Source: Candidatus Zipacnadum vermilionense
GTDB lineage: Bacteria > Armatimonadota > Zipacnadia > Zipacnadales > Zipacnadaceae
DNA length: 64,000 nt
Reading direction: 5' to 3'
Assembly (NCBI GenBank): GCA_029821755.1
Contig: JALGSV010000007.1
Location: forward strand, 1 to 64,000
The notes under the pieces were generated by a model. The model did no database searches, was not told the DNA's origin, and saw only the letters and a list, made by a program, of their open reading frames with translations. The translations under genes were made by a program, and so were the position numbers. Positions 1-64,000 of the stretch are shown one piece after another. Within the stretch, counting starts at the first letter, position 1. Each line of letters begins with the position of its first letter.

Positions 1-542
1 CCCTGGTCGTCCACCTGCATGACCCCGAACTGGCGGGCCTCCTCGCGAGGGCGGGGGACACAGCCCACGGTAAGCTCGGCGCCGGCGGCCTCGTGGCGGG
101 CCAGGAGGTCCGCGTAGTCCAGCTTGTAGATGTGGTCGCCGGAAAGCAGGAAGACGCGTGCGGGGCGTTCCTCCTGGAGCACCATCAGGTTCTGGAACAC
201 GGCGTCGGCGGTGCCGGCGTACCATCGGTCGGCGAAGAGACGCTGAGGCGGGAGCATCTCGATGAACTCGCCCAGTTCCTCGGCAAGCATCGGACTCCAG
301 GCGGTGCGCAGGTGTCGCTGGAGGGAGGTCGCGGCGTACTGGGTCATCAGGTAGATGCGGCGCAGGCCGGAGTTGAGGCAGTTGCTGAGGGTGAAATCGA
401 TGATGCGGTAGGCGCCACCGAAACGCACGGCGGGCTTGGCGCGCGTGCGGGTGAGCGGGTAGAGGCGCTGGCCCTCCCCGCCGGCCAGGATCATGACCAG
501 CGAATCCCGCAACAAGGAGGCATGCTGTCCGACGGGCAGCAC
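1..542 (-). CDS. glgC: Glucose-1-phosphate adenylyltransferase, N-terminal part (runs off window)
   Basis: Makes ADP-glucose from glucose-1-phosphate and ATP, the first committed step of bacterial glycogen synthesis in the cytoplasm. About 180 N-terminal residues are visible; the C-terminus lies beyond base 1. The nucleotide-binding signature MILAGGEGQRLYPLT is followed by the sugar-binding stretch AKPAVRFGG-YRIIDF and later FLLSGDHIYKLDY, all typical of GlgC. I place the start at GTG 542 because a GAGGGAG ribosome site lies 8 bases upstream and the reading RDSLVMILAGG matches the family N-terminus; an internal ATG at 494 would remove that strand. It begins 5 bases after the response-regulator stop, so the two are probably co-transcribed. 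Confidence 0.9.
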   Translation of the reverse strand, partial: MLPVGQHASLLRDSLVMILAGGEGQRLYPLTRTRAKPAVRFGGAYRIIDFTLSNCLNSGLRRIYLMTQYAATSLQRHLRTAWSPMLAEELGEFIEMLPPQRLFADRWYAGTADAVFQNLMVLQEERPARVFLLSGDHIYKLDYADLLARHEAAGAELTVGCVPRPREEARQFGVMQVDDQ

Positions 543-547
543 CGCGG

Positions 548-952
548 CTACTCCCTCTGCCCCTGCCGCTTGGACGCGGCGTCCGGAACCGCAATCCCGC
601 GTTTCTCCAGGGCTTCAGCCAGGCGGTAGTGCAGCTCGGACAGATCCCCGGACTTGGTCACATACGCAACTGCGGCCCAGGTCATGAAGTCGTCCTTGTA
701 GGAGGAGTAGGCGGTGTTGAGGATCACCGGAAGCTCACGATCAATGTCGAGAATGCGCTGGAGAACCTCCAGGCCGTCCATGCCCGGCATGGCGATGTCC
801 AGCAGGACCACATCGGTGTCGCCCTGCTGGACGCACTCGATGGCCTGGGGGCCATTCGCCGCGGTCTCCACCGTATAACCGGCCAACTCCAGCTCCTGGC
901 GGTACAGGAGCCGCTGGTTTTCGTCATCGTCAACCACAAGTACATTAGCCAA
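548..952 (-). CDS. Single-domain response regulator (CheY-like receiver)
   Basis: A 134-residue stand-alone receiver domain with no output domain. It has the acidic cluster DDD at residues 8-10, the phospho-acceptor D52 in LLDIAMPGMDG, the switch Thr at T80 and the conserved Lys at K100. It probably takes phosphate from the histidine kinase gene 62 bases upstream and signals by protein contact. The start is taken as TTG 952: AGGAGG sits 8 bases upstream and the reading LANVLVVDDD is the family N-terminus; an ATG at 982 would add ten non-homologous residues and lie ahead of that ribosome site. glgC follows after 5 bases, which hints at a link between this pathway and glycogen synthesis (inference). 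Confidence 0.88.
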   Translation of the reverse strand: MANVLVVDDDENQRLLYRQELELAGYTVETAANGPQAIECVQQGDTDVVLLDIAMPGMDGLEVLQRILDIDRELPVILNTAYSSYKDDFMTWAAVAYVTKSGDLSELHYRLAEALEKRGIAVPDAASKRQGQRE

Positions 953-1014
953 TGTCGGATCCTCCTTGGCGCGGAGAGTCAAGAACAGGCAATCGGGAGC
1001 GGCGAGTCACGCGA

Positions 1015-3570
1015 CTACAGATGGCTGGGCAGGATGATGGTAAAGGTCGCTCCCTGGTCTGGGGCGCTGTTGACCTCGATGCGGGCGCCATGGGCGTCGA
1101 GAATCTTGCGCGCCAGCGCCAGGCCCAGGCCGGTCCCGGTGGGCTTGGTTGTAAAGAACTTGTCGAAGATGTGCTCCATCGATTGCTCGGAGATACCGCC
1201 ACCCGTGTCTTGGATGGACAGCTCGACGCCGCCTTCAGTCGCCTCCGCGCGGACGGTCAGGGTGCCCCCGTTGGGCATGGCCTCGTGCGCGTTGCGCAGC
1301 AGATTGAAGAGTACCTGGCGGAACTGGTGCGGGTCAACGTCCACCTCCGGCAGGTCCTCGGCGACCTGGGTCTGCAAGGCGATCTTCGGCTCCTCGCGCT
1401 CCTCGGCGGTCATATCCAGGACCGACTGCACCAGGGGCCACAACGACAACCGCTGTATGGTGAGGGAGTCCGGGCGGGAGAAGTCGAGTAGGTTGGAGAG
1501 CAACTCCTCCAGGCGGTCGGCCTCCTCCACAATGACCTGAGCGTTGCGGGCGTTGCGGTCCGTCTCGGTGGGATCGCGGACGATGGAGCGGGCGAAGCCG
1601 CCGATGGTGGAGAGCGGGTTGCGGATCTCGTGCGCTACCGCCGCGGTGACCTGCCCCATGGTCGCCAGACGGGCGTTGACGAGAAGTTGACGCTCGGCCG
1701 CCTGCAACTCCCGGTAGGCCTTGCCCAGCTCTTCGGCCCGGTCTTGGGCCTCACGGAAAAGCTGGGCGCGGTCGATGGCCAGGGCGGCTTGGTTGGCCAG
1801 GGAAGTGAGCAGGTGCACGTCAGAGCCGCGGATGATCTTCTTGGTCACGAAGTTGTCGGCCACAGCCACACCCAAGCGCCGCTCGCCTACCAGCATCGGC
1901 GCCACCACGAACTCTCCGGACTGAATCAAGCGGGCAAACTCGGGGTCGACCCGGGGGTCGCCCTCGGCGTCCAGGACATGGACGGGCTCGCCGGTGGCCA
2001 GGGCCAGCATGGGCAGGTGCTCGGCATCGGAGAGCGGGACCACCAGGCGGTCGACCAGGTCGGCGAGCGGGCGCTGGCTGGGCGGTGGGAGGCGGTCGTA
2101 GTCCTGCAGGAAGTCCTGGAGGGTGCGATAGCGCCCGGACAGCTCGGACCAGATGGCGTTGGCCTCGGTGACATCGCTCGGGCCGACCGCCATCTCGGCC
2201 TTGAGCACCCCGGCGTGCTCGTCCACCAGCATGAGGATGGCGCGGTTAAAGCCCAGGCCCGCGGCGCCCCCGGCGCTGATACCGGTGAGAATGGCGTGCA
2301 AGAGCCGGGGTAGGTCCAGCGTGGAGAGCATGGCCTGCGAGATCTCCTGCAGCAAGGTGCGCTCGTAGATCTGCCGGTACCGCTCGGAGACGTCCTCGAT
2401 GGTGATGAGCAGGCCCGGATGGCCGTCGGGGGCCAAGCAGGGGTCGACGCGAATGTTGACGATGCGCTCGGGGTGGCTGGCGCTCTGCTCGCGGAAGCCC
2501 GACCACCAGACGCGCTCACGGGTCTCCAGTGAGCCCTCCAGGGCGCGGCGCAAGCCGGCCTGCTCCATCAACTCGGGGGCGAAGACCTCCTCGACTTGCG
2601 CGCCCAGGACCTGCTCGTGCGTGAGGCCGCGCTGCTGGTAGTAGGCGGGGTTGGCGTGAACGACGCGCAGGTCGTGGTCGACAACGATCAGGCGTAGAGG
2701 TAGGGCATCAATGACGTTCTCGTAGAAGCTTCTGAGCCGGGCCTGTTCTTCCGACTGGGCCACCAATTCGTGACGCAGTTGGGTGGCCTGCGCGGAGAGG
2801 ATGGCCTCGATCTCCGACTCCTCCATCACATGGTGCAGGACGGCGAGGAAGGCCTCCTCCTCGTTGAAGGTGAGCAGGCTAGCGTGGATAGCCACCTGGT
2901 CCTCGCGGCCGTCAGCATAGCGCAGGGGATAGCGGTCGAAGAAGAGCTCGCCCCCGGACTCCAGCCGCCGCTTGAGGTCCAGGCGGCGACGCTCGGCGAG
3001 GTCGGGGGCGATGTCGGCGATGGTCATGTCCCTCGCCTGCTCGCGGGTATAGCCGGAGATGACCAGGGCCGCCTCGTTGATGGCCAGGAACTTGCCGGTC
3101 TTCAGGGAGACCACAACCATGGGGTCGGCGGCGCGCTGGAAGATCCGCTCGTACTGGCTGCAGCGGGCGATCTCTGTCTGGTAGCCGGTCTGTTCGGCGC
3201 TAGTCAGGGCCAGGTGGAGCGCGAGGACCTGTGCGGCGAGGTAGTGGCCGAGCACCTCGGCGTCGGGCTCGGCTTCGGCCTGCAGCAAGTCGTGCGCCGC
3301 CTCGGCCAGTTGGATCAAAGCGGCGCTGGCGGGGGCGCTCTCGGGAGAATCGAAGCCGGCTGTGACGCTTGCCACCCAGCCGTTATCGCGGCCGTTCAGG
3401 CGGGCCAGCAGTCCCTCGAGAGCCGCGGCGTAGGCCTCGGCCGGGGCGTGCTCCGACGGGCGCCGCGCCAGTAGCGCCTCATGGTGAGTGGAGAGCCACT
3501 CGACGAGCCGCTGGGTGAGCAGGTCGCATTCGATTGGAGGAGAGGCGTCAGGCATAGTAACGACAGGCAC
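1015..3570 (-). CDS. Soluble PAS-PAS-GAF sensor histidine kinase
   Basis: An 851-residue sensor kinase without a visible membrane segment, so probably cytoplasmic. Order of domains: an N-terminal helical region, a PAS domain at about 139-250 (YERIFQRAADPMVVV), a second PAS at about 275-395 (VIDALPLRLIVVDHDLR), a GAF domain at about 405-590, a HisKA dimerisation helix with phospho-acceptor H647 in AVAHEIRNPLS, and a HATPase domain with N box (NLLRNAHEAM, near 757), G1 (DTGGGI) and G2 (GTGLGL). The start is GTG 3570, with a GAGG just upstream; ATG 3555 is possible. Its likely partner is the receiver protein encoded next. The ligand is unknown. Confidence 0.92.
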   Translation of the reverse strand: MPVVTMPDASPPIECDLLTQRLVEWLSTHHEALLARRPSEHAPAEAYAAALEGLLARLNGRDNGWVASVTAGFDSPESAPASAALIQLAEAAHDLLQAEAEPDAEVLGHYLAAQVLALHLALTSAEQTGYQTEIARCSQYERIFQRAADPMVVVSLKTGKFLAINEAALVISGYTREQARDMTIADIAPDLAERRRLDLKRRLESGGELFFDRYPLRYADGREDQVAIHASLLTFNEEEAFLAVLHHVMEESEIEAILSAQATQLRHELVAQSEEQARLRSFYENVIDALPLRLIVVDHDLRVVHANPAYYQQRGLTHEQVLGAQVEEVFAPELMEQAGLRRALEGSLETRERVWWSGFREQSASHPERIVNIRVDPCLAPDGHPGLLITIEDVSERYRQIYERTLLQEISQAMLSTLDLPRLLHAILTGISAGGAAGLGFNRAILMLVDEHAGVLKAEMAVGPSDVTEANAIWSELSGRYRTLQDFLQDYDRLPPPSQRPLADLVDRLVVPLSDAEHLPMLALATGEPVHVLDAEGDPRVDPEFARLIQSGEFVVAPMLVGERRLGVAVADNFVTKKIIRGSDVHLLTSLANQAALAIDRAQLFREAQDRAEELGKAYRELQAAERQLLVNARLATMGQVTAAVAHEIRNPLSTIGGFARSIVRDPTETDRNARNAQVIVEEADRLEELLSNLLDFSRPDSLTIQRLSLWPLVQSVLDMTAEEREEPKIALQTQVAEDLPEVDVDPHQFRQVLFNLLRNAHEAMPNGGTLTVRAEATEGGVELSIQDTGGGISEQSMEHIFDKFFTTKPTGTGLGLALARKILDAHGARIEVNSAPDQGATFTIILPSHL

Positions 3571-3624
3571 GAAGCCTCACTCCCGGCCCCGTGGTTGGGC
3601 GGTAGGCCGCCCCCCGTGGACAGA

Positions 3625-4668
3625 TCAGTGCACTGTGGCCGGAGCCTCCGTGGGGGCGCGCAGGAAGCCGGCGGCGTCCTCCGGGGCTACCGGATTGATG
3701 AAGAAGCCGGTGCCCCACTCGAAGCCGGCCATCTTGGTTAGGCGCGGGATCAACTCCACGTGCCAGTGGAAGTCGAAGGCCAGCGTCCCCCAGTAGTCGG
3801 GGCGGCCGGGGCGCGCGACCAGGTTGGGGGCGGTCTGCACCATCAGGTTGTAGGGCGGGTCGGACAACTCCGTCACGTAGCGCTGCAGGACGAACTGGAG
3901 GGCCTCGATGAAACCGACCTGCTCGTCAGGAGTCATCAACGTGAAGTCGTGGCTGTGCCGCCGCGGGAAGACCGCCGCCTCGAAGGGGAAACGCGCCGCG
4001 AAGGGCGACAGAACTACGGCATGGTCGTTCTTGAAGATGACCCGGTCGGGGAGGGCGATCTCCTGCTCGATCAGGTCGCAGAAGATGCAGCGCTCCTTGT
4101 GGCGGAAATGCTCGCGGGCGGCCCGGAGCTTCTGCTTCATGATGTCGGGAACTACCGAGAGGGCGATGATCTGGGAGTGCGGGTGGCTGAGCGAGGCCCC
4201 GGCATCTGCTCCCCAATTACGGAAGACGATTATGTGGCGGAAGCGCTGGTCCCGCCGCAGGTCGGTCAGCCGCTGGCCGAAGGTGCCGATCACCTTGAGC
4301 ATGTGCTCGACAGGTGCGGTGTCGAAGCGGAAGCTGTGCTCGGGGCTCTCGATGACGACCTCGTGGGCGCCGATACCGGTCATCCAGTCGAGCAGCCCGA
4401 TGCCGTGGTGGGTGATATCGCCCTCGATGGTCAGGGCGGGGAACTTGTTGGGCACGACGCGGACGTCCCAGCCGCGGGTGTTGGGAAGCGTGCCGTCGCG
4501 CACGGCGTAGACCTCCGGCGGGGTCTTCGCCTCGTTGCCCACACAGAAGGGACAGGCCGAGGGCGGGGGGGCTGGCGGTTCCGGCTTGAAATCGGAAGGC
4601 CGCCGCCCGCGATCGGCGGCGATGATGACCCAGCGATCAAGTACGGGATCTCTGCGGAGCTCTGACAT
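3625..4668 (-). CDS. galT: Galactose-1-phosphate uridylyltransferase
   Basis: Transfers UMP between UDP-glucose and galactose-1-phosphate in the Leloir pathway. The protein has 347 residues, the usual length. The active-site histidine triad is seen as HPHSQ at residues 162-166, where most family members have HPHGQ. Zinc-ligand candidates are C39 and C42 (CPFC), and a second CIFC and the C-terminal FHWHVELIPR block are also present. The ATG at 4668 is preceded by GAGGGAGG 4 bases upstream; the frame stays open to 4878 but that part overlaps the neighbouring gene and is not family sequence. It lies downstream of the URO-D-family gene, separated by about 150 bases that hold a type A repeat. Confidence 0.93.
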   Translation of the reverse strand: MSELRRDPVLDRWVIIAADRGRRPSDFKPEPPAPPPSACPFCVGNEAKTPPEVYAVRDGTLPNTRGWDVRVVPNKFPALTIEGDITHHGIGLLDWMTGIGAHEVVIESPEHSFRFDTAPVEHMLKVIGTFGQRLTDLRRDQRFRHIIVFRNWGADAGASLSHPHSQIIALSVVPDIMKQKLRAAREHFRHKERCIFCDLIEQEIALPDRVIFKNDHAVVLSPFAARFPFEAAVFPRRHSHDFTLMTPDEQVGFIEALQFVLQRYVTELSDPPYNLMVQTAPNLVARPGRPDYWGTLAFDFHWHVELIPRLTKMAGFEWGTGFFINPVAPEDAAGFLRAPTEAPATVH

Positions 4669-4757
4669 AGACCCTCCCTCTAGGAGGCGAGACGAACCGC
4701 TCGCGTGGGCAGTCAGACTTAGTGACGTATCGGTGAAGGGGGGAGGTTCAGTTGGGA

Positions 4758-4796
4758 GCCTCACCCCCCTGCCCCCCTCACTGGGCGAGGACGCCC
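4758..4796. repeat. Type A C-rich dispersed repeat
   Basis: Between galT and the URO-D-family gene. Contains CTCACCCCCCTGCCCCCCTC, the shared head of a repeat also found near 11060, 11607, 27397, 29545 and 60358. This copy is short and lacks the G-rich return arm. Confidence 0.5.
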
Positions 4797-4819
4797 GTCG
4801 TACCTCGTGCCGACCGTCC

Positions 4820-5896
4820 CTACGATCCGTACTCCACATAGGCCTCGGCGAGGGCCTGGACGTTCTCCAGCGGCACATCCGGCCCCACCTCGGCGTGCAG
4901 GATCAGACCGCCCTCCGGGAGGGCCAGGTTGTCTACCGCTTGCTTCACCATCGCCTTGACCTCGGCGGGGGTGCCCCGTGGGAGGACGTGCTGGCGGTCC
5001 AGGTCGGTGCGGACACAGACCTTACCTCGGAACTCTTGGCCAAAATCTTCAATCCCCATCATGAATACTTGCACCCAGACGATGTTCACGCCCAGCTCGA
5101 CCAGGTCGGGGATGATGTCCCGGACCCACCCGTCGGAGTGGAAGTGCACGTCCTTGCCGCTCTGGCGGAGGGGGTCGAAGATGTAGTCGTAGGCGGGCCT
5201 GAAGAACTGCCGCCATTTCTCCGGGCGGATCATCAGCGCCAGTTGGCTGCCCCAGTCATCGAACCAGGCGTAGCAGTCCACGATCTCCTGCTTCGCCCAC
5301 TCGGCGAGAGCGTCATGCCAGTATTCGGCCACGCGGTCGCGCAGGTCGTAGAGGCGGGGCTCGTCGAGTGCCAGGTCCATGAGCACGTTCTCCATGCCCC
5401 GGAGCTGCTGGAGGCGCTCGAAGAGGGTGCCGCCGCCGGGCATGACGTACCAGTCGGGGGTGGGGCGGTCGGTCTCCGCGGCGCCGCCCTCGAAGGCGCC
5501 CATGCCATCGAAGCCGACGGAGGGGCGCAGCGCAGCGGCCTGAGCGGCGATCGCTTCGGCGTTAACCTTAGGGAACTCATAGGTCTCGAGCGCGTCCCAG
5601 TCGGCCAGGGGGCAGACGTCCGGGTGGCCGACGATGCCGCGCGCGAACTGGCGCCAGACGACGTTCCACTCCGGCTCGGTCCACAGGCCGGGCTCATAGC
5701 GGGGCGGTACCTGGAAGTGGGCGAAGCCCTCCCACTCGGGTCCGCCGACGCCGAAATCGTCCGGATAGGCGCGGAAGATCTCCTCCAGGGCCATGCCGTG
5801 GCGGATCACGGCGCCGGGGAGGGCCGACCACATGTAAGGCACGCGGTCGGGGGTCTCGAAATGTACAGCGCGCTGGACTCGTTCTTTGCTGGTCAT
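4820..5896 (-). CDS. URO-D-family protein (methyltransferase-like)
   Basis: A 358-residue member of the uroporphyrinogen decarboxylase superfamily. The N-terminus MTSKERVQRAVHFETPDRVP and the segment DVHFHSDGWVRDIIPDLVE fit the MtaA/CmuA-like branch rather than true HemE, because the HemE N-terminal Arg-rich motif (RQAGRY) is missing. Related proteins are abundant in Armatimonadota, Planctomycetes and other polysaccharide degraders, where their substrates are mostly unknown; corrinoid-linked methyl transfer is one option. ATG 5896 is chosen because GGAG lies 10 bases upstream; GTG 5905 would sit too close to it. Divergent from the dprA-like gene. Confidence 0.82.
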   Translation of the reverse strand: MTSKERVQRAVHFETPDRVPYMWSALPGAVIRHGMALEEIFRAYPDDFGVGGPEWEGFAHFQVPPRYEPGLWTEPEWNVVWRQFARGIVGHPDVCPLADWDALETYEFPKVNAEAIAAQAAALRPSVGFDGMGAFEGGAAETDRPTPDWYVMPGGGTLFERLQQLRGMENVLMDLALDEPRLYDLRDRVAEYWHDALAEWAKQEIVDCYAWFDDWGSQLALMIRPEKWRQFFRPAYDYIFDPLRQSGKDVHFHSDGWVRDIIPDLVELGVNIVWVQVFMMGIEDFGQEFRGKVCVRTDLDRQHVLPRGTPAEVKAMVKQAVDNLALPEGGLILHAEVGPDVPLENVQALAEAYVEYGS

Positions 5897-6000
5897 GGTT
5901 GTCACACTCCAGGAGGACGATTCGACGGGGGAGGGGAGGAATCCTTGCAGGGAGAAGTGTCAGTGGACGGGGAGAGGCGCAAGCGCCGCCGCTACGGGAG

Positions 6001-6026
6001 CGCGGGCTGGAAAGCCCGCGCCACGC
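6001..6026. repeat. Type B palindromic repeat, single copy
   Basis: CGCGGGCTGGAAAGCCCGCG followed by CCACGC, a near-perfect hairpin with the conserved core GGCTGGAAAGCC. The same core recurs at 11681, 16251-16320, 48301-48376 and 63900-63980. Here it lies in the divergent gap between the URO-D-family gene and the dprA-like gene. Confidence 0.7.
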
Positions 6027-6087
6027 GGAGGGAAGAGGGACCGGGAAGAAGAAGGTGCTTGGCATTCCGCATGACGAGGCTTCGCGT

Positions 6088-7065
6088 ATGAGTCCCGAGA
6101 CACACCGACGCCTAACGCAGATTGCCCTGGTTTGGGGAGGAAAGCTGGGGCCGATGGCCTTCCGGCGGGTGGTGGGGCATTTCGGGTCCGCCGAAGCGGC
6201 GTTGGCTGCCGCTGGGGACGACCTCGCCCTGCCTTCGCTGCGCCTGGACCCCGAGCAGATCGAGGCGATGCTAGGGCGCGCCCGGGACCTGGACCATGTG
6301 CGGCAAGTATTGCAGCGGCTAGACAAGCAGAATATCAAGGTGCTGTGCGACGGGGAGCCGGACTATCCGCAGCTGCTGGGGGAGATGAGCGACGCGCCGC
6401 CGGTGCTGTGTGTGGCGGGGCGACTGCTGCCGCGGGATGAGCCGGCGGTGGCGATTGTGGGGACGCGGACGCCGACGCGGGAGGGGTTGGCCATGGCTGA
6501 GGCGTTGGCGTGGGCTTGCGCGGAGCAAGGGGTAACAGTGGTGAGCGGCCTGGCGCTGGGTTGTGATACGGCGGCACACCAGGGAGCGCTGCGGGGTGGG
6601 GGGCGGACGGTGGCGGTGCTGGGGTCGGGGATCGTGGCCATCAGCCCGCGGCAGAATGTGCCGTTGGCCCGGGAAGTCGCCGACAACGGAGCGGTGCTGT
6701 CCGAGGCGGCACCGGGGGCGCATCCCTCGGCCCCGCGGCTGCTGGCGCGCAACCGCCTGCAGGTAGCGCTGGCCCGAGCGGTGCTGGTGGTGCAGGCCGG
6801 GCCCTCGGGCGGAGCCATGCAGACGGCGACGCGGGGGCGCAAGGCCGACCGCCTGGTCTGCACGGTCCGCTGGCCCAAGGAGATGGACAAGAGCGAGGGG
6901 AACGCGGCCCTGTTGGAAGAGGGAGCGTGGGAGCTGGAAGGGCCCCAGGACATACCGAACCTTATCGAGGAAGTCTACGTCCACCAGGAAAGAGCGCGGC
7001 GGGCCCGGGCCGTCGCGGAGGTGGAACAGAGCCAGTTGTTCGGAGAAGACGACGGCTCAGTGTAG
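6088..7065 (+). CDS. Divergent DprA/Smf-like protein
   Basis: 325 residues of the DprA/Smf Rossmann family, which in canonical form loads RecA on incoming single-stranded DNA. The core is recognisable (AIVGTRTPTREGLAMAEALA, VVSGLALGCDTAAHQGAL, GGRTVAVLGSG). The part that is usually FPRRNRIIAGLS reads LLARNRLQVALARAVLVVQ, and the usual SLITA segment reads GAMQTA. No winged-helix C-terminal domain follows the Rossmann fold. An orthodox dprA lies at 60435, so this is a paralog. ATG 6088 is chosen because homology begins just after it and a weak GAGG lies upstream; the upstream open frame contains a type B repeat. Its role is unknown. Confidence 0.8.
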   Translation: MSPETHRRLTQIALVWGGKLGPMAFRRVVGHFGSAEAALAAAGDDLALPSLRLDPEQIEAMLGRARDLDHVRQVLQRLDKQNIKVLCDGEPDYPQLLGEMSDAPPVLCVAGRLLPRDEPAVAIVGTRTPTREGLAMAEALAWACAEQGVTVVSGLALGCDTAAHQGALRGGGRTVAVLGSGIVAISPRQNVPLAREVADNGAVLSEAAPGAHPSAPRLLARNRLQVALARAVLVVQAGPSGGAMQTATRGRKADRLVCTVRWPKEMDKSEGNAALLEEGAWELEGPQDIPNLIEEVYVHQERARRARAVAEVEQSQLFGEDDGSV

Positions 7066-7136
7066 TGCCGGCGAGAAGGGGAAGAAGAGGAGTCGAGAGT
7101 GCAGATTGAGAAGTTCAGCAAGGGAGGAGCGAGATC

Positions 7137-7457
7137 ATGCCGACGTTTACCGATCCCTTTAACCAAATGACGCCGAAGCGGACCATGACCAAGCGGGAGC
7201 TGGTGCGGGCGCTGCGGGCGGATATCGCGGCGGAGGAGGATGCGACCTCGCTGTATGAGGCGCATGTGGATGCCACCAATGACCCCCTGGCGAAGAAGGT
7301 GCTTCAGGATATCGCCAATGAGGAACGGGTGCATGTGGGGGAGCTTCAGCGGCTGATAAGTATCCTGCTGGAGGATGAGGACGACTGGCTGGCCCACGGC
7401 ACGGCGGAGGTCGATGAGATGGCCGCGGAGGTAGCGGCCGAGGCGGGCGAGGCTTGA
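7137..7457 (+). CDS. Small ferritin-like protein of the encapsulin-cargo type
   Basis: 106 residues forming a two-helix half-ferritin. The iron ligands expected for the family are visible: E33/E34 in AAEEDATSLYEAH and E63-x-x-H66 in NEERVHVGEL. The sequence resembles the ferritin-like domain that is fused to, or encoded beside, encapsulin shells in archaea and bacteria, which oxidises and stores iron. No encapsulin shell gene lies next to it here, so it may act free, or the shell may be elsewhere. The Glu/Ala-rich C-terminus shows no obvious shell-targeting peptide. A spaced GGAG precedes ATG 7137. It may be co-transcribed with the dprA-like gene, 71 bases upstream. Confidence 0.82.
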   Translation: MPTFTDPFNQMTPKRTMTKRELVRALRADIAAEEDATSLYEAHVDATNDPLAKKVLQDIANEERVHVGELQRLISILLEDEDDWLAHGTAEVDEMAAEVAAEAGEA

Positions 7458-7497
7458 CGGCGGCATAGCCGCGCGACGCAAGTGGAGACGGAACGAC

Positions 7498-7521
7498 GGG
7501 GTCGCCTGCATAGGCGGCCCC
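7498..7521. terminator. Hairpin after ferritin-like gene
   Basis: GGGG-T-CGCC, loop TGCATA, GGCG-G-CCCC. A strong stem 40 bases after the stop but without a T run, so termination is only a suggestion. Confidence 0.4.
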
Positions 7522-7584
7522 GCTGCGTGCCAACAACTGGGAAATAGGTACGGTGTCTCCCCGACTACCATCGGCACGATTTGC

Positions 7585-7613
7585 TTGACAAGTTCGCCCC
7601 ATCTGCGTAAATT
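7585..7613 (+). promoter_or_regulatory. Sigma-70-like promoter for the small Cys-rich gene
   Basis: TTGACA at 7585-7590, a 17-base spacer, then TAAATT at 7608-7613, in a locally AT-rich stretch. Expected start near 7620, giving a leader of about 130 bases before ATG 7752. Confidence 0.6.
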
Positions 7614-7751
7614 AATTCAATATACTGGACATAATAGTCAAGTAAGACAGGTCTTTGGCACCATGTTCACACCTTCGACAGCCACAATCTACGCCGCTCC
7701 CGGGGAGCCTATCCAGGCGCTCCGCGCCGGCACACAGGAGGATGCTCTCAG

Positions 7752-7997
7752 ATGAGTACTACATACCGGTTCCACAACCAGGTCCAGTGCGATCCGTCCA
7801 CGCAGAAGATGCGCAGGAGCGGTGAGGAGTCGCCGGAAAACCCCTTCAACATTTGGTGTGACGAGCACAACAAGTGGTGGGAGGAAATAAGGGACAAGTG
7901 TGCTGACTGCCCCAAAAACCAACACCCTGACGTGGTCAAGAGACGCAGCGCACAGAGGGAAGTCGACCGGGTTCTCAGTGCGAGGCATTGCACCTGA
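7752..7997 (+). CDS. Hypothetical small cysteine-rich protein
   Basis: 81 residues that I do not recognise. It has five cysteines (QC, WC, KC, CADCP, HC) and several Trp and His residues, which would suit a small metal-binding or zinc-finger fold. Support for its being real: a good promoter at 7585, a GGAGG ribosome site 10 bases before the ATG, and low similarity to the antisense frames. It carries no signal peptide. The gene is followed by the oppositely oriented zinc-finger membrane protein gene at 8098, which also has CxxC motifs; any link is speculative. Confidence 0.5.
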   Translation: MSTTYRFHNQVQCDPSTQKMRRSGEESPENPFNIWCDEHNKWWEEIRDKCADCPKNQHPDVVKRRSAQREVDRVLSARHCT

Positions 7998-8097
7998 TCT
8001 CCGCGTGTTCAGCCAGGCGTCTGGGGTAATGGATGCTCTGGCTCGGTGGACCTGCGGTACTCAGGCGAGCGGAGGGCGCGGCGCGTCATCGCGGAAC

Positions 8098-9282
8098 TCA
8101 CCTCCTCCGCCTCCGTCCCCCTCCCGCCAGCTTCGCCACGCTCCCCAGCGCGTGACTCCCCAGCAGCCCCGCCACTATCGTCAGCCCTCCCGCGACTGCG
8201 ACCGGCGCGAGTGCGCCGATCATCTTGCGCTTGCCCTGCGCGGCGGCGTCCTCCGGCGTCAGCCAATCCCAGGCCTCCGCCGGTATCCACTCCTCCCGCG
8301 AGGACAGCGGGCGGTGTGCCTTCAGACTCCCGGCAGGTATGTGCGTAGTGCGGCGGCTCTTGCCGGAGTAGTGCGCCTCCATCAGCCCCGGCGGCGCGAG
8401 AATCGGCGCGCCATCCTTCAGGCAGGGCACGTACCCTTGCGCCCGCAGGCACTTGCGTGTATGCAGCACCACGGGCACAATCCACGCGGCCTGACTCAGC
8501 AGCGCCCAGACAACCATACCGGGCAGGCTACCCTCAATCAGCGCCGTGTAGCACAGCACAGAGAACGGCAGCGGGCACAGCCAGAAGCAGAGGGCGGCGT
8601 GCGCAAGTTGACCCCAGGGGGTCAGCCAAAACGACTTGACGCCTTCGCGGTAGACGGGGACCAGGGACTCAACCTGGACCGGGATGCGGCCCCGGCCTCC
8701 GCAGTTGGAGCACTGCACCGCTTGCTGTCCTCCGGGCACTGCGGCGTACCGGTATCCGTGGCCTTGGCAGGCCGGGCATGGCACCTCCCGCGGTCCCTGC
8801 GGCTGCCCCGGCTGCCGGTCAAGCTGCACGTCAAGGACGGCGGGTATGGTGGCGGCCTTCCGGCGCGGGCATTGTCCCCCGCTGGCCGAGCGGGCAGGGG
8901 GAGCAGCCGGCGCGTTGCGTGCCGGCCTTGGCGTGGGCGCGCTCTGCGGCGGGCCATGCACAGCATTAGCGGCCGCGTTAGCAAGCGCCGCCACGACCGG
9001 CTCCGCCGCCTCCCTGATGCCGCTGGGAAGTGCCGAGGAGGCCCGGTCGGTGGCGATATGGACGGCGCCGGCGAGCGCGCCGGAAGCCGGGTTCTTGCGC
9101 CGGGACAACGCCGCGACTGCGGCGAGTGCGGCGAGTGCGGGCCCCGTCACGAAGTCGTGGAACAGTATGCGATGCCGCCGGCCCAGGTAGGGGGCTGGGG
9201 AGTCAAGCGCCTTATTGCCCTCATCGTGCTCGTCGCCAGTGAATAGCCGATTGATTGGCCGATGCGTCGCGTGCCGGGGCAT
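8098..9282 (-). CDS. Membrane protein with DnaJ-like zinc finger, unknown function
   Basis: 394 residues that match no family I can name. Near residue 168 comes CPACQGHGYRY, and then CSNCGGRGRI, a pair of CxxCxGxG knuckles like half of the DnaJ zinc domain. They are followed by two or three hydrophobic segments (LAHAALCFWLCPLPFSVLCY; MVVWALLSQAAWIVPVVL), and another (VAVAGGLTIVAGLLG) lies near the C-terminus, which ends in a run of arginines. The region before the finger is rich in Ala and Pro. ATG 9282 has GGAGG 9 bases upstream, which supports both the gene and its start. It could be a membrane-bound chaperone-like or redox protein (inference). Confidence 0.6.
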   Translation of the reverse strand: MPRHATHRPINRLFTGDEHDEGNKALDSPAPYLGRRHRILFHDFVTGPALAALAAVAALSRRKNPASGALAGAVHIATDRASSALPSGIREAAEPVVAALANAAANAVHGPPQSAPTPRPARNAPAAPPARSASGGQCPRRKAATIPAVLDVQLDRQPGQPQGPREVPCPACQGHGYRYAAVPGGQQAVQCSNCGGRGRIPVQVESLVPVYREGVKSFWLTPWGQLAHAALCFWLCPLPFSVLCYTALIEGSLPGMVVWALLSQAAWIVPVVLHTRKCLRAQGYVPCLKDGAPILAPPGLMEAHYSGKSRRTTHIPAGSLKAHRPLSSREEWIPAEAWDWLTPEDAAAQGKRKMIGALAPVAVAGGLTIVAGLLGSHALGSVAKLAGGGRRRRR

Positions 9283-9563
9283 GCCCAACCGCCTCCATCC
9301 CGCAGTCGGGGCGAGCTGAGAGACACCCAGTCTCAGACTGCTCTGCTCCTAATCTACTTCGCCGTCGCCGCAACATTTCCTGCCAGCCCATCATGTTTCT
9401 TGGACGCCAGACTTGCTCCGCTGATTCTATCCATCTGAACTCGTCGTCGCCACCGTCCCCGTTTCTCCTGCCGCGCGGCGCACGTACCCCCCCGCCCTAC
9501 CGAGAAGGACCCCCTCCCCTCCCCGAAGAACCTCCCTCCCATCACGCCTCGGGAGGGTCCCCT
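9283..9563. other. Intergenic gap with pyrimidine-rich strand
   Basis: Divergent gap between the zinc-finger membrane protein and fucK. The plus strand is markedly C/T-rich from about 9440 to 9540 with several runs of 5-7 C. I see no convincing promoter, RNA or open frame. Confidence 0.4.
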
Positions 9564-11057
9564 ATGCCCAAACTCGCTATCGTGCTCGATTGTGGGGCTA
9601 CTAATGTGCGGGCTATTGCCGTGGATGAGGTCGGCAATATCGTGGCGGCGGCGGGGGTGGCTAATGCGCCAGCCCCGCATCCGGAGGGGCTGATCTGGGA
9701 CATGGAGGAACTGTGGGGGAAGCTGGCCGGGGCCTGCCGGGAGGTGTGCGCGCAGGTGCCGGCGGAGGACCTGGCCGCGGTGACCTGTACCACCTTCGGG
9801 GCGGATGGCGCGCCGGTGGACGCGGCGGGGGAGCTGACCTACCCGCTGATCTCGTGGGCCGATGACCGGCGGACGGCGGAGCTGGCCAAGCAGGTGGCGG
9901 TGGACCCCGGCGGCTGGCCGCTGTTTGCCGGGACCGGGTACCAGATCATCACCTTCGATACGCTGCTGCGATTGATGTGGCTGCGGGAGAATCACCCGGA
10001 GACGCTGGAGCGGGCAGAGACCTTCCTGATGACGCCGGGGCTGCTGAGCTTCCGGCTGTGCGGGGAGAAGTCCATTGACCCGACCATCGCGGGGACGGGG
10101 ATGATGATGGACATGGCGGCGCGGGACTGGGCGCCGGACCTGTTGGCCACGGCGGGCTTGACGCCGGAGTTCTTCCCGCGCTGGGTGGAGCCGGGGGAGG
10201 TGATCGGCGAGGTGACGGCCGCGGCGGCGGCGCAGACGGGCCTGCCGGCGGGCCTGCCGGTGGTGGCGGCGGGGCATGACACGCAGTTCGCCCTCTTCGG
10301 TGCGGGGGCGCGGCCCGAGGAGGCGGTGCTCTCCAGCGGGACCTGGGAGATTCTGATGGTGCGCTCGCCGCAGTATACGGCCACCGAGGAGGGCTTCCGC
10401 GAGGGGCTGATGATCGAGGCGGACGCGGTGCGGGGCTGGTGGAATCCGCAACTGCTGATGATGGGCAGCGGAGTGCTGGAGTGGGTGCGGGACAATTTCT
10501 TTGCCGGCGTGGAGGGCGAGGAGGCGTACGAGACGATGATCGCCGCGGGGCGGGAGGTGGCGCCGGGGAGCGAGGACGTCGTCTTCCTGCCCAGCTTCGT
10601 CCCCGACAGTGGGCCGACCGCAAAGTATAAGGTGCCCGGGGCGGTGCTGGGGCTGGGCCTGCAGACCAGTCCGGGCCAGGTCTACCGGGCGGCGCTGGAG
10701 GGGCTGTGCTTCCAGATGCGCTGGGCGATTGAGATCCTGCGCCAGTGCGTCGGCTTCTCCGCGCAGGGCCTGCGCGTAGTGGGCGGCGGCTCGCGCAACG
10801 CCCTGTGGAACCAGCTCCGGGCGGACATCAGCGGCCTGCCGGTGACGGTGATCGCTCAGAAGGAGGCGACGGTGCTGGGGGCCTCGCGCTTTGCGCTGCG
10901 GGGCGCGGGGGTGTTCGGGACGTTGGAGGAGGCTCAGGCGGCGCTGCGCCTGGATGAGACGGTGTATGAGCCGGGCGCGGGGCGGGAGGAATACGACGGG
11001 AGGTACCAGCGGTTCCGGAGGTTCCCGGAGGCGCTGGGAAGGGTGTATGGGGAGTAG
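9564..11057 (+). CDS. fucK: L-fuculokinase
   Basis: 497 residues of the FGGY kinase family; phosphorylates L-fuculose to L-fuculose-1-phosphate. The fit to enterobacterial FucK, compared from memory, is close throughout: VLDCGATNVRAIAVD at the N-terminus, TTFGADGAPVD, AGHDTQFALFGAGA, VLSSGTWEILMVRS, SGVLEWVR and the ATP-site GGGSRN-LWNQ. This separates it from rhamnulokinase and xylulokinase. ATG 9564 has GGGAGGG 6 bases upstream; the longer frame from 9255 is low-complexity and not family sequence. No fucose isomerase or aldolase gene is adjacent, so the rest of the pathway must lie elsewhere. Confidence 0.9.
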   Translation: MPKLAIVLDCGATNVRAIAVDEVGNIVAAAGVANAPAPHPEGLIWDMEELWGKLAGACREVCAQVPAEDLAAVTCTTFGADGAPVDAAGELTYPLISWADDRRTAELAKQVAVDPGGWPLFAGTGYQIITFDTLLRLMWLRENHPETLERAETFLMTPGLLSFRLCGEKSIDPTIAGTGMMMDMAARDWAPDLLATAGLTPEFFPRWVEPGEVIGEVTAAAAAQTGLPAGLPVVAAGHDTQFALFGAGARPEEAVLSSGTWEILMVRSPQYTATEEGFREGLMIEADAVRGWWNPQLLMMGSGVLEWVRDNFFAGVEGEEAYETMIAAGREVAPGSEDVVFLPSFVPDSGPTAKYKVPGAVLGLGLQTSPGQVYRAALEGLCFQMRWAIEILRQCVGFSAQGLRVVGGGSRNALWNQLRADISGLPVTVIAQKEATVLGASRFALRGAGVFGTLEEAQAALRLDETVYEPGAGREEYDGRYQRFRRFPEALGRVYGE

Positions 11058-11059
11058 AC

Positions 11060-11125
11060 GCCTCACCCCCCTGCCCCCCTCTCCTTCGCTTTGCTCGGGA
11101 GGAGGAGGGGTTTGAGGGGGCTGGC
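11060..11125. repeat. Type A dispersed repeat
   Basis: CTCACCCCCCTGCCCCCCTC at the left and GGAGGAGGGGTTTGAG at the right form a long imperfect hairpin just after fucK. Same family as 4758, 11607, 27397 and 29545. Confidence 0.65.
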
Positions 11126-11148
11126 GGTTGGCTGAACGGCAGGGATCC

Positions 11149-12744
11149 ATGGCTGAAGGTGGGAGGACAAACGGTAAGCCGATGTGGCCGTATGCCCTGG
11201 TGGCGGGGCTAGCGGCGCTGCTGGCACGGTTGCCTTTTCTGACCAGCCTGCCGCCAACCTGGGACAGCGTGCAGTATACGCTGGCCGTGCTGCGCTACGA
11301 CATTGAGCTACACCAGCCGCATCCGCCGGGGTACTTCCTGTATGTGTACGCGGGTAAGGCTATCCACGCGCTGGGGCTGGAGCCGTATGCGAGCTTGGTG
11401 GCGCTGAGTCTGGTGGCCGGGGCGGTGATGGCTGCGGTGCTGGTGGCCTGGGCGGGGAAGCTAGGGGGACCCAGAGCCGCGCTGGCCACCGGGGCGCTGA
11501 CCGTGCTGTCGCCGCTGGCCTGGCACAGCGCTACGACGGGGGATACGTATGCGGTATCGGGGATGATGGCGGCGCTGGTGGGGTGGCTGGGGTGGAGGCT
11601 GCTGACGTCTCACCCCCCTGGCCCCCTCTCTGCGCGCAGACGCGCTGGGCAGGAGAGGGGCAGTGCGGAGGGCAGTGGCGGGCTGGAAAGCCCGGCCCAC
11701 GCGGAGGGGAGGGGACCGGCGAGGAGGCCTGTCCTCCTGCAGGCGGCGCTGGCTGGACTGGCACTGGCCGTGGCGGGAGGGATGCGGCCGACCGATGCGG
11801 CGTTCCTCTTCCCGCTCTGGGTGTACTGCGTGGCGTCCAGAGGCACGCGGGCGCTGGTGGTGGGGATGGTGGCCCTGGCGCTGGGGACGGCGGCGTGGGT
11901 GGTGCCGATGCTGCGGATGACGGGAGGCCTGGGGCGATACCTGGAGATTAGCCACCGGCTGAGCGCGGGGGTACTGGGAGTCTCGCCGTGGGCGGAGCCG
12001 GGGCGGGCCGGGCAGTATCTGGGCGCGCTGGCCCTGGCGGCGCTGGCGGTGCTGTTCGTCGGTTGGGTGCTGGTCCCCCTGGCGCGGGGGACGGAGCTGA
12101 CGCGGGCGCGGTGGTTCCTGATTCTGTGGCTGGCGCCGGCGGGCGTGTTCTTCGTCGCGGTGCACCTGGGGCCGCCGGGGTACCTGATGGTCCTAGCCCC
12201 GCCGCTGCTGCTGCTGGCGGGAGTCGGAATGGGGCGGGCGCTGGCGAGCCTGGGCTGGGGCCGGGGGCTGGGCCTGCTGGTGGTAGTGCTGGCCCTGAAC
12301 GGAATGTTCCTCAAGACCACCGTGATTGACGGCCAGCAGGCGCAGGCGCGGCACTTCCGGGAGATCCAGGCGGCCTGCGCACCATACGCGGGCCCAGAGA
12401 CGGTGGTGCTGACGACCGCGGGACGGACGAGGGTGCCTCGTGCCGACCTGCCCTTCCGCGCGGCGATGTACCTCCTGCCCGAATGCGATGTCTTCCTGTA
12501 CCCACTGGAATCTACCGGGCCGATCGGGGGGATGCCCAACGAAGGGCGGGGGTGGAGGAGCTACCTCCGGACGGGGCCGGTGACGGTGCGGGCGCGCTGG
12601 GTGCTGGTGGACGCGACGCTGGTGCGGTACCTGCCGCCCGGTACCCAGCCCCGGCTGGTGGTGTCGAACCCGGAAGGTGAGTTATGGGCGGTAGAGGTAC
12701 CGAGGGGAGAGGTGAGGCTGGAAAGCGCGGGCGTGGAGTGGTGA
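11149..12744 (+). CDS. GT39/ArnT-like polytopic membrane glycosyltransferase
   Basis: 531 residues with about ten hydrophobic segments. The luminal-loop signature TWDSVQYTLAVLRYDIELHQPHPPGY resembles the acidic motif of dolichyl- or undecaprenyl-phosphate-sugar-dependent transferases (GT39/PMT, ArnT) and the related DUF2723 family, so it probably glycosylates an envelope molecule. The start is ATG 11149, with AGGGA just upstream; TTG 11128 is possible. Unusual: between two membrane segments, at about residues 155-196, the protein contains a low-complexity block (SARRRAGQERGSAEG..GGLESPAHAEGRG) that is encoded by intergenic-type repeats inserted in frame. The downstream MazG-like gene follows after about 80 bases. 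Confidence 0.72.
   Translation: MAEGGRTNGKPMWPYALVAGLAALLARLPFLTSLPPTWDSVQYTLAVLRYDIELHQPHPPGYFLYVYAGKAIHALGLEPYASLVALSLVAGAVMAAVLVAWAGKLGGPRAALATGALTVLSPLAWHSATTGDTYAVSGMMAALVGWLGWRLLTSHPPGPLSARRRAGQERGSAEGSGGLESPAHAEGRGPARRPVLLQAALAGLALAVAGGMRPTDAAFLFPLWVYCVASRGTRALVVGMVALALGTAAWVVPMLRMTGGLGRYLEISHRLSAGVLGVSPWAEPGRAGQYLGALALAALAVLFVGWVLVPLARGTELTRARWFLILWLAPAGVFFVAVHLGPPGYLMVLAPPLLLLAGVGMGRALASLGWGRGLGLLVVVLALNGMFLKTTVIDGQQAQARHFREIQAACAPYAGPETVVLTTAGRTRVPRADLPFRAAMYLLPECDVFLYPLESTGPIGGMPNEGRGWRSYLRTGPVTVRARWVLVDATLVRYLPPGTQPRLVVSNPEGELWAVEVPRGEVRLESAGVEW
11607..11715. repeat. Type A plus type B repeats inside a coding sequence
   Basis: 11607-11664 is a type A copy (CTCACCCCCCTGGCCCCCTC to CAGGAGAGGGG) and 11681-11707 a type B copy (GCGGGCTGGAAAGCCCGG). 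Elsewhere in the window both lie between genes; here they keep the frame of the membrane protein open and add about 40 codons. Confidence 0.8.
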
Positions 12745-12827
12745 GAGGGTAGGGAGAGGAGGGGGCAGGTGAGTTGCGCACACCGCGAGTTGAGCAAGGA
12801 AGGACGGTGACCGGATTGGGAGAGGAC

Positions 12828-13127
12828 ATGACCCTGAACGAATTCCAGCGCCAGATCGAGCGCATCTACTACGCCAAGGACGCCGGGCGGGGGATGGAGG
12901 CGACCTTCATGTGGTTCGTGGAGGAAGTGGGGGAGCTGTCCCGGGCGCTGCGGCGGGAGGATCGAGCGGAGGTGGCCGAGGAGTTCGCGGACGTGCTGGC
13001 GTGGCTCAATACGCTCGCCTCGATCGCGGGCGTGGAGCTGGCGGAGGCGGTGGCGAAATACTCCGGGGGGTGTCCGAAGTGTGGCGGGGAGCCGTGCCGG
13101 TGCGGGGAGCCCCGCCCCTCTCGCTAA
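12828..13127 (+). CDS. MazG-like nucleotide pyrophosphohydrolase
   Basis: 99 residues of the all-alpha NTP pyrophosphatase family, which removes pyrophosphate from non-canonical or excess nucleotides. The metal-binding pattern is EEVGELSRAL (ExxE) followed by EEFADVLAWL (ExxD). The C-terminus adds a CPKCGGEPCRCG knuckle, a small zinc-ribbon-like tail also seen in some members. ATG 12828 is chosen because homology starts there (MTLNEFQRQIERIYY) and GGGAG lies 5 bases upstream; GTG 12807 is an alternative with an AAGGA site. It ends about 30 bases before the rpsE promoter. Confidence 0.85.
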   Translation: MTLNEFQRQIERIYYAKDAGRGMEATFMWFVEEVGELSRALRREDRAEVAEEFADVLAWLNTLASIAGVELAEAVAKYSGGCPKCGGEPCRCGEPRPSR

Positions 13128-13158
13128 ACCTGCCCCGGAGTCGGTCGTCGACCGGCAG

Positions 13159-13187
13159 TTGACATCAGACTCCTGCTGTGCTATTGT
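13159..13187 (+). promoter_or_regulatory. Sigma-70-like promoter of rpsE
   Basis: TTGACA at 13159-13164, a 17-base spacer and TATTGT at 13182-13187. The predicted start near 13194 leaves a 60-base leader with a small hairpin (CGCCTCC 13197-13203 against GGAGGCG 13214-13220). Confidence 0.75.
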
Positions 13188-13252
13188 TATCCAAGACGCC
13201 TCCTGCCTGCTGGGGAGGCGAGCTTACTCTAGGGCGGAGGTTCCACGCTAAA

Positions 13253-13912
13253 GTGCTATCCCAACGCGACAAACTCGCAGAAGAGTCCTTTGAGGACCGC
13301 GTTATCCGTATAGACCGGACCCGCAAGACCGTCAAGGGCGGTCGCATCTCCTCGGCGCGGGTCGTGGTGGCTATCGGCGATCGCCATGGGCGCGTCGGTC
13401 TGGGGGTCGGCAAGGCCCTGGCCGTGCCGGACGCCATTGACAAGGCCATCAAGCAGGCCCGCAAGAACGTCATCCGCATCCCGCTGGATGGCTTCACCAT
13501 TCCGCACCTGATCCAGGCCAAGGTCGGCGGCGCCGAGATTCTGCTCAAGCCCGCCTCGCGTGGTACCGGGATCATCGCCGGGGGCGCCACCCGGCAACTC
13601 ATTGAAGTTAGCGGCATTCGGGATATTCTGACCAAGTCGCTGGGCTCGGGCAACGTCTTCAACCGCGCTCAGGCCTGCTTCGCCGCACTCCAGGCGCTCC
13701 GCAACCCGCAAGAGCTGGCGGACCTGCGGGGAACCTCGGTGCCGGCCATGCTCGGCCGCACCGTGACCGACGGGTACGATGCCGAGGCACAAGCCCAGGT
13801 TGAGGCCGAGGCGCAAGCGAAGGCCGAGGCGGAAGCCAAGGCACAAGCCAAGGCCGAGGCGGCCGCTGCCCCCGAGGAGAAGGCCGCGACGGAGGAAGTT
13901 GCCACCACGTAG
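13253..13912 (+). CDS. rpsE: Ribosomal protein S5, outside a ribosomal operon
   Basis: 219 residues of small-subunit protein S5. The N-terminal double-stranded-RNA-binding fold (KTVKGGRISSARVVVAIGD, GRVGLGVGKA-VPDAIDKA) and C-terminal domain (PASRGTGIIAGGATRQLIEV) are complete. A 35-residue tail rich in Ala, Glu, Gln and Lys follows, which ordinary S5 lacks. The gene normally sits in the spc operon between rplR and rpmD; here it is alone, with its own promoter at 13159 and a strong terminator at 13940. GTG 13253 is the first sensible start downstream of the promoter; a GGAGG lies 12 bases before it. It may be the sole S5 or a second copy. Confidence 0.9.
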   Translation: MLSQRDKLAEESFEDRVIRIDRTRKTVKGGRISSARVVVAIGDRHGRVGLGVGKALAVPDAIDKAIKQARKNVIRIPLDGFTIPHLIQAKVGGAEILLKPASRGTGIIAGGATRQLIEVSGIRDILTKSLGSGNVFNRAQACFAALQALRNPQELADLRGTSVPAMLGRTVTDGYDAEAQAQVEAEAQAKAEAEAKAQAKAEAAAAPEEKAATEEVATT

Positions 13913-13939
13913 CTCGGCCCTCGCCACCAGATACTAGGA

Positions 13940-13974
13940 CGGCCCCGGCGCATGCGCCGGGGCCGTTGTGTTTT
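13940..13974 (+). terminator. Rho-independent terminator of rpsE
   Basis: A perfect 12-bp stem, CGGCCCCGGCGC at 13940-13951 with its complement at 13954-13965, followed by TTGTGTTTT. Confidence 0.9.
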
Positions 13975-14171
13975 CCAGGGGAGCACAAGCTTCCCAGCCT
14001 GTGCCTTCTCCCTCCCCTCAACGTCCCAGATGCACCTCCTACTCGCCTCGGTAGGTACTGGTTACTGCGGGCGTCAGACTGCGGCTTATGATGACGCCGG
14101 CTGTCCAGTTGGGAACCCCGAGACACGGGTCATCAGGCAGGGCTACCGGCTAGCGCCGCGCCGCCGCCAGG
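13975..14171. other. Intergenic gap, nothing recognised
   Basis: Between the two convergent terminators. No convincing gene, RNA or repeat was seen. Confidence 0.4.
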
Positions 14172-14206
14172 CAAAAGCCGGCGGAGGTCTCTGGCCTCCG
14201 CCGGCT
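14172..14206 (-). terminator. Rho-independent terminator, minus strand
   Basis: AGCCGGCGGAGG at 14176-14187 pairs perfectly with 14195-14206. Read on the minus strand the stem ends in CTTTTGCC, so it would end transcripts of the secreted-protein gene at 14337. Confidence 0.75.
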
Positions 14207-14336
14207 GGGGTGGGTTCGGTCCGATTGCTGGCGTGCTTCTGTTGCCCCGAGAGTGATGTTTGCTACGAATGAGTGCGATGTAGTTCGACGGTCGTGTGCT
14301 CGCTCTCCGGCGGGTACAGATACCCCGCCTTGTCGG

Positions 14337-14756
14337 CTATCCCGTCCGCGTGGCGATGATCATGGCTTCCAGCAGCCTCCCCCGCCAGTACTGCGCCAGC
14401 CAATACACGCTGGAGTTGTTGGCGCGGGCGTCGGGCTGGGTTACGGTCAACAGCAGTCGCCCCGGCGCCTCGATAACCGTCTCTCGGCCGAGTTTGCGCA
14501 CGGTGATGCGGCCAACTAGGTCCTCGTCTTCGTGGGCGAACTGCTCGGCCATGAGGTCCTGCAGCCGTAGCTGTATCTCCGCGGCCCTCTGGGCCGGCGT
14601 CATCCCTCCCGCGGCCACGCGTATGCGTAGAATCAGGTGGCCGTCCCAAGTCAGGGGCACGTTATCCTGGCCCAGGGAACCGACGCTGAGCGCCGCTGCC
14701 AGGGCCATGAGCGCCCCGAGCACTCCCACGGCCACCCGCAGGTGCATTTTCCGCAA
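14337..14756 (-). CDS. Secreted hypothetical protein
   Basis: 139 residues. An N-terminal signal peptide (HLRVAVGVLGALMALAAALS) is followed by a compact domain with alternating beta strands (HLILRIRVAAGG, GRITVRKLGRETVIEAPG, RLLLTVTQPDA). I do not recognise the family. TTG 14756 is preferred because GGGAGG lies 7 bases upstream; ATG 14747 and GTG 14765 are alternatives that change only the first residues. The gene sits between the Gfo/Idh/MocA gene (49 bases upstream, same strand) and its own terminator, so the two may form a transcript. Confidence 0.65.
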   Translation of the reverse strand: MRKMHLRVAVGVLGALMALAAALSVGSLGQDNVPLTWDGHLILRIRVAAGGMTPAQRAAEIQLRLQDLMAEQFAHEDEDLVGRITVRKLGRETVIEAPGRLLLTVTQPDARANNSSVYWLAQYWRGRLLEAMIIATRTG

Positions 14757-14805
14757 ATCTCTCACCTCCCTTTTTGGTGATCTGTAGTTGATAGTCGTCT
14801 AACGT

Positions 14806-15879
14806 CTATAGTTCCACTATCCCCCCGGTCTCCAGGCTCTGGTGGACCCCCGCCGCTATCTTCGTGGCCTCGATGCCGTCGGTGCCGGAGGGGTAGTCGC
14901 CCAGGTCCGCCAGAGACTTGCCCTCTAGTAGTTGGTTCACGTTGAGCGCGAAGTCGGCGATGCTGGTCATCCCGTAGCCCTCCCATACCTTGCGCCCGTA
15001 CTTGTCGGTGCGCCGGCGCAGGAAGGACTTGTTGTGTGTCTGGAGCATCGGCGTGTCCTTGGCGCAGCAGGTAAGGGTGCCCCGGTCCTGGCTATCGCAC
15101 TCCAGCATCCCCTTGGTCCCCACCAGACGAAGGCCCTGGTTGACCACCGCCTCGAAGCCGTCGGGGAGGATCCAGGAGGTGTCAAACGCTACCGTCGCCC
15201 CGTTGTCGAAGAGCACCTTGGCCGAGACCGAGTCCCAGGTATCTACGCCCAGGCTGCGCAGGCGGCCTTTGGCCCCGGTGGCCCAGACGGCCACGCCGTT
15301 GGCGCCGATCAGGAACCGCGCCAGGTCGTAGAAGTGCACCCCCAGGAACCAGGCGGGCGAGGACTTGCCCGCCCAGCCGGGGAACCAGTCGCGCGGGACC
15401 TCCAGGCGGTCCTCCATGTGCGCGTAGCCGTACTGAATCTCCCCCAGGTCTCCCGTGGCGATCTTGTCCCGCATCGCCAGGTGATACTCGTCGTAGCGCT
15501 TGTGGAAGTCCACCATCAACAGGACCCCCGCTTGGGCGCAGGCCTCAGTCATCTCGAGGCAGCCCTCCACCGTCACATCCAGCGGCTTCTCACTCAGCAC
15601 GTGCACCCCTGCCGCCGCCGCGTCCAGAACGATGTCGTGATGGAAGGGGTCGGGGGTGACCACCGTCACCCCGTCCAGGTTCTCCTTCTCCAGCATTTCT
15701 TGGTAGTCCGTGTACGGTTTGAAGGAGAATTCCTGCAGCCGCTGCTCCAACAGCGCCTCGTTGGTGTCGCAGGCCGCGACTAGCTCCGCCTCGCGGGAGT
15801 ATCCCATTTGCCGGAAGCAGCGCAGATGGTTGATGCCGAAGGTGCCAATGCCTACGATGCCGATACGTGCAGTCGCCAT
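14806..15879 (-). CDS. Gfo/Idh/MocA-family oxidoreductase
   Basis: 357 residues. The N-terminal Rossmann fold shows ARIGIVGIGTFGINHL for NAD(P) binding, and the family EKP motif is present (VLSEKPLDV), whose Lys is catalytic in relatives. The C-terminal dehydratase-like sheet domain follows (GLRLVGTKGMLECDS). Such enzymes oxidise or isomerise inositols, sugars and sugar acids; the substrate cannot be read from the sequence. ATG 15879 has AAGGAG 8 bases upstream; the frame is open to 15993 but that part lacks homology. It probably serves the same sugar metabolism as the nearby KDG kinase and fucK. Confidence 0.88.
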   Translation of the reverse strand: MATARIGIVGIGTFGINHLRCFRQMGYSREAELVAACDTNEALLEQRLQEFSFKPYTDYQEMLEKENLDGVTVVTPDPFHHDIVLDAAAAGVHVLSEKPLDVTVEGCLEMTEACAQAGVLLMVDFHKRYDEYHLAMRDKIATGDLGEIQYGYAHMEDRLEVPRDWFPGWAGKSSPAWFLGVHFYDLARFLIGANGVAVWATGAKGRLRSLGVDTWDSVSAKVLFDNGATVAFDTSWILPDGFEAVVNQGLRLVGTKGMLECDSQDRGTLTCCAKDTPMLQTHNKSFLRRRTDKYGRKVWEGYGMTSIADFALNVNQLLEGKSLADLGDYPSGTDGIEATKIAAGVHQSLETGGIVEL

Positions 15880-16518
15880 ATGTGCAACTCCTTGGTGGTC
15901 GTTGGTCGTCGGCACGAACATGGATCGTGGCGGGCGAGTCGGACAGCGTCCGTCGGCCAGACAGCCCGCCTTCGACGGAGTCTCCCAAGCCACGAAGCAC
16001 GGCCATTTTCCCCCGCTAGTCCACCGTCAATCCCCCGCTTTTCCACCTGGTTTTCCACAGGGTCTCCATGCCAGACACCCTCCAACGCCCACGGGGCAGG
16101 CTGCGAAAAAAAAGATTCGCCAAGAGCGTGTGCGCTCAGAGCGCATGCGCTCAGACCCGCCGCCCTCGCGGTCGTCACTCAACCGAACTTCAGTTGGGCA
16201 AGACCGTTGCTATTGAAGGGGTGATAGGAAGTGGTGTGAAGAGGGACGCGCCGTGGGCGGACAGGCTTTCTGCCCTGTCCGCTTCCTGGCCCCAGAGACA
16301 GGCTAGAAAGCCCGTGCTCCTCTGCCCGGTCCCCAAACCGGGCGGCCAGGTGGCGGCGCGCCGAAGTACAAAGATTGCCCCGATGTTTTGCCCCGATAGT
16401 GATCCAGTTGTCGAGCGGGAAGCCAGTCGGCTCTCGCGCGTGGGCGGTATATTCCCTGCGCGGCAGAGCGTTTCCTTCCCGGTCAGGAGAAATGCTAGAA
16501 AAAAGAGACGCGGGCCGC
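15880..16518. other. Long non-coding gap
   Basis: About 640 bases without a gene I can support. It holds a self-complementary stretch at 16137-16150 (GAGCGCATGCGCTC as read on the minus strand) with an A8 run at 16106-16113 that could act as a minus-strand terminator, and a paired type B repeat at 16251-16320. Confidence 0.45.
16251..16320. repeat. Type B repeat, inverted pair
   Basis: Two copies of the type B unit face each other: GGACAGGCTTTCTGCCCTGT at 16259-16278 and ACAGGCTAGAAAGCCCGTG at 16298-16316, separated by about 18 bases. The same head-to-head arrangement is seen at 48301 and 63900. Confidence 0.65.
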
Positions 16519-16791
16519 CTAACTACCGTTCCACCGCTTCAACTTCGAGAGGACCTCCCCGGCCATCTGGCGCGCCTGGTCCGCCGTCATTCCCCTTTGC
16601 TCGGCGAAACCGACCAGCTTGTCGATCATTTGCGCTTGCGTGAGGTCGGCGATAAAGGAGCCCGACTGGAAGCAATGTCGGCAGAAATCCACGGATAGGG
16701 TGCCGTCAGCGTTGGCGCCGCAGTCCTCCGGAGCGCTGAGCGGCATCGCGCAGGACTGGCAGACGGAGGCGACGGATTCGCAGTTGGGAAT
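16519..16791 (-). CDS. Small zinc-ribbon protein, apparent ATT start
   Basis: About 90 residues of the putative zinc-ribbon family related to PF12674. Family landmarks: CQSCAMPLS, then GANADGTLSVDFCRHCFQSGSF, a helix (TQAQMIDKLVGF) and the C-terminal KLKRW. The first ATG, at 16746, falls inside CxxCxMPL and would delete two of four zinc ligands. Upstream the frame is open only to a TAG, with no ATG, GTG or TTG. At 16791 there is an ATT preceded by a perfect AGGAGG, 8 bases away. I therefore propose initiation at ATT, as known for infC. The gene follows the phosphoesterase gene by about 60 bases. Its function in the cell is unknown. Confidence 0.75.
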   Translation of the reverse strand: MPNCESVASVCQSCAMPLSAPEDCGANADGTLSVDFCRHCFQSGSFIADLTQAQMIDKLVGFAEQRGMTADQARQMAGEVLSKLKRWNGS

Positions 16792-16853
16792 AAGGGGAAC
16801 CTCCTATCTGTTGTACCGTTCAGCTCGACGGACGCGACGGGAGGAGCCGTGGT

Positions 16854-18590
16854 TCACGGACCCTCAGTGGGGGCAGCGGTAGCCTTCTCCACCTGGTTGG
16901 ACACCCTCAGGTCATCCAGCAGGAAGGAAATCGTGGAGGACGTTGCCACTTGGGGCTCCCGTCCGTAGGCCACCAGCAAGGCGCCTGAGTAGGGAACGAG
17001 ACGCTCCTCGGGCTGCACGCCTTCCTCCGCGACGAGTTTGCCATCTACATAAAGGCGCACGCTGTTGCCATCAAAGGTTCCGGTGAGCCGCTGCCAGACG
17101 CTGGCGGTGAGGGGACCGGGCGTGGTCAAGCATACCTGGCGCGACTGGCCCGGCGCCCGGAGTTGTACCGTGAACTGCGCAGTCCCGTCCTTGTTCAGCG
17201 CCAGTTCGTAGGTGCCCTTGCCCAGTATGCCGTACGGAAAGCCCAGCGGCTGCTCAGCAACGTTGACGTCGGCGCGCACGGTCAGGCGATTGGTGAGGCA
17301 AGGCGAACTGAGCGTGTAGCTGTCGACACCGGAGAAGCCCCGCGCACCCTCCAGCCCACAGCGCAGCGCGAAACCGGCGCCGCGAGGCAGCCACACCGGC
17401 ACTTCGGACCACACCAGACGCACCCCTTGCTCCGTGAAGCGGTGGACAAAGGCTCCCACTGTGGGCGCGAAGCGGAAGAGCCCGTTGGAGTAAAGGTTGT
17501 TGGCGTAGCCGCTGCTATCCACCAGACCATGCCCTATCCCGCTGTCGCAGGTCAGGCGGAGAACCTCGCCGGGCAGTGCCTCGAGGTTGCCGCGCCAAAC
17601 GGGCCGAGAGCCCTGAGGGCCGAACTCCGGCGGCAGGGGCCGCGCCTCCACCGCTCCCGTCGGGATCACCTCCGGAGCGCCGACCAGGACCGGTGCCGGG
17701 GCCGTAGCCGTAGCCTCCCCGGCCTTTAGCTTCTCCCAGGCGCTGGCGTGCAGGGCGTAGGTGATGATGCAGTCGGCTCGCACATGGAACATCCGGTAAC
17801 TGCCGTCTTGCGACAGGGCGCCGGTGCCCAGCCACAATATGCCCGCGTCCCGCACCAGCGGGTAGTTGGCGTGACGGTGGCCGAAGGCGATGACTATCTG
17901 CCGGTAGCGGGGACGGTGGTACTGCAGCAGCTCCACCAGCGCCTCTCGGTTGAAGAGCGCATCCCGCCCGTGGTGCAGGAGGAGGAAGACGTTCTTGTCG
18001 GCATGCGCCGCCAGGACCTCGTGCACCCAGGCCAGCTCATCCAGTCGCAGCGCGCCCTCATGGGACCGCGGCCAGACCGAATCGAGGAAGATGAATAGAT
18101 TGTCTCCCTCCTCTCGGAAGAACCAATCACCCTTGTCGGTCCCGGGGGAGGGGACACTCTCGCTTGGCGTCCAGGTGCCGAGGGAGTAGTTCTTGTCGAC
18201 GTTTCCGGGCACCACCAGGGTCGGGAGCGGCGATTCGGCCAGGAGCTTGAGGAAGGCGGCCTGCGCGGGTGGACTCCAGTTACCGCCGCTGTCCACGTTG
18301 TCACCGGTGATGGCGACCAGGGGGATTTTCCCATAGCGGCCCTCGATCTCTTGGAGGGTGCCCGTCACCAGCTCTGGGGAGTGGTCAAGGTTCGTGCCGG
18401 TGAACTGCGTGTGGGTGTCGCTGACCTGGGCGAAGGTGACGGCCCCGGCTGTAAGAGCCTTCACGTCTCCTGCCTTGACCCAGGCGGCAACCTGCTCGGG
18501 GGTCGGCGCTGGCGCCGCGGCGCTTCCGACCAACGAAGCGGACCAGGCGCACGCCCATACCAGCGCGGGTAGTAGGGACCGGTGCTTCAT
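16854..18590 (-). CDS. Secreted metallophosphoesterase with LamG-like domain
   Basis: 578 residues. A signal peptide (ALVWACAWSASLVGSAAA) leads to a calcineurin-like phosphoesterase domain with the metal ligands DTH (D58, H60), GDNVD, GNVDK, LLHHG and GHRHAN. From about residue 340 a concanavalin-A/LamG-like sheet domain follows (RLTGTFDGNSVRLYVDGKLV), which would bind carbohydrate or another surface partner. It is probably exported, where it would release phosphate from an unknown ester or cyclic nucleotide. ATG 18590 has GGGAGG 8 bases upstream. The zinc-ribbon gene follows in the same direction. Confidence 0.85.
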   Translation of the reverse strand: MKHRSLLPALVWACAWSASLVGSAAAPAPTPEQVAAWVKAGDVKALTAGAVTFAQVSDTHTQFTGTNLDHSPELVTGTLQEIEGRYGKIPLVAITGDNVDSGGNWSPPAQAAFLKLLAESPLPTLVVPGNVDKNYSLGTWTPSESVPSPGTDKGDWFFREEGDNLFIFLDSVWPRSHEGALRLDELAWVHEVLAAHADKNVFLLLHHGRDALFNREALVELLQYHRPRYRQIVIAFGHRHANYPLVRDAGILWLGTGALSQDGSYRMFHVRADCIITYALHASAWEKLKAGEATATAPAPVLVGAPEVIPTGAVEARPLPPEFGPQGSRPVWRGNLEALPGEVLRLTCDSGIGHGLVDSSGYANNLYSNGLFRFAPTVGAFVHRFTEQGVRLVWSEVPVWLPRGAGFALRCGLEGARGFSGVDSYTLSSPCLTNRLTVRADVNVAEQPLGFPYGILGKGTYELALNKDGTAQFTVQLRAPGQSRQVCLTTPGPLTASVWQRLTGTFDGNSVRLYVDGKLVAEEGVQPEERLVPYSGALLVAYGREPQVATSSTISFLLDDLRVSNQVEKATAAPTEGP

Positions 18591-18629
18591 GCTAGCGACC
18601 TCCCAGGGGTTATCGGTACTGTGTAGGGG

Positions 18630-19331
18630 CTATCCGCTATTGGCGAAGTGCAGGTACTCGCTCAGCCCATGCCAGAATAGTGCGAGTAGGGCGGCTGCCG
18701 CGAACACGCGGTGGCTCCAGGCCCACCAGTGCGGATGCCGCGCCAGGGCACGCGGGGGCCAGGCGCGGAGGAGGCCGGAGACCACCAGCAGGATAAACGC
18801 GGCGCTGGTCAACGTCGGCGGGCCGAACTCCACGCCAACCCCCCCCACCTGGACATACCGCCCCAGCACGTGTGCCAGGGCCAGTCCGCCCGCGACGAAC
18901 CCCAGCGCGTAGTGCCACCGCCGCCAGACGCGATGGATCAGCACGCGGTGCGGCCCGGTGCGGAAGGCGATTACCAGGTAGATCCATAGCCCCGTAGCCA
19001 GCCCCGCCAGCAGAAGAAGCCCCCCGGCCACGCCGACGTAGTGCACCCCGTCGTACCAAAGCGAGTGCTCGTGCTGCTCGTGTTCCTCCGGCTCTTTGCT
19101 GGGCTCTTCGCCGAAGCGCTCCGCCCGCTCATAGGCCTCGCGGATGGAGGAGGGCAGCTTCTCGTCGGGGTGGTTCGCGGGGGGCGCGGGCGCCTCCGCG
19201 CCCGGTGCGGCAGGATGCGCATGAGTCTCCCCCGGCCCCGGCGGTTGCGCCCGGAGCGACAGGGCGGGCCAGAGCAGCAGGACCAGGACGAGCAGAAGCC
19301 AGGAAGCGAAGATAGGCACAGGACGACGCAT
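18630..19331 (-). CDS. Cytochrome b / ferric-reductase-like membrane protein
   Basis: 233 residues. A signal-like hydrophobic start is followed by a Pro/Ala/Glu/His-rich segment (HEQHEHSLWYDGVHYVG) and four further hydrophobic helices. Several helices carry histidines placed as in haem-binding four-helix proteins (WHYALGFVAGGLALAHVLGR; WWAWSHRVFAAAALLALFWH). The resemblance to ferric-reductase-like or cytochrome b561-like domains rests on this pattern only. ATG 19331 is chosen because the export signal starts there; the frame is open to 19508. It lies between the phosphoesterase and KDG kinase genes on the same strand. Confidence 0.55.
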   Translation of the reverse strand: MRRPVPIFASWLLLVLVLLLWPALSLRAQPPGPGETHAHPAAPGAEAPAPPANHPDEKLPSSIREAYERAERFGEEPSKEPEEHEQHEHSLWYDGVHYVGVAGGLLLLAGLATGLWIYLVIAFRTGPHRVLIHRVWRRWHYALGFVAGGLALAHVLGRYVQVGGVGVEFGPPTLTSAAFILLVVSGLLRAWPPRALARHPHWWAWSHRVFAAAALLALFWHGLSEYLHFANSG

Positions 19332-19507
19332 ATCCAGAGCAGCTCTCCTCTCCTCACAAGCAGTGGCTGCGGCGGAATGCTCCCATGGTGAGGGACGTTG
19401 CGCGGCTGCGGACCGTTCAACCCAACGAACAGAGCGCGCGACCTTGCCCCGCCCCGCCACTACCTTCCCCGATCCACGGTCGTCCGGTCGGGACCTGGCA
19501 CTTGCCA

Positions 19508-20503
19508 CTACCTCTGTATCTTGTACCGCAGCTTCCCCCCGTACGACTTCATCAGACGCTCGGCCTCTTCCCGGCTGGCCCAGTTGATGTCGCCGAGGTT
19601 GGTGTGCTTGAGGGCGCTAAAGGCATCGCCCCAGGCTACCGCGGCCTGCCAGTCCTGCTTGGTCAGCCACCCGTAGAGGCAACCGGCCGAGAAGCTGTCG
19701 CCGCCGCCGACGCGGTCCACGTTCTCCAGCTCGTAGGTCACGTCCTCATACAGCTTGTCGGCGTAGATGATGGAAGTCCAGCCATGGCGCAGCACGGTGT
19801 CGATGCGCCGCAGGGTCATGGCTACGGCGGTGTGGCCGAAGCGCTCCTTGAGTTCCTGGCAGACCGAAGCAGGCGTGCCGCTGTGGCCGAAGACCTCGTT
19901 GGCGTCGTCCTCGGTGGTGATGAGCAGGTCCACGTAAGCCATCATCGGCTCCTGGGCCGTAGCGGCCTCCTCGGTGGACCAGAGATTCTTGCGGTAGTTG
20001 AGGTCGTAGGAGACGAACAGGCCGTGTTCCTTGGCCTTCTTGAGGGCCTCCAGGGTCACCTCGCAGCAGCTCTTGGACAGGGCCGGGGTGATGCCGGAGA
20101 CGTGGAAGGCCTTGCCGCCGGCGAAGACGCCGTCCCAGTCCACCTCGCCGGGCTGGAGGTTGGAGATGGCGGAATTGGCCCGGTCGTAGATGACCGCGTT
20201 GGGCCGGGGGGCCGTGCCCATCTCCAGGAAGTACAGGCCGCAACGCTCCTGGTCGTGCCAGACCACGTAGTCGGTGTTGGCCCCCTGCTCACGGGCCTTG
20301 TTGCGGACCAGGCGGCCCAGGGGATTAGTGGGCAGGGCCGACACCCAGGCCGAGGTCAGGCCGAGGCGGGAGGCGCCGATAGCGACGTTGAACTCGCCGC
20401 CGCCGGCATGGAGCCACAGATCGTTGGCCTGCTCGAGGCGCTGGAACAAAGGCGGGGTCAAGCGGATCATGGCCTCGCCGAAAGTGATGACGTCAAAGGA
20501 CAT
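19508..20503 (-). CDS. 2-dehydro-3-deoxygluconate kinase (PfkB family)
   Basis: 331 residues of the ribokinase/PfkB family. The N-terminus VITFGEAMIRLTPP and GGGEFNVAIGASRLG match KdgK-like sugar kinases, and the C-terminal signature reads VGGGDSFSAG with the catalytic Asp; most relatives have GAGD. It would phosphorylate 2-keto-3-deoxygluconate from uronate breakdown, although a fructokinase role cannot be excluded. ATG 20503 has AAGGAG 9 bases upstream. It is divergent from the secreted 612-residue protein gene, and an inverted repeat lies between them. Confidence 0.85.
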   Translation of the reverse strand: MSFDVITFGEAMIRLTPPLFQRLEQANDLWLHAGGGEFNVAIGASRLGLTSAWVSALPTNPLGRLVRNKAREQGANTDYVVWHDQERCGLYFLEMGTAPRPNAVIYDRANSAISNLQPGEVDWDGVFAGGKAFHVSGITPALSKSCCEVTLEALKKAKEHGLFVSYDLNYRKNLWSTEEAATAQEPMMAYVDLLITTEDDANEVFGHSGTPASVCQELKERFGHTAVAMTLRRIDTVLRHGWTSIIYADKLYEDVTYELENVDRVGGGDSFSAGCLYGWLTKQDWQAAVAWGDAFSALKHTNLGDINWASREEAERLMKSYGGKLRYKIQR

Positions 20504-20576
20504 ACGGGTTAGCTCCTTATGGATGCAAAGGTTCTGTCGCGAGGTAATTCGCGGGGCGGAGGGCCAAGACCTTCCT

Positions 20577-20632
20577 CGTGGATCGTGGGTCGTGGATCGC
20601 CCGGACGGCTTTCCCATGATTCACGATCCACG
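20577..20632. repeat. Inverted repeat in divergent promoter gap
   Basis: CGTGGATCGTG at 20577-20587 is the exact reverse complement of CACGATCCACG at 20622-20632. It could be a hairpin or a binding site between the two divergent genes. Confidence 0.5.
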
Positions 20633-20680
20633 TCTCCGAGGCAGGAATCGTCGCCCTTTGTCTTGAATAATACTCTGATC

Positions 20681-22519
20681 ATGAAACCACTGCTAGCGGC
20701 ATGTGCTCTGCTACTGGCGCTGATGGGTACGGGCTACGCCCAACTCACCGGCGTGCGGGCTGGGGAGGACTGGCCGTCGGCCTGGATTCCGCAGTGGGAG
20801 ATGAGCCTGCGTATCCCCAGGGGTTGGCTGCTGGACTGTCCGCGGGAGGGCGATACCGCCCGCATCTTGTCGCCGCAGGGGACCGAGGTGCTGGTGCGTG
20901 TGTGGACCGGGCCGACGGCTCTGACCCCCGCCGAGGCCGCCGCGGAGTATGAGCAGGCCCTGGGCCTGCAGGACATCGTGGACCCGCCGCCTCAGCCGCT
21001 GCACGCCGCGGGCGGCCTGCAGGGCGTCTGGGTGGACCTGCCGGAGACTGGCGTGGGCCGGCCGCTACTGGCCTGCGTCGTCTTCAGTACCGGCGCCCGC
21101 CGCCTCGCCCTGGCCGTGCGAGGTATCCCCGGATTCGAACAGGCCGCCAAGCAGCGCCTGGAGGCCATGGCCGCCAGCCTGCGGGTGCCGCCGGGACCGC
21201 CGGCCCAGCCTGCGGTGACTCCCCCGGTAGTCCCGCCTCCCACTCCTCCCCCCCCCCCTCCGACCGGGGGCACCAGCACCACTACTAGCGGCCCACTCAC
21301 CCTCACTATCCCCGCCGCGGCTAAGGTCTCCGTCGAGCGCGGCACGCTGTGGGTGGACTATCCCCAGGGCAAGGCCGGGTACTTCCTGTGGCCGGTACGT
21401 ACGGAACCCGACTCCTCGCTCGCGGACCTGCCGGCGCTGTGGGGAGCGGCAACCGGTCAGCGGTTCACCCTCGGCGGTCAGCGCCGCACCAGAGATGGGG
21501 TCGTCTACACCGGCGCCCTCACCCGCGAGGCTCCGTTGCGCGCCGTGCTGTTCGCCTGGCAGCAAGGCCCGTCGGCGCTGCTGCTGGGAGTGTACGGTCA
21601 GGTTGGCGACTGGGAGTACGTCCCCAACCTGGCGCGCCTCCTCGGCCAGGCCACCTGCTCCGGCTGGCGGGCCGCCGCGGCTCCTCTCCCGGCGACCCCA
21701 CTGCCCTGGGTGGGGGCTAACGCTGAGTTGTCCCTACGGCTGCCAGAGAACTGGGAGGCCCGCGGCAGCGTCAGGCAATACCAGAAGGAGTCGGTGATCG
21801 ACTTCACCGCCCGGGGCGAGGACATGCTCGTCTCCTGGCGACAGCCCTACACCCCCGCCTTCCGGGACCTAACGCCCATCCTGGAGGCGATGCGCCAGAA
21901 GGAGGGCGAACGGTACCGGGAGGACGACCAGGAGGACTTCCTGCTCATCCTGCGCCGCCGGGATCCGGAGCAGTTCCTGGCCTGGCTCCTGCAGCAGCCG
22001 GAGGAGGGCTGGGATAACCCGCGGATAGTGCGCGCCGAGGCCAACCCGGTAGTGGCGGCGCTGCTGCCCGGCCTGGAGGGCGAGCGGGAGGGGGCCATCA
22101 TCTGGGTGTCCGGCACCCGCGACGATAAACCTCGCGAGCGGCTGTACCTGTGCGCCGCCGCGTCGCTGCCGCTGGAGCGGGGGGCCTTTCGCTGGCAGGC
22201 GGCGGTGATCTCGGTGGACTTCCCGCCCGGCCAGGCCTCATCGGCGCTGGCGGCGCTGCGAGCACTGCTGGCCGGGGCCGGTCCGGTCCGGGCCACCAGC
22301 GACGCCGGCAAGGCGGTAACCGCCGCGGCGCAGGCCGTCGCCGCCGCGGCGCAAGTCACAGTCCTACCTACGGGCCTCGGTCCCTGGCCGCTCCTGGGCG
22401 CCGATTGCGAGCCGGTTGCGGAGGGTCAGGCGCCGCAGTGGTCGGTGACGCCCGGCCTCGCGGCCTGGCGGGCACTGGTGGGAGACCCGGAGGGTCTGCC
22501 GGAACTGAAGGCAGAGTAA
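20681..22519 (+). CDS. Large secreted protein, unknown function
   Basis: 612 residues. Signal peptide MKPLLAACALLLALMGTGYA, then a domain beginning MSLRIPRGWLLDCPREGD, a proline-rich linker (VVPPPTPPPPPPTGG), and a second half with a related opening (LSLRLPENWEARGSVRQYQK). Both halves thus start with an LRxPxxW motif like that of secreted PsbP/Mog1-like folds, which suggests a duplicated domain; this is an inference from the motif. No catalytic pattern was seen. ATG 20681 begins the signal peptide; no strong ribosome site lies before it. Confidence 0.7.
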   Translation: MKPLLAACALLLALMGTGYAQLTGVRAGEDWPSAWIPQWEMSLRIPRGWLLDCPREGDTARILSPQGTEVLVRVWTGPTALTPAEAAAEYEQALGLQDIVDPPPQPLHAAGGLQGVWVDLPETGVGRPLLACVVFSTGARRLALAVRGIPGFEQAAKQRLEAMAASLRVPPGPPAQPAVTPPVVPPPTPPPPPPTGGTSTTTSGPLTLTIPAAAKVSVERGTLWVDYPQGKAGYFLWPVRTEPDSSLADLPALWGAATGQRFTLGGQRRTRDGVVYTGALTREAPLRAVLFAWQQGPSALLLGVYGQVGDWEYVPNLARLLGQATCSGWRAAAAPLPATPLPWVGANAELSLRLPENWEARGSVRQYQKESVIDFTARGEDMLVSWRQPYTPAFRDLTPILEAMRQKEGERYREDDQEDFLLILRRRDPEQFLAWLLQQPEEGWDNPRIVRAEANPVVAALLPGLEGEREGAIIWVSGTRDDKPRERLYLCAAASLPLERGAFRWQAAVISVDFPPGQASSALAALRALLAGAGPVRATSDAGKAVTAAAQAVAAAAQVTVLPTGLGPWPLLGADCEPVAEGQAPQWSVTPGLAAWRALVGDPEGLPELKAE

Positions 22520-22670
22520 CCGAAAGATGGGAGTGGGGAGGAAGAAGGGGTTGCACCGTCTAGCGGAGAGCAGCGCTCCGCATGGAGCACCTGGTTAGCG
22601 CGAAACGTCCGCCGAAGTACTTGTCGTATCCGAACATCACGACAGTGATCAACTGAAGGGAGCGTGACAC

Positions 22671-22931
22671 ATGCCTGACACACTCATCGAGTGCCCTCAT
22701 TGCCACGGTGAGAAGATATGCAAGGTGGATCACGGCCATAGCTGCGAGGTCTGCAAGACGGCCGTCGGCAAGGGGCGCAAGGGTACCCCAACGGCGGTGC
22801 GGTGCTCATATTGCAGCGGCCATGGCCGGCTGTGGGTAAGCGAGAAGCGCCTGGCCGAGATGCAGGCCGAGCAGGCCGAAGCGGAAGCCGCGGCAGCCGA
22901 GGCGGACGCGGAGGAAGCAGCAGAAGCCTAA
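22671..22931 (+). CDS. Small CxxC zinc-finger protein
   Basis: 86 residues with three knuckles: CPHCHG at 8-13, CEVC at about 25-28 and CSYCSGHG at about 45-52, like part of a DnaJ zinc domain, followed by an Ala/Glu-rich tail of coiled-coil type. AGGGAG lies 8 bases before ATG 22671. No known family could be assigned. It stands 64 bases upstream of rubrerythrin on the same strand, so the two may share a transcript. Confidence 0.7.
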   Translation: MPDTLIECPHCHGEKICKVDHGHSCEVCKTAVGKGRKGTPTAVRCSYCSGHGRLWVSEKRLAEMQAEQAEAEAAAAEADAEEAAEA

Positions 22932-22995
22932 GCGAGGCACCGCTCCCATTTCCGGTCGACCATCGGATAGCTCACGACCAAAGGAGAAACCATCC

Positions 22996-23571
22996 ATGGC
23001 AAGCCTCAAAGGATCAGAGACCGAGAAGAACCTGCTAGCAGCTTTCGCCGGGGAGTCGCAGGCGCGCAACCGGTATACCTTCGCCGCCTCCGTGGCGCGC
23101 AAGGCCGGTTTCGAGCAGGTAAGCGCCATCTTCCTGGAGACCGCCGATAATGAGAAGGAGCACGCCGAGGTCTTCTGGAAGCACCTGGAAGGCGGCGAGT
23201 TGGAGATCACCGCGGCGTACCCCGCGGGGGGGACCGGCGATACGCTGGCCAATCTGCAGATGGCGGCCGAGGGCGAGAAGATGGAATGGGGGACGCTGTA
23301 CCCTGACTTCGCCCAGACCGCCAAGGACGAGGGCTTCGGGGCCGTGTTCGTGGCCTTCGATCAGATCGCTAAGGTGGAGGCCTACCACGAGCGGCGCTAC
23401 AACATTCTGGCGGCGCGGGTGGCGAACAACGAGGTCTTTTCCCGCCCGGAGCCGATCAAATGGCGCTGCCGCAACTGCGGGTACGTGGCGGAGGGAACCG
23501 CGCCGCCAGCAGTCTGCCCCGCCTGCCAGCACGCCCAGGCGTACTATGAGCCATGGGTGGAGAACTACTGA
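22996..23571 (+). CDS. rbr: Rubrerythrin
   Basis: 191 residues. An N-terminal ferritin-like di-iron domain (GESQARNRY, ADNEKEHAEVF, KVEAYHERRYN) is followed by a C-terminal rubredoxin-like Fe(SCys)4 centre, CRNCGY and CPACQH. It reduces hydrogen peroxide in the cytoplasm of anaerobes and microaerophiles. ATG 22996 has AAAGGAG 9 bases upstream. Together with the flavodiiron protein at 48420 and the ferritin-like protein at 7137 it forms an oxygen- and iron-stress set spread over the window. Confidence 0.95.
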   Translation: MASLKGSETEKNLLAAFAGESQARNRYTFAASVARKAGFEQVSAIFLETADNEKEHAEVFWKHLEGGELEITAAYPAGGTGDTLANLQMAAEGEKMEWGTLYPDFAQTAKDEGFGAVFVAFDQIAKVEAYHERRYNILAARVANNEVFSRPEPIKWRCRNCGYVAEGTAPPAVCPACQHAQAYYEPWVENY

Positions 23572-23596
23572 GGGGAAGATAGACAGACGACAGTGA

Positions 23597-23646
23597 CAGT
23601 GTCAGTGAGGGAGCAACTGCCGTCTCCGCTCTCCCGACTGACACTG
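23597..23646. terminator. Inverted repeat between convergent genes
   Basis: CAGTGTCAGT at 23597-23606 pairs exactly with ACTGACACTG at 23637-23646, with further pairing inside (GGGAG/CTCCC). It lies between rbr and the convergent lipoprotein gene and could stop both transcripts; there is no T run. Confidence 0.5.
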
Positions 23647-23669
23647 CCAACTGTCGACTGCAACTTTCG

Positions 23670-24263
23670 TTACCAGATCTTCAGGTTGTAGTTCGACCGA
23701 GTGTAGCCGTAGACCGCGATCACGAAGCGACCGGGGCCGCCCCAGTCGCGGGTGATGAAGGACCCGACCTGCTCATTTCTGTAACCGGCGCTGTACCCGA
23801 TCAACTCCAGGGAGCTGTTGGGAACACCCGGCCTTAGGGGAGAGAACACGTACAGGTCCGGATCGCCCCAGCGGTCCACCACGTACACATCGGTCAGATT
23901 CCACCAACTGGTGAGATTGCACTCGTGCCACTGTGTGCGGCGAGCGGCCACGGTACGGCGCCAGAACCAGCGATTCAGACGCAGCACGGTCATGTAGGAG
24001 GCAGGGCTAACCTCCCCCGCCGGTGCGGCCGGAGGCGCCACTTGGGTGCCGTCGGCCAGGAAATCGGGCAGTTCCTTGCCCAGCTCCCCCAGCGTCGCCT
24101 GTAACTGCTCCAGCGTGGGGCTCTGGGTCACGGTGACGTCGCTGCGCAGAGGGTCAGGTGTCGCTGGAGTCAAGGGCTCGGAAGTCGAGCCGCCGCACCC
24201 GGCCATCAAGAGGATCCCCGCCAGTCCCAGAACCGCCAAAGTTAGTGTGCCGTATCTCATCAT
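23670..24263 (-). CDS. Probable lipoprotein with PPC-like C-terminal domain
   Basis: 197 residues. A hydrophobic leader ends in LLMAGCGGS, close to a lipobox, so the mature protein may start at that Cys. A Thr/Pro-rich linker and a helix follow. The last 80 residues (DPDLYVFSPLR, GSFITRDWGGPGRFVIAVYG) look like the beta-sandwich of bacterial pre-peptidase C-terminal domains. ATG 24263 is chosen with GGAG 5 bases upstream; GTG 24269 is also possible. It has its own promoter at 24337-24366 and is divergent from the SLH porin gene. Confidence 0.7.
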   Translation of the reverse strand: MMRYGTLTLAVLGLAGILLMAGCGGSTSEPLTPATPDPLRSDVTVTQSPTLEQLQATLGELGKELPDFLADGTQVAPPAAPAGEVSPASYMTVLRLNRWFWRRTVAARRTQWHECNLTSWWNLTDVYVVDRWGDPDLYVFSPLRPGVPNSSLELIGYSAGYRNEQVGSFITRDWGGPGRFVIAVYGYTRSNYNLKIW

Positions 24264-24336
24264 ACTCACTCCCCTCGAGCCATTTTCGGCTCTGGTTTCC
24301 CTATTCGTGTGTCCTTACTACTATCTACTACTGACA

Positions 24337-24366
24337 ATAGTAGATGAGAAAGGTTCCCTTTGTCAA
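24337..24366 (-). promoter_or_regulatory. Promoter of the lipoprotein gene
   Basis: On the minus strand: TTGACA at 24366-24361, an 18-base spacer, TACTAT at 24342-24337. A 7-bp inverted repeat (TCTACTA 24324-24330, TAGTAGA 24338-24344) overlaps the -10 box and could be an operator. Confidence 0.65.
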
Positions 24367-24559
24367 GGAAAAACATGGCGAGTTGCCAGACGCAAGGGGA
24401 AGGGTGAGTGCCACCGGCGGGCAGAGGGCAGCCGACGCAGAGCCAAGAGGATCCCGTATGGGTGGCCAGCCCCGGTACCTATCCCGCGCCCACAGCCTGC
24501 TCACCCTCAAGGTCCTGTCAGAAAGACCGAACCTTTTCCCCGACAGGGTGTCTACACCC

Positions 24560-24588
24560 TTGACTTACGGCAGCGGAGAAAGTACAAT
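24560..24588 (+). promoter_or_regulatory. Sigma-70 promoter of the SLH porin gene
   Basis: TTGACT at 24560-24565, a 17-base spacer, TACAAT at 24583-24588. Transcription would start near 24595, giving a leader of about 280 bases. Confidence 0.75.
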
Positions 24589-24601
24589 TTCGCTGCCGTA
24601 A
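24565..24601. promoter_or_regulatory. Perfect 11-bp inverted repeat around the -10 box
   Basis: TTACGGCAGCG at 24565-24575 and its exact complement CGCTGCCGTAA at 24591-24601 flank the -10 box, one arm in the spacer and one at the expected start site. The placement is that of a repressor operator. The two arms are 15 bases apart. Confidence 0.65.
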
Positions 24602-24876
24602 CTGGGGCTAACAGCCCCAAGCGTGTCGAGCGTCTCAGGGCGCCGATAGCCGATTCCAGGCCGCAGAAGGGAGGCCGCTAGGCCAGGCTGTCGGAGGTCC
24701 GCACTGAGAAGCGGAGCAGTAACCCAAATCGTAGCTACGGGCGGATGAGGCAACAATGGACACTCATTTGCCCTCCGCAATATTGGGGTAGCGCTCCGGA
24801 GAGATGCCCGGTGTACCTTGTCGTTAAGCCGCTCATCTCCTCGACGACCACACTTAAGGAGGGTATATTACCCCAA
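24595..24876 (+). ncRNA. Long structured 5' leader of the SLH porin mRNA
   Basis: The leader can fold into several hairpins: GGGGCT-AAC-AGCCCC at 24604-24618, CCGATAGCC 24643-24651 with GGCTGTCGG 24686-24694 (one G-U pair), and CCGC 24699-24702 with GCGG 24711-24714. I could not match it to a known riboswitch. It may stabilise the mRNA or control this abundant protein. Confidence 0.4.
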
Positions 24877-26643
24877 ATGACTAAGAAACTACTAGTAGTA
24901 TGCCTGCTCGTGGCCCTGGGCCTCATGGCCCTGCCCGCGCTGGCGCAGACGAATCCCGCAGAGACGGTGCCGTTTGACCACTGGGCCTATGACGCTGTGC
25001 AGAAGCTCGTGGATCGCGGCATCATCATCGGTTACCCGGATGGCACTTTCCGGGGCAACCGGGCCATGACCCGGTACGAGTTCGCCATGGCGATCAGCCG
25101 CATGCTCGATGCCATGCTCAAGGACCCGAACATGCGCGGTCCTGCCGGCCCCGCTGGCCCCGCTGGCACCGCCGGTGCCGCTGGTGCTGCCGGTGGTCCT
25201 GCCGGTCCTGCTGGTGCAGCCGGCCCCGCTGGCCCCGCTGGCCCCGCCGGCCCTGCCGGCCCTGCCGGCCCCGCCGGTACCGTGGATCCTGACGAGGTCC
25301 AGGCTATCTGTCAGAGGCTTTGCGACGAGTTCAAAAGAGAACTCAGAGACCTCAAAGACAACATGGACTACATCCAGGACGATCTGTACAATCTCACCGA
25401 TCGTGTGACCGCCCTGGAGCAAATGGGTGGCCCCCAGGTCACCGGCTGGATCGACTATCGCATCGGCCTCGCTTCCGAGCAAGGCGCGAACAACCTCAAG
25501 TTCGGTCGGGACGAGTTCGATAACCTCACCGGCAAGATCGGCGTAGAGGGCAAGGTCACCAAGGACTTGGCCGCACGTGCGATTCTGAAGGTGCGCGATA
25601 CAAATGCCGGTGAGAACGCCATCTGGCTGTCCGGCACCTCGCCCCGTCAGACCCCTCAATCAGTGGACGGCCACATGGCCGAGCAGGTCTGGCTCGACGA
25701 GGCCTGCCTGGACTTCACCTGGCACGTATGGCCGCGTTCGCGCATGATCGCGGGCCGCCAGTTCCAGTCCTATGGCCTGGGCCTGCTGGTCAACAATGCC
25801 CGACAGTCGCAGCAGGGGCTGCGCTTCATGTGGGGCAGCCTGTTCAACACCGGCATCGCCGTGGATGGCTTTGTCGGCGGCTCCAACTACACCTTCGCCA
25901 CGGACCCCGGGAAGACTCCGGGAGATGGGTATGCCAGCGTACGGTTGGCCTACAAGAAGCCCAGCTACGCCCTCGGTGGCAACTGGCTGATCAACGGCGT
26001 CGGCGGCGAGAGAGGCTGGTCCGCGGATGCGTGGGCCCGTTTCTGGGGCGGCCGCGAGTTGCAGGCCGAGTTCGCTGTCCAGCAGAAGGACATGCTGGGC
26101 AACAAGTACACCATGCATAACGACCCCACCGCCTTGATGGCGATGGTCGATGTCTGGAAGGGCTCCAGGTGGGACCTGAAGGGTTACTACTCCCAGGCTG
26201 ATGCCGAGTACAACCCCTATTACTCCACGGTCAACCCCTACTTCGAGCTGTACGGTAACGAGGGCCGGCAGCTGGTTGCTTGGGAGCGCTGGCTCCGCAA
26301 CCCGCTGGTTATGCCGAACCTCAACGTTGTCGGTGGCCGGCTGAACTTCAAGCTGGCGAGCTGGGACTGGCTGGCCTCCTACTATGCCCTGAACGGCCGC
26401 AGCAACTTCTGGGGCCACACCCTGTGGGGCAATGACGACGGCAGCCGCATGTTCTCGCCGAGCAACACCTCTCGCGCGCCGTACGACCGCCTGTGGGCGA
26501 TCACCGCGAAGAAGGCCGTAGCCGATGGCGTGGATCTGAACCTGACCTACGCCGAGCAGCTCCTCGAGAGCTCGACCAAGGCCGACAACCCCGAGATGTC
26601 CGATGCCCGCTTGGCTGTCATCGGAATCGCTGTAGGCTTCTAG
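24877..26643 (+). CDS. SLH-anchored outer-membrane porin with collagen-like stalk (OmpM type)
   Basis: 588 residues. Signal peptide to about 24; one SLH domain at 28-80 (FDHWAYDAVQKLVDRGIIIGYPDGTF), which binds the cell-wall polymer; a Gly-x-y repeat, mostly GPA, at 88-134; a predicted coiled coil at about 138-178 (ELRDLKDNMDYIQDDLYNL); then a beta-barrel ending in Phe (IGIAVGF), the usual outer-membrane end. OmpM-like proteins of Negativicutes, Deinococcus-Thermus and cyanobacteria tie the outer membrane to peptidoglycan in the same way, normally with coiled coil only. ATG 24877 starts the signal peptide; AAGGAGGG lies 13 bases before it. It is probably one of the most abundant envelope proteins. 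Confidence 0.88.
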   Translation: MTKKLLVVCLLVALGLMALPALAQTNPAETVPFDHWAYDAVQKLVDRGIIIGYPDGTFRGNRAMTRYEFAMAISRMLDAMLKDPNMRGPAGPAGPAGTAGAAGAAGGPAGPAGAAGPAGPAGPAGPAGPAGPAGTVDPDEVQAICQRLCDEFKRELRDLKDNMDYIQDDLYNLTDRVTALEQMGGPQVTGWIDYRIGLASEQGANNLKFGRDEFDNLTGKIGVEGKVTKDLAARAILKVRDTNAGENAIWLSGTSPRQTPQSVDGHMAEQVWLDEACLDFTWHVWPRSRMIAGRQFQSYGLGLLVNNARQSQQGLRFMWGSLFNTGIAVDGFVGGSNYTFATDPGKTPGDGYASVRLAYKKPSYALGGNWLINGVGGERGWSADAWARFWGGRELQAEFAVQQKDMLGNKYTMHNDPTALMAMVDVWKGSRWDLKGYYSQADAEYNPYYSTVNPYFELYGNEGRQLVAWERWLRNPLVMPNLNVVGGRLNFKLASWDWLASYYALNGRSNFWGHTLWGNDDGSRMFSPSNTSRAPYDRLWAITAKKAVADGVDLNLTYAEQLLESSTKADNPEMSDARLAVIGIAVGF

Positions 26644-26667
26644 TAAGCCGCAGCCACGTGAAACCTC

Positions 26668-26705
26668 AAGGCCCCGATCGCGAGATCGGGGCCTTGTTGT
26701 TTGTG
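26668..26705 (+). terminator. Rho-independent terminator of the SLH porin gene
   Basis: AAGGCCCCGATC, loop GCGA, GATCGGGGCCTT, then GTTGTTTG. A perfect 12-bp stem 25 bases after the stop; it also lies at the end of the convergent cobO. Confidence 0.88.
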
Positions 26706-26731
26706 GCGGGAGAGAGTCGGGAGCCCAACCC

Positions 26732-27271
26732 TCAGAAGTCCACCCCTCGCCGGGCCGCCTGCCCCTGCTCAAGGGGGTGCTTGACCGGCTGCATCACTGT
26801 CACCAGGTTGGCGAATTCCTGTAACTCGTCGGGAGCGCTGCGGCCGGTGCAGATGACCTCCATGCCCGTCGGGCGCGCGCGCAGGGCCGCCAGGAGGTCC
26901 TCCAGCGGTACCAGCCCCAGGTGCGCGGTGTTGTTGATCTCGTCCAGAACCACCACGTCCCACTGCGGGTCCGCCAGCACCCCGCGCGCGATCTCCCACG
27001 CCTCCGCTGCCAGCCGCCGGTCAAGCTCGGTCGGCTCGCCGCGCATCAGCTCCGCCGTGGCCGGGTGGTCCAGATTATGGAATACCAGGTCCGGGGCGAA
27101 GCGCTCGGCTAGGCTTTGCTCTGCCGGCTTGATACCACCTTTAAGGAACTGCAGGAAGTAGACTCGCAGCCCTGCCCCCAACGCTCGCCAAGTCACGCCC
27201 AGCGCTGCACTGGTCTTGCCCTTCCCGTTGCCCGTGTAGACCTGCACCAAGCCCGGCTGCAGTCTGCTCAT
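26732..27271 (-). CDS. cobO: Cob(I)alamin adenosyltransferase
   Basis: 179 residues of the CobO/BtuR family, which makes adenosylcobalamin from cob(I)alamin and ATP. The unusual P-loop GNGKGKTSAALG is at the N-terminus, followed by VYFLQFLKGG and the VVLDEINNTAHLGLV block. ATG 27271 has GGAGG 8 bases upstream. No cobalamin riboswitch elements (GCCACTG box) were seen upstream, and no other cobalamin genes are nearby. It is convergent with the SLH porin gene. The presence of B12 metabolism would suit corrinoid-using URO-D-family enzymes, but that is an inference. Confidence 0.93.
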   Translation of the reverse strand: MSRLQPGLVQVYTGNGKGKTSAALGVTWRALGAGLRVYFLQFLKGGIKPAEQSLAERFAPDLVFHNLDHPATAELMRGEPTELDRRLAAEAWEIARGVLADPQWDVVVLDEINNTAHLGLVPLEDLLAALRARPTGMEVICTGRSAPDELQEFANLVTVMQPVKHPLEQGQAARRGVDF

Positions 27272-27396
27272 GCGGTTCGCCTCCTACGCATATGGAGTGA
27301 CGGGGACATGGTAGGGGCGCGGGAGGATGATGTCAAATGGCAGCCGCACCAGAGCGCGACCTCCGGTTGTCGGGAAGCGGCAGACGCCAGGTTGAG

Positions 27397-27470
27397 CCTC
27401 AGCCCCCCCACCCCCCTCCTGCGCGCGGGGACGTGCGCAGCTCAGGGCTGGAGAAAAGGGGAGTGAGCAT
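27397..27470. repeat. Type A dispersed repeat
   Basis: Starts GCCTCAGCCCCCCCACCCCC and ends GGAGAAAAGGGGAGTGAGC, with the inner stem GCGCGGGGACGTGCGC; lies in the divergent gap between cobO and the first ABC permease gene. Confidence 0.6.
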
Positions 27471-27650
27471 CCCGGGCAAGGCCCGTCGGCGTCAAACAGG
27501 TTCTTACTAGACCTCGGAAGGAAATCCCGACACCAAGGAGGAAACCACCCTCCGAAACGAGAAATGCAGTCTACTCGGAAATGCTGGAGCCGTGCGGAGC
27601 TCGATCCGCGGCTCTCGGCGTGTGGATTGCGCCTGGTGGTGAAGGCTGTC

Positions 27651-28421
27651 ATGATGGATGTCAAGAAGCTAGCGAAGGTCGCAGGTGGCGGCGGGCAAGC
27701 GGCCCCGCAGATTCAGAAGCAGATTAACCTTCCGTGGCCCGATGCCTTCCGCATCAGCCTCAGGAGCGTACTCCTGCGGCTGGGGCGCGCGGGGATTGCG
27801 GCCACCGGCATCGTGTTGGGGGTGGCCTTCCTCACCTATGTCTGGTCCGACCGCATCTTCAGCGACGGCGTGGAGAAAGCACGCTTGGCCCAGGAGCAGA
27901 CTCTAGCCGCGGCCGCCGAGAGCGTGCGCAAGCCTGCCGCCGCGCCGGAGGCCGAGCAGGGGGCCCCTGATCAGCCTGTGGCGCCCGACGCCAGTCAGTC
28001 CACCAAGGCCGAGAAGGACGCCCGCCAACTCTGGCTGGTCGTCATGTCCTTGCTCGTCTGCGGTATCGGGATCACCAACGCCATGCTCATGTCGGTAACC
28101 GAACGCTTCCAGGAAATCGGCACCATGAAATGCCTGGGGGCGTTGGACGCGTTCATTGTGCGTCTGTTCCTGATCGAGTCGGTGGTGATCGGGGTGCTGG
28201 GCTCCGCCGCCGGCATCATCATCGGCATCCTCTTTGTCCTGCTGTACTACGGGATCAAAGAGGGCTTCTCGGTGACCGCCAAAGTGGACTGGGGCTCGTT
28301 GGTGATGGTCATGTTGTACGGGCTGGTCATCGGGACCGTCCTGGCCCTGCTGTCCGCCATCCCCCCGGCCATTCGCGCCGCCCAGATGCCCCCGGCAGCA
28401 GCGCTGCGGAGCGAAATATAG
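27651..28421 (+). CDS. FtsX/MacB-like ABC permease, short form
   Basis: 256 residues with four membrane segments: one near residue 50 (AGIAATGIVLGVAFLTYVW), then a charged Ala/Pro loop of about 70 residues, then three at the C-terminus containing the FtsX signature (CGIGITNAMLMSVTERFQEIG, MKCLGALDAFIVRLFL). The usual large periplasmic MacB domain is missing. It ends in a family-typical PPAIRAAQMPPAAAL. ATG 27651 is the most likely start, with only a weak AAGG before it. The ATPase gene follows at 28577 and the giant permease at 29753; the three probably form one transporter. Confidence 0.82.
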   Translation: MMDVKKLAKVAGGGGQAAPQIQKQINLPWPDAFRISLRSVLLRLGRAGIAATGIVLGVAFLTYVWSDRIFSDGVEKARLAQEQTLAAAAESVRKPAAAPEAEQGAPDQPVAPDASQSTKAEKDARQLWLVVMSLLVCGIGITNAMLMSVTERFQEIGTMKCLGALDAFIVRLFLIESVVIGVLGSAAGIIIGILFVLLYYGIKEGFSVTAKVDWGSLVMVMLYGLVIGTVLALLSAIPPAIRAAQMPPAAALRSEI

Positions 28422-28576
28422 CGTAGGAGCGGATTCTGCGGAGCGAAGTGTAGCACCGCGGCGGCTCACCGGCATTCGAGGAACGGGCGACTGTCGCGGC
28501 AGAGACGTCGCGGAAGCGGCCCTTACGGGAGCGAGTGGGGTTCCCCTCGCGGCGGGCACCCCCCAAGGAGAATCCT

Positions 28577-29470
28577 ATGGCCAAGTATGTTTGCCCTAGT
28601 TGCGGTGAGAAGATAGAGACTACGGGGATTGTCACGGTCTGCCCCAAGTGTAACGCCGATATGGCCGGCGTGATGGAGCAGAGCGCTCGGGCCCTGCGGC
28701 AGAAGGCCGCGGAGCTGATCAAGGATGACTCGGTGACTACCCACGAGTACATCGTCCGCACTCGGGGGCTCAAGCGGAGCTACATCATGGGGGAAGAGGA
28801 AGTGCAGGCGCTGCGCGGCATAGACCTCGACGTCCGCCGCGGCGAGTACCTCTCCATCATGGGCCCCTCCGGCTCGGGCAAGTCCACCCTCTTCAACCTC
28901 ATCGGCGGCCTGGACAAGCCCACCGCCGGGTCCTGCTATATCAACGAAACGGACATGGCGCAGCTCTCCGCCCACGAACTGGCCTGGCAGCGCTGCCGCA
29001 CCATCGGCTACATCTTCCAGACTTTCAACCTCATCCCGGTCATGACCGCCCTGGAGAACGTAACCCTCCCCATGATCTTCGCCGGGATGGGCAGCGACGA
29101 GATGCTGGAGCGCGGACGGATGCTGCTGGATCTGGTGGGCCTGGGCGGCCGCCTGAACCACAAGCCGCAGGAGCTGTCCGGCGGCCAGCAGCAGCGCGTT
29201 GCCGTGGCTCGTTCGCTGGCCAATAGCCCGGCCATCGTTCTGGCTGACGAGCCCACCGGCAACCTGGACCTGCAGACCGGTAAGGAGATCATCGAGCTGC
29301 TTAAGGAGCTGAACGTGGAGAGCGGCGTAACCATCATCTCGGCCACGCACGACCTGAAGATGATCGACGTCTCCGACCGCATCGTGCACATCCGCGACGG
29401 CCAGGTGGAGCGAATCGAGAAGCGCGAAGAGATCGATCTGGAGATCGGGACTATGGGTGGCCAACCCTAG
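28577..29470 (+). CDS. ABC transporter ATPase with N-terminal zinc ribbon
   Basis: 297 residues. Residues 1-30 form a zinc ribbon with ligands C6, C9, C22 and C25 (CPSCGEKIETTG, CPKC). The remainder is a LolD/MacB-type ATPase: Walker A GPSGSGKST, Q-loop FQTFNLIP, signature LSGGQQQR, Walker B IVLADEP, and H in SATHD. The ribbon is not part of ordinary LolD/MacB ATPases and may dock to a partner or sense metal. ATG 28577 has AAGGAG 6 bases upstream. It would power the permeases encoded on either side. Confidence 0.92.
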   Translation: MAKYVCPSCGEKIETTGIVTVCPKCNADMAGVMEQSARALRQKAAELIKDDSVTTHEYIVRTRGLKRSYIMGEEEVQALRGIDLDVRRGEYLSIMGPSGSGKSTLFNLIGGLDKPTAGSCYINETDMAQLSAHELAWQRCRTIGYIFQTFNLIPVMTALENVTLPMIFAGMGSDEMLERGRMLLDLVGLGGRLNHKPQELSGGQQQRVAVARSLANSPAIVLADEPTGNLDLQTGKEIIELLKELNVESGVTIISATHDLKMIDVSDRIVHIRDGQVERIEKREEIDLEIGTMGGQP

Positions 29471-29752
29471 GGTCGGTAGGCATCAAGGCAGGACAGCAAT
29501 AACGGCGGGAACGACAGAAACGGCAGGCCCCCGCCCTCAGGCCGCCCCAAGGGCGCCTCACGCTCCTGCCCCCCTCTCTGCGCACGTCCCGTGCGCTGTG
29601 CAGGAGAGGGGGGAGCAGAAGGGAAGCGGATGGTTTTGCCCCACCCCCCTTCAGGGAGGGTCGCCGGCAGGTTGGTGTCGGCGGGGTAGGGAGCTTGTGC
29701 GGGGAAGCTCGCGTCACGCGGACAGCGCTATCGAGGCGGTGAACTCGCTCTG
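29471..29752. repeat. Repeat-bearing gap with type A copy
   Basis: A type A copy at about 29545-29610 (GCCCCCCTCTCTGCGCACG, returning as GTGCAGGAGAGGGGGG) and a weaker C-rich/G-rich pair at 29638-29660. No gene or promoter was recognised. Confidence 0.55.
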
Positions 29753-32700
29753 ATGAAATCTTGCAGCATAAGGCCGGCCCTGTTGGCGATGGCCATTCTG
29801 CTGAGCCTGGGCGTGGCCGACTACTCCACGCTGGCCCAGGAGGAAATGGAGGTGGCGCTCACCTCCGAGACTGACTATGCCAAGGTCGCCGCGCAAATCT
29901 CGGCTTCCGAGATCAACGAGACTATTCGCACGCTGGCTTCCTTCGGCAGCCGCGTGACCGGATATCCCGGCTGCGAGCGGTCCGCCCAGTTGATCGAGCG
30001 GAAGTTCCGTGAGGCGGGGCTGCAGGACGTCACTGTTGACGAGTTCCCGGTCATGTCGCCGCGTGTGACGGACGACCAGCGCCCGGCCACTCTCGCCGTC
30101 GGCGACCGCGAGTTCACCATCTACCCGCTCTGGCCCAACCTCGTCAGCACCCCCCAGACCCCGGCCGAAGGCCTCAGCGGCCCGCTGCTGTACGGGGGCA
30201 ATGGCTCCTTCGCCGCCTTCAATGGCCACCCGGTCACGGGTAGCCTCGCCCTGCTCGAGTTCAACTGCCAGTCCCGGTGGCTCAACGCCCCCCTGCTGGG
30301 CGCCAAAGCCGTGCTGTTCATCGAGCCGGAGGAGACCATCCGCGGCGAGGTGGAGCAGAAGTTCCTCTCCATACCGGCCGACATCCCCCGGTACTGGGTG
30401 CCCCGGGAGGTCGCCGACTACCTGCTCGGCCTGCTGAAGGCCCGGGGCGACTTACCCGTAATCGTCCACTGCGACATGCGGTGGCAGAGGGTCACGGCCA
30501 AGAACATCTCCGGCGTGATCCCCGGCACCGACCCGCGCCTCAAGGCCCAGCGCGTGGTCGTGCAGGCCTACTACGACTCCATGTCCATCGTTCCCAGCCT
30601 GGCTCCCGGCGCCGAGTCGGCTACCTCGATCGCCACGATGCTGCAACTCATCAAGGCCTTCCAGGCGCAGCCGCCCAAGCGCACCGTGCTGTTCCTGGCC
30701 ACCGCCGGGCATTTTGAGGGTTTGGCCGGCGAGCGGCGCTTCGTGATGGAGACCGTCCGCGGTGCTCGCGCAGACGGCTACGTCAAGTACTGCTTCAACA
30801 TCGCCAACGCCGCCCGCAAGGACGTGGAGGACATCGCCGCGCGCCTGTGGGGCGAGGAGATCGGCCCCGGCGGCGTCAAAACCACCCGGTCGCAAGAGGA
30901 ACAAATGCGCGGCCTGGGCGGCTTGCTCAGCCGCGTCCGCGCGGCCGCCGCCAAGTCCGGCAAGATCCAGCGCAAGTCGGCCCGGGGCCTGAGCATCGCC
31001 GACCCCAACGCCAAAGTCCTGCCCATCTTCCAGTTGCCGGAGAAAGAAATCGCCAAGCGCAAAGCCTTGCTGGACGAGTTCCAGCGCCGGGTGCCGCTGA
31101 TCCGCCAGGCGGCCCAGCAAGCCGAGGCCGCCATCCGCCAGGCGCAGAGCCAGGGCGACGGCGCTAACCTGGAAGCGGTCCAGCAGGCCACGTACGGCGT
31201 CATCGACGCCCTGGACTTCTCGGACCAGAACGTCAACCTGTGGTGCTCGGTTGACCTCTCCAGCCGCAACTCCGCCTTCGGCATGTTCTATAAGGGCTAC
31301 TTCTACGACTATGCCGAGGGCATGCAGTGGAAGTTCGCCGACGTGGGCAAGAAGGCGCGTGAGTACGCCTCCCTCATCGGGCAAGCGCTCTCCGTGGACC
31401 CGGCCCAGCGCTTTGTGGACGGCATCAACGCCCTGCAGGGCAAGAACTGGCAGACATACATGGCCGGCCACCTGGCCCTGGGTAACGAGGTCGCGGTCCT
31501 GGCCGGTATCCCCGGCCTGGGGCTGGCCACCATCAACGACAGCCGCCCCCTGGTCGACACTCCGATGGACCTGCCCGACGCCATGAACCTCGACAACGTT
31601 ATGGAGCAGGCGCGGTTCTTAAGCTGCCTGCTCAGCGACATGGTCTCCGTCACCCAGCCCCGCGACCTGTACAAGATTGATCTGGAGGACAACTTCGGCG
31701 AGGCCAAGGGTCGGTTGGTGCAGTTTGACCCCGCCGTCAGCACCTTCCCCGACGACCCCATCGAGGGCGGCATCGCCACCATCCGCAAGGTCGAGAAGAG
31801 CGCCATGGGTGTGCGCACCGAGCTGTTTGACGAGGTGGACAACCTGGGCCGCTACGCTCTGACCGGTGTCGCCAACGTCCGCGCCGTGGCGGGCAAGACC
31901 ACGGTGGAGGGCTTCCTCACCAGCGCAAGCGATGGCACCATCATCATGGCCCCCGACCTGGGCGTGAACGGCGCCACGGCCTACCCCATCGAGGTCGACA
32001 TGGACCAGCCGGTTAAGCCGGTGACGGTCGTCATGTTCGAGTGCAAGCCGGTCACGCTTTACGACATGGTCGACCAGCGGTTCTTCGATCTGCTTTCGGA
32101 GATCTACGTCTACGACGCCGCCCTGGAGGCCCCACCCTATACTTACGGCGACTGCCTGCCCTTGCCACCCAAACGTCTGGTCAGCACCTACGAGCCAGTG
32201 GGCGTGGTCTTTGCCACCCCCGGCACCAAGCTGCGGGTGACCATGGCCGCCAGCCTCCTGGGCCTGCGCTTCTTGCTGCTCAACCCGTCGCCGGCCAGGC
32301 CCGAGGGCGAGGGCTATCTGGTCGACGAGACCCCCTCCCTGTACATGAGCCCCTACCTGGTCGCGCGGGACATGTGGACCCTCGATGAGGACCGCATCGC
32401 CAAACTGGAGCGATTCGGTATCACCAACAACCTGGTGACCGAGGCCCACAATGCCGCCAGGGAGCAGCTGGAGATGGCCTCCGAGTTCCTGCGTCAGTAC
32501 CGCTACGACGCTTTCATCAGCGCAGCACGCTCGGCCTGGGCGCTGGAGTCCCGCGCCTACCCCGCCGTGCGCTCGACGGCCAACGACGTGGTCAAGGGCA
32601 TCATCTTCTACATGGCCCTGCTGCTGCCGTTCAGTTTCTTCCTGGAGCGGCTGCTCATTGGCCATGCCGACCTCAAGTGGCAACTGCTGGGCACGGGCGG

Positions 32701-34714
32701 CATCTTCCTGGGCATCTTTGCGGTGCTGTACTTCGTGCACCCCGCCTTCCAACTCACGCCTACCTCCATCGTCATCCTGCTCGCCTTCATCATCCTGGCC
32801 CTCGGCTGTCTGGTCACTAGCATCATTGTGACCAAATTCGAGGAGCAGATGAAGACGGTGAAGTACGAACAGACGGGCGTGCATACCGCGGACGTGGGCC
32901 GCTTGAGCGCCTCCGGCGCCGCTTTCAGCCTGGGCGTCTCCAACATGCGCCGCCGCAAGACGCGGACCTGGCTCACCTGTATCACCCTGATTCTACTGAC
33001 CTTCACCGTCATGTCCTTCACCTCGGTGGTGCAGGCGGTGCGGGCCAACAAGATTCTCATCCCCAAGCTGGCGCCCTACAACGGCGTGCTCATCCGGGAC
33101 AAGACCTGGCTGCCCATCGGTGAGGTCACGTACCGCCAGATGGTCACCGAATTCGGCGACCAGAACCACGTCGCCGGCCGCGCTTGGTACTTCTCCACCG
33201 AGATCGGTAAGCAGTCTTTCGTCTCCGTCAGCCGCGGGGGAGTGGAGTACATGGCTACCTCCATGCTGGGCCTGACACCGGCGGAGGCCGAGGTCACCCA
33301 GCCGCAGGAGTATCTCGTTCCCGGCAGCCGCTGGTTCACCCCGGAGGACAAGGAGGTCTGCCTCCTCCCCGAGGGCGTGGCCATTGCTCTGGGTGTGACC
33401 CCCGCCGACATCGGCAAGATCACGGTCAGCGTGTTCGGCAACCAGATGCAGGTCATAGGTATCCTCTCCTCCTCGCGCTTCAAGAGCGCCCAGGACCTGG
33501 ATGGCGAGGTGCTCACCCCCGTCGACTTCCTGGTCATGCAGCAGCAGATGGCACAGGCCCAGGTCGAAGAATCTCGGGGCCGCTCCATGAAGGGCGGGGA
33601 GATGCAGGAGTACATCCACCTGGTCCCCGACGCCGCCATCATCGTGCCGTACGAGTTCGCGATGGCGCACAACGCCACTCTGCGTTCGGTGGCCATCGCC
33701 ACCCCGACCCCGGAAACTGCCAGCGAAGTGCTCAACAAGCTCATCACCCGAGTGGAGCTTAACCTCTACGCCGGCGTGGGCGGCAAGACGTACCTGTGCA
33801 GCGCCGTGGCCTCTACCGGTTTCTCCGGGATGGGCAACGTGATGATCCCTATCCTCATCGCCGCGGCCATCGTGCTCAACACCATGCTCGGCTCGGTTTA
33901 TGAGCGGGTCAAGGAGATCTACATCTACAGTAGTCTCGGCTTGGCGCCCAACCACGTGGCGGCGCTGTTCATCGCCGAGGCCAGTGTCTACGCGGTGCTG
34001 GGGGCTATCGCGGGCTACCTGGTGGGCCAGACGGCGGCGAAGATCGTTACCGTTTTCCACCTTTCCTCCAGCCTGAACCTCAATTACTCCAGCCTCTCGG
34101 CGATCGCCACCACCCTGGTCATCATGGCCACCGTGTTGCTCTCGGTAATGTACCCGGCCCGCCGGGCCTCGGACATTGCCATGCCCGGCATCGAGCGCCG
34201 CTGGAACCTCCCCGACCCCGAGGGCGACCTGCTGCGGATGAATCTGCCCTTCACCGTAACCGGCGACCAGGCTCTGGGCGTGAACATGTACCTGCGCGAG
34301 TTCTTCATGGCGCATACCGACTACTCGCTAGGCCAGTTTTCGACGGCCGATATCGAGATGAGCCGGAAGGACTTTGAGAAGGGCGCGGGCTTCAGCCTTT
34401 CCTCCATGGTCTGGCTCGCGCCGTATGACCTGGGCGTGTCGGAGCGGCTGGCGGTGCAAACCGTGCCCACCGACGACCCGGAGATCTTCACCATCGAGAC
34501 GGAGATCATCCGCCAGAGCGGAGACGACGCCTCCTGGATGCGGGTGACGCGCAACTTCATCAACATCATGCGCAAGCAGTACCTGCTGTGGCGGACCTTC
34601 CCCTCCGCGCAGAAGGACGAGTACGGCAAGAACGCCCTGGCGCTGCTGGAGGGCCGGTACGTGGATGAGGAGGTAGTGGGGCCGTCGAAGGCGGAGGAGA
34701 CGGAGGAGGCGTAG
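29753..34714 (+). CDS. Giant fusion: degenerate M28 peptidase domain plus FtsX-type ABC permease
   Basis: 1653 residues. After a signal-like start comes an M28/PA-type region (RVTGYPGCERSAQLIERKFREAGL at about 65-90, a PA-like insert at 125-230, then VQAYYDSMSIVPSLAPGAES and LFLATAGHFEGLAGERRFV at 264-330). M28 zinc ligands are degenerate: HxD reads YYD and the EE pair reads HF. A helical region at about 400-480 and an unknown beta-rich stretch follow. Membrane segments appear from about 950 to 1030; then a MacB-type periplasmic domain and an FtsX core (IAAAIVLNTMLGSVYERVKEIYIYSSLG, near 1370). A cytosolic tail ends it. ATG 29753 is the likely start. The domain order is unusual for ABC permeases. 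Confidence 0.85.
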   Translation: MKSCSIRPALLAMAILLSLGVADYSTLAQEEMEVALTSETDYAKVAAQISASEINETIRTLASFGSRVTGYPGCERSAQLIERKFREAGLQDVTVDEFPVMSPRVTDDQRPATLAVGDREFTIYPLWPNLVSTPQTPAEGLSGPLLYGGNGSFAAFNGHPVTGSLALLEFNCQSRWLNAPLLGAKAVLFIEPEETIRGEVEQKFLSIPADIPRYWVPREVADYLLGLLKARGDLPVIVHCDMRWQRVTAKNISGVIPGTDPRLKAQRVVVQAYYDSMSIVPSLAPGAESATSIATMLQLIKAFQAQPPKRTVLFLATAGHFEGLAGERRFVMETVRGARADGYVKYCFNIANAARKDVEDIAARLWGEEIGPGGVKTTRSQEEQMRGLGGLLSRVRAAAAKSGKIQRKSARGLSIADPNAKVLPIFQLPEKEIAKRKALLDEFQRRVPLIRQAAQQAEAAIRQAQSQGDGANLEAVQQATYGVIDALDFSDQNVNLWCSVDLSSRNSAFGMFYKGYFYDYAEGMQWKFADVGKKAREYASLIGQALSVDPAQRFVDGINALQGKNWQTYMAGHLALGNEVAVLAGIPGLGLATINDSRPLVDTPMDLPDAMNLDNVMEQARFLSCLLSDMVSVTQPRDLYKIDLEDNFGEAKGRLVQFDPAVSTFPDDPIEGGIATIRKVEKSAMGVRTELFDEVDNLGRYALTGVANVRAVAGKTTVEGFLTSASDGTIIMAPDLGVNGATAYPIEVDMDQPVKPVTVVMFECKPVTLYDMVDQRFFDLLSEIYVYDAALEAPPYTYGDCLPLPPKRLVSTYEPVGVVFATPGTKLRVTMAASLLGLRFLLLNPSPARPEGEGYLVDETPSLYMSPYLVARDMWTLDEDRIAKLERFGITNNLVTEAHNAAREQLEMASEFLRQYRYDAFISAARSAWALESRAYPAVRSTANDVVKGIIFYMALLLPFSFFLERLLIGHADLKWQLLGTGGIFLGIFAVLYFVHPAFQLTPTSIVILLAFIILALGCLVTSIIVTKFEEQMKTVKYEQTGVHTADVGRLSASGAAFSLGVSNMRRRKTRTWLTCITLILLTFTVMSFTSVVQAVRANKILIPKLAPYNGVLIRDKTWLPIGEVTYRQMVTEFGDQNHVAGRAWYFSTEIGKQSFVSVSRGGVEYMATSMLGLTPAEAEVTQPQEYLVPGSRWFTPEDKEVCLLPEGVAIALGVTPADIGKITVSVFGNQMQVIGILSSSRFKSAQDLDGEVLTPVDFLVMQQQMAQAQVEESRGRSMKGGEMQEYIHLVPDAAIIVPYEFAMAHNATLRSVAIATPTPETASEVLNKLITRVELNLYAGVGGKTYLCSAVASTGFSGMGNVMIPILIAAAIVLNTMLGSVYERVKEIYIYSSLGLAPNHVAALFIAEASVYAVLGAIAGYLVGQTAAKIVTVFHLSSSLNLNYSSLSAIATTLVIMATVLLSVMYPARRASDIAMPGIERRWNLPDPEGDLLRMNLPFTVTGDQALGVNMYLREFFMAHTDYSLGQFSTADIEMSRKDFEKGAGFSLSSMVWLAPYDLGVSERLAVQTVPTDDPEIFTIETEIIRQSGDDASWMRVTRNFINIMRKQYLLWRTFPSAQKDEYGKNALALLEGRYVDEEVVGPSKAEETEEA

Positions 34715-34810
34715 GGAACGGGGGCCCTACCTCCTGTCCGGGTGGGAGAGGGGCCGCACCGGTGAGGCTACGGTGCAAAGTAGTTTCGCTAGGTAGCACG
34801 AAGACGCCGG

Positions 34811-34848
34811 TACCACCGGAGGCAGGCTTGGGAGCCTGCGCTACCGTG
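34811..34848. repeat. Palindromic repeat related to type B
   Basis: GCAGGCT-TGG-GAGCCTGC followed by GCTACCG, upstream of the OPT-like gene. A shorter relative lies at 43253-43275. Confidence 0.5.
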
Positions 34849-34859
34849 GGAGGTTGACT

Positions 34860-36848
34860 GTGGCAGCATACCAAGATCCGGAAATAGAACTGTACCGGAG
34901 CCTGATGGAGCGGCCCGATACGTACACCGACGGCTTTGACGCCCGGTCGTTGGTGGGCGCGGTCTTTGTCGGCTTCGTGATGATGCCCGGGGCGATCTAC
35001 CTGGGGTTGGTCGCCGGCATCTCCCTGGGCAACGCCGCCGAGTGGGTGACGGTCATCCTCTTCGCCGAGATCGCTCGGCGCTCGTTCGTCCGGCTCAACC
35101 GCGCCCAGATCTACATCCTGTACTACATTGCCGCCGGCCTCACCGCCATGTATGGCGGCATAGCCCTCTCCGGCGGCGCCTTCGCCCAGGCCATCTGGTG
35201 GCAGTACTTCATCCGCTCCCAGGCTGCCAAGGGATTGGGCATCGCTGACAAGATCCCCACTTGGCTGGTCCCGCCCGAGAACTCCCCCGCCATCATTAAC
35301 CGCACCTTCTTCCACGAGGACTGGCTCATCCCCAGTTTGCTGCTGGTCGGGGGCTATATCCTGGCTCGCCTCAACTGGTTCGGCTTTGGGTACCTGTTGT
35401 TCCGCGAAACCTCCGACTACGAGCAGCTGCCCTATCCCTTCGCCGCGGTCACCGCGCAGGGGGCGACCGCTCTGGCCGAGGCCGGCAGTAAGACCGAGAC
35501 CTGGCGCTGGCGCATCTTCTCCATGGGCGCCATGATCGGGCTGGTCTTCGGGGCCATCTACATCGGCATACCCACCATCACTAGCGTGATCATGACTGAG
35601 CCGCTGGAGCTCATCCCGATCCCCTGGATTGACCTCACGCGTAGCACCCAGTCCCTGCTGCCTGCCGTGCCCCTGGGCTTCATGACCGACCTGGGCACGA
35701 TCCTGGGTGGCTTCGTCCTGCCCTTCTGGGCGGTGGTAGGCAGCGCCATCATGGCCCTGGCCACCATCATCGTCAACCCGCACCTGCAGACCGCCGGCAT
35801 ACTCAAGCAGTGGACGCCGGGAATGGATACCATCTCCACCCAGTTCGCCAACCAGCTCGACTTCTACCTGAGCGTCGGCATCGGTGCCACCCTGGCGGTC
35901 GCTCTGCTCGGGTTCTACGAGGTCATCGCCAGCTACCTGGCGGCGGTCAGGGCCCGCAAGAGGGGGGAGGCCGAGGCCGGCTCCTGGGCGCCTCCGGCCG
36001 GCCGGGGCGACTTCCCGGTCTGGATCGCCGTCACGCTCTTCGTCGGCTCCACCGCCGCGTACATCCTGCTCTGCCACCTGCTGGTCCCCGGGTTCCCCGT
36101 CTGGTGGATAGTCCTATTCGGCTTCGTGATCACGCCGATCAACTCCTACGTCAACGCCCGAATGATCGGCCTGACCGGCCAGTACATCGGCATCCCCATG
36201 CTGAAGAACGCGGTCATCATTGTCAGCGGCTACAAGCACATTGACATCTGGTTCGCGCCGATCCCGGACTTCAACCACGGGGATGTGGCCCAGCAGTTCC
36301 GCGTCTTGGAGTTGACCGGGAACAAGGTCGTGAGCCTGGTTAAGGCGGAGTTGACCATCTGGCCTATCGTCATCTTCGCCAGTCTCATCTTCTGGTCGTT
36401 CATCTGGAAGCTGGGGCCGATTCCGTCCACCTCTTACCCCTACGCTCTCAAGATGTGGCATCTGACGGCGTTGCAGAACGGCATCTGGTACACCGCCAGT
36501 CTCAATCCGGAGCAGTCTTACTTCCTCAAGGCCTGGAAGTGGGAGTACGCCATCGGGGGCATGGTGGGGGCGCTGGCGCTCTACACGGTCCTGCGCGCCT
36601 TCCGACTACCGATCCTGCTGATCTACGGTATGGTGCGCAGCTTCGGGATCTTGCCGCACTTCGTCCTCCCGCAGCTGCTGGGGGCGCTCATCAGTCAGTA
36701 TTACTTCATCCCCCGCTTCGGCGCCCGGCGCTGGAAGCAATACGCCACCGTCCTCGCCGCCGGCTATGCCTGCGGCATGGGCCTGGTGGGGATGATCGCC
36801 GTCGCCCTGGTGCTGATCGGCAAGTCGGTGTCACAGATGCCATACTAG
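34860..36848 (+). CDS. OPT/DUF6785-like polytopic membrane protein
   Basis: 662 residues with about 14 hydrophobic segments and no signal peptide. Gly-rich helices (GAVFVGFVMMPGAIYLGLVAG near the N-terminus, and ITPINSYVNARMIGLTGQYIG) and SGYKHIDIWFAPIPDFNHG recall oligopeptide-transporter (OPT) relatives of Armatimonadota and Planctomycetes annotated DUF6785/DUF6784. The substrate is unknown. GTG 34860 is the start because GGAGG lies 6 bases upstream; TTG 34854 would be too close. It follows the ABC fusion gene by 145 bases and ends in a hairpin at 36847. Confidence 0.75.
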   Translation: MAAYQDPEIELYRSLMERPDTYTDGFDARSLVGAVFVGFVMMPGAIYLGLVAGISLGNAAEWVTVILFAEIARRSFVRLNRAQIYILYYIAAGLTAMYGGIALSGGAFAQAIWWQYFIRSQAAKGLGIADKIPTWLVPPENSPAIINRTFFHEDWLIPSLLLVGGYILARLNWFGFGYLLFRETSDYEQLPYPFAAVTAQGATALAEAGSKTETWRWRIFSMGAMIGLVFGAIYIGIPTITSVIMTEPLELIPIPWIDLTRSTQSLLPAVPLGFMTDLGTILGGFVLPFWAVVGSAIMALATIIVNPHLQTAGILKQWTPGMDTISTQFANQLDFYLSVGIGATLAVALLGFYEVIASYLAAVRARKRGEAEAGSWAPPAGRGDFPVWIAVTLFVGSTAAYILLCHLLVPGFPVWWIVLFGFVITPINSYVNARMIGLTGQYIGIPMLKNAVIIVSGYKHIDIWFAPIPDFNHGDVAQQFRVLELTGNKVVSLVKAELTIWPIVIFASLIFWSFIWKLGPIPSTSYPYALKMWHLTALQNGIWYTASLNPEQSYFLKAWKWEYAIGGMVGALALYTVLRAFRLPILLIYGMVRSFGILPHFVLPQLLGALISQYYFIPRFGARRWKQYATVLAAGYACGMGLVGMIAVALVLIGKSVSQMPY

Positions 36849-36878
36849 GGGGCGTCCCCAGGTGAGGGGACTCCCCCT
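36847..36878 (+). terminator. Hairpin at the end of the OPT-like gene
   Basis: AGGGGG-C-GTCCCC, loop AGGTGA, GGGGAC-T-CCCCCT. A very stable 12-bp stem overlapping the stop codon, without a T run. Confidence 0.55.
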
Positions 36879-36901
36879 CGCTTAGCTGGCCGCGTCCGGG
36901 G

Positions 36902-36947
36902 TATAATCTGGATACCAATCGCCGCCGGCGTTCTCTTGCGCCGGCGG
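36902..36947 (+). promoter_or_regulatory. Promoter -10 box and leader hairpin of the pseudopilin gene
   Basis: A perfect TATAAT at 36902-36907 with only a weak -35. About 15 bases later a 9-bp hairpin (CCGCCGGCG 36922-36930, loop TTCTCTTG, CGCCGGCGG 36939-36947) would lie in the leader of the mRNA. Confidence 0.55.
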
Positions 36948-37001
36948 TCTAGTAGAGCGGCTGCGCTCTTCGCTGAGCGCCCCGGTAAGGATGTGGTTCG
37001 G

Positions 37002-37790
37002 ATGGTAGGCATGCGCAGAACCCGCGCCGGCTTTACTCTCGTCGAGATGCTGGTGGTCATTGGCATCATCGCTATCTTGGCCGCGATCATTTTCCCGGTG
37101 ATGGCTAACGCGAGGCATAAGGCCCACCAGACCGAATGCATCTCCAATCTCAAGAATCTCGGGCAGGCCTTCTCGCAGTATATCCAGGACAACTACGGCT
37201 ACTTCCCGCCGTGGTGCGCGAGCCACCCCAACCCCATGTCGCCGCCTAGTCCCCAGAACGCACCCGACGACACCATCATGACCTGGGACAAAGCGCTGGT
37301 GATGGACTACCTGCAGGGCAAGGAGGAGACGGTGGTCTGTCCCTCCAACCCTGAGCCCAAGAGCGTGATGGGCCCTGGCGCAGTGCAGGGCGAGTGCCGT
37401 TCCTACGCCATGGCACGCTACACCCAGCGCCTGCGGGGCACGGACTTCTGGGGCGGCTACGCCCAGATGATCCCCAACCCCTCCAAGACCGTCCTACTCT
37501 TCGAGAAGGGCGCCAACCTGCCCGGTTCCTGGGGAGATGCTCTGGGCGAGAACGTGCGCCAGAGTCACAACTCCAAGGGCCAGCCGGACTACAACGAGCT
37601 GATGTTCCACTACGGCGCGAAAAACATCCTGTTTGTGGATGGCAGCGTCAAGCTGGAGAAGACCGAGCAGGGCGCTTTCGCCTGGGACTCGGGGCGCACC
37701 ACCCCCGCAGGCAGCGAAAACTTGGGTCCTGGCGTCTGTGAAGTGTGGGGCCTACCTAGTGACGGCGGGGACTGGCCTCCGCTGGAATAG
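37002..37790 (+). CDS. Type II pseudopilin-like protein, H-x9-DG type
   Basis: 262 residues. The prepilin signal RAGFTLVEMLVVIGIIAILA has the cleavage Gly before Phe and Glu at mature position 5, and it is followed by a globular domain. The C-terminal motif HYGAKNILFVDG is H-x9-DG exactly, the hallmark of the large prepilin families of Planctomycetes, Lentisphaerae and Armatimonadota (DUF1559-like). Processed by a prepilin peptidase, such proteins may form secretion pseudopili or surface fibres. ATG 37002 has AAGGA 10 bases upstream; ATG 37011 is also possible. Here it is a single gene, without secretion genes around it. Confidence 0.9.
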   Translation: MVGMRRTRAGFTLVEMLVVIGIIAILAAIIFPVMANARHKAHQTECISNLKNLGQAFSQYIQDNYGYFPPWCASHPNPMSPPSPQNAPDDTIMTWDKALVMDYLQGKEETVVCPSNPEPKSVMGPGAVQGECRSYAMARYTQRLRGTDFWGGYAQMIPNPSKTVLLFEKGANLPGSWGDALGENVRQSHNSKGQPDYNELMFHYGAKNILFVDGSVKLEKTEQGAFAWDSGRTTPAGSENLGPGVCEVWGLPSDGGDWPPLE

Positions 37791-37880
37791 GTACGGAAAG
37801 ACCGAGAGGAGCGCCGGGTGGGAGGGCGAACCGAATCCCTCCGGCCCGCGTCGGACGGTCATAGGGAGACGATAATCGGC

Positions 37881-38261
37881 ATGGTGGAAACTTCGGAATG
37901 CCAGGGCCGCTCCGCACAGGGGTGGACCAACTTCATCATCGGCCTGCTGGTATTTGCGCTCGGCATCGTCTTGATGCTGGCGGCCTTCTACTGGGGTTAC
38001 AACATGCTGCGGGGAGTGGACGATGAGGTCCGCTCGGTGCAGACAGTCCAGGCGGCGGACAACCCGGCCGCCCCGGCCAGCGGCACGCCTGGCTCCCAGC
38101 CGGCGGTGGTCCAGGCGACGCCTCCTCCCGCGGGCGGCCCCACGCTCCTGGAGGTGGCCGCCGGCTACGTCCTGAAGCTGGTGGTGCTCTTAGTGCTGGC
38201 CCTCATCGGCGCGATGACGGCCTCCAAAGGGGCACAACTGGCGGGGACGAAGGTGGGATAG
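37881..38261 (+). CDS. Small two-helix membrane protein
   Basis: 126 residues with one hydrophobic helix near the N-terminus (FIIGLLVFALGIVLMLAAFYW) and one near the C-terminus (YVLKLVVLLVLALIGAM), joined by a Pro/Ala/Gly-rich loop of about 50 residues. I do not recognise a family. An AGGGAG lies 12 bases before ATG 37881, rather far. It follows the pseudopilin gene by 90 bases in the same direction and may share its transcript. Confidence 0.6.
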   Translation: MVETSECQGRSAQGWTNFIIGLLVFALGIVLMLAAFYWGYNMLRGVDDEVRSVQTVQAADNPAAPASGTPGSQPAVVQATPPPAGGPTLLEVAAGYVLKLVVLLVLALIGAMTASKGAQLAGTKVG

Positions 38262-38334
38262 GGAATTGATGATTGATGACTGAGGAATAATGGATGGGGA
38301 AGGAGGTCAACCGGCAGGCCTGTCTCCTCCCCCT

Positions 38335-40686
38335 TCATCGTTCCTCAATAGCTCGATACAGCCTCTCCGCCACCTGCTCGGAACTGTACTCCCTCACCAC
38401 TACCTCCCGTCCCCGCTGGCCCTGCTCTCGCGCCTCCTCCGGGTGATCCAGCATCCAGCCCAGCCTGTCCGCCAGCGCGCCGACGTCTCCCTCCGGAAAG
38501 ACCAGCCCGCCGCCCGTCTGGTCAATCAGATCCGGGATGTACCCCGAGTCGGACCCCACCACCGGCACCCCGCAGGCCAGCGCCTCCAACAGTACCCGCC
38601 CGAACTGCTCCTTCCAGTTGCGCGTGGTGCGGGAGGGCAGCGCCAGCACGTCCATCGCTCGGATGTAGGCCGGCATGTCGTGGTGCGAGACAAAGCCGAG
38701 CAGCCGCGCCTGGCCGGGGGCGAGATGGGTCGTCACGAACTCCTGCGCCTGCTGCCGCAGGGGGCCGTCCCCGATCAGCAGGAGGTGGAAGCCATCGCCC
38801 CGCGTCTGGCGGAGTCGCCGGGTCGCCGCCAGCAGGTCCAGCACGCCCTTGCGCTCTTCTAGCCGTCCGGCAAAGCCGATCACTGGCCCCGTTAGGCCCA
38901 ACTGCCGACGCAACTCCTCCGCCGGCGCGGGTGAGAAGGCGGCGGTGTCTACCCCATGTGGCAGCAGCGTCACCAGCCCGCGGTAGCCCCTCCGCGCCAG
39001 CACCTCCCCGCACTCCGGGCTGACCACCAGCATCCCCGCAGCCTGCCGCAACACCCATTCCTGCGTCCAACCAAAGGGCGGGGGATAGTGGCGGAAGAGG
39101 TTCTGCTTGGTGTACAGCAGCACCAGCGCCCCCAGCCGCCGCCCCAGTTGGGTCCCCTGGTAGGCCACTAGCGAGTAGGGCTCCTCATCCAGCAGCAGCA
39201 CCTGCGGCTGGAAGGCCTCCAGCAGCCGCCCCAGCCGCCCGCGGGCATACCAGTGCAGGTGCATCTGCCCGCTGAATCGCACCGGCAGGGAGTGGGCGAA
39301 GCCGACCGTCTCCGGCAGGGCCGAGAAGGCCTGGCCGCCGCTCAGGCGGTTCCACCAGTAGTCCGGCGCGATCAGTAGCAACTCCAACTCCGGGTAGGCC
39401 TGCGCCAGGTCCGCGTACAGACGCTGGTTGACATCCACGACGCAGGAATGGCTGATCACGGCCACCCGCCGCCGCGGCTCCCTCTCCGATGGTACCGGTG
39501 CCTCGCCGGTCCTCTCGACCCACTTCCCCCAGCCTGCCCTCTCCAGGAAGAATTGCCCCACCCGCTCGGCCTGCCGGTCCCAGGTCAGCGGCGCTGCCCG
39601 CCGGTGGGCTTCCTCGCCCATCCGCTCGCGCAGAGCCGGGTCGCGCGCCAGCACCCCTAGCCGCTGGGCGATTTGGCTCGGGTCCCGCGTCACCAGGTAG
39701 CCGCTGACGCCGTCCTCAATCAGCTCCGGCGCGATTCCCACCGGTGTCGCCAGCAGCGGCAGGCCACAGGCAGCCGCCTCCGCCAGCACCAGCCCGAAGC
39801 CCTCCGCCTCCGAGGGCAGGGCAAAGCAATCGGCCGCCGCGTAACACCGCTCTACGTCCGACCGAGGCCCCAGGACCAACACGCGCTCGGCCACCCCCGC
39901 CGCCTCGGCCAGGGCGGTCAGGGCCGCCGTGTCACCCTTGCCTACCACCACCAGCCGGGCCGGTAGCTCCAGCCGAGACAAGGCATGTACCAGCAGCGGT
40001 AGCCCTTTCTCAAACCACATTCCTCCCACGAAAAGCACGACGAACTCTCCCTCCGCCAGCCCCAGTTTTTGCCGCATCTCCTCCCGCAGGGCCCGCCTCG
40101 CCGCCGGGTTGAATACCTCCTGATCCACGCCGTTGGGCGCCACCAGGATGTCCTCCCGCCGCACCCCATGTTCGGCCGCCAGGGCCCGGGCCAGTGCCCC
40201 GGACACCGCAATCACGCGCTGGGCGCAACGCCGCACCGCCCGCCCCTCCATCGCCGAGGCCCACAGGTTGCGCAGATACTGCAGCACGCGCCAGGGGCGA
40301 GGCTCATGGGGCTGTTGGGGGTGAGGGCGCGCCGCGGCGCGGCGGCGGGTGGCGTGGCAGGTGTGAGCGAGGACGAAGTTTTGCCGCAGCGCATTGCCGC
40401 CTTGCGACATGATTACATCGTAGTCGCGAGGCCGTACCACCAGCGCTGACAACAGGGGGATAAGGAAGGCCTGGAGAGTGGCGGACCGGCTGGGCCGCCA
40501 TAGCCGATGGACGGTGACCTCCGGCGGCAGGTCCTCCGCGCTGTAGCAGTACAGGTGTACCTCGTGCCGTCGGCTCAGGCGGCCGACTAGTTCCGCCGTG
40601 ACCCGCTCCTGCCCGCCGCGCCGGTGAACGTGCTCGGCGATCAGGGCCAGGCGCAGCGGTCGCACGGAGTGTAGTTCGTTGTTCAT
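38335..40686 (-). CDS. Tandem GT4 glycosyltransferase fusion
   Basis: 783 residues holding two complete GT4/GT-B glycosyltransferases in one chain. The first, at about 10-375, has the family C-terminal signature (CFALPSEAEGFGLVLAEAAACGLPLLATPVG); the second, at about 395-780, has ALPSRTTRNWKEQFGRVLLEALACGVPVVGSDSG. Both carry the conserved donor-site Glu of GT4 enzymes, so both may be active and add two sugars in succession. ATG 40686 overlaps the TGA of the upstream polymerase-like gene (ATGA), so translation is coupled. Part of an exopolysaccharide or O-antigen cluster with the GT2 gene. Confidence 0.9.
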   Translation of the reverse strand: MNNELHSVRPLRLALIAEHVHRRGGQERVTAELVGRLSRRHEVHLYCYSAEDLPPEVTVHRLWRPSRSATLQAFLIPLLSALVVRPRDYDVIMSQGGNALRQNFVLAHTCHATRRRAAARPHPQQPHEPRPWRVLQYLRNLWASAMEGRAVRRCAQRVIAVSGALARALAAEHGVRREDILVAPNGVDQEVFNPAARRALREEMRQKLGLAEGEFVVLFVGGMWFEKGLPLLVHALSRLELPARLVVVGKGDTAALTALAEAAGVAERVLVLGPRSDVERCYAAADCFALPSEAEGFGLVLAEAAACGLPLLATPVGIAPELIEDGVSGYLVTRDPSQIAQRLGVLARDPALRERMGEEAHRRAAPLTWDRQAERVGQFFLERAGWGKWVERTGEAPVPSEREPRRRVAVISHSCVVDVNQRLYADLAQAYPELELLLIAPDYWWNRLSGGQAFSALPETVGFAHSLPVRFSGQMHLHWYARGRLGRLLEAFQPQVLLLDEEPYSLVAYQGTQLGRRLGALVLLYTKQNLFRHYPPPFGWTQEWVLRQAAGMLVVSPECGEVLARRGYRGLVTLLPHGVDTAAFSPAPAEELRRQLGLTGPVIGFAGRLEERKGVLDLLAATRRLRQTRGDGFHLLLIGDGPLRQQAQEFVTTHLAPGQARLLGFVSHHDMPAYIRAMDVLALPSRTTRNWKEQFGRVLLEALACGVPVVGSDSGYIPDLIDQTGGGLVFPEGDVGALADRLGWMLDHPEEAREQGQRGREVVVREYSSEQVAERLYRAIEER

Positions 40687-42161
40687 TTGGCCGGGACCGA
40701 TAGCGCCGGCGCCTCCGGCTGGGCCACCGGCGTTAACTCAGCGGCCTCCAGCTCCGGCAGGCGCTGGCTGACGGCGTAGCAGGTCCAGAACAGTAGCCCG
40801 CCAGGCGCCAGGTACAGGGCGCTGCCCACCGACAACTGGAAGATAATGGAGATGGTCACGCTTACGCAGGCCGCGGCCACCGCCCGGTAGGCAGGGCTGC
40901 GGCAGGCCCGATACGAGCGGATATTCCCCGCCAGCACCCGGTAAAGCAGCCACAGGAACAGAATGATCCCCGGAAAACCCAGTTCGCGCAGCGCCCGGCC
41001 GTACTCGTTCTCCACAAAGCCGCCCGCCTCCCCGATCCGCATCGCGGGGCGGCCCAGGGCGTCCGCGCCCCGCCCGATGCCCGCGCCCGTCGCTACTCCC
41101 ACCCCCAGCGGGTGCTCCCGCAGCGAGTCCCAGCCGTGCTGAAGGGGAATCAGCACCCGGTTGACCATTCCCTCCGGCCGGAGCATCTCGCGGTTGTAGC
41201 GACGCGCGAAGGCCCCGCCAGCGAAGCTGCTGGTCAGCCAGACAAACACCCCCGCGATGAGGAGGAGCGCGATCACCAGCCGGGGCTTGCGCATCAGGAT
41301 CAGCAGTGCCGCCCCGCCCGCCACCAGCCCCAGCAGCGGCGCCCGGCTGGCGCTGGAGCCCAGCCCCACCAGGCACACCGCGGCCGTAGCCGCCGAGAAG
41401 ATCTTGAGGAAGTTGCGGGGCAGGAAGAGCGCCCCGGCCAGAGCGATTACGGCCGACAGCGACATGGCCGCCCCCAGCACCCCGGGGCTGACAAAGGTGG
41501 AGGTAGCCCGCACCGCCTCTCCCGGCGCGCCAAACCGCCGCGCATAGAAGTCAAACCCCGGCCCCAGCGCCTGGAGGTGCGCAAACCCGATCCGATACTG
41601 GATCATCCCGTACAGACCGGTGAGGAAGGCCATGACGATGACAATCAGCATCAAGCGTTGCACGTTGGCCCGGTTACGCGCCACGTCATAGACCACGTAC
41701 GCCACGGGAATCCACACGATCCAGGTGCGCAACCCGGCCAGCGCCACCCGCCAGTCGGCGCTAGCCGTGTTGAACATCTCCATCGAGCAGTACACGACAA
41801 ACAGAAGGGCGGGGATGGTGACCGGCATGCGCAGCGCCGGCCAGTGCCGCCGCAGCAGGTTGGCCCAGCCCCAGCGCGCGAAGGCGATAAGCAGGGCGAT
41901 GTCCTTGGCGAAGACCGACAGCTTGGAGGGATCAATCCCCTTGAGAAAACCATCGAGGAAGGAGACGATCAGCAGCAGGGCCACGGCCAGGTCCAGAGAG
42001 GCGCATGCAGCCAGCAGCGCGCCCACGCCGAGGGCAATCAGGAAGGCCCTGGCCACTTGCCCCTCCCCCACCATCACCACCAGGGCCAGGGCCAGCAGCA
42101 GGCCGCCAGCGACCAACACGGCGACCAGGACACCCTGTGCAGAACCCCGAGCCCTTCGCAA
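40683..42161 (-). CDS. O-antigen polymerase/ligase-like membrane protein
   Basis: 492 residues with about 11 hydrophobic segments and a large outer loop near residues 320-390 (YNREMLRPEGMVNRVLIPLQ, ENEYGRALRELGFPG). This layout, with the Wzy/WaaL-type RALRELGFPGIILFL segment, fits the Wzy_C/O-antigen ligase family that joins lipid-linked sugar chains in the envelope. Start is TTG 42161, supported by AAAGGAG 9 bases upstream. It is coupled by an ATGA overlap to the tandem GT4 gene. Confidence 0.82.
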   Translation of the reverse strand: MRRARGSAQGVLVAVLVAGGLLLALALVVMVGEGQVARAFLIALGVGALLAACASLDLAVALLLIVSFLDGFLKGIDPSKLSVFAKDIALLIAFARWGWANLLRRHWPALRMPVTIPALLFVVYCSMEMFNTASADWRVALAGLRTWIVWIPVAYVVYDVARNRANVQRLMLIVIVMAFLTGLYGMIQYRIGFAHLQALGPGFDFYARRFGAPGEAVRATSTFVSPGVLGAAMSLSAVIALAGALFLPRNFLKIFSAATAAVCLVGLGSSASRAPLLGLVAGGAALLILMRKPRLVIALLLIAGVFVWLTSSFAGGAFARRYNREMLRPEGMVNRVLIPLQHGWDSLREHPLGVGVATGAGIGRGADALGRPAMRIGEAGGFVENEYGRALRELGFPGIILFLWLLYRVLAGNIRSYRACRSPAYRAVAAACVSVTISIIFQLSVGSALYLAPGGLLFWTCYAVSQRLPELEAAELTPVAQPEAPALSVPAK

Positions 42162-42200
42162 CGGCGCTTGCTCCTTTCCCGGGAACGGGATGAGTGACTT

Positions 42201-42304
42201 CTGTAGGGCGCGGGCATGTGCCGCGCCCTCCGCGCCGGCGGTAGTCTCGAGGGGCGGGCTGCCGGGCGCCAGGGCGGGGGGGGGTACGAGCCCCCGCCCT
42301 ACAG
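42201..42304. repeat. Paired palindrome with near-identical terminal inverted repeats
   Basis: CTGTAGGGCGCGGGC at the left and GCCCCCGCCCTACAG at the right match as inverted repeats at 14 of 15 positions. Each half also contains its own palindrome. It sits between the GT2 and polymerase-like genes and overlaps the last codons of the GT2 gene by 6 bases. Confidence 0.65.
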
Positions 42305-43240
42305 CAAGGCCCGCTTCCCCGCCCGCAGTCCTCTACACGTCGTCAGCCATTGCCGCGTCGCCTGCCTCGGCCCTCGGGGCAGCGCGCACAGATACTTTAC
42401 CATACCCAGCCGGTTTCCGCAGCCTAGGGTGTAGGCATAGACCAGGAAAGCCGCCCGCCGGGCCGCAGAGGAATGCTTCATGACGCAATACGCCCAGTTG
42501 TGCGCATCGAGGTAGACCTGCTCGGGGTGGTTGGGGTCGCGGTGCGTCGCCCCGTGCCGGGGAGCCGGGTAGTGATTCACCAGCGCCTCCGGGTCATATA
42601 CCAGCCGATACCCCCGGGCCCGCACCGCGAGCGACAGCTCGGTATCATTGAGCGACCCCGACCCCGTGCCCAGCACCATCCGCGGGTCCAGCGCCGGCGT
42701 CACCGCCCGCCGAAAGGACATATTGGCGCCCTTCAAGTGCTGCACCTCGATCAGCCCCGGCGGAAAGCACAGGTGGTGGTTGCCGATCACGCGCCCGTAC
42801 CAGGTGACCTGCCCCACGCGCCGCCCCGGCCCGTCGCTCACTCGGTCCTCGTGATGGACTACGTCCCGCCCGCCGACGCCGCCCACGGTCGGGTCCGCAT
42901 ACGGCGCCGCCAGGCGCTCCAGCCACTCTATTCTCGGTACGCAGTCGTCATCGGTAAAGCACACCACGTCGCCGGTCGCCGCAGCCAGCCCTGCGTTCAT
43001 CTGGTGAATCTGCCCGGCCCGCTCGGCCCACACCAACCGCGTCCCGATCCCCTCCCCGAACGGCGCGAGCAGCTCCTCCAGTAGCCCACTCTCCGGGTCC
43101 TGCGCATGGGCTACCACCAAGGTCTCCTCCGGCAGCCGCTTCCCCGCTGCCAGTCCCTCCAGGCAGCGGGCCAGCGCCTCCCGCCGCTGGTAGGTGGGAA
43201 TGACTACGGTGAGGCGGAGTTGATCGCCGGTTGAGGACAT
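42299..43240 (-). CDS. GT2-family glycosyltransferase
   Basis: 313 residues with a GT-A fold: LTVVIPTYQRREALARCLEGL at the N-terminus, a DxD-type metal site in VCFTDDDCVP, and the acceptor-side segment GSGSLNDTELSLAVRARGYR. It would transfer a sugar during polysaccharide assembly at the inner face of the membrane. ATG 43240 is used; no clear ribosome site is seen upstream. The C-terminal codons lie inside the palindromic element at 42201. First gene of a three-gene glycan cluster after uvrA. Confidence 0.87.
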   Translation of the reverse strand: MSSTGDQLRLTVVIPTYQRREALARCLEGLAAGKRLPEETLVVAHAQDPESGLLEELLAPFGEGIGTRLVWAERAGQIHQMNAGLAAATGDVVCFTDDDCVPRIEWLERLAAPYADPTVGGVGGRDVVHHEDRVSDGPGRRVGQVTWYGRVIGNHHLCFPPGLIEVQHLKGANMSFRRAVTPALDPRMVLGTGSGSLNDTELSLAVRARGYRLVYDPEALVNHYPAPRHGATHRDPNHPEQVYLDAHNWAYCVMKHSSAARRAAFLVYAYTLGCGNRLGMVKYLCALPRGPRQATRQWLTTCRGLRAGKRALL

Positions 43241-43271
43241 GGTCTGGATAGTGCCGGCTTCCGAGCCTGTG

Positions 43272-46109
43272 CTACCCCTTCACTGCCGCCAACTCCTCCT
43301 GCAGATACCTCCCCGTATACGACCCCTCCACTTGCGCTACCTCTTCCGGCGTCCCCTGCGCCACCAGCCATCCGCCTTCGTCCCCACCCTCCGGCCCGAG
43401 GTCGATCACGTGGTCGGCGGCGCGGATGACCTGTAGGTTGTGCTCGATCACGACCACTGTGTTGCCCGCATCCACCAGCCGCTGCAGCACCTCCAGCAGC
43501 TTCTCGATGTCGGCGAAATGCAGGCCGGTGGTGGGTTCGTCCAGGAGGTACAGCGTCCCGGTAGCCTCGGGGCGCGCCAACTCCTTGGCCAGCTTCAACC
43601 GCTGCGCCTCCCCACCGGAGAGCGTATTCGCCGGCTGGCCCAGGGTCACGTAGTCGAGTCCCACCTCGCACATCGTCCGCAGGATGCGCGCCGGCGCGGG
43701 TACGTTCTGCAGCAGGTCCAGCGCCTCCCGCGCCGTGAGGTCCAGCACCTCGGCGATGTTCATCCCCTTGTAGCGAATCTGCAGCGTCTCCCGGTTGTAG
43801 CGGGCCCCGCTGCATTCCTCGCACGGCACGCGCACGTCAGGCAGGAAGTGCATCTCTACCCGCCGCGTCCCCTCTCCGCCGCACGCCTCGCAGCGCCCGC
43901 CCCGTACGTTGAAGCTGAAACGTCCCGGCCCATACCCCCGCACTCGCGCTTGCGGCCTCTGCGCAAAGAGGTCCCGCAGCGGCCCGAATAGCCCGGAGTA
44001 GGTCGCGGGATTGGAACGCGGACTGCGCCCTATCGGCTTCTGATCCACGCCCACCACCTTGCTCAGGTACTGGACGCCCTCCAGGCTCCGGTAGGCTCCG
44101 GGCGTATCCTGCGCCCGTTGCAATCGCCGCCTTAGTGCCGGGTAAAGCGTGTCATTGACGAGCGTGCTCTTACCCGACCCCGACACCCCCGTCACGCAGA
44201 TCAGCATCCCCAGCGGGAAGGTCACGTCCAGGTCCTTCAGGTTGTGCTGGGTGGCCCCCAGCAGGCGCAGTCGCTCCTCGCTCGGCCGCCGCCGCCAGGT
44301 GGGCATCGGCACCCGCAACCGCCCGTTCAGGTACTGCCCGGTCAGGCAGTGCTGGTCCGCCAGCAGCTCCGAGACCGTCCCGGCGAAGACTACTTCCCCG
44401 CCCTTCACGCCAGCGCCGGGGCCGAATTCCACCACGTAATCCGCCGCCAGGATGGTGGGCGGGTCATGTTCCACCACGATCAACGTGTTGCCCCGGTCCC
44501 GCAACTGTCGCAGGACCTCCAGCAGTTGCTCCTGGTCGCGCGGGTGTAGGCCGATGGAGGGCTCGTCCAGGATGTACATGAGGCCGGCCAGCCCACTGCC
44601 TACCTGGGTGGCCAGGCGAATGCGCTGCGCCTCCCCGCCTGCCAGCGTCGGCGCCGCGCGATCGAGCGTCAGGTAATCCAGCCCCACTTGTCCCAGGAAC
44701 TCCAGCCGCGCCCGCAGGTCCTTGAGCAGTTCGTGGGTGACCACCTCCTGCCCGCCGCCGAACTTGAGCCGGGCGAAGAAGCTGCGGGCCTGGGCGATGT
44801 TCTGGGCGCAGACCTCGCTGATGGATTTTTCCCCCACCGTCACCGCCAGCGCCTCGGGCCGCAGGCGTGCCCCGTGGCAGGTGGGACAGGGCCGGGGCGC
44901 TCGAAACTGCTCGTAGAAATCGCGCGAGTGCCGTGACTCGGTATCCCGGTGACGCCGGTCGATCATCGGTACCAGCCCCTCGAATTCCCGCTCGTACACG
45001 ATCTCCCGTCCCGTCTTGGTCGTGTGGCGGTAGGGAATATTGTCCCCATTCGAGCCGTGCAGGATGACCCGCTGCACCTCCTCGGGCAACTGGTGCCACG
45101 GCGTCTCCAGGTCGAAATCGTAGTAGGTGGCCAGCGCCTCCAGCATCCGCCGCATCGGCACCGCCGGGGAGTTGCCGATAAGGTGCAACGCCCCGCCCAG
45201 CAGCGAGGCGTCCGGGTCATGTATCAGCTTGTCCGCCGAGGTATCCAGCACCTCTCCGAGCCCGCCGCAAGTCTGGCAGTAGCCACTGGGGTGGTTGAAG
45301 GAGAACAGCTGTGGGGTCAGCTCGGGATAGGTCAGGCCGCACTGCGGGCAGGCGAAGCGGTTGGAGTACAGCCGGTCTTCTTCCCCCTCCAAGGCGGCCG
45401 CCACCAGGCTCCCGCTCTCGTCCAGGGCGGTCTCGACCGCCTCGGCCAGCCGGGGGCGCACCTCGGGCCCCATTACGAGCCGGTCAATCACCACGTCTAT
45501 CCGGTGCTCTTCGTTCTCATCCACGCGGATCGGGGCGGCTAGGTCGCGGATCTCCCCGTCCAACCTAACCCGCGCATATCCCCGGTGGCGCACCCGTCGC
45601 AGCACCTCCGCGTACCGCTCGCCCTGCCCCGGCGGTAGCGGTGCCAGGATGGTCAGCCGCGCCTTCTCCGGCAGTGCCATGAGCTCGTCGGTGATCTGCG
45701 TCGGTGTCCGGGCGCTGATCATCTCCCCACACTTGTAGCAGTGCGGCACCCCTACTTTGGCGAACAGCACGCGCAGGTAGTCGTAGATGTCGGTGAGCGT
45801 GGCGACCGTGGAGCGCGGGTTGCTGTGGCTGGAGCGCTGGTCAATGGCCACCGCCGGGGAGAGGCCGTCGATGTGGTCCACCTGCGGTCGGAATAGCTCC
45901 CCGAGAAACTGCCGGGCACTGGCGGAGAGAGACTCAACATACCGCCGCTGCCCCTCGGCGTAGAGGGTATCGAAGGCCAGGGAGGACTTCCCACTACCGC
46001 TGACCCCGCAGAAGACCACCAGTGCCTCCCGGGGAATCTCCAGGGACAGGTCCTGGAGGTTATGCTCGCGCGCGCCGTAGATGCGAATTGTGTTGCTGGA
46101 GCTTGCCAT
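43272..46109 (-). CDS. uvrA: Excinuclease ABC subunit A
   Basis: 945 residues of the damage-recognition ATPase of nucleotide excision repair. Both ABC modules are complete: Walker [10 protein letters not shown] and GVSGSGKST, signatures [10 protein letters not shown] and [10 protein letters not shown], and Walker B YILDEPS and YLLDEPT. Zinc modules are present at CPQCGLTY with CQTCGGLGE, and [11 protein letters not shown] with [12 protein letters not shown] 46109 begins the family N-terminus ([20 protein letters not shown]); no strong ribosome site is upstream. It stands 31 bases from the GT2 gene. No other uvr gene lies in the window. Confidence 0.97.
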
Positions 46110-46184
46110 TGTCAAATAACCCGGCCACCAGCCGGACACAACAGAGTAACACGCGCCGGGCCGGAAAGCAACGACACCGACACC

Positions 46185-47033
46185 CTACTCGTAACCTGCA
46201 CACACCTTCCCATACAGCTCCGGCCGGCGCTTCTTGAGGGGGTAGTTCGCATCCTCCCGGCGGGCGATGAACTTCTCGGGGTCGAGGTCGGCTACCAGCA
46301 GATTGAGGCCTTCCGGGTCGGGCTCGGGGGAGAGGGCGGCGAGGACCTCGGCGTAGGGGTCTATAACGCAGGCGTAAGTGCGGTAGTTATTCTGCGGGTG
46401 GCCGTTGCCGCCGCTCACTATCATGAACACGCCGTTGTCGAAGCAGCGGGCGCGCCAGCAGGCCATGTGGAAGTCGTTCTGCCAGACCTCGGGAGCGACG
46501 TAGTCCGGCGAGCCGCCACAGGCGAAGGGGGCGAGGATGACCTCCGCCCCCTGCAAGGCCAGGACGCGGCTGGTCTCGGGGTACATGTTCTCGTGGCAGA
46601 TGCTTATGCCCGCCTTGATCTTGCCCAGGTCGAAGACCTCCAGCTTGTCGCCGGGGCGATGGGCCTGCCACTCGCGGACCATCAGGTGGGTCTTGCGGTG
46701 CTTGCCGAGGTAGCCGTCGGGACCGGCCAGGAAGTGAGTGTTGTAGACTACGCCGGTGTCGGGGTCCAACTCCTCCATCCCCATCGCCACGATCAGGCCA
46801 AACTCCCGGGCCATGCCGATGACCTCCTGCGCGCAGGGACCGTCGGGGATCGGCTCCGCGCAGCGGTAGGCGCGCTCGTCCACGCAGTTGGTGAGGTACC
46901 ACTCAGAGAAGAGGGCCAGCTCGACGTCCCGGGCGCGGCAGGCCTCCAGCCCGGCCCGGGCGCGGGCGAGGTTGTGGGCCTTGTCGGCAGGGGTGAAGGT
47001 GGGGGAAAGGGCAGCGACGCGGATAGGTTGCAT
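46185..47033 (-). CDS. Carbon-nitrogen hydrolase (nitrilase superfamily)
   Basis: 282 residues with the Glu-Lys-Cys triad: E44 in LFSEWYL, the Lys in GKHRKTHLM, and the nucleophile Cys in AGISICHENMYPE. It hydrolyses a nitrile, amide or carbamoyl substrate; the specific one cannot be read. ATG 47033 is preceded by AGGGG 8 bases upstream. It lies upstream of uvrA, about 75 bases away, on the same strand, and its own upstream gap holds a repeat element. Confidence 0.87.
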   Translation of the reverse strand: MQPIRVAALSPTFTPADKAHNLARARAGLEACRARDVELALFSEWYLTNCVDERAYRCAEPIPDGPCAQEVIGMAREFGLIVAMGMEELDPDTGVVYNTHFLAGPDGYLGKHRKTHLMVREWQAHRPGDKLEVFDLGKIKAGISICHENMYPETSRVLALQGAEVILAPFACGGSPDYVAPEVWQNDFHMACWRARCFDNGVFMIVSGGNGHPQNNYRTYACVIDPYAEVLAALSPEPDPEGLNLLVADLDPEKFIARREDANYPLKKRRPELYGKVCAGYE

Positions 47034-47070
47034 GAGGGAGACCCCTTGAACGGAGAGATGATGGCGCTTG

Positions 47071-47227
47071 TGTAGGGGCGGAGGTTCTGCGCTCGGAACG
47101 AGCGCGGAATATCTGCCCGCGGTCGCGTCGAAATCACTGGATGGTCAAGACCGAACGCACAATGGAGGGGTCCATGGCAGGCGCGGGCGGATGTTTCGCC
47201 GCGGACGGCGGAATATCCGCTCCTACA
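47071..47227. repeat. 157-base MITE-like element with inverted termini (type C pair)
   Basis: TGTAGGGGCGGA at 47071-47082 and TCCGCTCCTACA at 47216-47227 are inverted repeats with one mismatch in 12. Each half is itself an imperfect hairpin (GGTTCTGCG...CGCGGAATATC type). A single half-unit lies at 60298. The element ends 5 bases inside the coding frame of the next gene. Confidence 0.7.
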
Positions 47228-48194
47228 TGCGCGGCAGGCACAGCCCTTGCGCGCCTGCCTGGACCAGGCGAGGGTTGCCGCTGTCCACCGGCAGGTAGTA
47301 GATCGCCGGTGGGCCCTCGGGATCGCGGCGGAGGGTCAGATAGAGGCCGGCGCCGTCGGGGGCGAAGACGACTCCCTTGAAGCTCAGCGGCTTGCCCGGC
47401 ACCAGCTCCAGACGACGGCTGGGAGTGCCACCGGTGACCTGGTACAACCACAGGCCTCGCGGGTTGATATAGGCGACGCGGCTGCCGTCCGGGGCGACGG
47501 AGACCGAGGTAATATACCGCTCCTGCCAGAACCGGAGGTCGTTACGGGACCATAGCTTCCAGGTGGGCTGGCCCTCCGGGTGGCCAGGCGTGGCAAGGAT
47601 CAGCACTCCGTAGCGCCGGTCGCGGCTCTCCTGGCGGGTGCGGCCCTCGTCAGCCATGATCGCCCAGGAGGCCGCGGCCCTGACCGAGCCGTCGGCCGAC
47701 TGGCCGTCCCACACGGTTGCGTCCTCCAGCGCGCTGGTCTGGGGTTGGTCGGCTAGCGTTACCTGCCATTCCTCGCTGAAGTAGCCGCTGCCGGACAGGC
47801 GCAGGCGGACGAGCAGGGCGCTCGCGTCCTCTTTGAGGTTGGCCGCCTCGATGTGGATCGGCGTGTCCCCACCCAACGGCTCGGGGCTGTCTAGGAGACG
47901 GCGGGAGGTGCCCTGCTTGAGGTCAGCGAGATTCAGGCGGAAGGTGGTCTGGAACTCATTGTTCATACGGGTCTCTTCGATCCAGACGACCTTGCCCCCG
48001 CCCACCGGGAAGAGCAGTGTCACCAGCTTTGCCTCGCTCATCTCGGGCGGGACCAGCAGGTCGGGGCCGTTTCACTTGATCTGCCCCGACTCGATCCAGA
48101 GCGAGTTAGACGGGAGGGTCGGGAGCTCGTCGTCGGCGGCGAGGAACGGGGCGGCGCAGGCGAATAGCAGACTGAGCAGCAAAAGGCGGGACAT
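47223..48194 (-). pseudogene. Secreted beta-propeller protein gene interrupted by in-frame TGA
   Basis: The gene starts at ATG 48194 with a strong GAGGAGG 6 bases upstream and a clear signal peptide (MSRLLLLSLLFACAAPFLAA). Codon 41 is TGA (48074-48072). Past it the same frame stays open for 282 codons to the true end, reading a TolB/WD40-like propeller (ITSVSVAPDGSRVAYINP, GVVFAPDGAGLYLTLRRD). Homology and codon use on both sides suggest one gene with one nonsense change, a sequencing error or readthrough. An internal ATG at 48041 could give an unexported fragment. Unusual also: its 3' end overlaps the repeat at 47071. It is probably a recent pseudogene or an assembly artefact. Confidence 0.75.
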
Positions 48195-48300
48195 GGGTTG
48201 CCTCCTCTTGGATCGCAGGTGTAGAGACCTGTGCCACTATGGGCGGTGGTGCGGCGTTGCGGAGGGACGCAAGACAGGTTGTGTTGAGGAAGCCGTTCGT

Positions 48301-48376
48301 GCGTGGCGCGAGCTTTCTATCCCGCGCAAGAAACCGCATCTTCATGGGAGGGCGGGCTAGAAAGCCCGCCCCACGC
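48301..48376. repeat. Type B repeat, inverted pair
   Basis: GCGTGGCGCGAGCTTTCTAT at 48301-48320 faces GGGCGGGCTAGAAAGCCCGC at 48350-48369. The outer ends match GCGTGG/CCACGC. It lies in the gap between the flavodiiron and propeller genes. Confidence 0.7.
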
Positions 48377-48419
48377 GGGCGAATATTGGACTTTAGTGAA
48401 CCCAACCGACATCGCGCCC

Positions 48420-49604
48420 CTACAAGTCCATCGCCGCCGCTAGCTCCGTCCCCAACTCCCGCGCCGCCTGGAGGTTCTCCTCGGTGGGGGCCAGTGTGCA
48501 GGTCACCGGGTCTCCTACCACCTTCATCTTCAGGTCTCCCAGGCGCCGGGAGATCATCTTGGGAGCCTCGCCGCTCCAGCCGTAGCTGCCGAAGGCGGCG
48601 GCCGCTTTGCCGCGCAGGTTGAGCGTGGCGAGCGACGAGAGCAGATCCCAGACGGGCTTGACGGCGTCGCCGTTGAGGGTTAGCGAACCGACGGCCAGGC
48701 CGCCACAAGCCTCCAGGTCGTTGAGCAAGGCGCCCACGTCGGCGCCGGCGAGGTCCAGCAGCGACACCCGCGCCCCGACGGCCTCGGCCCCGTGGGCGAT
48801 CTCCTCGGCCAGCTTGCGCGTGTTGCCGTAGCTGCTGGCGTACAAGACCAGCAGACGATCGCTCTGCGCGCCGGGCAGAGCACCGGCCCACTGGCGGTAT
48901 TTCTCCAGGTAGTCGCAGATGCCCTTCCGCAGCATCGGTCCGTGGCTGGGGCCCACCAGACAAACCTCGCGCTGGTCCAACTCCTCCAGCGCCTTGAGCA
49001 CGTGGCTCTTGAAGGGGCGCATGATGACGTTGAAGTAGTACTCGTATTCGAACGAGTAGTCCTCCACCAGATCGTTGAACATGCGCTCGTCACAGAAGTG
49101 CGCCCCCAGGAAGTCGCAGGGGAAGAGGGCCTGGTCCTCGGGCACGTAGGTGAACATGGTATCGGGCCAGTGCAGGAAGGGGGCCGGGATGAACTGAAGG
49201 GTCTTGCCGCCCAGATCCAGGGAGTCTCCAGTGCCTACCGTCAGGGGCGCCACGTCGCGGTTGAGCAGGTTCTTTACCATCAGCTTAGCGCTCTTGGAGC
49301 AGACCACCTGCGGCTCTCCGCAACGCTCCAGCACTGCCGCCAGCGCCCCGCTGTGGTCGGGCTCGCAGTGATTGACCACCAGGTAGTCAATCTCATAGGG
49401 GTCCATCAACTGGTCCAGGTGCGCGAAGAGCTGGTCCTCGAAGCCGGACTTAACGGTCTCGATCAGGACGGTCTTCTCGCTTCCGCGCACCAGGTAGGCG
49501 TTGTAGGTTGTGCCATGCGGTGCGGCCATCAGGACGTCGAAAACACGAAGGTCCGGGTCCAGGGCCCCCACCCAGTGAATTCCCTCGGCGGCTTGTATAG
49601 GCAT
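48420..49604 (-). CDS. Flavodiiron protein (A-type flavoprotein)
   Basis: 394 residues. A beta-lactamase-like domain carries the di-iron ligands in NHCEPDHSG (H-x-E-x-D-H), LHWPD, FPCDFLGAH and VGPSHGP. From about residue 250 a flavodoxin domain follows (LLVLYASSYGNTRKLAEEI). It reduces oxygen to water or NO to nitrous oxide with electrons from a rubredoxin or other donor; no rubredoxin domain is attached. The start is ATG 49604, with AAGGTGAG just upstream. With rubrerythrin it indicates defence against oxygen in an anaerobe or microaerophile. Confidence 0.93.
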   Translation of the reverse strand: MPIQAAEGIHWVGALDPDLRVFDVLMAAPHGTTYNAYLVRGSEKTVLIETVKSGFEDQLFAHLDQLMDPYEIDYLVVNHCEPDHSGALAAVLERCGEPQVVCSKSAKLMVKNLLNRDVAPLTVGTGDSLDLGGKTLQFIPAPFLHWPDTMFTYVPEDQALFPCDFLGAHFCDERMFNDLVEDYSFEYEYYFNVIMRPFKSHVLKALEELDQREVCLVGPSHGPMLRKGICDYLEKYRQWAGALPGAQSDRLLVLYASSYGNTRKLAEEIAHGAEAVGARVSLLDLAGADVGALLNDLEACGGLAVGSLTLNGDAVKPVWDLLSSLATLNLRGKAAAAFGSYGWSGEAPKMISRRLGDLKMKVVGDPVTCTLAPTEENLQAARELGTELAAAMDL

Positions 49605-49893
49605 ATGTCTCACCTTTCTCATGGAGGTAGCGGAGAAAAAGGTCCTACATCTTGACGTGCGAGACGGCGCAAAGGGTCATCTTAGCCCGCCCAAGGCCAG
49701 AAGTACAGAGGCGGTATGGACAGGAGACCGCCCGGCAGGTTATCATACCTGCCCGCGGCGGGAACCTGGCTCTTCGGGAACTCTCGGCCGGCCACGGGGC
49801 GTTACGTTACTCAAGGAGGTCGCGCTGCCGAGCGCGCGGCCCCTCTAGTGTCCATATACGTCTGAATGCATGATGACGAGGAGTGTCGGCAGA
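49605..49893. other. Divergent gap with one small inverted repeat
   Basis: Between the flavodiiron and HEAT-repeat genes. GGCAGGT at 49734-49740 pairs with ACCTGCC at 49747-49753. No clear promoter or RNA was recognised. Confidence 0.4.
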
Positions 49894-51390
49894 ATGGCCC
49901 CGATCAACAAGCTCTTCTTACTGATCCTGATACTGGCGGTAGTGGCCCTGGGCGCCGTGGGGCTACGCGGATTGCTAACCGCTCCGGTCTGGGCGCAGGC
50001 TGCGCCCGGCGGGGGCCCGCCCGCGGAGGCCGGCCACGGCGAGCCCGGCCATGACGAGGCCAGTCACCAGCAGCAGGCCCCCCCCGCGGGAGGCCCGCGC
50101 CTGCCTGATCCGGAGGAGGCCTTGCAGGCCGCCACTTCTCCGGATCTGGCCACCCGGCAGCGGGGCCTGCAGCAACTGGGGATCCTATACGCCGCTACCA
50201 CCGACGAGACCCTCCTGAAGAAGATTGAGGACGTACTACGCAGCGCGGCCCCCGAGGGCGAAACGGCTGGCATCCGCCAGGCCGCAGTGAACGCCATGGG
50301 GAGCAAGTCCGCCCGCAACGGCCCCGCCCTGCTACGGGCGACGTACGACCGCGACCCTGAGGTGCAGACCGCCGCCATCAACTCCCTGACGCAGGCCCCG
50401 GCTTCCCCGGAGATCGACGCGCGCCTGCAGGCGCTCAGCAAAGCCCCCGACCCGGCTACCGCCACCGCCGCGATAAGAAGCCTCATGCAGCGCTATGGGA
50501 ATCTAGGCGTCGCCGGCGTACCCCCGCTGGTGAAGGCGCTGGGCATGGAGCAGGCCGATGCGAATGCCAACGCCGCTCTGCAATTGATCCGGATCGGCCG
50601 CCCGGCGATCCCCGCTTGCATGCAAGCGCTGGCCTCCAGTCCCAACGCTAACGAACGGCATGGGGCGGCGCTGGTCATCGGCATGCTCTGTGGCGGCAAG
50701 AGCGCGCGCCAGCAGGCCTTCGCCGAGGCCGCCCAGGCCGACTTGTGGCGCAAGTCGCACAATATTGAGGAAGAGCTAAAGGACCCCGACCTGCGAGCGC
50801 TGCCTGTGCTGGCGAAGGCGCTGTTGCACGACACCGACGAACTGACTCGCGAGATGTGTGCGCAGGCGCTGGGCTATCTGGGTAGCGAGCGGGCCGCTCC
50901 CGCCCTGGCCCAGGCGGCCACTGCCGATGTCACGGCCAGCGTGCGAGCCGCGGCGGCCTCGGCGCTCATCATGGTCCCCGGTACGGCCGCCGTGCCGGCG
51001 CTGCAGCAAGTGGTGCAGGTAGATAAGTCCGCGTGGGTGCGGCGTTCCGCCGTCGACGCGCTGGGCTGGACGGGAGACCCCAGGGCTATCGGTGCGCTGA
51101 TGGGCGCCACCAAGGACCCCAACGAGGAAGTCCGGCGGTTGGCGGCGCTGCAACTGGGCCGCCTCAAGGCCGAGGAAGCCATCTCCTCTCTGACCGACTT
51201 GTTCAGCGACTCCAACGAGGATGTGCGCTGGGCTGCGGTCCGTGCGGTGGACGGGCTGCGCAACCGCCAGGCCGTCCCCGCCTTGGTTCAAGCTGCGCAG
51301 GACCACTCGGTACTCGTCCGTCATGCCGCCGAGACCGCGCTGCAGAAGCTTGGCGAGGTACACCGAGCCAACGCGAACCTCAAGCAGTAG
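49894..51390 (+). CDS. Exported HEAT-repeat protein
   Basis: 498 residues. An N-terminal hydrophobic helix (LFLLILILAVVALGAVGLRG) is followed by a Gly/Pro/His-rich linker (GHGEPGHDEASHQQQ) and about ten HEAT/PBS-lyase-like repeats, for example VRRSAVDALGWTGDPRAIGALM and VRRLAALQLGRLKAEEAI. Such superhelices bind proteins; no enzyme motif was seen. It is probably in the periplasm, anchored or secreted. ATG 49894 is chosen with GAGGAG 10 bases upstream; ATG 49870 and 49873 are alternatives. A hairpin at 51406 follows the stop. Confidence 0.8.
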   Translation: MAPINKLFLLILILAVVALGAVGLRGLLTAPVWAQAAPGGGPPAEAGHGEPGHDEASHQQQAPPAGGPRLPDPEEALQAATSPDLATRQRGLQQLGILYAATTDETLLKKIEDVLRSAAPEGETAGIRQAAVNAMGSKSARNGPALLRATYDRDPEVQTAAINSLTQAPASPEIDARLQALSKAPDPATATAAIRSLMQRYGNLGVAGVPPLVKALGMEQADANANAALQLIRIGRPAIPACMQALASSPNANERHGAALVIGMLCGGKSARQQAFAEAAQADLWRKSHNIEEELKDPDLRALPVLAKALLHDTDELTREMCAQALGYLGSERAAPALAQAATADVTASVRAAAASALIMVPGTAAVPALQQVVQVDKSAWVRRSAVDALGWTGDPRAIGALMGATKDPNEEVRRLAALQLGRLKAEEAISSLTDLFSDSNEDVRWAAVRAVDGLRNRQAVPALVQAAQDHSVLVRHAAETALQKLGEVHRANANLKQ

Positions 51391-51405
51391 AGGTAGTTGA
51401 CGCTT

Positions 51406-51435
51406 AGGGGGATACCTTAGGTAGGGCGTCCCCCT
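51406..51435 (+). terminator. Hairpin after the HEAT-repeat gene
   Basis: AGGGGGA at 51406-51412 pairs with TCCCCCT at 51429-51435, with the palindrome TACCTTAGGTA inside the loop. No T run. It overlaps the end of the convergent fragment at 51417. Confidence 0.45.
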
Positions 51436-51776
51436 CGTCGCCTCACCACGAACTTCTCCACCATCCGCACCGGCTGGCATGGCTCCTGCGGTGGGCGCAG
51501 CCCCGGCTCCCCTACGTCCTGCTGGCGGTTAACGCACTCCCACTCCGCCCCCTCGTGCATCAGGAACTCCCGGTCGAGAGCCTGGAAGGCGCCGTGCAGG
51601 TCACAATGGTTCTCATCGCACCCGATGCCCTGCAGCCCTTGGCTGGCGGGCACTAGGTCGGGAGTTATCCGGCGGCACTCATACTTGCAGTTCTTGGTGA
51701 AGCTGCTCCGGTGGACGAGCTTGTCGTAGTAGCGGTCGGGAGGCAGGTCGGCCAGGGCGGGGAAGGGCGAAAAGGG
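51417..51776 (-). pseudogene. Gene fragment without start, Cys/His-containing
   Basis: An open frame of 119 codons with no ATG, GTG or TTG near its beginning; the first GTG is at 51653, in mid-domain. The text looks like real protein (DRYYDKLVHRSSFTKNCKYEC, then GCDENHCDLHGAF), with six or seven Cys. In-frame TGA at 51779 bounds it upstream. A neighbouring frame has an ATG at 51798 reading about 12 codons into the same place, so a single-base frameshift could have broken it. I do not recognise the family. Confidence 0.4.
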
Positions 51777-51862
51777 TCAGAGATGAGGTGTCTTGCATGA
51801 CGCCGGCGTACTGCCGGTGCAACGAAAAGGATTCCGCCGAGAGGCGCCCGGTTCCCCCGGGC

Positions 51863-52558
51863 CTACGTCTGCACTCGCTCCGACCGCAGCGGCATGACGG
51901 CGAGAATGAAATAGGCGACCGGCCCGGTCAGCGCCAGGACCACTCCCATCCACTCCGGGTAGCCCTTGGAGTAGGCCACCCGGGCGCTGCCCACTAGCCA
52001 CAGCCCCAGAGCAGCAAGGGCGGGCATGGCTAGCGAGTAGTTGACGGTGGGGGCGACGCAGGAGAAACTGGTGGCGAGCTTGCCGATTAGAACCGCCGTG
52101 CCCAGGAAGAAACCGGCCACCATGAGGGCTTCGCCCTCAGACCAGAAGCTGATCTCGCGGCCCCGCGCGCTGCGCTCGACCTGGGCCGCGTAGTACTCAC
52201 TTACTGAGGTCTGTCCCAGGGCCACGACCAGTCCCAGCACGACCAGCGCCAGCCCTATCTTCTCTGGGCTGTGCACCGGCCCCAGAGGATAACCGACGGC
52301 GTCGCCGATCAAAGCCCAGCCGGCCCCCACGAACAACGCTCCTCTAAGGGCCTCCCAAAGCCACTCCCACTGCAAGAGCCCGGTGGCCAGTACCATCAGC
52401 GCGATCCCGAAGAGTGCAAAGATCGCCCCGTAGCGTACGTCGGTTTCCTCGAACTTCAGCCACGGCACGGCCACGACTACCATAGCCACTATCGCAATTG
52501 CCCCCGCCACCACCGTAACGACGACTGGACGCTTCACATCGCCTGTCTCGGCTTTCAT
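51863..52558 (-). CDS. Polytopic membrane protein, unknown function
   Basis: 231 residues with about six hydrophobic segments (VVVTVVAGAIAIVAMVVVAV, YGAIFALFGIALMVLATGLL, PVAYFILAVMPL and others) and a short cytoplasmic loop (EYYAAQVERSARGREISF). No family could be assigned. ATG 52558 has AAAGG 9 bases upstream. A good promoter lies at 52711-52739 on the same strand, so it is probably transcribed on its own. Confidence 0.7.
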   Translation of the reverse strand: MKAETGDVKRPVVVTVVAGAIAIVAMVVVAVPWLKFEETDVRYGAIFALFGIALMVLATGLLQWEWLWEALRGALFVGAGWALIGDAVGYPLGPVHSPEKIGLALVVLGLVVALGQTSVSEYYAAQVERSARGREISFWSEGEALMVAGFFLGTAVLIGKLATSFSCVAPTVNYSLAMPALAALGLWLVGSARVAYSKGYPEWMGVVLALTGPVAYFILAVMPLRSERVQT

Positions 52559-52710
52559 CTCAACCGGCCTTTCACCAGGCGTGGGGGGGAGATGCCTGAG
52601 CTGGTCTGGGTAAGCGGGGCTTTGATGTGGCGAGCCCTGGGGCTTCCTAAGGCGCTAGTCGGATAGCGCTTGATAGGCCCTACTTCTAGTTATACTTAAA
52701 GACGCTCAAT

Positions 52711-52739
52711 ATTATACCAAGATTAGCTCAAGAAAGCAA
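52711..52739 (-). promoter_or_regulatory. Promoter of the polytopic membrane protein gene
   Basis: Minus strand: TTGCTT at 52739-52734, a 17-base spacer, TATAAT at 52716-52711, in an AT-rich island. Leader of about 145 bases to ATG 52558. Confidence 0.7.
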
Positions 52740-52867
52740 GGGATGAGATCTCAGGGGATATGACTCAAGAATATGGGTGGGCGCTAGAGTGTTGGAGCCG
52801 CTCAAGCGCTTGGCAGGGAAGACAGTGCTGCGCCCTACAAAGACGCCGAGGCCACCGGGAGGGCAGT

Positions 52868-53959
52868 CTATCCCTTCCCCAGCTTCTCCGCCACCTGCTC
52901 CAGCACCGTGATATTCAGCTCTGCCGCCTGGCGTAGACGCTCTGCCGCGGCGGCACGAGCGGGGGCGGTCTCCTCGCGGCTGCGCCAAAGGTCCTCCGCA
53001 GCCACGCGCAAGCCCAGATCGGTTAGCCCTTGCAGCGGGAGAATCTTCTGTCCGGCTTGCATGGCGAACGCGGTCACCTTGGGGTCATAGGACAACCCCA
53101 GCGCCGGGACCTGGTGCGCAGCGGCGAAGACCAGGCCGTGCAGACGCATGGTCACCACCAGGTCCAGCCGGCCGAACACGCTGAGCATGTCGGCGGGAGT
53201 AAGCGGCGTCTCCAGCACCGACGGCGCGGTCAGGGACGTGGACGAGATCCGCCAGGCCAGCGCCCGATCCTGCGGCTGGAAGGGCAGCAGCACGCAGCGC
53301 AGCCCCAGGTGTTCCTGGAGGTAGTCGCAGGTCTCGGCGGCGGTTTCCCAGAATTCTCCCCCACGCCAGTTGCGCAGGATGAGGGCGCAGATCGGTTCCT
53401 TGGAACCCAGCCCCACCGAGCGCAGCAGGTTGTCGGCGACCACTTTCCGCGCCGGCTCCAGCAGCAGCGCTAGGTCCGCCGCCTCAGTGACCTCCACGCC
53501 GCTGACGCCCAGCCCCCGCACGTACTGCACGGAGTCGGAGTCGCGCAGCACGATCGCCTGGGCCCTCCCCAGGTAGCGCTTGGTGGCCGACCCTACCCCT
53601 GGCCCCCACAGAGGCCCCAGGCCCTGGCCAAGCAGGACGTACGGCGTCCCGCGCCGCAGGGCCAACTCCAGGATGCTGAGATAGTAAGCCAGCGAGAGCT
53701 GCGAGGTGACATTCTGCAGCAGACCGCCGCCGCCACTGATAAGCAGGTCCGCTCGCCCCATCTCCTCCCACAGGGACAGGATGGAGTCACGGGCGCAGGC
53801 CTCCACGCCGTAAGTCATCTCGGTGGTGGCGGGCTTGCGGGAGAGCACCACCGGCGTCCAGTCGGGGTGGCGCGCCGCCATCTCCTGGAGCAGCGCGGCC
53901 AGGATGGCCTCATCGCCCAGGTTGTCAAATCCATAGTATCCGCTGAGCAGAACACGCAT
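52868..53959 (-). CDS. csaB: Polysaccharide pyruvyl transferase CsaB
   Basis: 363 residues of the CsaB/WcaK family. Landmarks are VLLSGYYGFDNLGDEAIL at the N-terminus, SGGGGLLQ, LGQGLGPLWGP and the late MRLHGLVFAAAHQVPALGLSYDPKV block that forms the phosphoenolpyruvate site. It adds pyruvate ketals to the secondary cell-wall polymer so that SLH domains can bind it. This ties it directly to the SLH porin at 24877. ATG 53959 begins family sequence; AAGGAG lies 12 bases upstream. It is divergent from the TPR gene. Confidence 0.93.
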   Translation of the reverse strand: MRVLLSGYYGFDNLGDEAILAALLQEMAARHPDWTPVVLSRKPATTEMTYGVEACARDSILSLWEEMGRADLLISGGGGLLQNVTSQLSLAYYLSILELALRRGTPYVLLGQGLGPLWGPGVGSATKRYLGRAQAIVLRDSDSVQYVRGLGVSGVEVTEAADLALLLEPARKVVADNLLRSVGLGSKEPICALILRNWRGGEFWETAAETCDYLQEHLGLRCVLLPFQPQDRALAWRISSTSLTAPSVLETPLTPADMLSVFGRLDLVVTMRLHGLVFAAAHQVPALGLSYDPKVTAFAMQAGQKILPLQGLTDLGLRVAAEDLWRSREETAPARAAAAERLRQAAELNITVLEQVAEKLGKG

Positions 53960-54019
53960 GGCAGATAGGTTCTCCTTACCTCGGTCCTCTCCCTTCACCG
54001 CTCGGCGAGCGTTTGCGCG

Positions 54020-54048
54020 TTGACAAACCCTTCCGCCCTGCCTATAAT
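54020..54048 (+). promoter_or_regulatory. Consensus sigma-70 promoter of the TPR gene
   Basis: TTGACA at 54020-54025, exactly 17 bases, TATAAT at 54043-54048. Both boxes match consensus perfectly. Expected start near 54055; leader about 45 bases. Confidence 0.92.
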
Positions 54049-54098
54049 CCTTGCGGCTATTTGCCTACTCGTAACCTCTGTAAAGGGGGATCTGCCCG

Positions 54099-56075
54099 AT
54101 GAGGCGGAGCCTGCCAGCTTTAGTGTTTATTGTTGCCTGCGTCGCACTAGTGTCGGCCCTCCCGCTGGCCGCCCAAGAAGGGGACGCTGCCACCCCGTAT
54201 GTACAGGGATTAACGGCGCTGGAGAAGGAGGACTACCCCGAGGCCATCAAGCTCCTCGCACAGGTGGTCCAGCAAGAGCCCAGCAACGAGCCGGCCTGGT
54301 ACAACCTCGGCGTAGCTCGCTACGAGCAGTCGACCCCCGACCTGCCCGGGGCCCTTGACGCCTTCCGCAAAGCCCTCTCCCTCGCCGCCAACCGTGCGGG
54401 TACCCGCCTGTACATCGGCCGTATCTATGAGGACCAGGGGGCCTTCGCCGAGGCCATCAAGGCCTACGAGGAAGAGGGCGCCCACACCAAGGGTAACAAC
54501 AAGAATGACGCCAACGTCGCCCTTGGTCGCGTCCAGTACAAGGCAGGGCGGCCCGCCGACGCCATGGTGGCCCTACGCCTCGCCGTCCAGGAAGAGCTCA
54601 AGTACCTCGAGGGCCTCTACTGGCAGGGCCGGGCCCTGACCGCGCTGGGGAAACACACTGAAGCGATCAAGGTCTGCCGCGGCGCTAAGAACATCCTGCA
54701 AGACTGGTCCGACCTGAAGGCAGGACTAGGGCGAATGAAGCCGGAGCAGCAGCGGGAGCGCAAGGAGACCGAGGAGAAGCTGGCACAGGAATACGGGCGG
54801 GCGCAGGAGTTCGCCCAGGACCTGGGTCTATGGCCGGCCCTGAACAAAGCGCTCGGGGAGGCGTACCTCGGCGACGGCCAGTATGACCTGGCCCGGGTGG
54901 CCTTCCGCGCCGCCACCAACAAGAACCAACTGGGCAGCGAAACCGACCCTGACGTCCAGGTGCGCCTAGCCGGTGCCTACCTGGAGGATGCCCGGCACCT
55001 GTTCGAGGCGCAGAACCAGTTGTATGGCTGCATCGCCGTCATGGGCGCCGCGGAGGAAGCTGCCGACAAGGCCATCGAACTGGCCCCCAAGTCGGGCCCG
55101 GAGGCCAGCGCGGCGTACGCCATACAGGGCGAGATCTACGCCTTCGAGGCCGCCACCTACAATTCCGAGCCCAAGCAGAATATCGTCTCCCACACTTACG
55201 AAGACGCCATCGCCTCCTTCACCAAGGCCCTGCAGCTAAAGGCCGATAACGCCAGGGCCCTCACCGAGCGAGCCAAGGCCTACGTCGCCGTGGCCCAGAC
55301 CGAGACGGCCGGCAGTGACAAGGCCAAGGAGGCGCTGGAGGCGGCGCGCGGCGATCTGCAGCAAGCCCTGGTCCTGACGCCCAACTCCGAGCCGGCCTAC
55401 GTGGCCCTGGCCCAGGTGGCGCTGGTGGAAGAGAAATACGACCAGGCCCAGCAGTACGCCGAGAAGGCCATGAGCCTGGACCCCAAAGACCCGGACGCCT
55501 GCAACGCGGCCGGACTGGTGCGCTACTTCACCGGCCAGTTGCCGGAGGCGGCGCGTTACTTCCGGCGCGGGCTGGAACTCAACAGCACCGATCCACAACT
55601 GCACTTCAACCTGGGCAACAGCTTCTTCCAGATGCAGTCGTGGTATCTGGCCCTGCGCGAGTACCAGAAGGCCCTGGAGCACACTCCGAGCCCGGTGGTC
55701 GCCCGGACCTCCTTCCAGCGTGCGTACATCCTGTATCAGATGGCGCTCACCTACCACGAGACCCAGCGCTACGACCAGGAGATAGATAAACTCAACGAAT
55801 CTCTGGCGCTGGACGCCAGCTACTTCGAGGCCTACATGCAACTGGCGCGGGCCTACGCCGCCAAGCGGGAGTACCGCGGTGCCCAGCGGGCCCTGGACCA
55901 GGCGCAGGGCAAGGCGGATGACCAGCAGTGGTCCCGTGCCGCCACGCTCAGCGGCCAGATCTACGAGATGGCCAGCGACCCGCACTTGGCGGTAATCTCG
56001 TACGCCACCGCTTTGCAGAAGGACCCGAATAACGTGATCGCCAAGCAGGCGCTGGCGCGCCTAAGCGGAGGGTAA
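54099..56075 (+). CDS. Exported TPR-repeat protein
   Basis: 658 residues. Signal peptide (LPALVFIVACVALVSALPLAAQ) and then at least ten tetratricopeptide repeats, for example PAWYNLGVARYEQSTPDLPGALDAF, AYVALAQVALVEEKYDQAQQYA and LHFNLGNSFFQMQSWYLALREY. It probably acts as a periplasmic scaffold for envelope assembly or protein sorting. ATG 54099 begins the signal peptide. It is the first gene of a set driven by the strong promoter at 54020 and is followed, 9 bases after its stop, by the M16-like gene. Confidence 0.88.
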   Translation: MRRSLPALVFIVACVALVSALPLAAQEGDAATPYVQGLTALEKEDYPEAIKLLAQVVQQEPSNEPAWYNLGVARYEQSTPDLPGALDAFRKALSLAANRAGTRLYIGRIYEDQGAFAEAIKAYEEEGAHTKGNNKNDANVALGRVQYKAGRPADAMVALRLAVQEELKYLEGLYWQGRALTALGKHTEAIKVCRGAKNILQDWSDLKAGLGRMKPEQQRERKETEEKLAQEYGRAQEFAQDLGLWPALNKALGEAYLGDGQYDLARVAFRAATNKNQLGSETDPDVQVRLAGAYLEDARHLFEAQNQLYGCIAVMGAAEEAADKAIELAPKSGPEASAAYAIQGEIYAFEAATYNSEPKQNIVSHTYEDAIASFTKALQLKADNARALTERAKAYVAVAQTETAGSDKAKEALEAARGDLQQALVLTPNSEPAYVALAQVALVEEKYDQAQQYAEKAMSLDPKDPDACNAAGLVRYFTGQLPEAARYFRRGLELNSTDPQLHFNLGNSFFQMQSWYLALREYQKALEHTPSPVVARTSFQRAYILYQMALTYHETQRYDQEIDKLNESLALDASYFEAYMQLARAYAAKREYRGAQRALDQAQGKADDQQWSRAATLSGQIYEMASDPHLAVISYATALQKDPNNVIAKQALARLSGG

Positions 56076-56084
56076 GGTGCATGT

Positions 56085-57419
56085 GTGAGGTATAGACCGC
56101 GCCCCGTGGCAGCCGTCCTGGCGGCCCTGTGCCTGACGGCGGCCTGGGCGGAAGCCGCGGAGACCCCTCCCGTGCTGGCTGACAGCCCCGCTCAGACGCG
56201 CCTGGCGAACGGCTTGCGCGTCGTCTTCCAGAACAATCCCGCCTCCCCCGTGGTGGCGATTTGCGCCTTCGTCCACACCTCTGCCGCGCAAGAGACCTTC
56301 AACGGCGCGGGTGTGCGGGAGCTCTTGCAGTACATGGGCGAGCGCACCCTGGTGCGGCCTGACCAGCCGCCCGAGAGTACGCCGCCGGCCATGGACGTAA
56401 GCACCAGTCTCAGCCGCGACTACGTGGAAATGGTCGCGCTGTGCCTACCGGAGGAAGTCCCCCAGGTCCTCCAGCGACTGCGCTGGGCCCTGTTCGAGCC
56501 GTACTTCAGCAAGAGCAGCCTGGAGTTCGCCCAGGAGCGGTTGCTCCAGCAGGTGTTGGGCCGCCAGTCGCTGGCGTCCAGGGCGGTGCTGGACGTACTG
56601 GTGGCTCGCCTGTACCCGGAGTGGCCAGGCTCCTGGCCGCTGGTCGGTACCGGGGGCGCTACCCAGACCGACCTGGATTACGTCAAGACCTTTCATAACC
56701 GGCACTACCTACCCAATCTCACCTTGCTCTCCATCGCCGGACCGGTGGATTGGGCGGATTTACAGGGGCAAGTGGAGCAGGCCTTCGGTAACCTGTTGCC
56801 GGGCAAGCAAGAGGCGCTCTTGCCACCGCCGGTGGGCGCCGGCCCTGCGGCAAAACCGACGGTCTTGGAGATGCCGGGCTCCTACGTCTCTGCCGTCGCG
56901 CTGGGCGGTCGCGGCCCCAGCCTGGTGGACCCCGATTACCCCGCGGCTTCGGTGCTGGCGGCCGTGCTGGGCGCCGGCCGCGGCTCGCGCCTGTACCATC
57001 GGCTGCGGGAAGAGCGGAACCTGTCGTACAGCCTGGCGGCCGGGGTAACGCCCTCTCAGGTCTGTCCGTACATCTACGCCACGGCCACCTGCGCGGTCGA
57101 GGACGTGGAGACCGTGCAGCAGACGCTGACGGAGGAGCTGCGCAAGCTGACCGAGGCTCCGCCCGCCGAGGCCGAGGTGGTGCGCGCCCGGCGCATGCTG
57201 TGGGGGCAGTACCAGTTGCAGCAGCAGGACAACGAGCAGTTGGCCCATTACCTGGGCCTGTTTTCCCTGCTGGATGAGGATCGGGGCCCGGCGCGCTGGA
57301 GGTCCCTGCCCTTGCGATTGGCGGCGGTGCGGCCGGAGCAAGTCCAAGCCCAGGCCCGCCGTTGTCTGGCCGCGCCGGTGATAATAGTCGTCCGCGGCCA
57401 TAGTTCCGGTACTTCCTGA
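56085..57419 (+). CDS. M16-family peptidase homolog, apparently inactive
   Basis: 444 residues with a signal peptide (AAVLAALCLTAAWAEA) and the two-lobed M16 layout: TRLANGLRVVFQNNPASPVV, GAGVRELLQYMGERT, then SRLYHRLREERNLSYSLAAG in the second lobe. The zinc motif HxxEH, which should fall in the second block, reads R-E-L-L-Q, so the metal site is lost. Inactive M16 partners pair with an active subunit, but none is visible here. GTG 56085 is the start, with AAGG 7 bases upstream, 9 bases after the TPR gene stop; the two are certainly in one operon. Confidence 0.87.
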   Translation: MRYRPRPVAAVLAALCLTAAWAEAAETPPVLADSPAQTRLANGLRVVFQNNPASPVVAICAFVHTSAAQETFNGAGVRELLQYMGERTLVRPDQPPESTPPAMDVSTSLSRDYVEMVALCLPEEVPQVLQRLRWALFEPYFSKSSLEFAQERLLQQVLGRQSLASRAVLDVLVARLYPEWPGSWPLVGTGGATQTDLDYVKTFHNRHYLPNLTLLSIAGPVDWADLQGQVEQAFGNLLPGKQEALLPPPVGAGPAAKPTVLEMPGSYVSAVALGGRGPSLVDPDYPAASVLAAVLGAGRGSRLYHRLREERNLSYSLAAGVTPSQVCPYIYATATCAVEDVETVQQTLTEELRKLTEAPPAEAEVVRARRMLWGQYQLQQQDNEQLAHYLGLFSLLDEDRGPARWRSLPLRLAAVRPEQVQAQARRCLAAPVIIVVRGHSSGTS

Positions 57420-57511
57420 CCCGGGCAGATGCAACCGTTACCCGCCGACGGTGTTAGTATACATCGGCGGTGGGAGGATAACTCACCCAGACCCGGGGGC
57501 CCGGAGGAGAG

Positions 57512-59491
57512 ATGCGCACTATGAAGACTCGCCTTTGCTTTGTGGCGTTATTGCTCGCGCTGCTCGGCGCCGGATCGGTGGCGCTGGCCCAAGACGCGGC
57601 GCGGGGAGGCTGGACCTACCTGGTTGATGCCGAACACACCGGCATGATTCCCGGAAACATCCCCCTGCCCCTGGTGCTGGTCTGGAAGTACAGCTCGGGT
57701 GCGGCCGCCCCTTCGGTTTCCACGCCGGCTCTGGACAACGAGCGTGTCTACTTCGTGGGACCCAAGCCGGCTCCGGCCGCAGCCACGGGAATGGGTCCCG
57801 GCGGCATGGCGGCCCCCCCCGTCCCCGGCATGCCCCCGGCTATGGCGGGTCCCGGCATGCCTCCACCCATGATGGGTCCGGGCATGACCATGCCCGGCAT
57901 GACTATGCAGGCCGGAGCTGACGCCAAGAAGTCCGTCCTGTACGCGGTAGATCGCCAGACGGGGGCCCTCGCCTGGAAGCTGGACACCGACGTGGAGATC
58001 ACCTGCGGGCTGGCGGTCAGCAACGGCATCGTCTTCTTTGGCGCCAGCGACGGACGCCTGTGGGCGGTCGACGCGGTTAGCGGCAACAAGTCGTTCCGGT
58101 TTGACGCGCGGATGGCCATCCGCTCCGCTCCCTTGCTCAAGGACAACATGCTCTACGTCGGTTCGGACGACCACCGGATCTACGCTTACGATCTGCAGAG
58201 CAAGACGCTGTCCTGGCAGTTCGACACCAACGCGCCCGTGCAGAGCACGCCCGTTTCCTACCGCGGTACCATCTACGTACCCTCTCAGGACGGCTACATG
58301 TATGCCCTGCGCGCTGAGAACGGCAGTGTGGTCTGGCGGCAGTCGCTGGCGACCAACCTGATCTACTCGTCGCCCATGATTGAGCGCGACAAGGTCGTCA
58401 TCGCTGCCGGCCCCTACCTCATCGCCATGGACGCGCGCTCCGGCGATCGGCGCTGGGTCTTTGCCGCGTCCGACCTGATCGTGGGCACTCCGGCGGCCGC
58501 CGACCGCACCGTTTTCATTGGCAGCCGCGACGGGGTGCTCTACGCCATTAACGATCTAACCGGCAGGCCGGTGTGGCGCTACCCGGCCGCGGAAGCCGGT
58601 CCACCCATCCTCTCCTCTCCCCTGTTAGTCGGGGACATGGTCCTGGTGCGCCGAGGGGAACGCAATGTGGTGGCCCTGCGGCAGAGCGACGGGCAACTGC
58701 TGTGGCAATACACGCTGCCGGCCCTACCGGAAGTCGCCAGTGCCCAGCCCGGTATGGGCGGGATGGGGGGCGCCCCGATGCCGGGGGCTCCCACTACCCC
58801 TGGCATGCTCGGTATGCCCGGCGGAGGCGGCATCCCGGCCGGCTACGAGCCCACCACCGGCCTGCCCACGTACAGCACCGTAATGCGCTCCGGGCCGATC
58901 ATTCAGGGCAACCGGGCCTTTGTGGTCGGTGACGACGGCGCGCTGTACGGTTTCACCGCCCAGGCTCCGGATGCGCTCAAGCCCGAGGTCAAGGAGGGAG
59001 TCCTGCAACTGCAAGCCCAGCAGCAGCAGTACGCCTATACGCTGCGGGCTGTCCGCGCCGGAGCGCTGGCTCCCCCGCCCACCAAGGACGATGTTCTGCA
59101 GATCCCGGGCGCCCCGCCCCTGTACCTGCACGCCGAGATCCTTGATCCCGGCACCGGCATCAACCCGGAACACCTCCAGGTGCTGTTGGACGGCAAGGTC
59201 GTAGGCGGCGAGCAGTTGTACTTTGAGGCCGAGAAATCCACCTTGTGGTGGGTCTACGACCCGGCGGGGGTCGCCGCCACCAACCTGCCCAATGGCATGC
59301 ACAAGGTAACCATCCGGGCCGGCGACTGGGCCGAGAACACCGGAGAAGCGTCAGTCTACTTCTTCGTGGACAACGCGCTATCCGCGCCCAAGCTGCCGGG
59401 ACAGCAGCAGATGCCGACGGGATGGGGCCCCGGCATGCCGGGTATGCCGGGTATGCCCGGTGCCCCCGGTATGCCGCCGACCGGCCGGTAA
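57512..59491 (+). CDS. Secreted PQQ-like beta-propeller protein (BamB-like)
   Basis: 659 residues. Signal peptide, then PQQ/WD-like blades (VLYAVDRQTGALAWKLD, LWAVDAVSGNKSFRFD, IYAYDLQSKTLSWQFD, MYALRAENGSVVWRQ, LYAINDLTGRPVWRY). Two Gly/Met/Pro-rich inserts (about 90-130 and 415-450) interrupt the blades, and a further GMPG repeat forms the C-terminus after an Ig-like domain. It might help outer-membrane assembly like BamB or bind a ligand. GGAGGAGAG lies right before ATG 57512. The region after its stop contains a duplicated tail (59487). Confidence 0.85.
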   Translation: MRTMKTRLCFVALLLALLGAGSVALAQDAARGGWTYLVDAEHTGMIPGNIPLPLVLVWKYSSGAAAPSVSTPALDNERVYFVGPKPAPAAATGMGPGGMAAPPVPGMPPAMAGPGMPPPMMGPGMTMPGMTMQAGADAKKSVLYAVDRQTGALAWKLDTDVEITCGLAVSNGIVFFGASDGRLWAVDAVSGNKSFRFDARMAIRSAPLLKDNMLYVGSDDHRIYAYDLQSKTLSWQFDTNAPVQSTPVSYRGTIYVPSQDGYMYALRAENGSVVWRQSLATNLIYSSPMIERDKVVIAAGPYLIAMDARSGDRRWVFAASDLIVGTPAAADRTVFIGSRDGVLYAINDLTGRPVWRYPAAEAGPPILSSPLLVGDMVLVRRGERNVVALRQSDGQLLWQYTLPALPEVASAQPGMGGMGGAPMPGAPTTPGMLGMPGGGGIPAGYEPTTGLPTYSTVMRSGPIIQGNRAFVVGDDGALYGFTAQAPDALKPEVKEGVLQLQAQQQQYAYTLRAVRAGALAPPPTKDDVLQIPGAPPLYLHAEILDPGTGINPEHLQVLLDGKVVGGEQLYFEAEKSTLWWVYDPAGVAATNLPNGMHKVTIRAGDWAENTGEASVYFFVDNALSAPKLPGQQQMPTGWGPGMPGMPGMPGAPGMPPTGR

Positions 59492-59675
59492 GGTCGCCGC
59501 CTACGAGGCGCGGGGCGGCACCTCGGCGGCTGCCGGCGGGGCGAGCAATACCGCCGAATACCTCACGTACCTCTACGTGGACAATACGCTGAGCGCGCCA
59601 CAGGTGCCGAACCTGGAAGGCGGACAGCCGGGAAGGCTCAACATGCCACCGCCCGGAGCACCGCCCCCGTCCTAG
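59487..59675 (+). pseudogene. Remnant of a duplicated C-terminal tail
   Basis: Overlapping the stop of the propeller gene but in another frame, the sequence reads GKVAAYEAR, NTAEYLTYLYVDNTLSAPQVP and a Pro/Gly-rich end. This repeats the end of the upstream protein (HKVTIRAGDWAENT, VYFFVDNALSAPKLPG). There is no start or ribosome site. It is probably the remains of a paralog tail after deletion or unequal exchange, or an alternative C-terminus reached by frameshifting. Confidence 0.7.
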
Positions 59676-59740
59676 CGCCGCAGCGGGCGGGCCGCCAAGG
59701 GATAAGGGTGCGCACGGTTCTGACCGGGAGGGTCACGTTC

Positions 59741-60187
59741 ATGGTCCGAGTTATCATAACGGTCCTTGTGCTGCTGCTTGTCCTGGCCTACGCGGCTTTG
59801 TTCTTGTCCTGGAACCTCACGCCGGTGACGGTCATCGGTGTCTCCTGGGGCGGCCAGGACTGGGTGGAGGACGTCCCGCTGGGCGTCCTGATCCTCGGCG
59901 GCGTCCTGGCCGGGGCGATCCTGATGGCCGCCTTCTCCCTGGGGGCCTACCACGCACAGCGGGTTCGCGCGGCGGACGCCGAGGCGCTGGTAGCTCAGGC
60001 CAAGCAGAAGCTAGGGATGGCCAAGGAGAAGGTGGACGAGCTGGTCGCCAAGGTCAAGCAGCAGCGTGACAAGATTGGCCAACTGGAGAAGGGCGCCACG
60101 GTTAAGGAGCCCCCTGCCGGGCTCGCCGAGCGCGCTCAGGAGACCGGAAAGCCCGAGTCGGTAAGCCACGACGAAGAGGAAATCTGA
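59741..60187 (+). CDS. LapA-domain membrane protein with coiled coil
   Basis: 148 residues. Two hydrophobic helices (VRVIITVLVLLLVLAYAALF; VPLGVLILGGVLAGAILMAA) joined by a short strand-rich segment, as in LapA/DUF1049 proteins of Gram-negative envelopes, followed by a cytoplasmic coiled coil (ALVAQAKQKLGMAKEKVDEL). LapA relatives assist lipopolysaccharide assembly, which agrees with a diderm envelope. ATG 59741 has GGGAGGG 8 bases upstream. A terminator follows at 60222. Confidence 0.82.
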   Translation: MVRVIITVLVLLLVLAYAALFLSWNLTPVTVIGVSWGGQDWVEDVPLGVLILGGVLAGAILMAAFSLGAYHAQRVRAADAEALVAQAKQKLGMAKEKVDELVAKVKQQRDKIGQLEKGATVKEPPAGLAERAQETGKPESVSHDEEEI

Positions 60188-60221
60188 CCCGCGGCACGGC
60201 AGTAGACGGCGACACGATCCC

Positions 60222-60254
60222 CGCAAGAGGCCATCCGGTCTCTTGCGTCTTTTT
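60222..60254 (+). terminator. Rho-independent terminator of the lapA-like gene
   Basis: CGCAAGAG at 60222-60229 pairs with CTCTTGCG at 60240-60247, followed by TCTTTTT. Confidence 0.87.
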
Positions 60255-60297
60255 GCGACAGGCTGTAGAGTGCGACCTGGATGGCGGCTCCGCCTCC

Positions 60298-60424
60298 GGT
60301 AGGGGCGGAGGTTCTGCGGAGGCCATATCGCCGCAAGATATTCGCCCGCGCTGGTAGCTGCCCCCCTCTCCCCGCCGCGGCCGCGGCGGGCACTCTCCCC
60401 CGCCTGCGCGGGGTAGAGAAGGGA
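60298..60424. repeat. Type C half-unit and type A relative
   Basis: 60298-60357 starts with GTAGGGGCGGAGGTTCTGCG, like the left half of the element at 47071. 60358-60424 is a C-rich/G-rich hairpin with the central palindrome CCGCCGCGGCCGCGGCGG. Both lie between the terminator and dprA. Confidence 0.6.
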
Positions 60425-60434
60425 GCTTTCGCAC

Positions 60435-61526
60435 ATGCTCACCGAAGAAGCCGAAGCCTGGTTGATCCTCAACGGCAGCGGCCTGACGCCGGGGCGCATG
60501 CGCTTGCTGGTGGACAGCTTGGGTTCCGCCGCGGCGGTCGTCGGCGCGGCGGAGGGGGACCTGCTGGAGGTTCCGGGGATGGCCCGCGACCAGGTGGGCA
60601 AGCTGCTGCAGGCCCGCCGCACGACCGACCTGGCCCGGCAGCGGGAGCTGTGCCTGACGCATGGCGTGCACCTGGTCAGCTACCGTGACGAGGAATACCC
60701 GAGCCTGTTGGCCCAGGTCACCGAGGCCCCGCCGCTGCTGTTTGTGCAGGGCTCCCTGGTCCGCGACGATGACATGGCCGTAGCCGTGGTCGGCACGCGC
60801 AAGGCCACCCCCTACGGCCTGAAGGTCGCCCGGCGCCTGGCGCAGGACCTGGCCCGGCGCGGCTTTGCCATCGTCAGCGGCCTGGCGCTGGGGATTGACG
60901 GCGAGGCTCACGAGGGCGCGCTGGAGGCGGGGGGCCGCACGCTGGCGGTAATGGCCACCGGGGCGGATATCACTTACCCCGCGGAACATCGCGGTCTCCG
61001 CGAGCGTCTGGCCGAGTCAGGCGCGATGCTCACCGAGGCGCCCTTCGGCACCGGCCCGACACGCTATGCCTTCCCGACCCGCAACCGCATCATCGCGGGG
61101 ATGAGCCTGGGGATCATCGTGGTGGAGGCGCCGGTGAAGAGCGGGGCGCTGATCACCGCCGGACACGCCGCCGACCAGGGCCGCGAGGTCTTCGCCGTGC
61201 CCGGCAGCATCGACAGCCCCACCAGCGGCGGCTGCCACCTACTGATCAAGGAGGGCGCGCACCTGGTGGAGGTCGCCGAGGACGTGGTGGAGGGCCTGGG
61301 GATAATGCTCACCAGCGTCCCCACCCGGCAGGACCGGGAGCGGCCCGAGCTTTCCGGCGAGGAGCAGAAGGTCTACGACGCCCTGGGCCCACAGCCTCTG
61401 CGCGTGGACCAACTGACCGAAAGCACTGGACTCGACCCGGCCCAGCTCAGCGCCACCCTGATGCTGCTGGAAATCAAGGGCCTGGGGCGCAGGTTCGCCG
61501 GCGGGACGTATTGCAGGATACAGTAG
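60435..61526 (+). CDS. dprA: DNA-processing protein DprA
   Basis: 363 residues, the canonical form. An N-terminal helix-hairpin-helix-like region (LLEVPGMARDQVGKLL) is followed by the Rossmann domain (VAVVGTRKATPYGLKVARRL, SGLALGIDGEAHEGAL, FPTRNRIIAGMSLGIIVVEA, KSGALITAGHAADQGREVFAVPG) and a C-terminal winged helix (LRVDQLTESTGLDPAQLSATL). It protects incoming single-stranded DNA and loads RecA in natural transformation. ATG 60435 has AAGGGAG 9 bases upstream. topA follows, the common bacterial order dprA-topA. Confidence 0.96.
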   Translation: MLTEEAEAWLILNGSGLTPGRMRLLVDSLGSAAAVVGAAEGDLLEVPGMARDQVGKLLQARRTTDLARQRELCLTHGVHLVSYRDEEYPSLLAQVTEAPPLLFVQGSLVRDDDMAVAVVGTRKATPYGLKVARRLAQDLARRGFAIVSGLALGIDGEAHEGALEAGGRTLAVMATGADITYPAEHRGLRERLAESGAMLTEAPFGTGPTRYAFPTRNRIIAGMSLGIIVVEAPVKSGALITAGHAADQGREVFAVPGSIDSPTSGGCHLLIKEGAHLVEVAEDVVEGLGIMLTSVPTRQDRERPELSGEEQKVYDALGPQPLRVDQLTESTGLDPAQLSATLMLLEIKGLGRRFAGGTYCRIQ

Positions 61527-61563
61527 AGAATCGATAGTCGATTATCAATCGAGGTACATCACT

Positions 61564-63870
61564 TTGGCGAAGAAAGCCATCATAGTTGAATCCCCCACCA
61601 AGACCCGCACGCTCGGGCGCTTCCTGGGGAAGGAATACACGCTGCTCGCCAGCCGGGGGCATGTCCGTGACCTGCCGCAAAAGGACCTGGCGGTGGACGT
61701 CGAACACGACTTCCAGCCCAAGTACGAGGTCATCTCGCGGCAGAAGAAGACGCTCAAGGAACTGCGCGACGCGCTCAAGGGCATAGACGAGGTCTTTCTG
61801 GCCTCGGACCCGGACCGCGAGGGGGAGGCCATCGCTTGGCACCTGTCTCAGGCATTGGGCCTGGGTGACGCCAAGCGCATCGAGTTCAATGAGATCACCG
61901 AGCAAGCGGTGCGCGAGGCGCTCGAGCATCCGCGGGAGATCGACATGCGGCTGGTGGACGCTCAGCAAGCCCGGCGGGTGCTGGACCGGCTGGTGGGCTA
62001 CGAGATCAGCCCGCTCCTATGGCGCTCCATGGGCCGAACCGCCTCCGGGGGGTTGAGCGCCGGGCGGGTGCAGTCGGTGGCCCTGCGCATGATCGTCGAC
62101 CGCGAGCGGGAGGTCCAGGCCTTCGTTCCCGAGGAGTACTGGTCCATTGCGGCCAACCTGACGCCCCAGGACAAGCAGCATCCCTTCACCGCCGACCTGA
62201 AGGAGAAGGACGGCGAGAAGATCCAGATCAGCAGTGACGCCGAGGCGGAGGCGACCATCGCCGAGCTGCAGCAGCAAGCCTACGAGGTGGGGAAGTTCGA
62301 GGAGAAGGACCGCCAGCGCAACGCGCAGCCGCCCTTCATCACCTCCACCCTCCAGCGCGCCGCCGCCTCGGAGCTGGGATTCTCGGCCAGCAAGACCATG
62401 CGCGTCGCGCAAACGCTCTACGAGGGCGTGGAAACCGACGGCGAGACGGTCGGACTGATCACCTACATGCGCACTGACTCCACCCGCGTAGCCACGCCCG
62501 CGCGGGAGCAAGCGGTGGCCTTCATCACCGAGCAATATGGCGACGATCACGTCGGCCCCGGCGTGCGCGGCAAGACCGCCAAGGGCGCCCAGGAGGCCCA
62601 CGAGTGCATCCGACCCACCTCGGTGCTACGCTCCCCTGAGTCGTTGGCTCCGGCGCTGGACCATGACCAGGCGCGGCTCTACGACGTGATCTGGCGCCGT
62701 TTCCTAGCCAGTCAGATGGCCCCAGCGCGCTACCGCCAGCGCGGCGTGGATATCCTGGCGGGGCCTTACAAGCTGCGGGCTACCAGCTCCGACGTGGTCT
62801 TCCCCGGCTTCCTGGCGGTGCTGCCGGACCGGGAGAAGGAACAGGAGACGAAGGTGCCGGTGCTAACAGTGGGCCAGGCTCTGCGGCTGTTGGGGCTGAC
62901 TCCGGAGCAGCACTTCACCCAGCCCCCGCCCCGCTACAACGAGGCTTCCCTGGTCCAGGCGCTGGAGGAGCAGGGCATCGGTCGCCCCAGCACTTACGCC
63001 CCCACTATCGAGACGCTGCGCACTCGTGAGTACGTGCACATGCAGAAGCGCAACTTCATCCCCACGCGCCTGGGGGTCGCCGTCTGCGACTATCTGGTGG
63101 ACCACTTCCCCGGCATCATGGACGTGGAGTTTACCGCACGGATGGAGGAGAACCTCGATACCGTCGAGCAGGGCGAGCAGGACTGGGTGACGCTGCTGCA
63201 GGAGTTCTATGGTCCGCTGGCGGACCGGCTGGCACAGGTCAAGGGCGCGGGCGAGACCTATCTGGAAGGCGAGACCTGCCCGGAGTGCGACGGGCGCTTG
63301 CGGGTGCGGTACTCCGCTTACGGCAAGTTCGCCGGGTGCGAGAACTACCCCGATTGCGCGTATAAGCGCGACCTGTCGGGCCTGGCGCAGGCCGAACCGG
63401 AGAAGCCCGAGGAGCTGGAGGAGACCTGCCCGGAATGCGGCGGGAAACTGCTAGTGCGCACCTCGCGTTATGGCAAGTTCGCCGGCTGCGCCAACTACCC
63501 CAATTGTAAGTACAAGCGCGACCTGTCCGGGCGGCCGCCGCGGGAGGCGCCCAAGGAGCTGGACGAGAAGTGCCCGCGGTGCGGCGCCACGCTGGTAGAG
63601 CGCCAGGGCCGCCGCGGCCCCTTCGTCGGCTGCAGCGCCTACCCCAAGTGCCGCTACATCAAAGGCTCGTCCGGCGGTCGGCCGCAACCGGTACCGACGG
63701 ACCTGCTCTGCGAGGAATGCGGCAAATCGCTGCTCCTGCGCCAGGGCCGTCGCGGCCCCTTCCTGGGCTGCTCCGGCTACCCCAAATGCCGCTTCACCCG
63801 CGAGCCGACCGAGGCGGAGCTGGCCGCCATCACCGCAACGGCAGGACAGCCGGCCCCGGAGGGGGAATAG
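61564..63870 (+). CDS. topA: DNA topoisomerase I
   Basis: 768 residues of type IA topoisomerase, which relaxes negative supercoils. The Toprim motifs are AIIVESPTKT and FLASDPDREGEAIAWHL; the active-site Tyr is in GLITYMRTDSTR. At the C-terminus are four CxxC zinc ribbons, near residues 573, 620, 665 and 714, separated by the repeated GRRGPFxGCSxYPKC or YGKFAGCxNYPxC pattern. The start is TTG 61564, with GAGG 9 bases before it; no ATG lies near. It lies 37 bases after dprA. Confidence 0.96.
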   Translation: MAKKAIIVESPTKTRTLGRFLGKEYTLLASRGHVRDLPQKDLAVDVEHDFQPKYEVISRQKKTLKELRDALKGIDEVFLASDPDREGEAIAWHLSQALGLGDAKRIEFNEITEQAVREALEHPREIDMRLVDAQQARRVLDRLVGYEISPLLWRSMGRTASGGLSAGRVQSVALRMIVDREREVQAFVPEEYWSIAANLTPQDKQHPFTADLKEKDGEKIQISSDAEAEATIAELQQQAYEVGKFEEKDRQRNAQPPFITSTLQRAAASELGFSASKTMRVAQTLYEGVETDGETVGLITYMRTDSTRVATPAREQAVAFITEQYGDDHVGPGVRGKTAKGAQEAHECIRPTSVLRSPESLAPALDHDQARLYDVIWRRFLASQMAPARYRQRGVDILAGPYKLRATSSDVVFPGFLAVLPDREKEQETKVPVLTVGQALRLLGLTPEQHFTQPPPRYNEASLVQALEEQGIGRPSTYAPTIETLRTREYVHMQKRNFIPTRLGVAVCDYLVDHFPGIMDVEFTARMEENLDTVEQGEQDWVTLLQEFYGPLADRLAQVKGAGETYLEGETCPECDGRLRVRYSAYGKFAGCENYPDCAYKRDLSGLAQAEPEKPEELEETCPECGGKLLVRTSRYGKFAGCANYPNCKYKRDLSGRPPREAPKELDEKCPRCGATLVERQGRRGPFVGCSAYPKCRYIKGSSGGRPQPVPTDLLCEECGKSLLLRQGRRGPFLGCSGYPKCRFTREPTEAELAAITATAGQPAPEGE

Positions 63871-63876
63871 GGCGGC

Positions 63877-64000
63877 ATGGCTGAGGATCAGACGACTCCG
63901 CGTGGGGCGGGCTTTTCAGCCCGCCCTCGGGTTGACCACGAAACGCCCGCAGAGGGCGGGCTAGTAAGTCCGCTCCATGCAATGCCGCCCCACGTGGACC
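63877..64000 (+). CDS. Possible start of the next gene, with repeat in frame
   Basis: An ATG at 63877 opens a frame that continues to the window end (MAEDQTTPRGAGFSARPR and so on). Its codons are mostly the type B repeat pair at 63900-63980. It could be the beginning of a real gene carrying the repeat in its N-terminus, or chance. The only ribosome-like signal is the G-rich end of topA. Confidence 0.25.
   Translation, partial: MAEDQTTPRGAGFSARPRVDHETPAEGGLVSPLHAMPPHVD
63900..63980. repeat. Type B repeat, inverted pair
   Basis: GCGTGGGGCGGGCTTTTCAG at 63900-63919 faces GGGCGGGCTAGTAAGTCCGC at 63955-63974; outer ends GCGTGG and CCATGC. Same arrangement as 48301. Confidence 0.7.

Follow-up and report, generated by a model that had tools for sequence, protein, structure and literature searches.

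A stand-alone zinc-ribbon gene of Candidatus Zipacnadum vermilionense that probably starts at AUU

The window, that is, the whole stretch of 64,000 nucleotides analysed here (contig JALGSV010000007.1 of assembly GCA_029821755.1), carries on its minus strand a short zinc-ribbon open reading frame (ORF) behind a longer gene. The features relevant to its translation start are the following:

16854–18590, minus strand: upstream ORF of 578 aa with a LamG_3 domain in its C-terminal part, ending 62 nt before the ATT (ORF list, profile match)
16804–16857, minus strand: possible 17-codon upstream ORF, beginning with a GTG that overlaps the upstream stop TGA (GTGA) and ending at the TAG (sequence)
16760–16810, minus strand: predicted hairpin with 11 outer pairs, in which the Shine-Dalgarno arm pairs with the early-coding GCCUCCGUCUG and the AUU lies inside (folding)
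16804–16806, minus strand: in-frame TAG closing the frame upstream and overlapping the Shine-Dalgarno sequence (sequence)
16800–16805, minus strand: Shine-Dalgarno sequence AGGAGG, which as AGGAGGT can pair over 7 nt with the 16S tail (sequence and the 16S tail found)
16789–16791, minus strand: proposed ATT (AUU) start codon; no other in-frame codon from the TAG to CQSC is a usable near-cognate of ATG
16750–16761, minus strand: first zinc-ligand pair, C11-Q-S-C14 (invariant in 33 alignment rows)
16744–16746, minus strand: first in-frame canonical start, ATG, whose use deletes Cys11 and Cys14 (sequence, profile, alignment)
16672–16683, minus strand: second zinc-ligand pair, C37-x-x-C40 (invariant in 33 alignment rows)
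16519–16791, minus strand: stand-alone Zn_ribbon_2 ORF with the proposed ATT start, 90 codons plus a TAG stop (frame reading, profile match)

Inspection of the minus strand confirmed that the zinc-ribbon feature is real and correctly read. After the TAG (16806–16804), the frame continues as GAG GTT CCC CTT ATT CCC AAC TGC GAA TCC GTC GCC TCC GTC TGC CAG TCC TGC GCG ATG(16746), with ATG, GTG and TTG all absent in frame between the TAG and the CQSC motif. Since a complete domain can be made only from a start ahead of CQSC, where no canonical codon is available, the ATT is the only plausible start. An earlier note on this DNA, made from the letters alone, had proposed precisely this, and both its upstream start and its choice of ATT were borne out by the codons read and by a PF12674 match that is complete only with an upstream start. 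The perfect AGGAGG described in that note was also found, at 16805–16800, followed by 8 nt (TTCCCCTT) and then by the ATT at 16791–16789. As it had further anticipated, the ATG at 16746 would be the annotators' choice. Translation from the ATT predicts the N-terminus (M)PNCESVASVCQSC.

With regard to composition, GC3 was 0.87 from the ATT to CQSC and 0.65 before the TAG, where the codon score was negative. The coding score of the zinc-ribbon ORF was modest (0.14 per codon), that of the part between ATT and ATG alone was approximately zero, and the short ORF was missed by a simple gene caller run on the contig. Together with the analyses below, the sequence indicates that this is probably an intact stand-alone Zn_ribbon_2 gene whose translation starts at the AUU at 16791, a claim that rests on one consensus sequence from a 4.39-Mb assembly of 115 contigs. 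A terminator-like stem followed by a T run was observed just past the stop of the ORF (16506–16520, minus strand); this signal is weak, given that two such sites were found against 1.7 expected from shuffles. Furthermore, a 66-bp intergenic stretch of the window (16256–16321) matched another position of the same genome (C17:57460–57525) with 74% identity (E 3e-4) and is possibly a dispersed repeat.

The 90-aa reading matched PF12674 (Zn_ribbon_2) with 86.3 bits over profile positions 1–81 of 81, the curated cut-off being 22.5, while the version starting at ATG 16746 matched only positions 7–81, with positions 1–6 missing. In an alignment of 33 rows, comprising the window protein and 32 related loci (a subset chosen from the listed reading frames), 10 columns were invariant (C11, Q12, C14, G25, C37, C40, G44, F46, R86 and W87). 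All of them, including the four cysteines, are retained by the window protein, and therefore the reading frame is not decayed. The four cysteines in two CxxC pairs that characterize the family are present provided that translation begins upstream of 16746. An AlphaFold2 model built from the 33-row alignment reached a mean pLDDT of 88.5, with values of 85–94 for the blocks from residue 11 on. A fold search of the PDB with this model retrieved no convincing match (best E 2.1), a profile search of PDB sequences gave a single weak and unconvincing one, an NCBIfam search gave none for the protein, and a literature search on PF12674 found nothing. A Pfam scan was run on eight selected longer members of the family: three carried an AraC HTH plus a GyrI-like domain, one a GyrI-like/Cass2 domain, one a PNPOx-like domain, one YCII, and two were tandem zinc ribbons. 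These fusion partners point to a small accessory or regulatory module that binds zinc and may act in regulation or ligand sensing; a low dosage of such a module is plausible.

We then considered the Shine-Dalgarno sequence in the context of the genome. The 16S tail found in the same genome is GGATCACCTCCTTTCT, and it pairs with AGGAGGT over 7 nt. Among the 205 called genes of the contig with a chosen start (164 ATG, 29 GTG and 12 TTG; a 206th called gene lacked a canonical start in the vicinity of its coding signal), AGGAGG was used by 17 and GGAGG by 45. The spacing between AGGAGG and the start was 7–9 nt in 13 of these 17 genes, and a spacing of 8 nt lies within their range. Random stretches of the same contig, each with an in-frame stop followed by no canonical start, contained AGGAGG 5–10 nt before an in-frame ATT in 10 of 77,272 cases (approximately 1.3e-4), and before an in-frame ATT, ATC or ATA in 60. 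Genome-wide, 81 AGGAGG-N5-9-ATT sites were counted versus 50 for a reversed-pattern control. All 81 were examined (30 + 47, and 4 on the contig), and only three of them open a long coding-like ORF without a canonical start upstream; the two candidates other than the zinc-ribbon gene have a canonical start downstream, ahead of their coding signal. At the zinc-ribbon locus, a conserved protein without a canonical start thus coincides with a strong, suitably spaced Shine-Dalgarno sequence.

A wider scan of the 280-kb contig, covering several Shine-Dalgarno types and any non-canonical codon, returned 74 hits, with neither ATH nor CTG in excess. Two hits with ATC and two with CTG (the latter at one place) were read as antisense shadow ORFs, and one with ATA belonged to a gene having a probable ATG further in. 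By this measure, the contig makes no wide use of non-canonical starts. One called coding region that lies beyond the window (C71:252600–253292, minus strand) was observed to lack a canonical start within 40 codons of the onset of its coding signal.

In order to place the ATT in its lineage, we took infC as a control and inspected 50 loci (30 + 20, drawn from the 59 of 61 genomes that gave a match), reading 15 codons back from the conserved YRVNE region or as far as a stop. ATH was the only start-like codon in 37 loci (24 ATA, 12 ATC and 1 ATT); in eight, a canonical codon was present alongside ATH or in its place, and five were not recognised by the motif. The infC Shine-Dalgarno sequences were GAGGTGA-like. 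In the own genome (L232, G000:C61:593–802, minus strand), an ATA stands behind GGGGTGAG at the aligned place, and the locus was counted among the eight because of a TTG seven codons upstream; two genomes of the same genus showed ATC and ATT, respectively, with the canonical codon absent. Across the infC loci (L202–L251), the start-like ATA or ATC, rarely ATT, often lies few codons past a TGA inside the Shine-Dalgarno sequence (GAGGTGA/GGGGTGA). Given such ATH-only starts across the lineage, its ribosomes very probably accept AUH codons as starts, if perhaps for infC only, as judged from sequence conservation. The parallel to infC drawn in the earlier note is strengthened, since the lineage's own infC appears to use ATA, ATC or ATT.

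A different result was obtained for the conservation of the zinc-ribbon start itself. A protein search of 61 genomes gave matches in two, one of them the own genome, and revealed no close ortholog; PF12674 was detected in 14 of 291 genomes of the phylum Armatimonadota (own included), and the gene was absent from all of the 14 other genomes of its family. Similarly, a single-sequence scan of genome contigs for a closer ortholog found nothing, and a DNA search of 15 genomes matched the own genome only. The gene is therefore patchily distributed and was perhaps acquired. All 17 other phylum homologs had a canonical in-frame start before the first CxxC, as did 79 of the best 80 kept from an alignment scan of 312 relatives, the remaining one (L105) being unreadable; the two sets share five loci. 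In L054, L057, L062, L074 and L090, the canonical start lay only more than 20 codons upstream; three of these loci (L062, L074 and L090) each resemble the second copy of a tandem domain. Conservation of the ATT in orthologs, which the earlier note had put forward as a check, was thus not observed among these homologs, all of them distant. The same note had regarded an ATG or GTG at the same codon as a sign of sequence error. One phylum homolog (L009) does have a GTG at the position aligned to the ATT; the homologs are at most about 50% identical. By the criterion of that note, the failure of conservation is a hint that the sequence contains an error or that the start codon mutated recently; with homologs so distant and the family missing from close relatives, the conservation test is weak both ways.

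The main rival to the AUU start is accordingly that the ATT reflects a recent loss of ATG, or a base-calling or consensus error, with ATG as the true or ancestral start and, if mutated, a gene that is silent or nearly so. ATT differs from ATG by one base, the gene is patchy and without an ortholog in its family, and natural AUG-to-AUU switches are very rare, with one among 61,358 ancestral AUG starts in the part of the source available (PMC5622118). This rarity, together with the canonical starts of all readable homologs, keeps a fresh mutation or consensus error a serious rival, albeit a rather unlikely one. Against it, the gene is otherwise undamaged: none of the invariant residues is missing, and no further error was found within the ORF. 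Furthermore, AUU behind a strong Shine-Dalgarno sequence should still support initiation, as it does in S. aureus cvfC1 according to the accessible text (PMC13009471), and so a start mutation would weaken the gene rather than abolish it.

Initiation at ATG 16746, yielding a shortened protein of 75 aa minus the first zinc-ligand pair, is very improbable: although this is the first in-frame canonical start and its product still matches PF12674 at 68.1 bits, it would dispense with Cys11, Gln12 and Cys14, invariant in 33 rows, and it lacks a Shine-Dalgarno sequence, whereas a perfect one precedes the ATT. Less credible still is a longer protein from the GTG at 16857, with the TAG read through or erroneous. 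That GTG shares the frame and overlaps the upstream stop (GTGA) in the usual manner, but homologs usually begin 4–12 residues before CQSC, the 17 added codons are arginine-rich and score negatively for coding, and this reading offers no explanation for the AGGAGG at the TAG.

We also considered whether the AUU start could be part of a deliberate low-output device, in which a hairpin hiding the Shine-Dalgarno sequence and the leader ORF would make the zinc-ribbon protein dependent on upstream translation and the level of IF3. In such an arrangement, ribosomes that terminate on the upstream gene would unfold the hairpin and then start again at the AUU. The hairpin has a predicted energy of -15.0 kcal/mol (z -2.4; of 200 shuffled sequences, 2 folded as well), the segment having been picked after a longer fold had been seen; the fold of the 118-nt leader was unremarkable (z 0.11), and the Shine-Dalgarno sequence was hidden as much or more in 20% of 92 comparison genes. 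The 17-codon leader, with a codon score of -2.7 and many arginines, shows no sign of coding on account of that negative score. The upstream ORF gave partial matches in 14 of 31 genomes (own included), those listed all falling in its C-terminal part, and with only such matches no conserved neighbourhood was found among the 31. A promoter scan detected none. Coupling to the upstream gene is only a possibility, and the device as a whole is distinctly unlikely.

IF3 discriminates against codons such as AUU. If the zinc-ribbon gene is read from its AUU, the 30S subunit would be held by the 7-nt Shine-Dalgarno pairing, fMet-tRNA would be accepted on AUU at low efficiency, and the protein would begin with fMet. 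Its level would be low, roughly a tenth of the AUG output if the S. aureus reporters are a guide. In the accessible part of that work, the known non-canonical starts carry strong Shine-Dalgarno sequences, as in cvfC1 (AUU, about 10% of AUG output) and ccpN (AUA, about 10%, and up to 30% in rich medium) (PMC13009471). Excess IF3 reduces non-canonical starts, as stated in the portion available of a further study (PMC2268962). By analogy with these cases, low-level translation of the zinc-ribbon gene is well motivated, and with respect to regulation a passive sensitivity to the IF3 level can be inferred, nothing more.

Starts beyond ATG, GTG and TTG are invisible to standard gene finders, and here half a zinc site would be lost as a consequence. 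A domain-complete gene with AUU as its only start would be a candidate addition to the few bacterial genes known to start at AUU, in a phylum whose infC broadly appears to use AUA or AUC. The zinc-ribbon case alone leaves the picture of initiation unchanged; domain boundaries combined with Shine-Dalgarno spacing offer a route to finding more such genes.

Most likely, the zinc-ribbon gene joins known AUU-started genes such as infC and S. aureus cvfC1. With the PF12674 family it shares the complete domain, the four invariant cysteines and the C-terminal LKRW, whereas ATG, GTG or TTG precedes the first CxxC in all the other members examined that could be read. With infC, which uses AUU, AUA or AUC and appears to do so in the window's own lineage, it shares an AUH start behind a Shine-Dalgarno sequence. 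The infC start, in contrast to the zinc-ribbon ATT, is conserved across the lineage; moreover, E. coli infC reportedly uses its start for autoregulation by IF3, whereas the zinc-ribbon product is not IF3. As far as it is described in the text available (PMC13009471), the product of S. aureus cvfC1 is likewise small and stands alone, potentially has a zinc-binding fold (a potential zinc finger), and is translated from an AUU start with a strong Shine-Dalgarno sequence. According to the same text, cvfC1 differs in its length of 61 aa, in being the first gene of its operon, and in a start that is conserved across staphylococci and was demonstrated by ribosome profiling and reporters.

Follow-up and report, generated by a model that had tools for sequence, protein, structure and literature searches.

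A 588-residue protein encoded in the window (the whole stretch of 64,000 nucleotides analysed here) combines an SLH domain, a collagen-like Gly-x-y block, a coiled coil and an outer-membrane beta-barrel. It is probably a trimeric porin tether of the OmpM/SlpA type, with a collagen triple helix serving as a spacer in its stalk. The domains, with their order and conservation, were established computationally, as were the barrel fold and the selection acting on Gly. The trimer, the triple helix and its stiffness, the binding to the wall and the role as a spacer are inferences, and no expression, localisation or binding data stand behind the tether reading. The original prediction had assigned to this open reading frame a signal peptide, one SLH domain, a Gly-x-y repeat, a coiled coil and a barrel ending in Phe, and sequence, Pfam and AlphaFold2 all bear out that layout (Table 1).

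Table 1 Features of the porin gene and its product, and the csaB gene on the same contig
Feature	Position	Strand	Evidence
OmpM-like tethering porin with collagen-like stalk, 588 aa	24877..26643	+	ORF, Pfam, profile, AlphaFold2, fold search
Ribosome-binding-like AAGGAGGG, 13 bases 5' of ATG 24877	24856..24863	+	read from sequence
Sec signal peptide (MTKK...ALPALA)	24877..24945	+	by eye; hydrophobic helix in model
SLH domain, residues 35-70	24979..25086	+	Pfam PF00395
Collagen-like Gly-x-y block, 16 triplets plus one extra Gly, residues 88-136	25138..25284	+	Pfam, sequence analysis
Coiled-coil helix, residues 138-182 (45 residues)	25288..25422	+	AlphaFold2 model
Outer-membrane beta-barrel, 18 predicted strands, C-terminal Phe588	25435..26640	+	AlphaFold2, fold search
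Intrinsic terminator hairpin, 13 pairs, then TTGTTTG	26667..26696	+	sequence
csaB, wall-polymer pyruvyl transferase, not linked to the porin gene	52868..53998	-	TIGR03609

The start was placed at 24877 rather than at an upstream ATG at 24745 because AAGGAGGG precedes the former, and with this motif before the ATG and a terminator hairpin after the stop codon the porin gene looks monocistronic. Its neighbours encode rubrerythrin, CobO and an ABC/FtsX transporter, and no functional link with them was evident. Upstream of the porin gene and divergent from it, a gene on the minus strand (23670-24269) encodes a secreted protein of 199 residues with a lipoprotein-like signal, LMAGCGG, for which no Pfam match was found. 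We also observed an unusual fusion on the plus strand (29753-34714), in which a 1653-residue open reading frame joins an M28-type peptidase to a MacB/FtsX permease; it is adjoined by a short FtsX protein and an ABC ATPase (27564-28421, 28535-29470).

The SLH domain, the only one in the protein, scored 44.8 bits against PF00395 (cut-off 20.8). An AlphaFold2 monomer built from a 45-row alignment had a mean pLDDT of 78 and contained 18 strands, most with pLDDT >90, together with the helix at residues 138-182. The best Foldseek match in the PDB was Veillonella OmpM1 (8bym, E = 6.4e-12), with modest TM-scores of 0.35 over the query and 0.59 over the target, followed by the 18-stranded AlgE and OpdK and other porins with 16-18 strands. 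A model without a barrel would have refuted the original prediction; a barrel was predicted, with OmpM1 as its nearest solved fold. Its strand number is uncertain, being 18 in our model and 16 in VpOmpM1. The sequence profile of the family (A1) matched SlpA (7zgx, 9e-24) and VpOmpM1 (8bys, 4e-21), both via the SLH region, and also matched collagen chains. We also modelled L131, a distant member from Chthonomonadales, on an 18-row alignment; this gave a porin barrel and a coil, with low confidence in the N-terminal part. The best fold matches of this model were MOMP, AlgE and sugar porins, and OmpM1 appeared only at rank 48. Since L131 is also modelled as a porin barrel with a coil, the architecture spans classes, with barrels that have diverged.

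The Gly-x-y block consists of six triplets, an extra Gly that produces a G-G interruption, and ten further triplets. It had been described as about 47 residues, mostly GPA; the GPA content stands (11 of the 16 triplets), but the length is 49 residues with one interruption. The Pfam Collagen model scored 26.6 bits by hmmscan, just below its cut-off of 27.2, and 30.4 bits, above the cut-off, in the six-frame search. Ten Gly residues in register would arise by chance with a probability of ~6e-11 per site, given 9.4% Gly in the remainder of the protein. Among 45 aligned homologs, all of which matched both Pfam SLH and Pfam Collagen (Collagen E up to 0.01), Gly 94, 110, 116, 119, 122, 125, 128 and 131 were invariant and four more nearly so, while the x and y residues varied. 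Because Gly is fixed while x and y change, we attribute the block to selection for a collagen helix rather than to slippage; this pattern is the signature of such selection. For the triple helix itself, which is inferred, the invariance of Gly is only indirect support.

In 1751 triplets from 131 distinct block-bearing N-termini, Pro filled 54% of the x positions, and the y positions held Ala (34%) and Pro (18%), with Gln or Lys also found there. The blocks had a median of 13 triplets (range 3-54); this set was partly chosen by pattern, so only the composition was used from it. In the monomer prediction the block had pLDDT values of ~43-59 and no triple helix was modelled. Such low confidence, in a window block that is GPA-rich and mostly uncharged, would also suit an OmpM-like tether of the same kind whose block never becomes a triple helix but stays a flexible linker, single-chain or polyproline-like. 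We consider this unlikely. A linker of that kind does not require Gly in every third position, but eight are invariant over 45 diverse proteins in which x and y change; the high Pro content at x, with Ala, Pro, Gln or Lys at y, also speaks against it, and the coiled coil directly after the block could register three chains. Low confidence is what a predictor would be expected to return for a lone chain of a triple helix.

Stalk lengths were computed from 65 proteins, in which the collagen part had a median of 42 residues (36-48 between the 10th and 90th percentiles) and the coil from block to barrel a median of 50 (49-52 over the same range). Collagen rises 0.286 nm per residue and an alpha-helical coil 0.149 nm. 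With these textbook rises, the stalk would measure ~19.5 nm in a typical member and 21.3 nm in the window protein. One family (f6: L014, L015, L017) has blocks 3-4 times longer than those of others in the class, with 105-173 collagen residues (the count varies with the treatment of interruptions) and computed stalks of 45-57 nm. The distance from the SLH end to the coil core had a median of 59 residues in proteins with Gly-x-y versus 61 in those without; of the 48 family proteins lacking Gly-x-y, 47 had the coil core. Since these residue counts are alike, the slot is shared and its filling differs. Cys145 and Cys149 of the window protein (25309-25323) lie directly after the collagen block. Only 16 of the 45 homologs have a Cys in the block-coil junction or coil, where an interchain disulphide is possible by analogy with animal collagen knots.

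The shared slot also bears on whether the block, rather than being a spacer, chiefly binds a partner, be it a wall polymer, an S-layer or some periplasmic protein. Collagen-like domains of Lcl and Scl do bind ligands (PMC11162425). However, no x/y motif is conserved in the block, its length varies freely up to the extremes of f6, and about one third of the sampled family proteins hold unrelated sequence of equal residue count in the same slot, so that we find a primarily ligand-binding role hard to credit.

To describe the spread of the collagen-bearing architecture, we sampled the 59 of the 61 nearest genomes that carry homologs and an even draw of 81 Armatimonadota genomes, which yielded 142 family proteins that were complete or nearly so. 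A block, defined as at least five strict triplets, was present at the same position in 94 of them: in 70/70 proteins of the window's class and in 24 of the 72 from the remaining Armatimonadota. The proposed search for SLH-Gly-x-y-barrel proteins elsewhere in the phylum was thus successful, and the other envisaged refutation, a block absent from nearly all close relatives and varying like a slippage artefact, failed, since all class homologs keep the block with Gly fixed and x/y variable. Twenty-three families had the block in every member, 11 lacked it and two were mixed. On a FastTree phylogeny made without the block columns, presence required 7 state changes versus 40 in shuffles, and the block was never lost in one clade of 71 proteins, although deep branches of this tree are weak.

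When 85,000 species genomes were scanned with a DNA pattern, at least 118 stretches were returned, of which 114 were confirmed as open reading frames in frame. Among the matches listed, these 114 all belong to Armatimonadota, either because they are so titled or because they closely resemble others that are, and they fall into Zipacnadia, Hebobacteria, Chthonomonadales, Armatimonadia and Abditibacteriaceae. Three titled Actinomycetota or Bacillota (L106, L145, L212) encode proteins resembling those of Armatimonadota. Pattern matches in Bacteroidetes, Clostridia, Chitinophaga, Bacilli, Krumholzibacteriota, Streptomyces and Puia were set aside as chance, since in none of them does the reading frame give a protein of this kind. 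It should be noted that the scan was bound to its motif and that only the matches listed were considered, so absence from other phyla is not established. On this comparative evidence the SLH-collagen-barrel protein appears to be ancient and is widespread in one phylum, not a freak of one genome.

The window's genome contains a second such gene in pieces: an SLH half that ends contig C45 and a barrel half that starts at the end of contig C32 (L002/L003 on C32/C45) are both broken inside Gly-x-y, and we infer that they are one SLH-collagen-barrel gene, paralog B. The conservation data rule out a functionless block that arose by slippage in repetitive, GC-rich DNA or through misassembly. Although the DNA of the block has a tandem-repeat signal (9- and 27-base periods) and paralog B breaks within its block at contig ends, the repeat units are only 70-75% identical, the codons are mixed (GGC 9, GGT 8) and the block recurs in all class homologs, from independent metagenomes, with differing triplets.

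The paralogs of Zipacnadia fall into two ancient groups, A and B, whose block lengths were correlated in the 23 genomes having both (Pearson 0.77, p = 2e-5), a value reached by none of 10,000 within-family shuffles. Contrasts over 11 independent species pairs gave a correlation of 0.81, and of the 8 informative pairs 6 were concordant; a few block lengths in these contrasts differ slightly by definition. The x/y residues of A and B blocks were more alike within a genome (46%) than between genomes (37%), and therefore the correlation could be due, in part or entirely, to gene conversion or to shared composition. In the 12 genomes with dissimilar A and B blocks the correlation was weak (r = 0.45, p = 0.14). 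The matched lengths are thus suggestive only of a length-tuned spacer, and gene conversion is not excluded. The wider proposal, that a periplasmic collagen triple helix acts as a length-tuned ruler that sets the distance of the outer membrane from the peptidoglycan in much of the phylum, with paralogs in the same cell co-evolving to equal length, may hold, but we advance it tentatively and would not presume it correct.

The genome encodes one Omp85/BamA, and no OmpA-type peptidoglycan-binding domain was found in it. With BamA and CsaB present and OmpA-type wall binding absent, OmpM-type tethering is to be expected, and the genome fits a diderm relying on such tethers. A search of the genome for LptD gave no match, but the same model also missed known diderms in controls, so that this negative carries no weight. 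The csaB gene, which had been named as the source of the wall modification that SLH domains need, is present as stated and scored 273 bits against the curated TIGR03609 cut-off of 213, with the match at about 53027-53956 (-); CsaB was above this cut-off in 31 of 41 relatives. Its part in making the SLH ligand is plausible, although the case is circumstantial and wall binding by the SLH domain is itself inferred. In Negativicutes the OmpM ligand is polyaminated peptidoglycan and not a pyruvylated polymer (PMC10628300), and we therefore leave open the ligand of the SLH domain in the window protein.

We propose that the SLH domain of each chain would bind a wall polymer to which CsaB probably adds pyruvyl groups, while the C-terminal barrel would sit in the outer membrane and work as a channel. 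The membrane-proximal coiled coil (~50 residues) would gather three chains and nucleate the collagen triple helix, which at ~14 nm would form the wall-proximal half of a ~21 nm stalk. The collagen segment would take the slot filled by coiled coil or linker in other Armatimonadota, and its length could change in 3-residue steps. The stability of GPA-rich helices that lack hydroxyproline may be no more than moderate.

Many Armatimonadota thus appear to fasten the outer membrane to the wall via a porin in whose stalk one segment is collagen-like. Should that stalk indeed be collagen, a structural protein resembling that of animals would be bearing load as a periplasmic strut in bacteria, and the range of triplet numbers found in nature, from 7 to more than 30, would offer a ready series for relating tether length to periplasm width. 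Collagens of this Pro- and Ala-rich type, in which hydroxyproline is neither known nor tested for, would also provide triple-helix sequences from a new source. Outer-membrane tethers of Terrabacteria are thought to be ancestral and relevant to the diderm-to-monoderm transition (PMC10628300).

The window protein meets the features of OmpM and SlpA in its signal peptide, N-terminal SLH domain, central coiled coil and C-terminal barrel. A stalk of coiled coil alone, which is typical of these proteins without strictly defining them, is not met, as Gly-x-y is inserted, and we regard the protein as a variant. OmpM1 of Veillonella parvula (8bym, 8bys; PMC10628300) shares the SLH domain, a stalk containing coiled coil (trimeric in OmpM1) and the porin barrel; unlike the window protein, it has a shorter stalk of coiled coil only, 16 strands and polyaminated peptidoglycan as ligand. 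SlpA of Deinococcus radiodurans (7zgx; PMC9388160) shares the SLH domain, a long stalk and an outer-membrane barrel, but its stalk is a long coiled coil only and its barrel has 30 strands. Both papers agree with the original prediction that these stalks are coiled coil only, and neither mentions collagen. SlpA-like/OmpM proteins have been noted in Armatimonadetes (PMC9388160). The cyanobacterial SLH porins SomA/SomB (NF033921) resemble the family in the SLH region, which matches in 45/45 homologs; the SLH stretch alone matches the window protein, whereas the barrel does not. Membership in the SomB iron uptake porins (NF033921) was accordingly rejected, at 59.1 bits against a cut-off of 100. 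No joint description of collagen-like repeats and SLH tethers was found in the full-text literature searched, subscription papers being outside its scope; the collagen-stalked tether is new to that literature, and priority cannot be firmly claimed.

The bacterial collagen-like proteins described so far are known as surface, spore or efflux-pump proteins. The window protein satisfies their criterion of a nearly uninterrupted Gly-x-y repeat, with 16 triplets and one interruption, and shares with Scl1/2, Lcl, BclA and Bucl8 a Gly-x-y block without known proline hydroxylation. In Bucl8, Gly-x-y is joined to an outer-membrane channel protein (PMC7682875, PMC8968730). Bacterial collagens without hydroxyproline do form triple helices, as in Scl (PMC8968730). 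The composition differs from that of bacterial collagens generally (x 19% Pro, y 32% Thr; PMC8968730), with 54% Pro at x and 34% Ala at y. The window family further differs from the described bacterial collagens in that its block lies between a wall-binding domain and a barrel and hence would be periplasmic.
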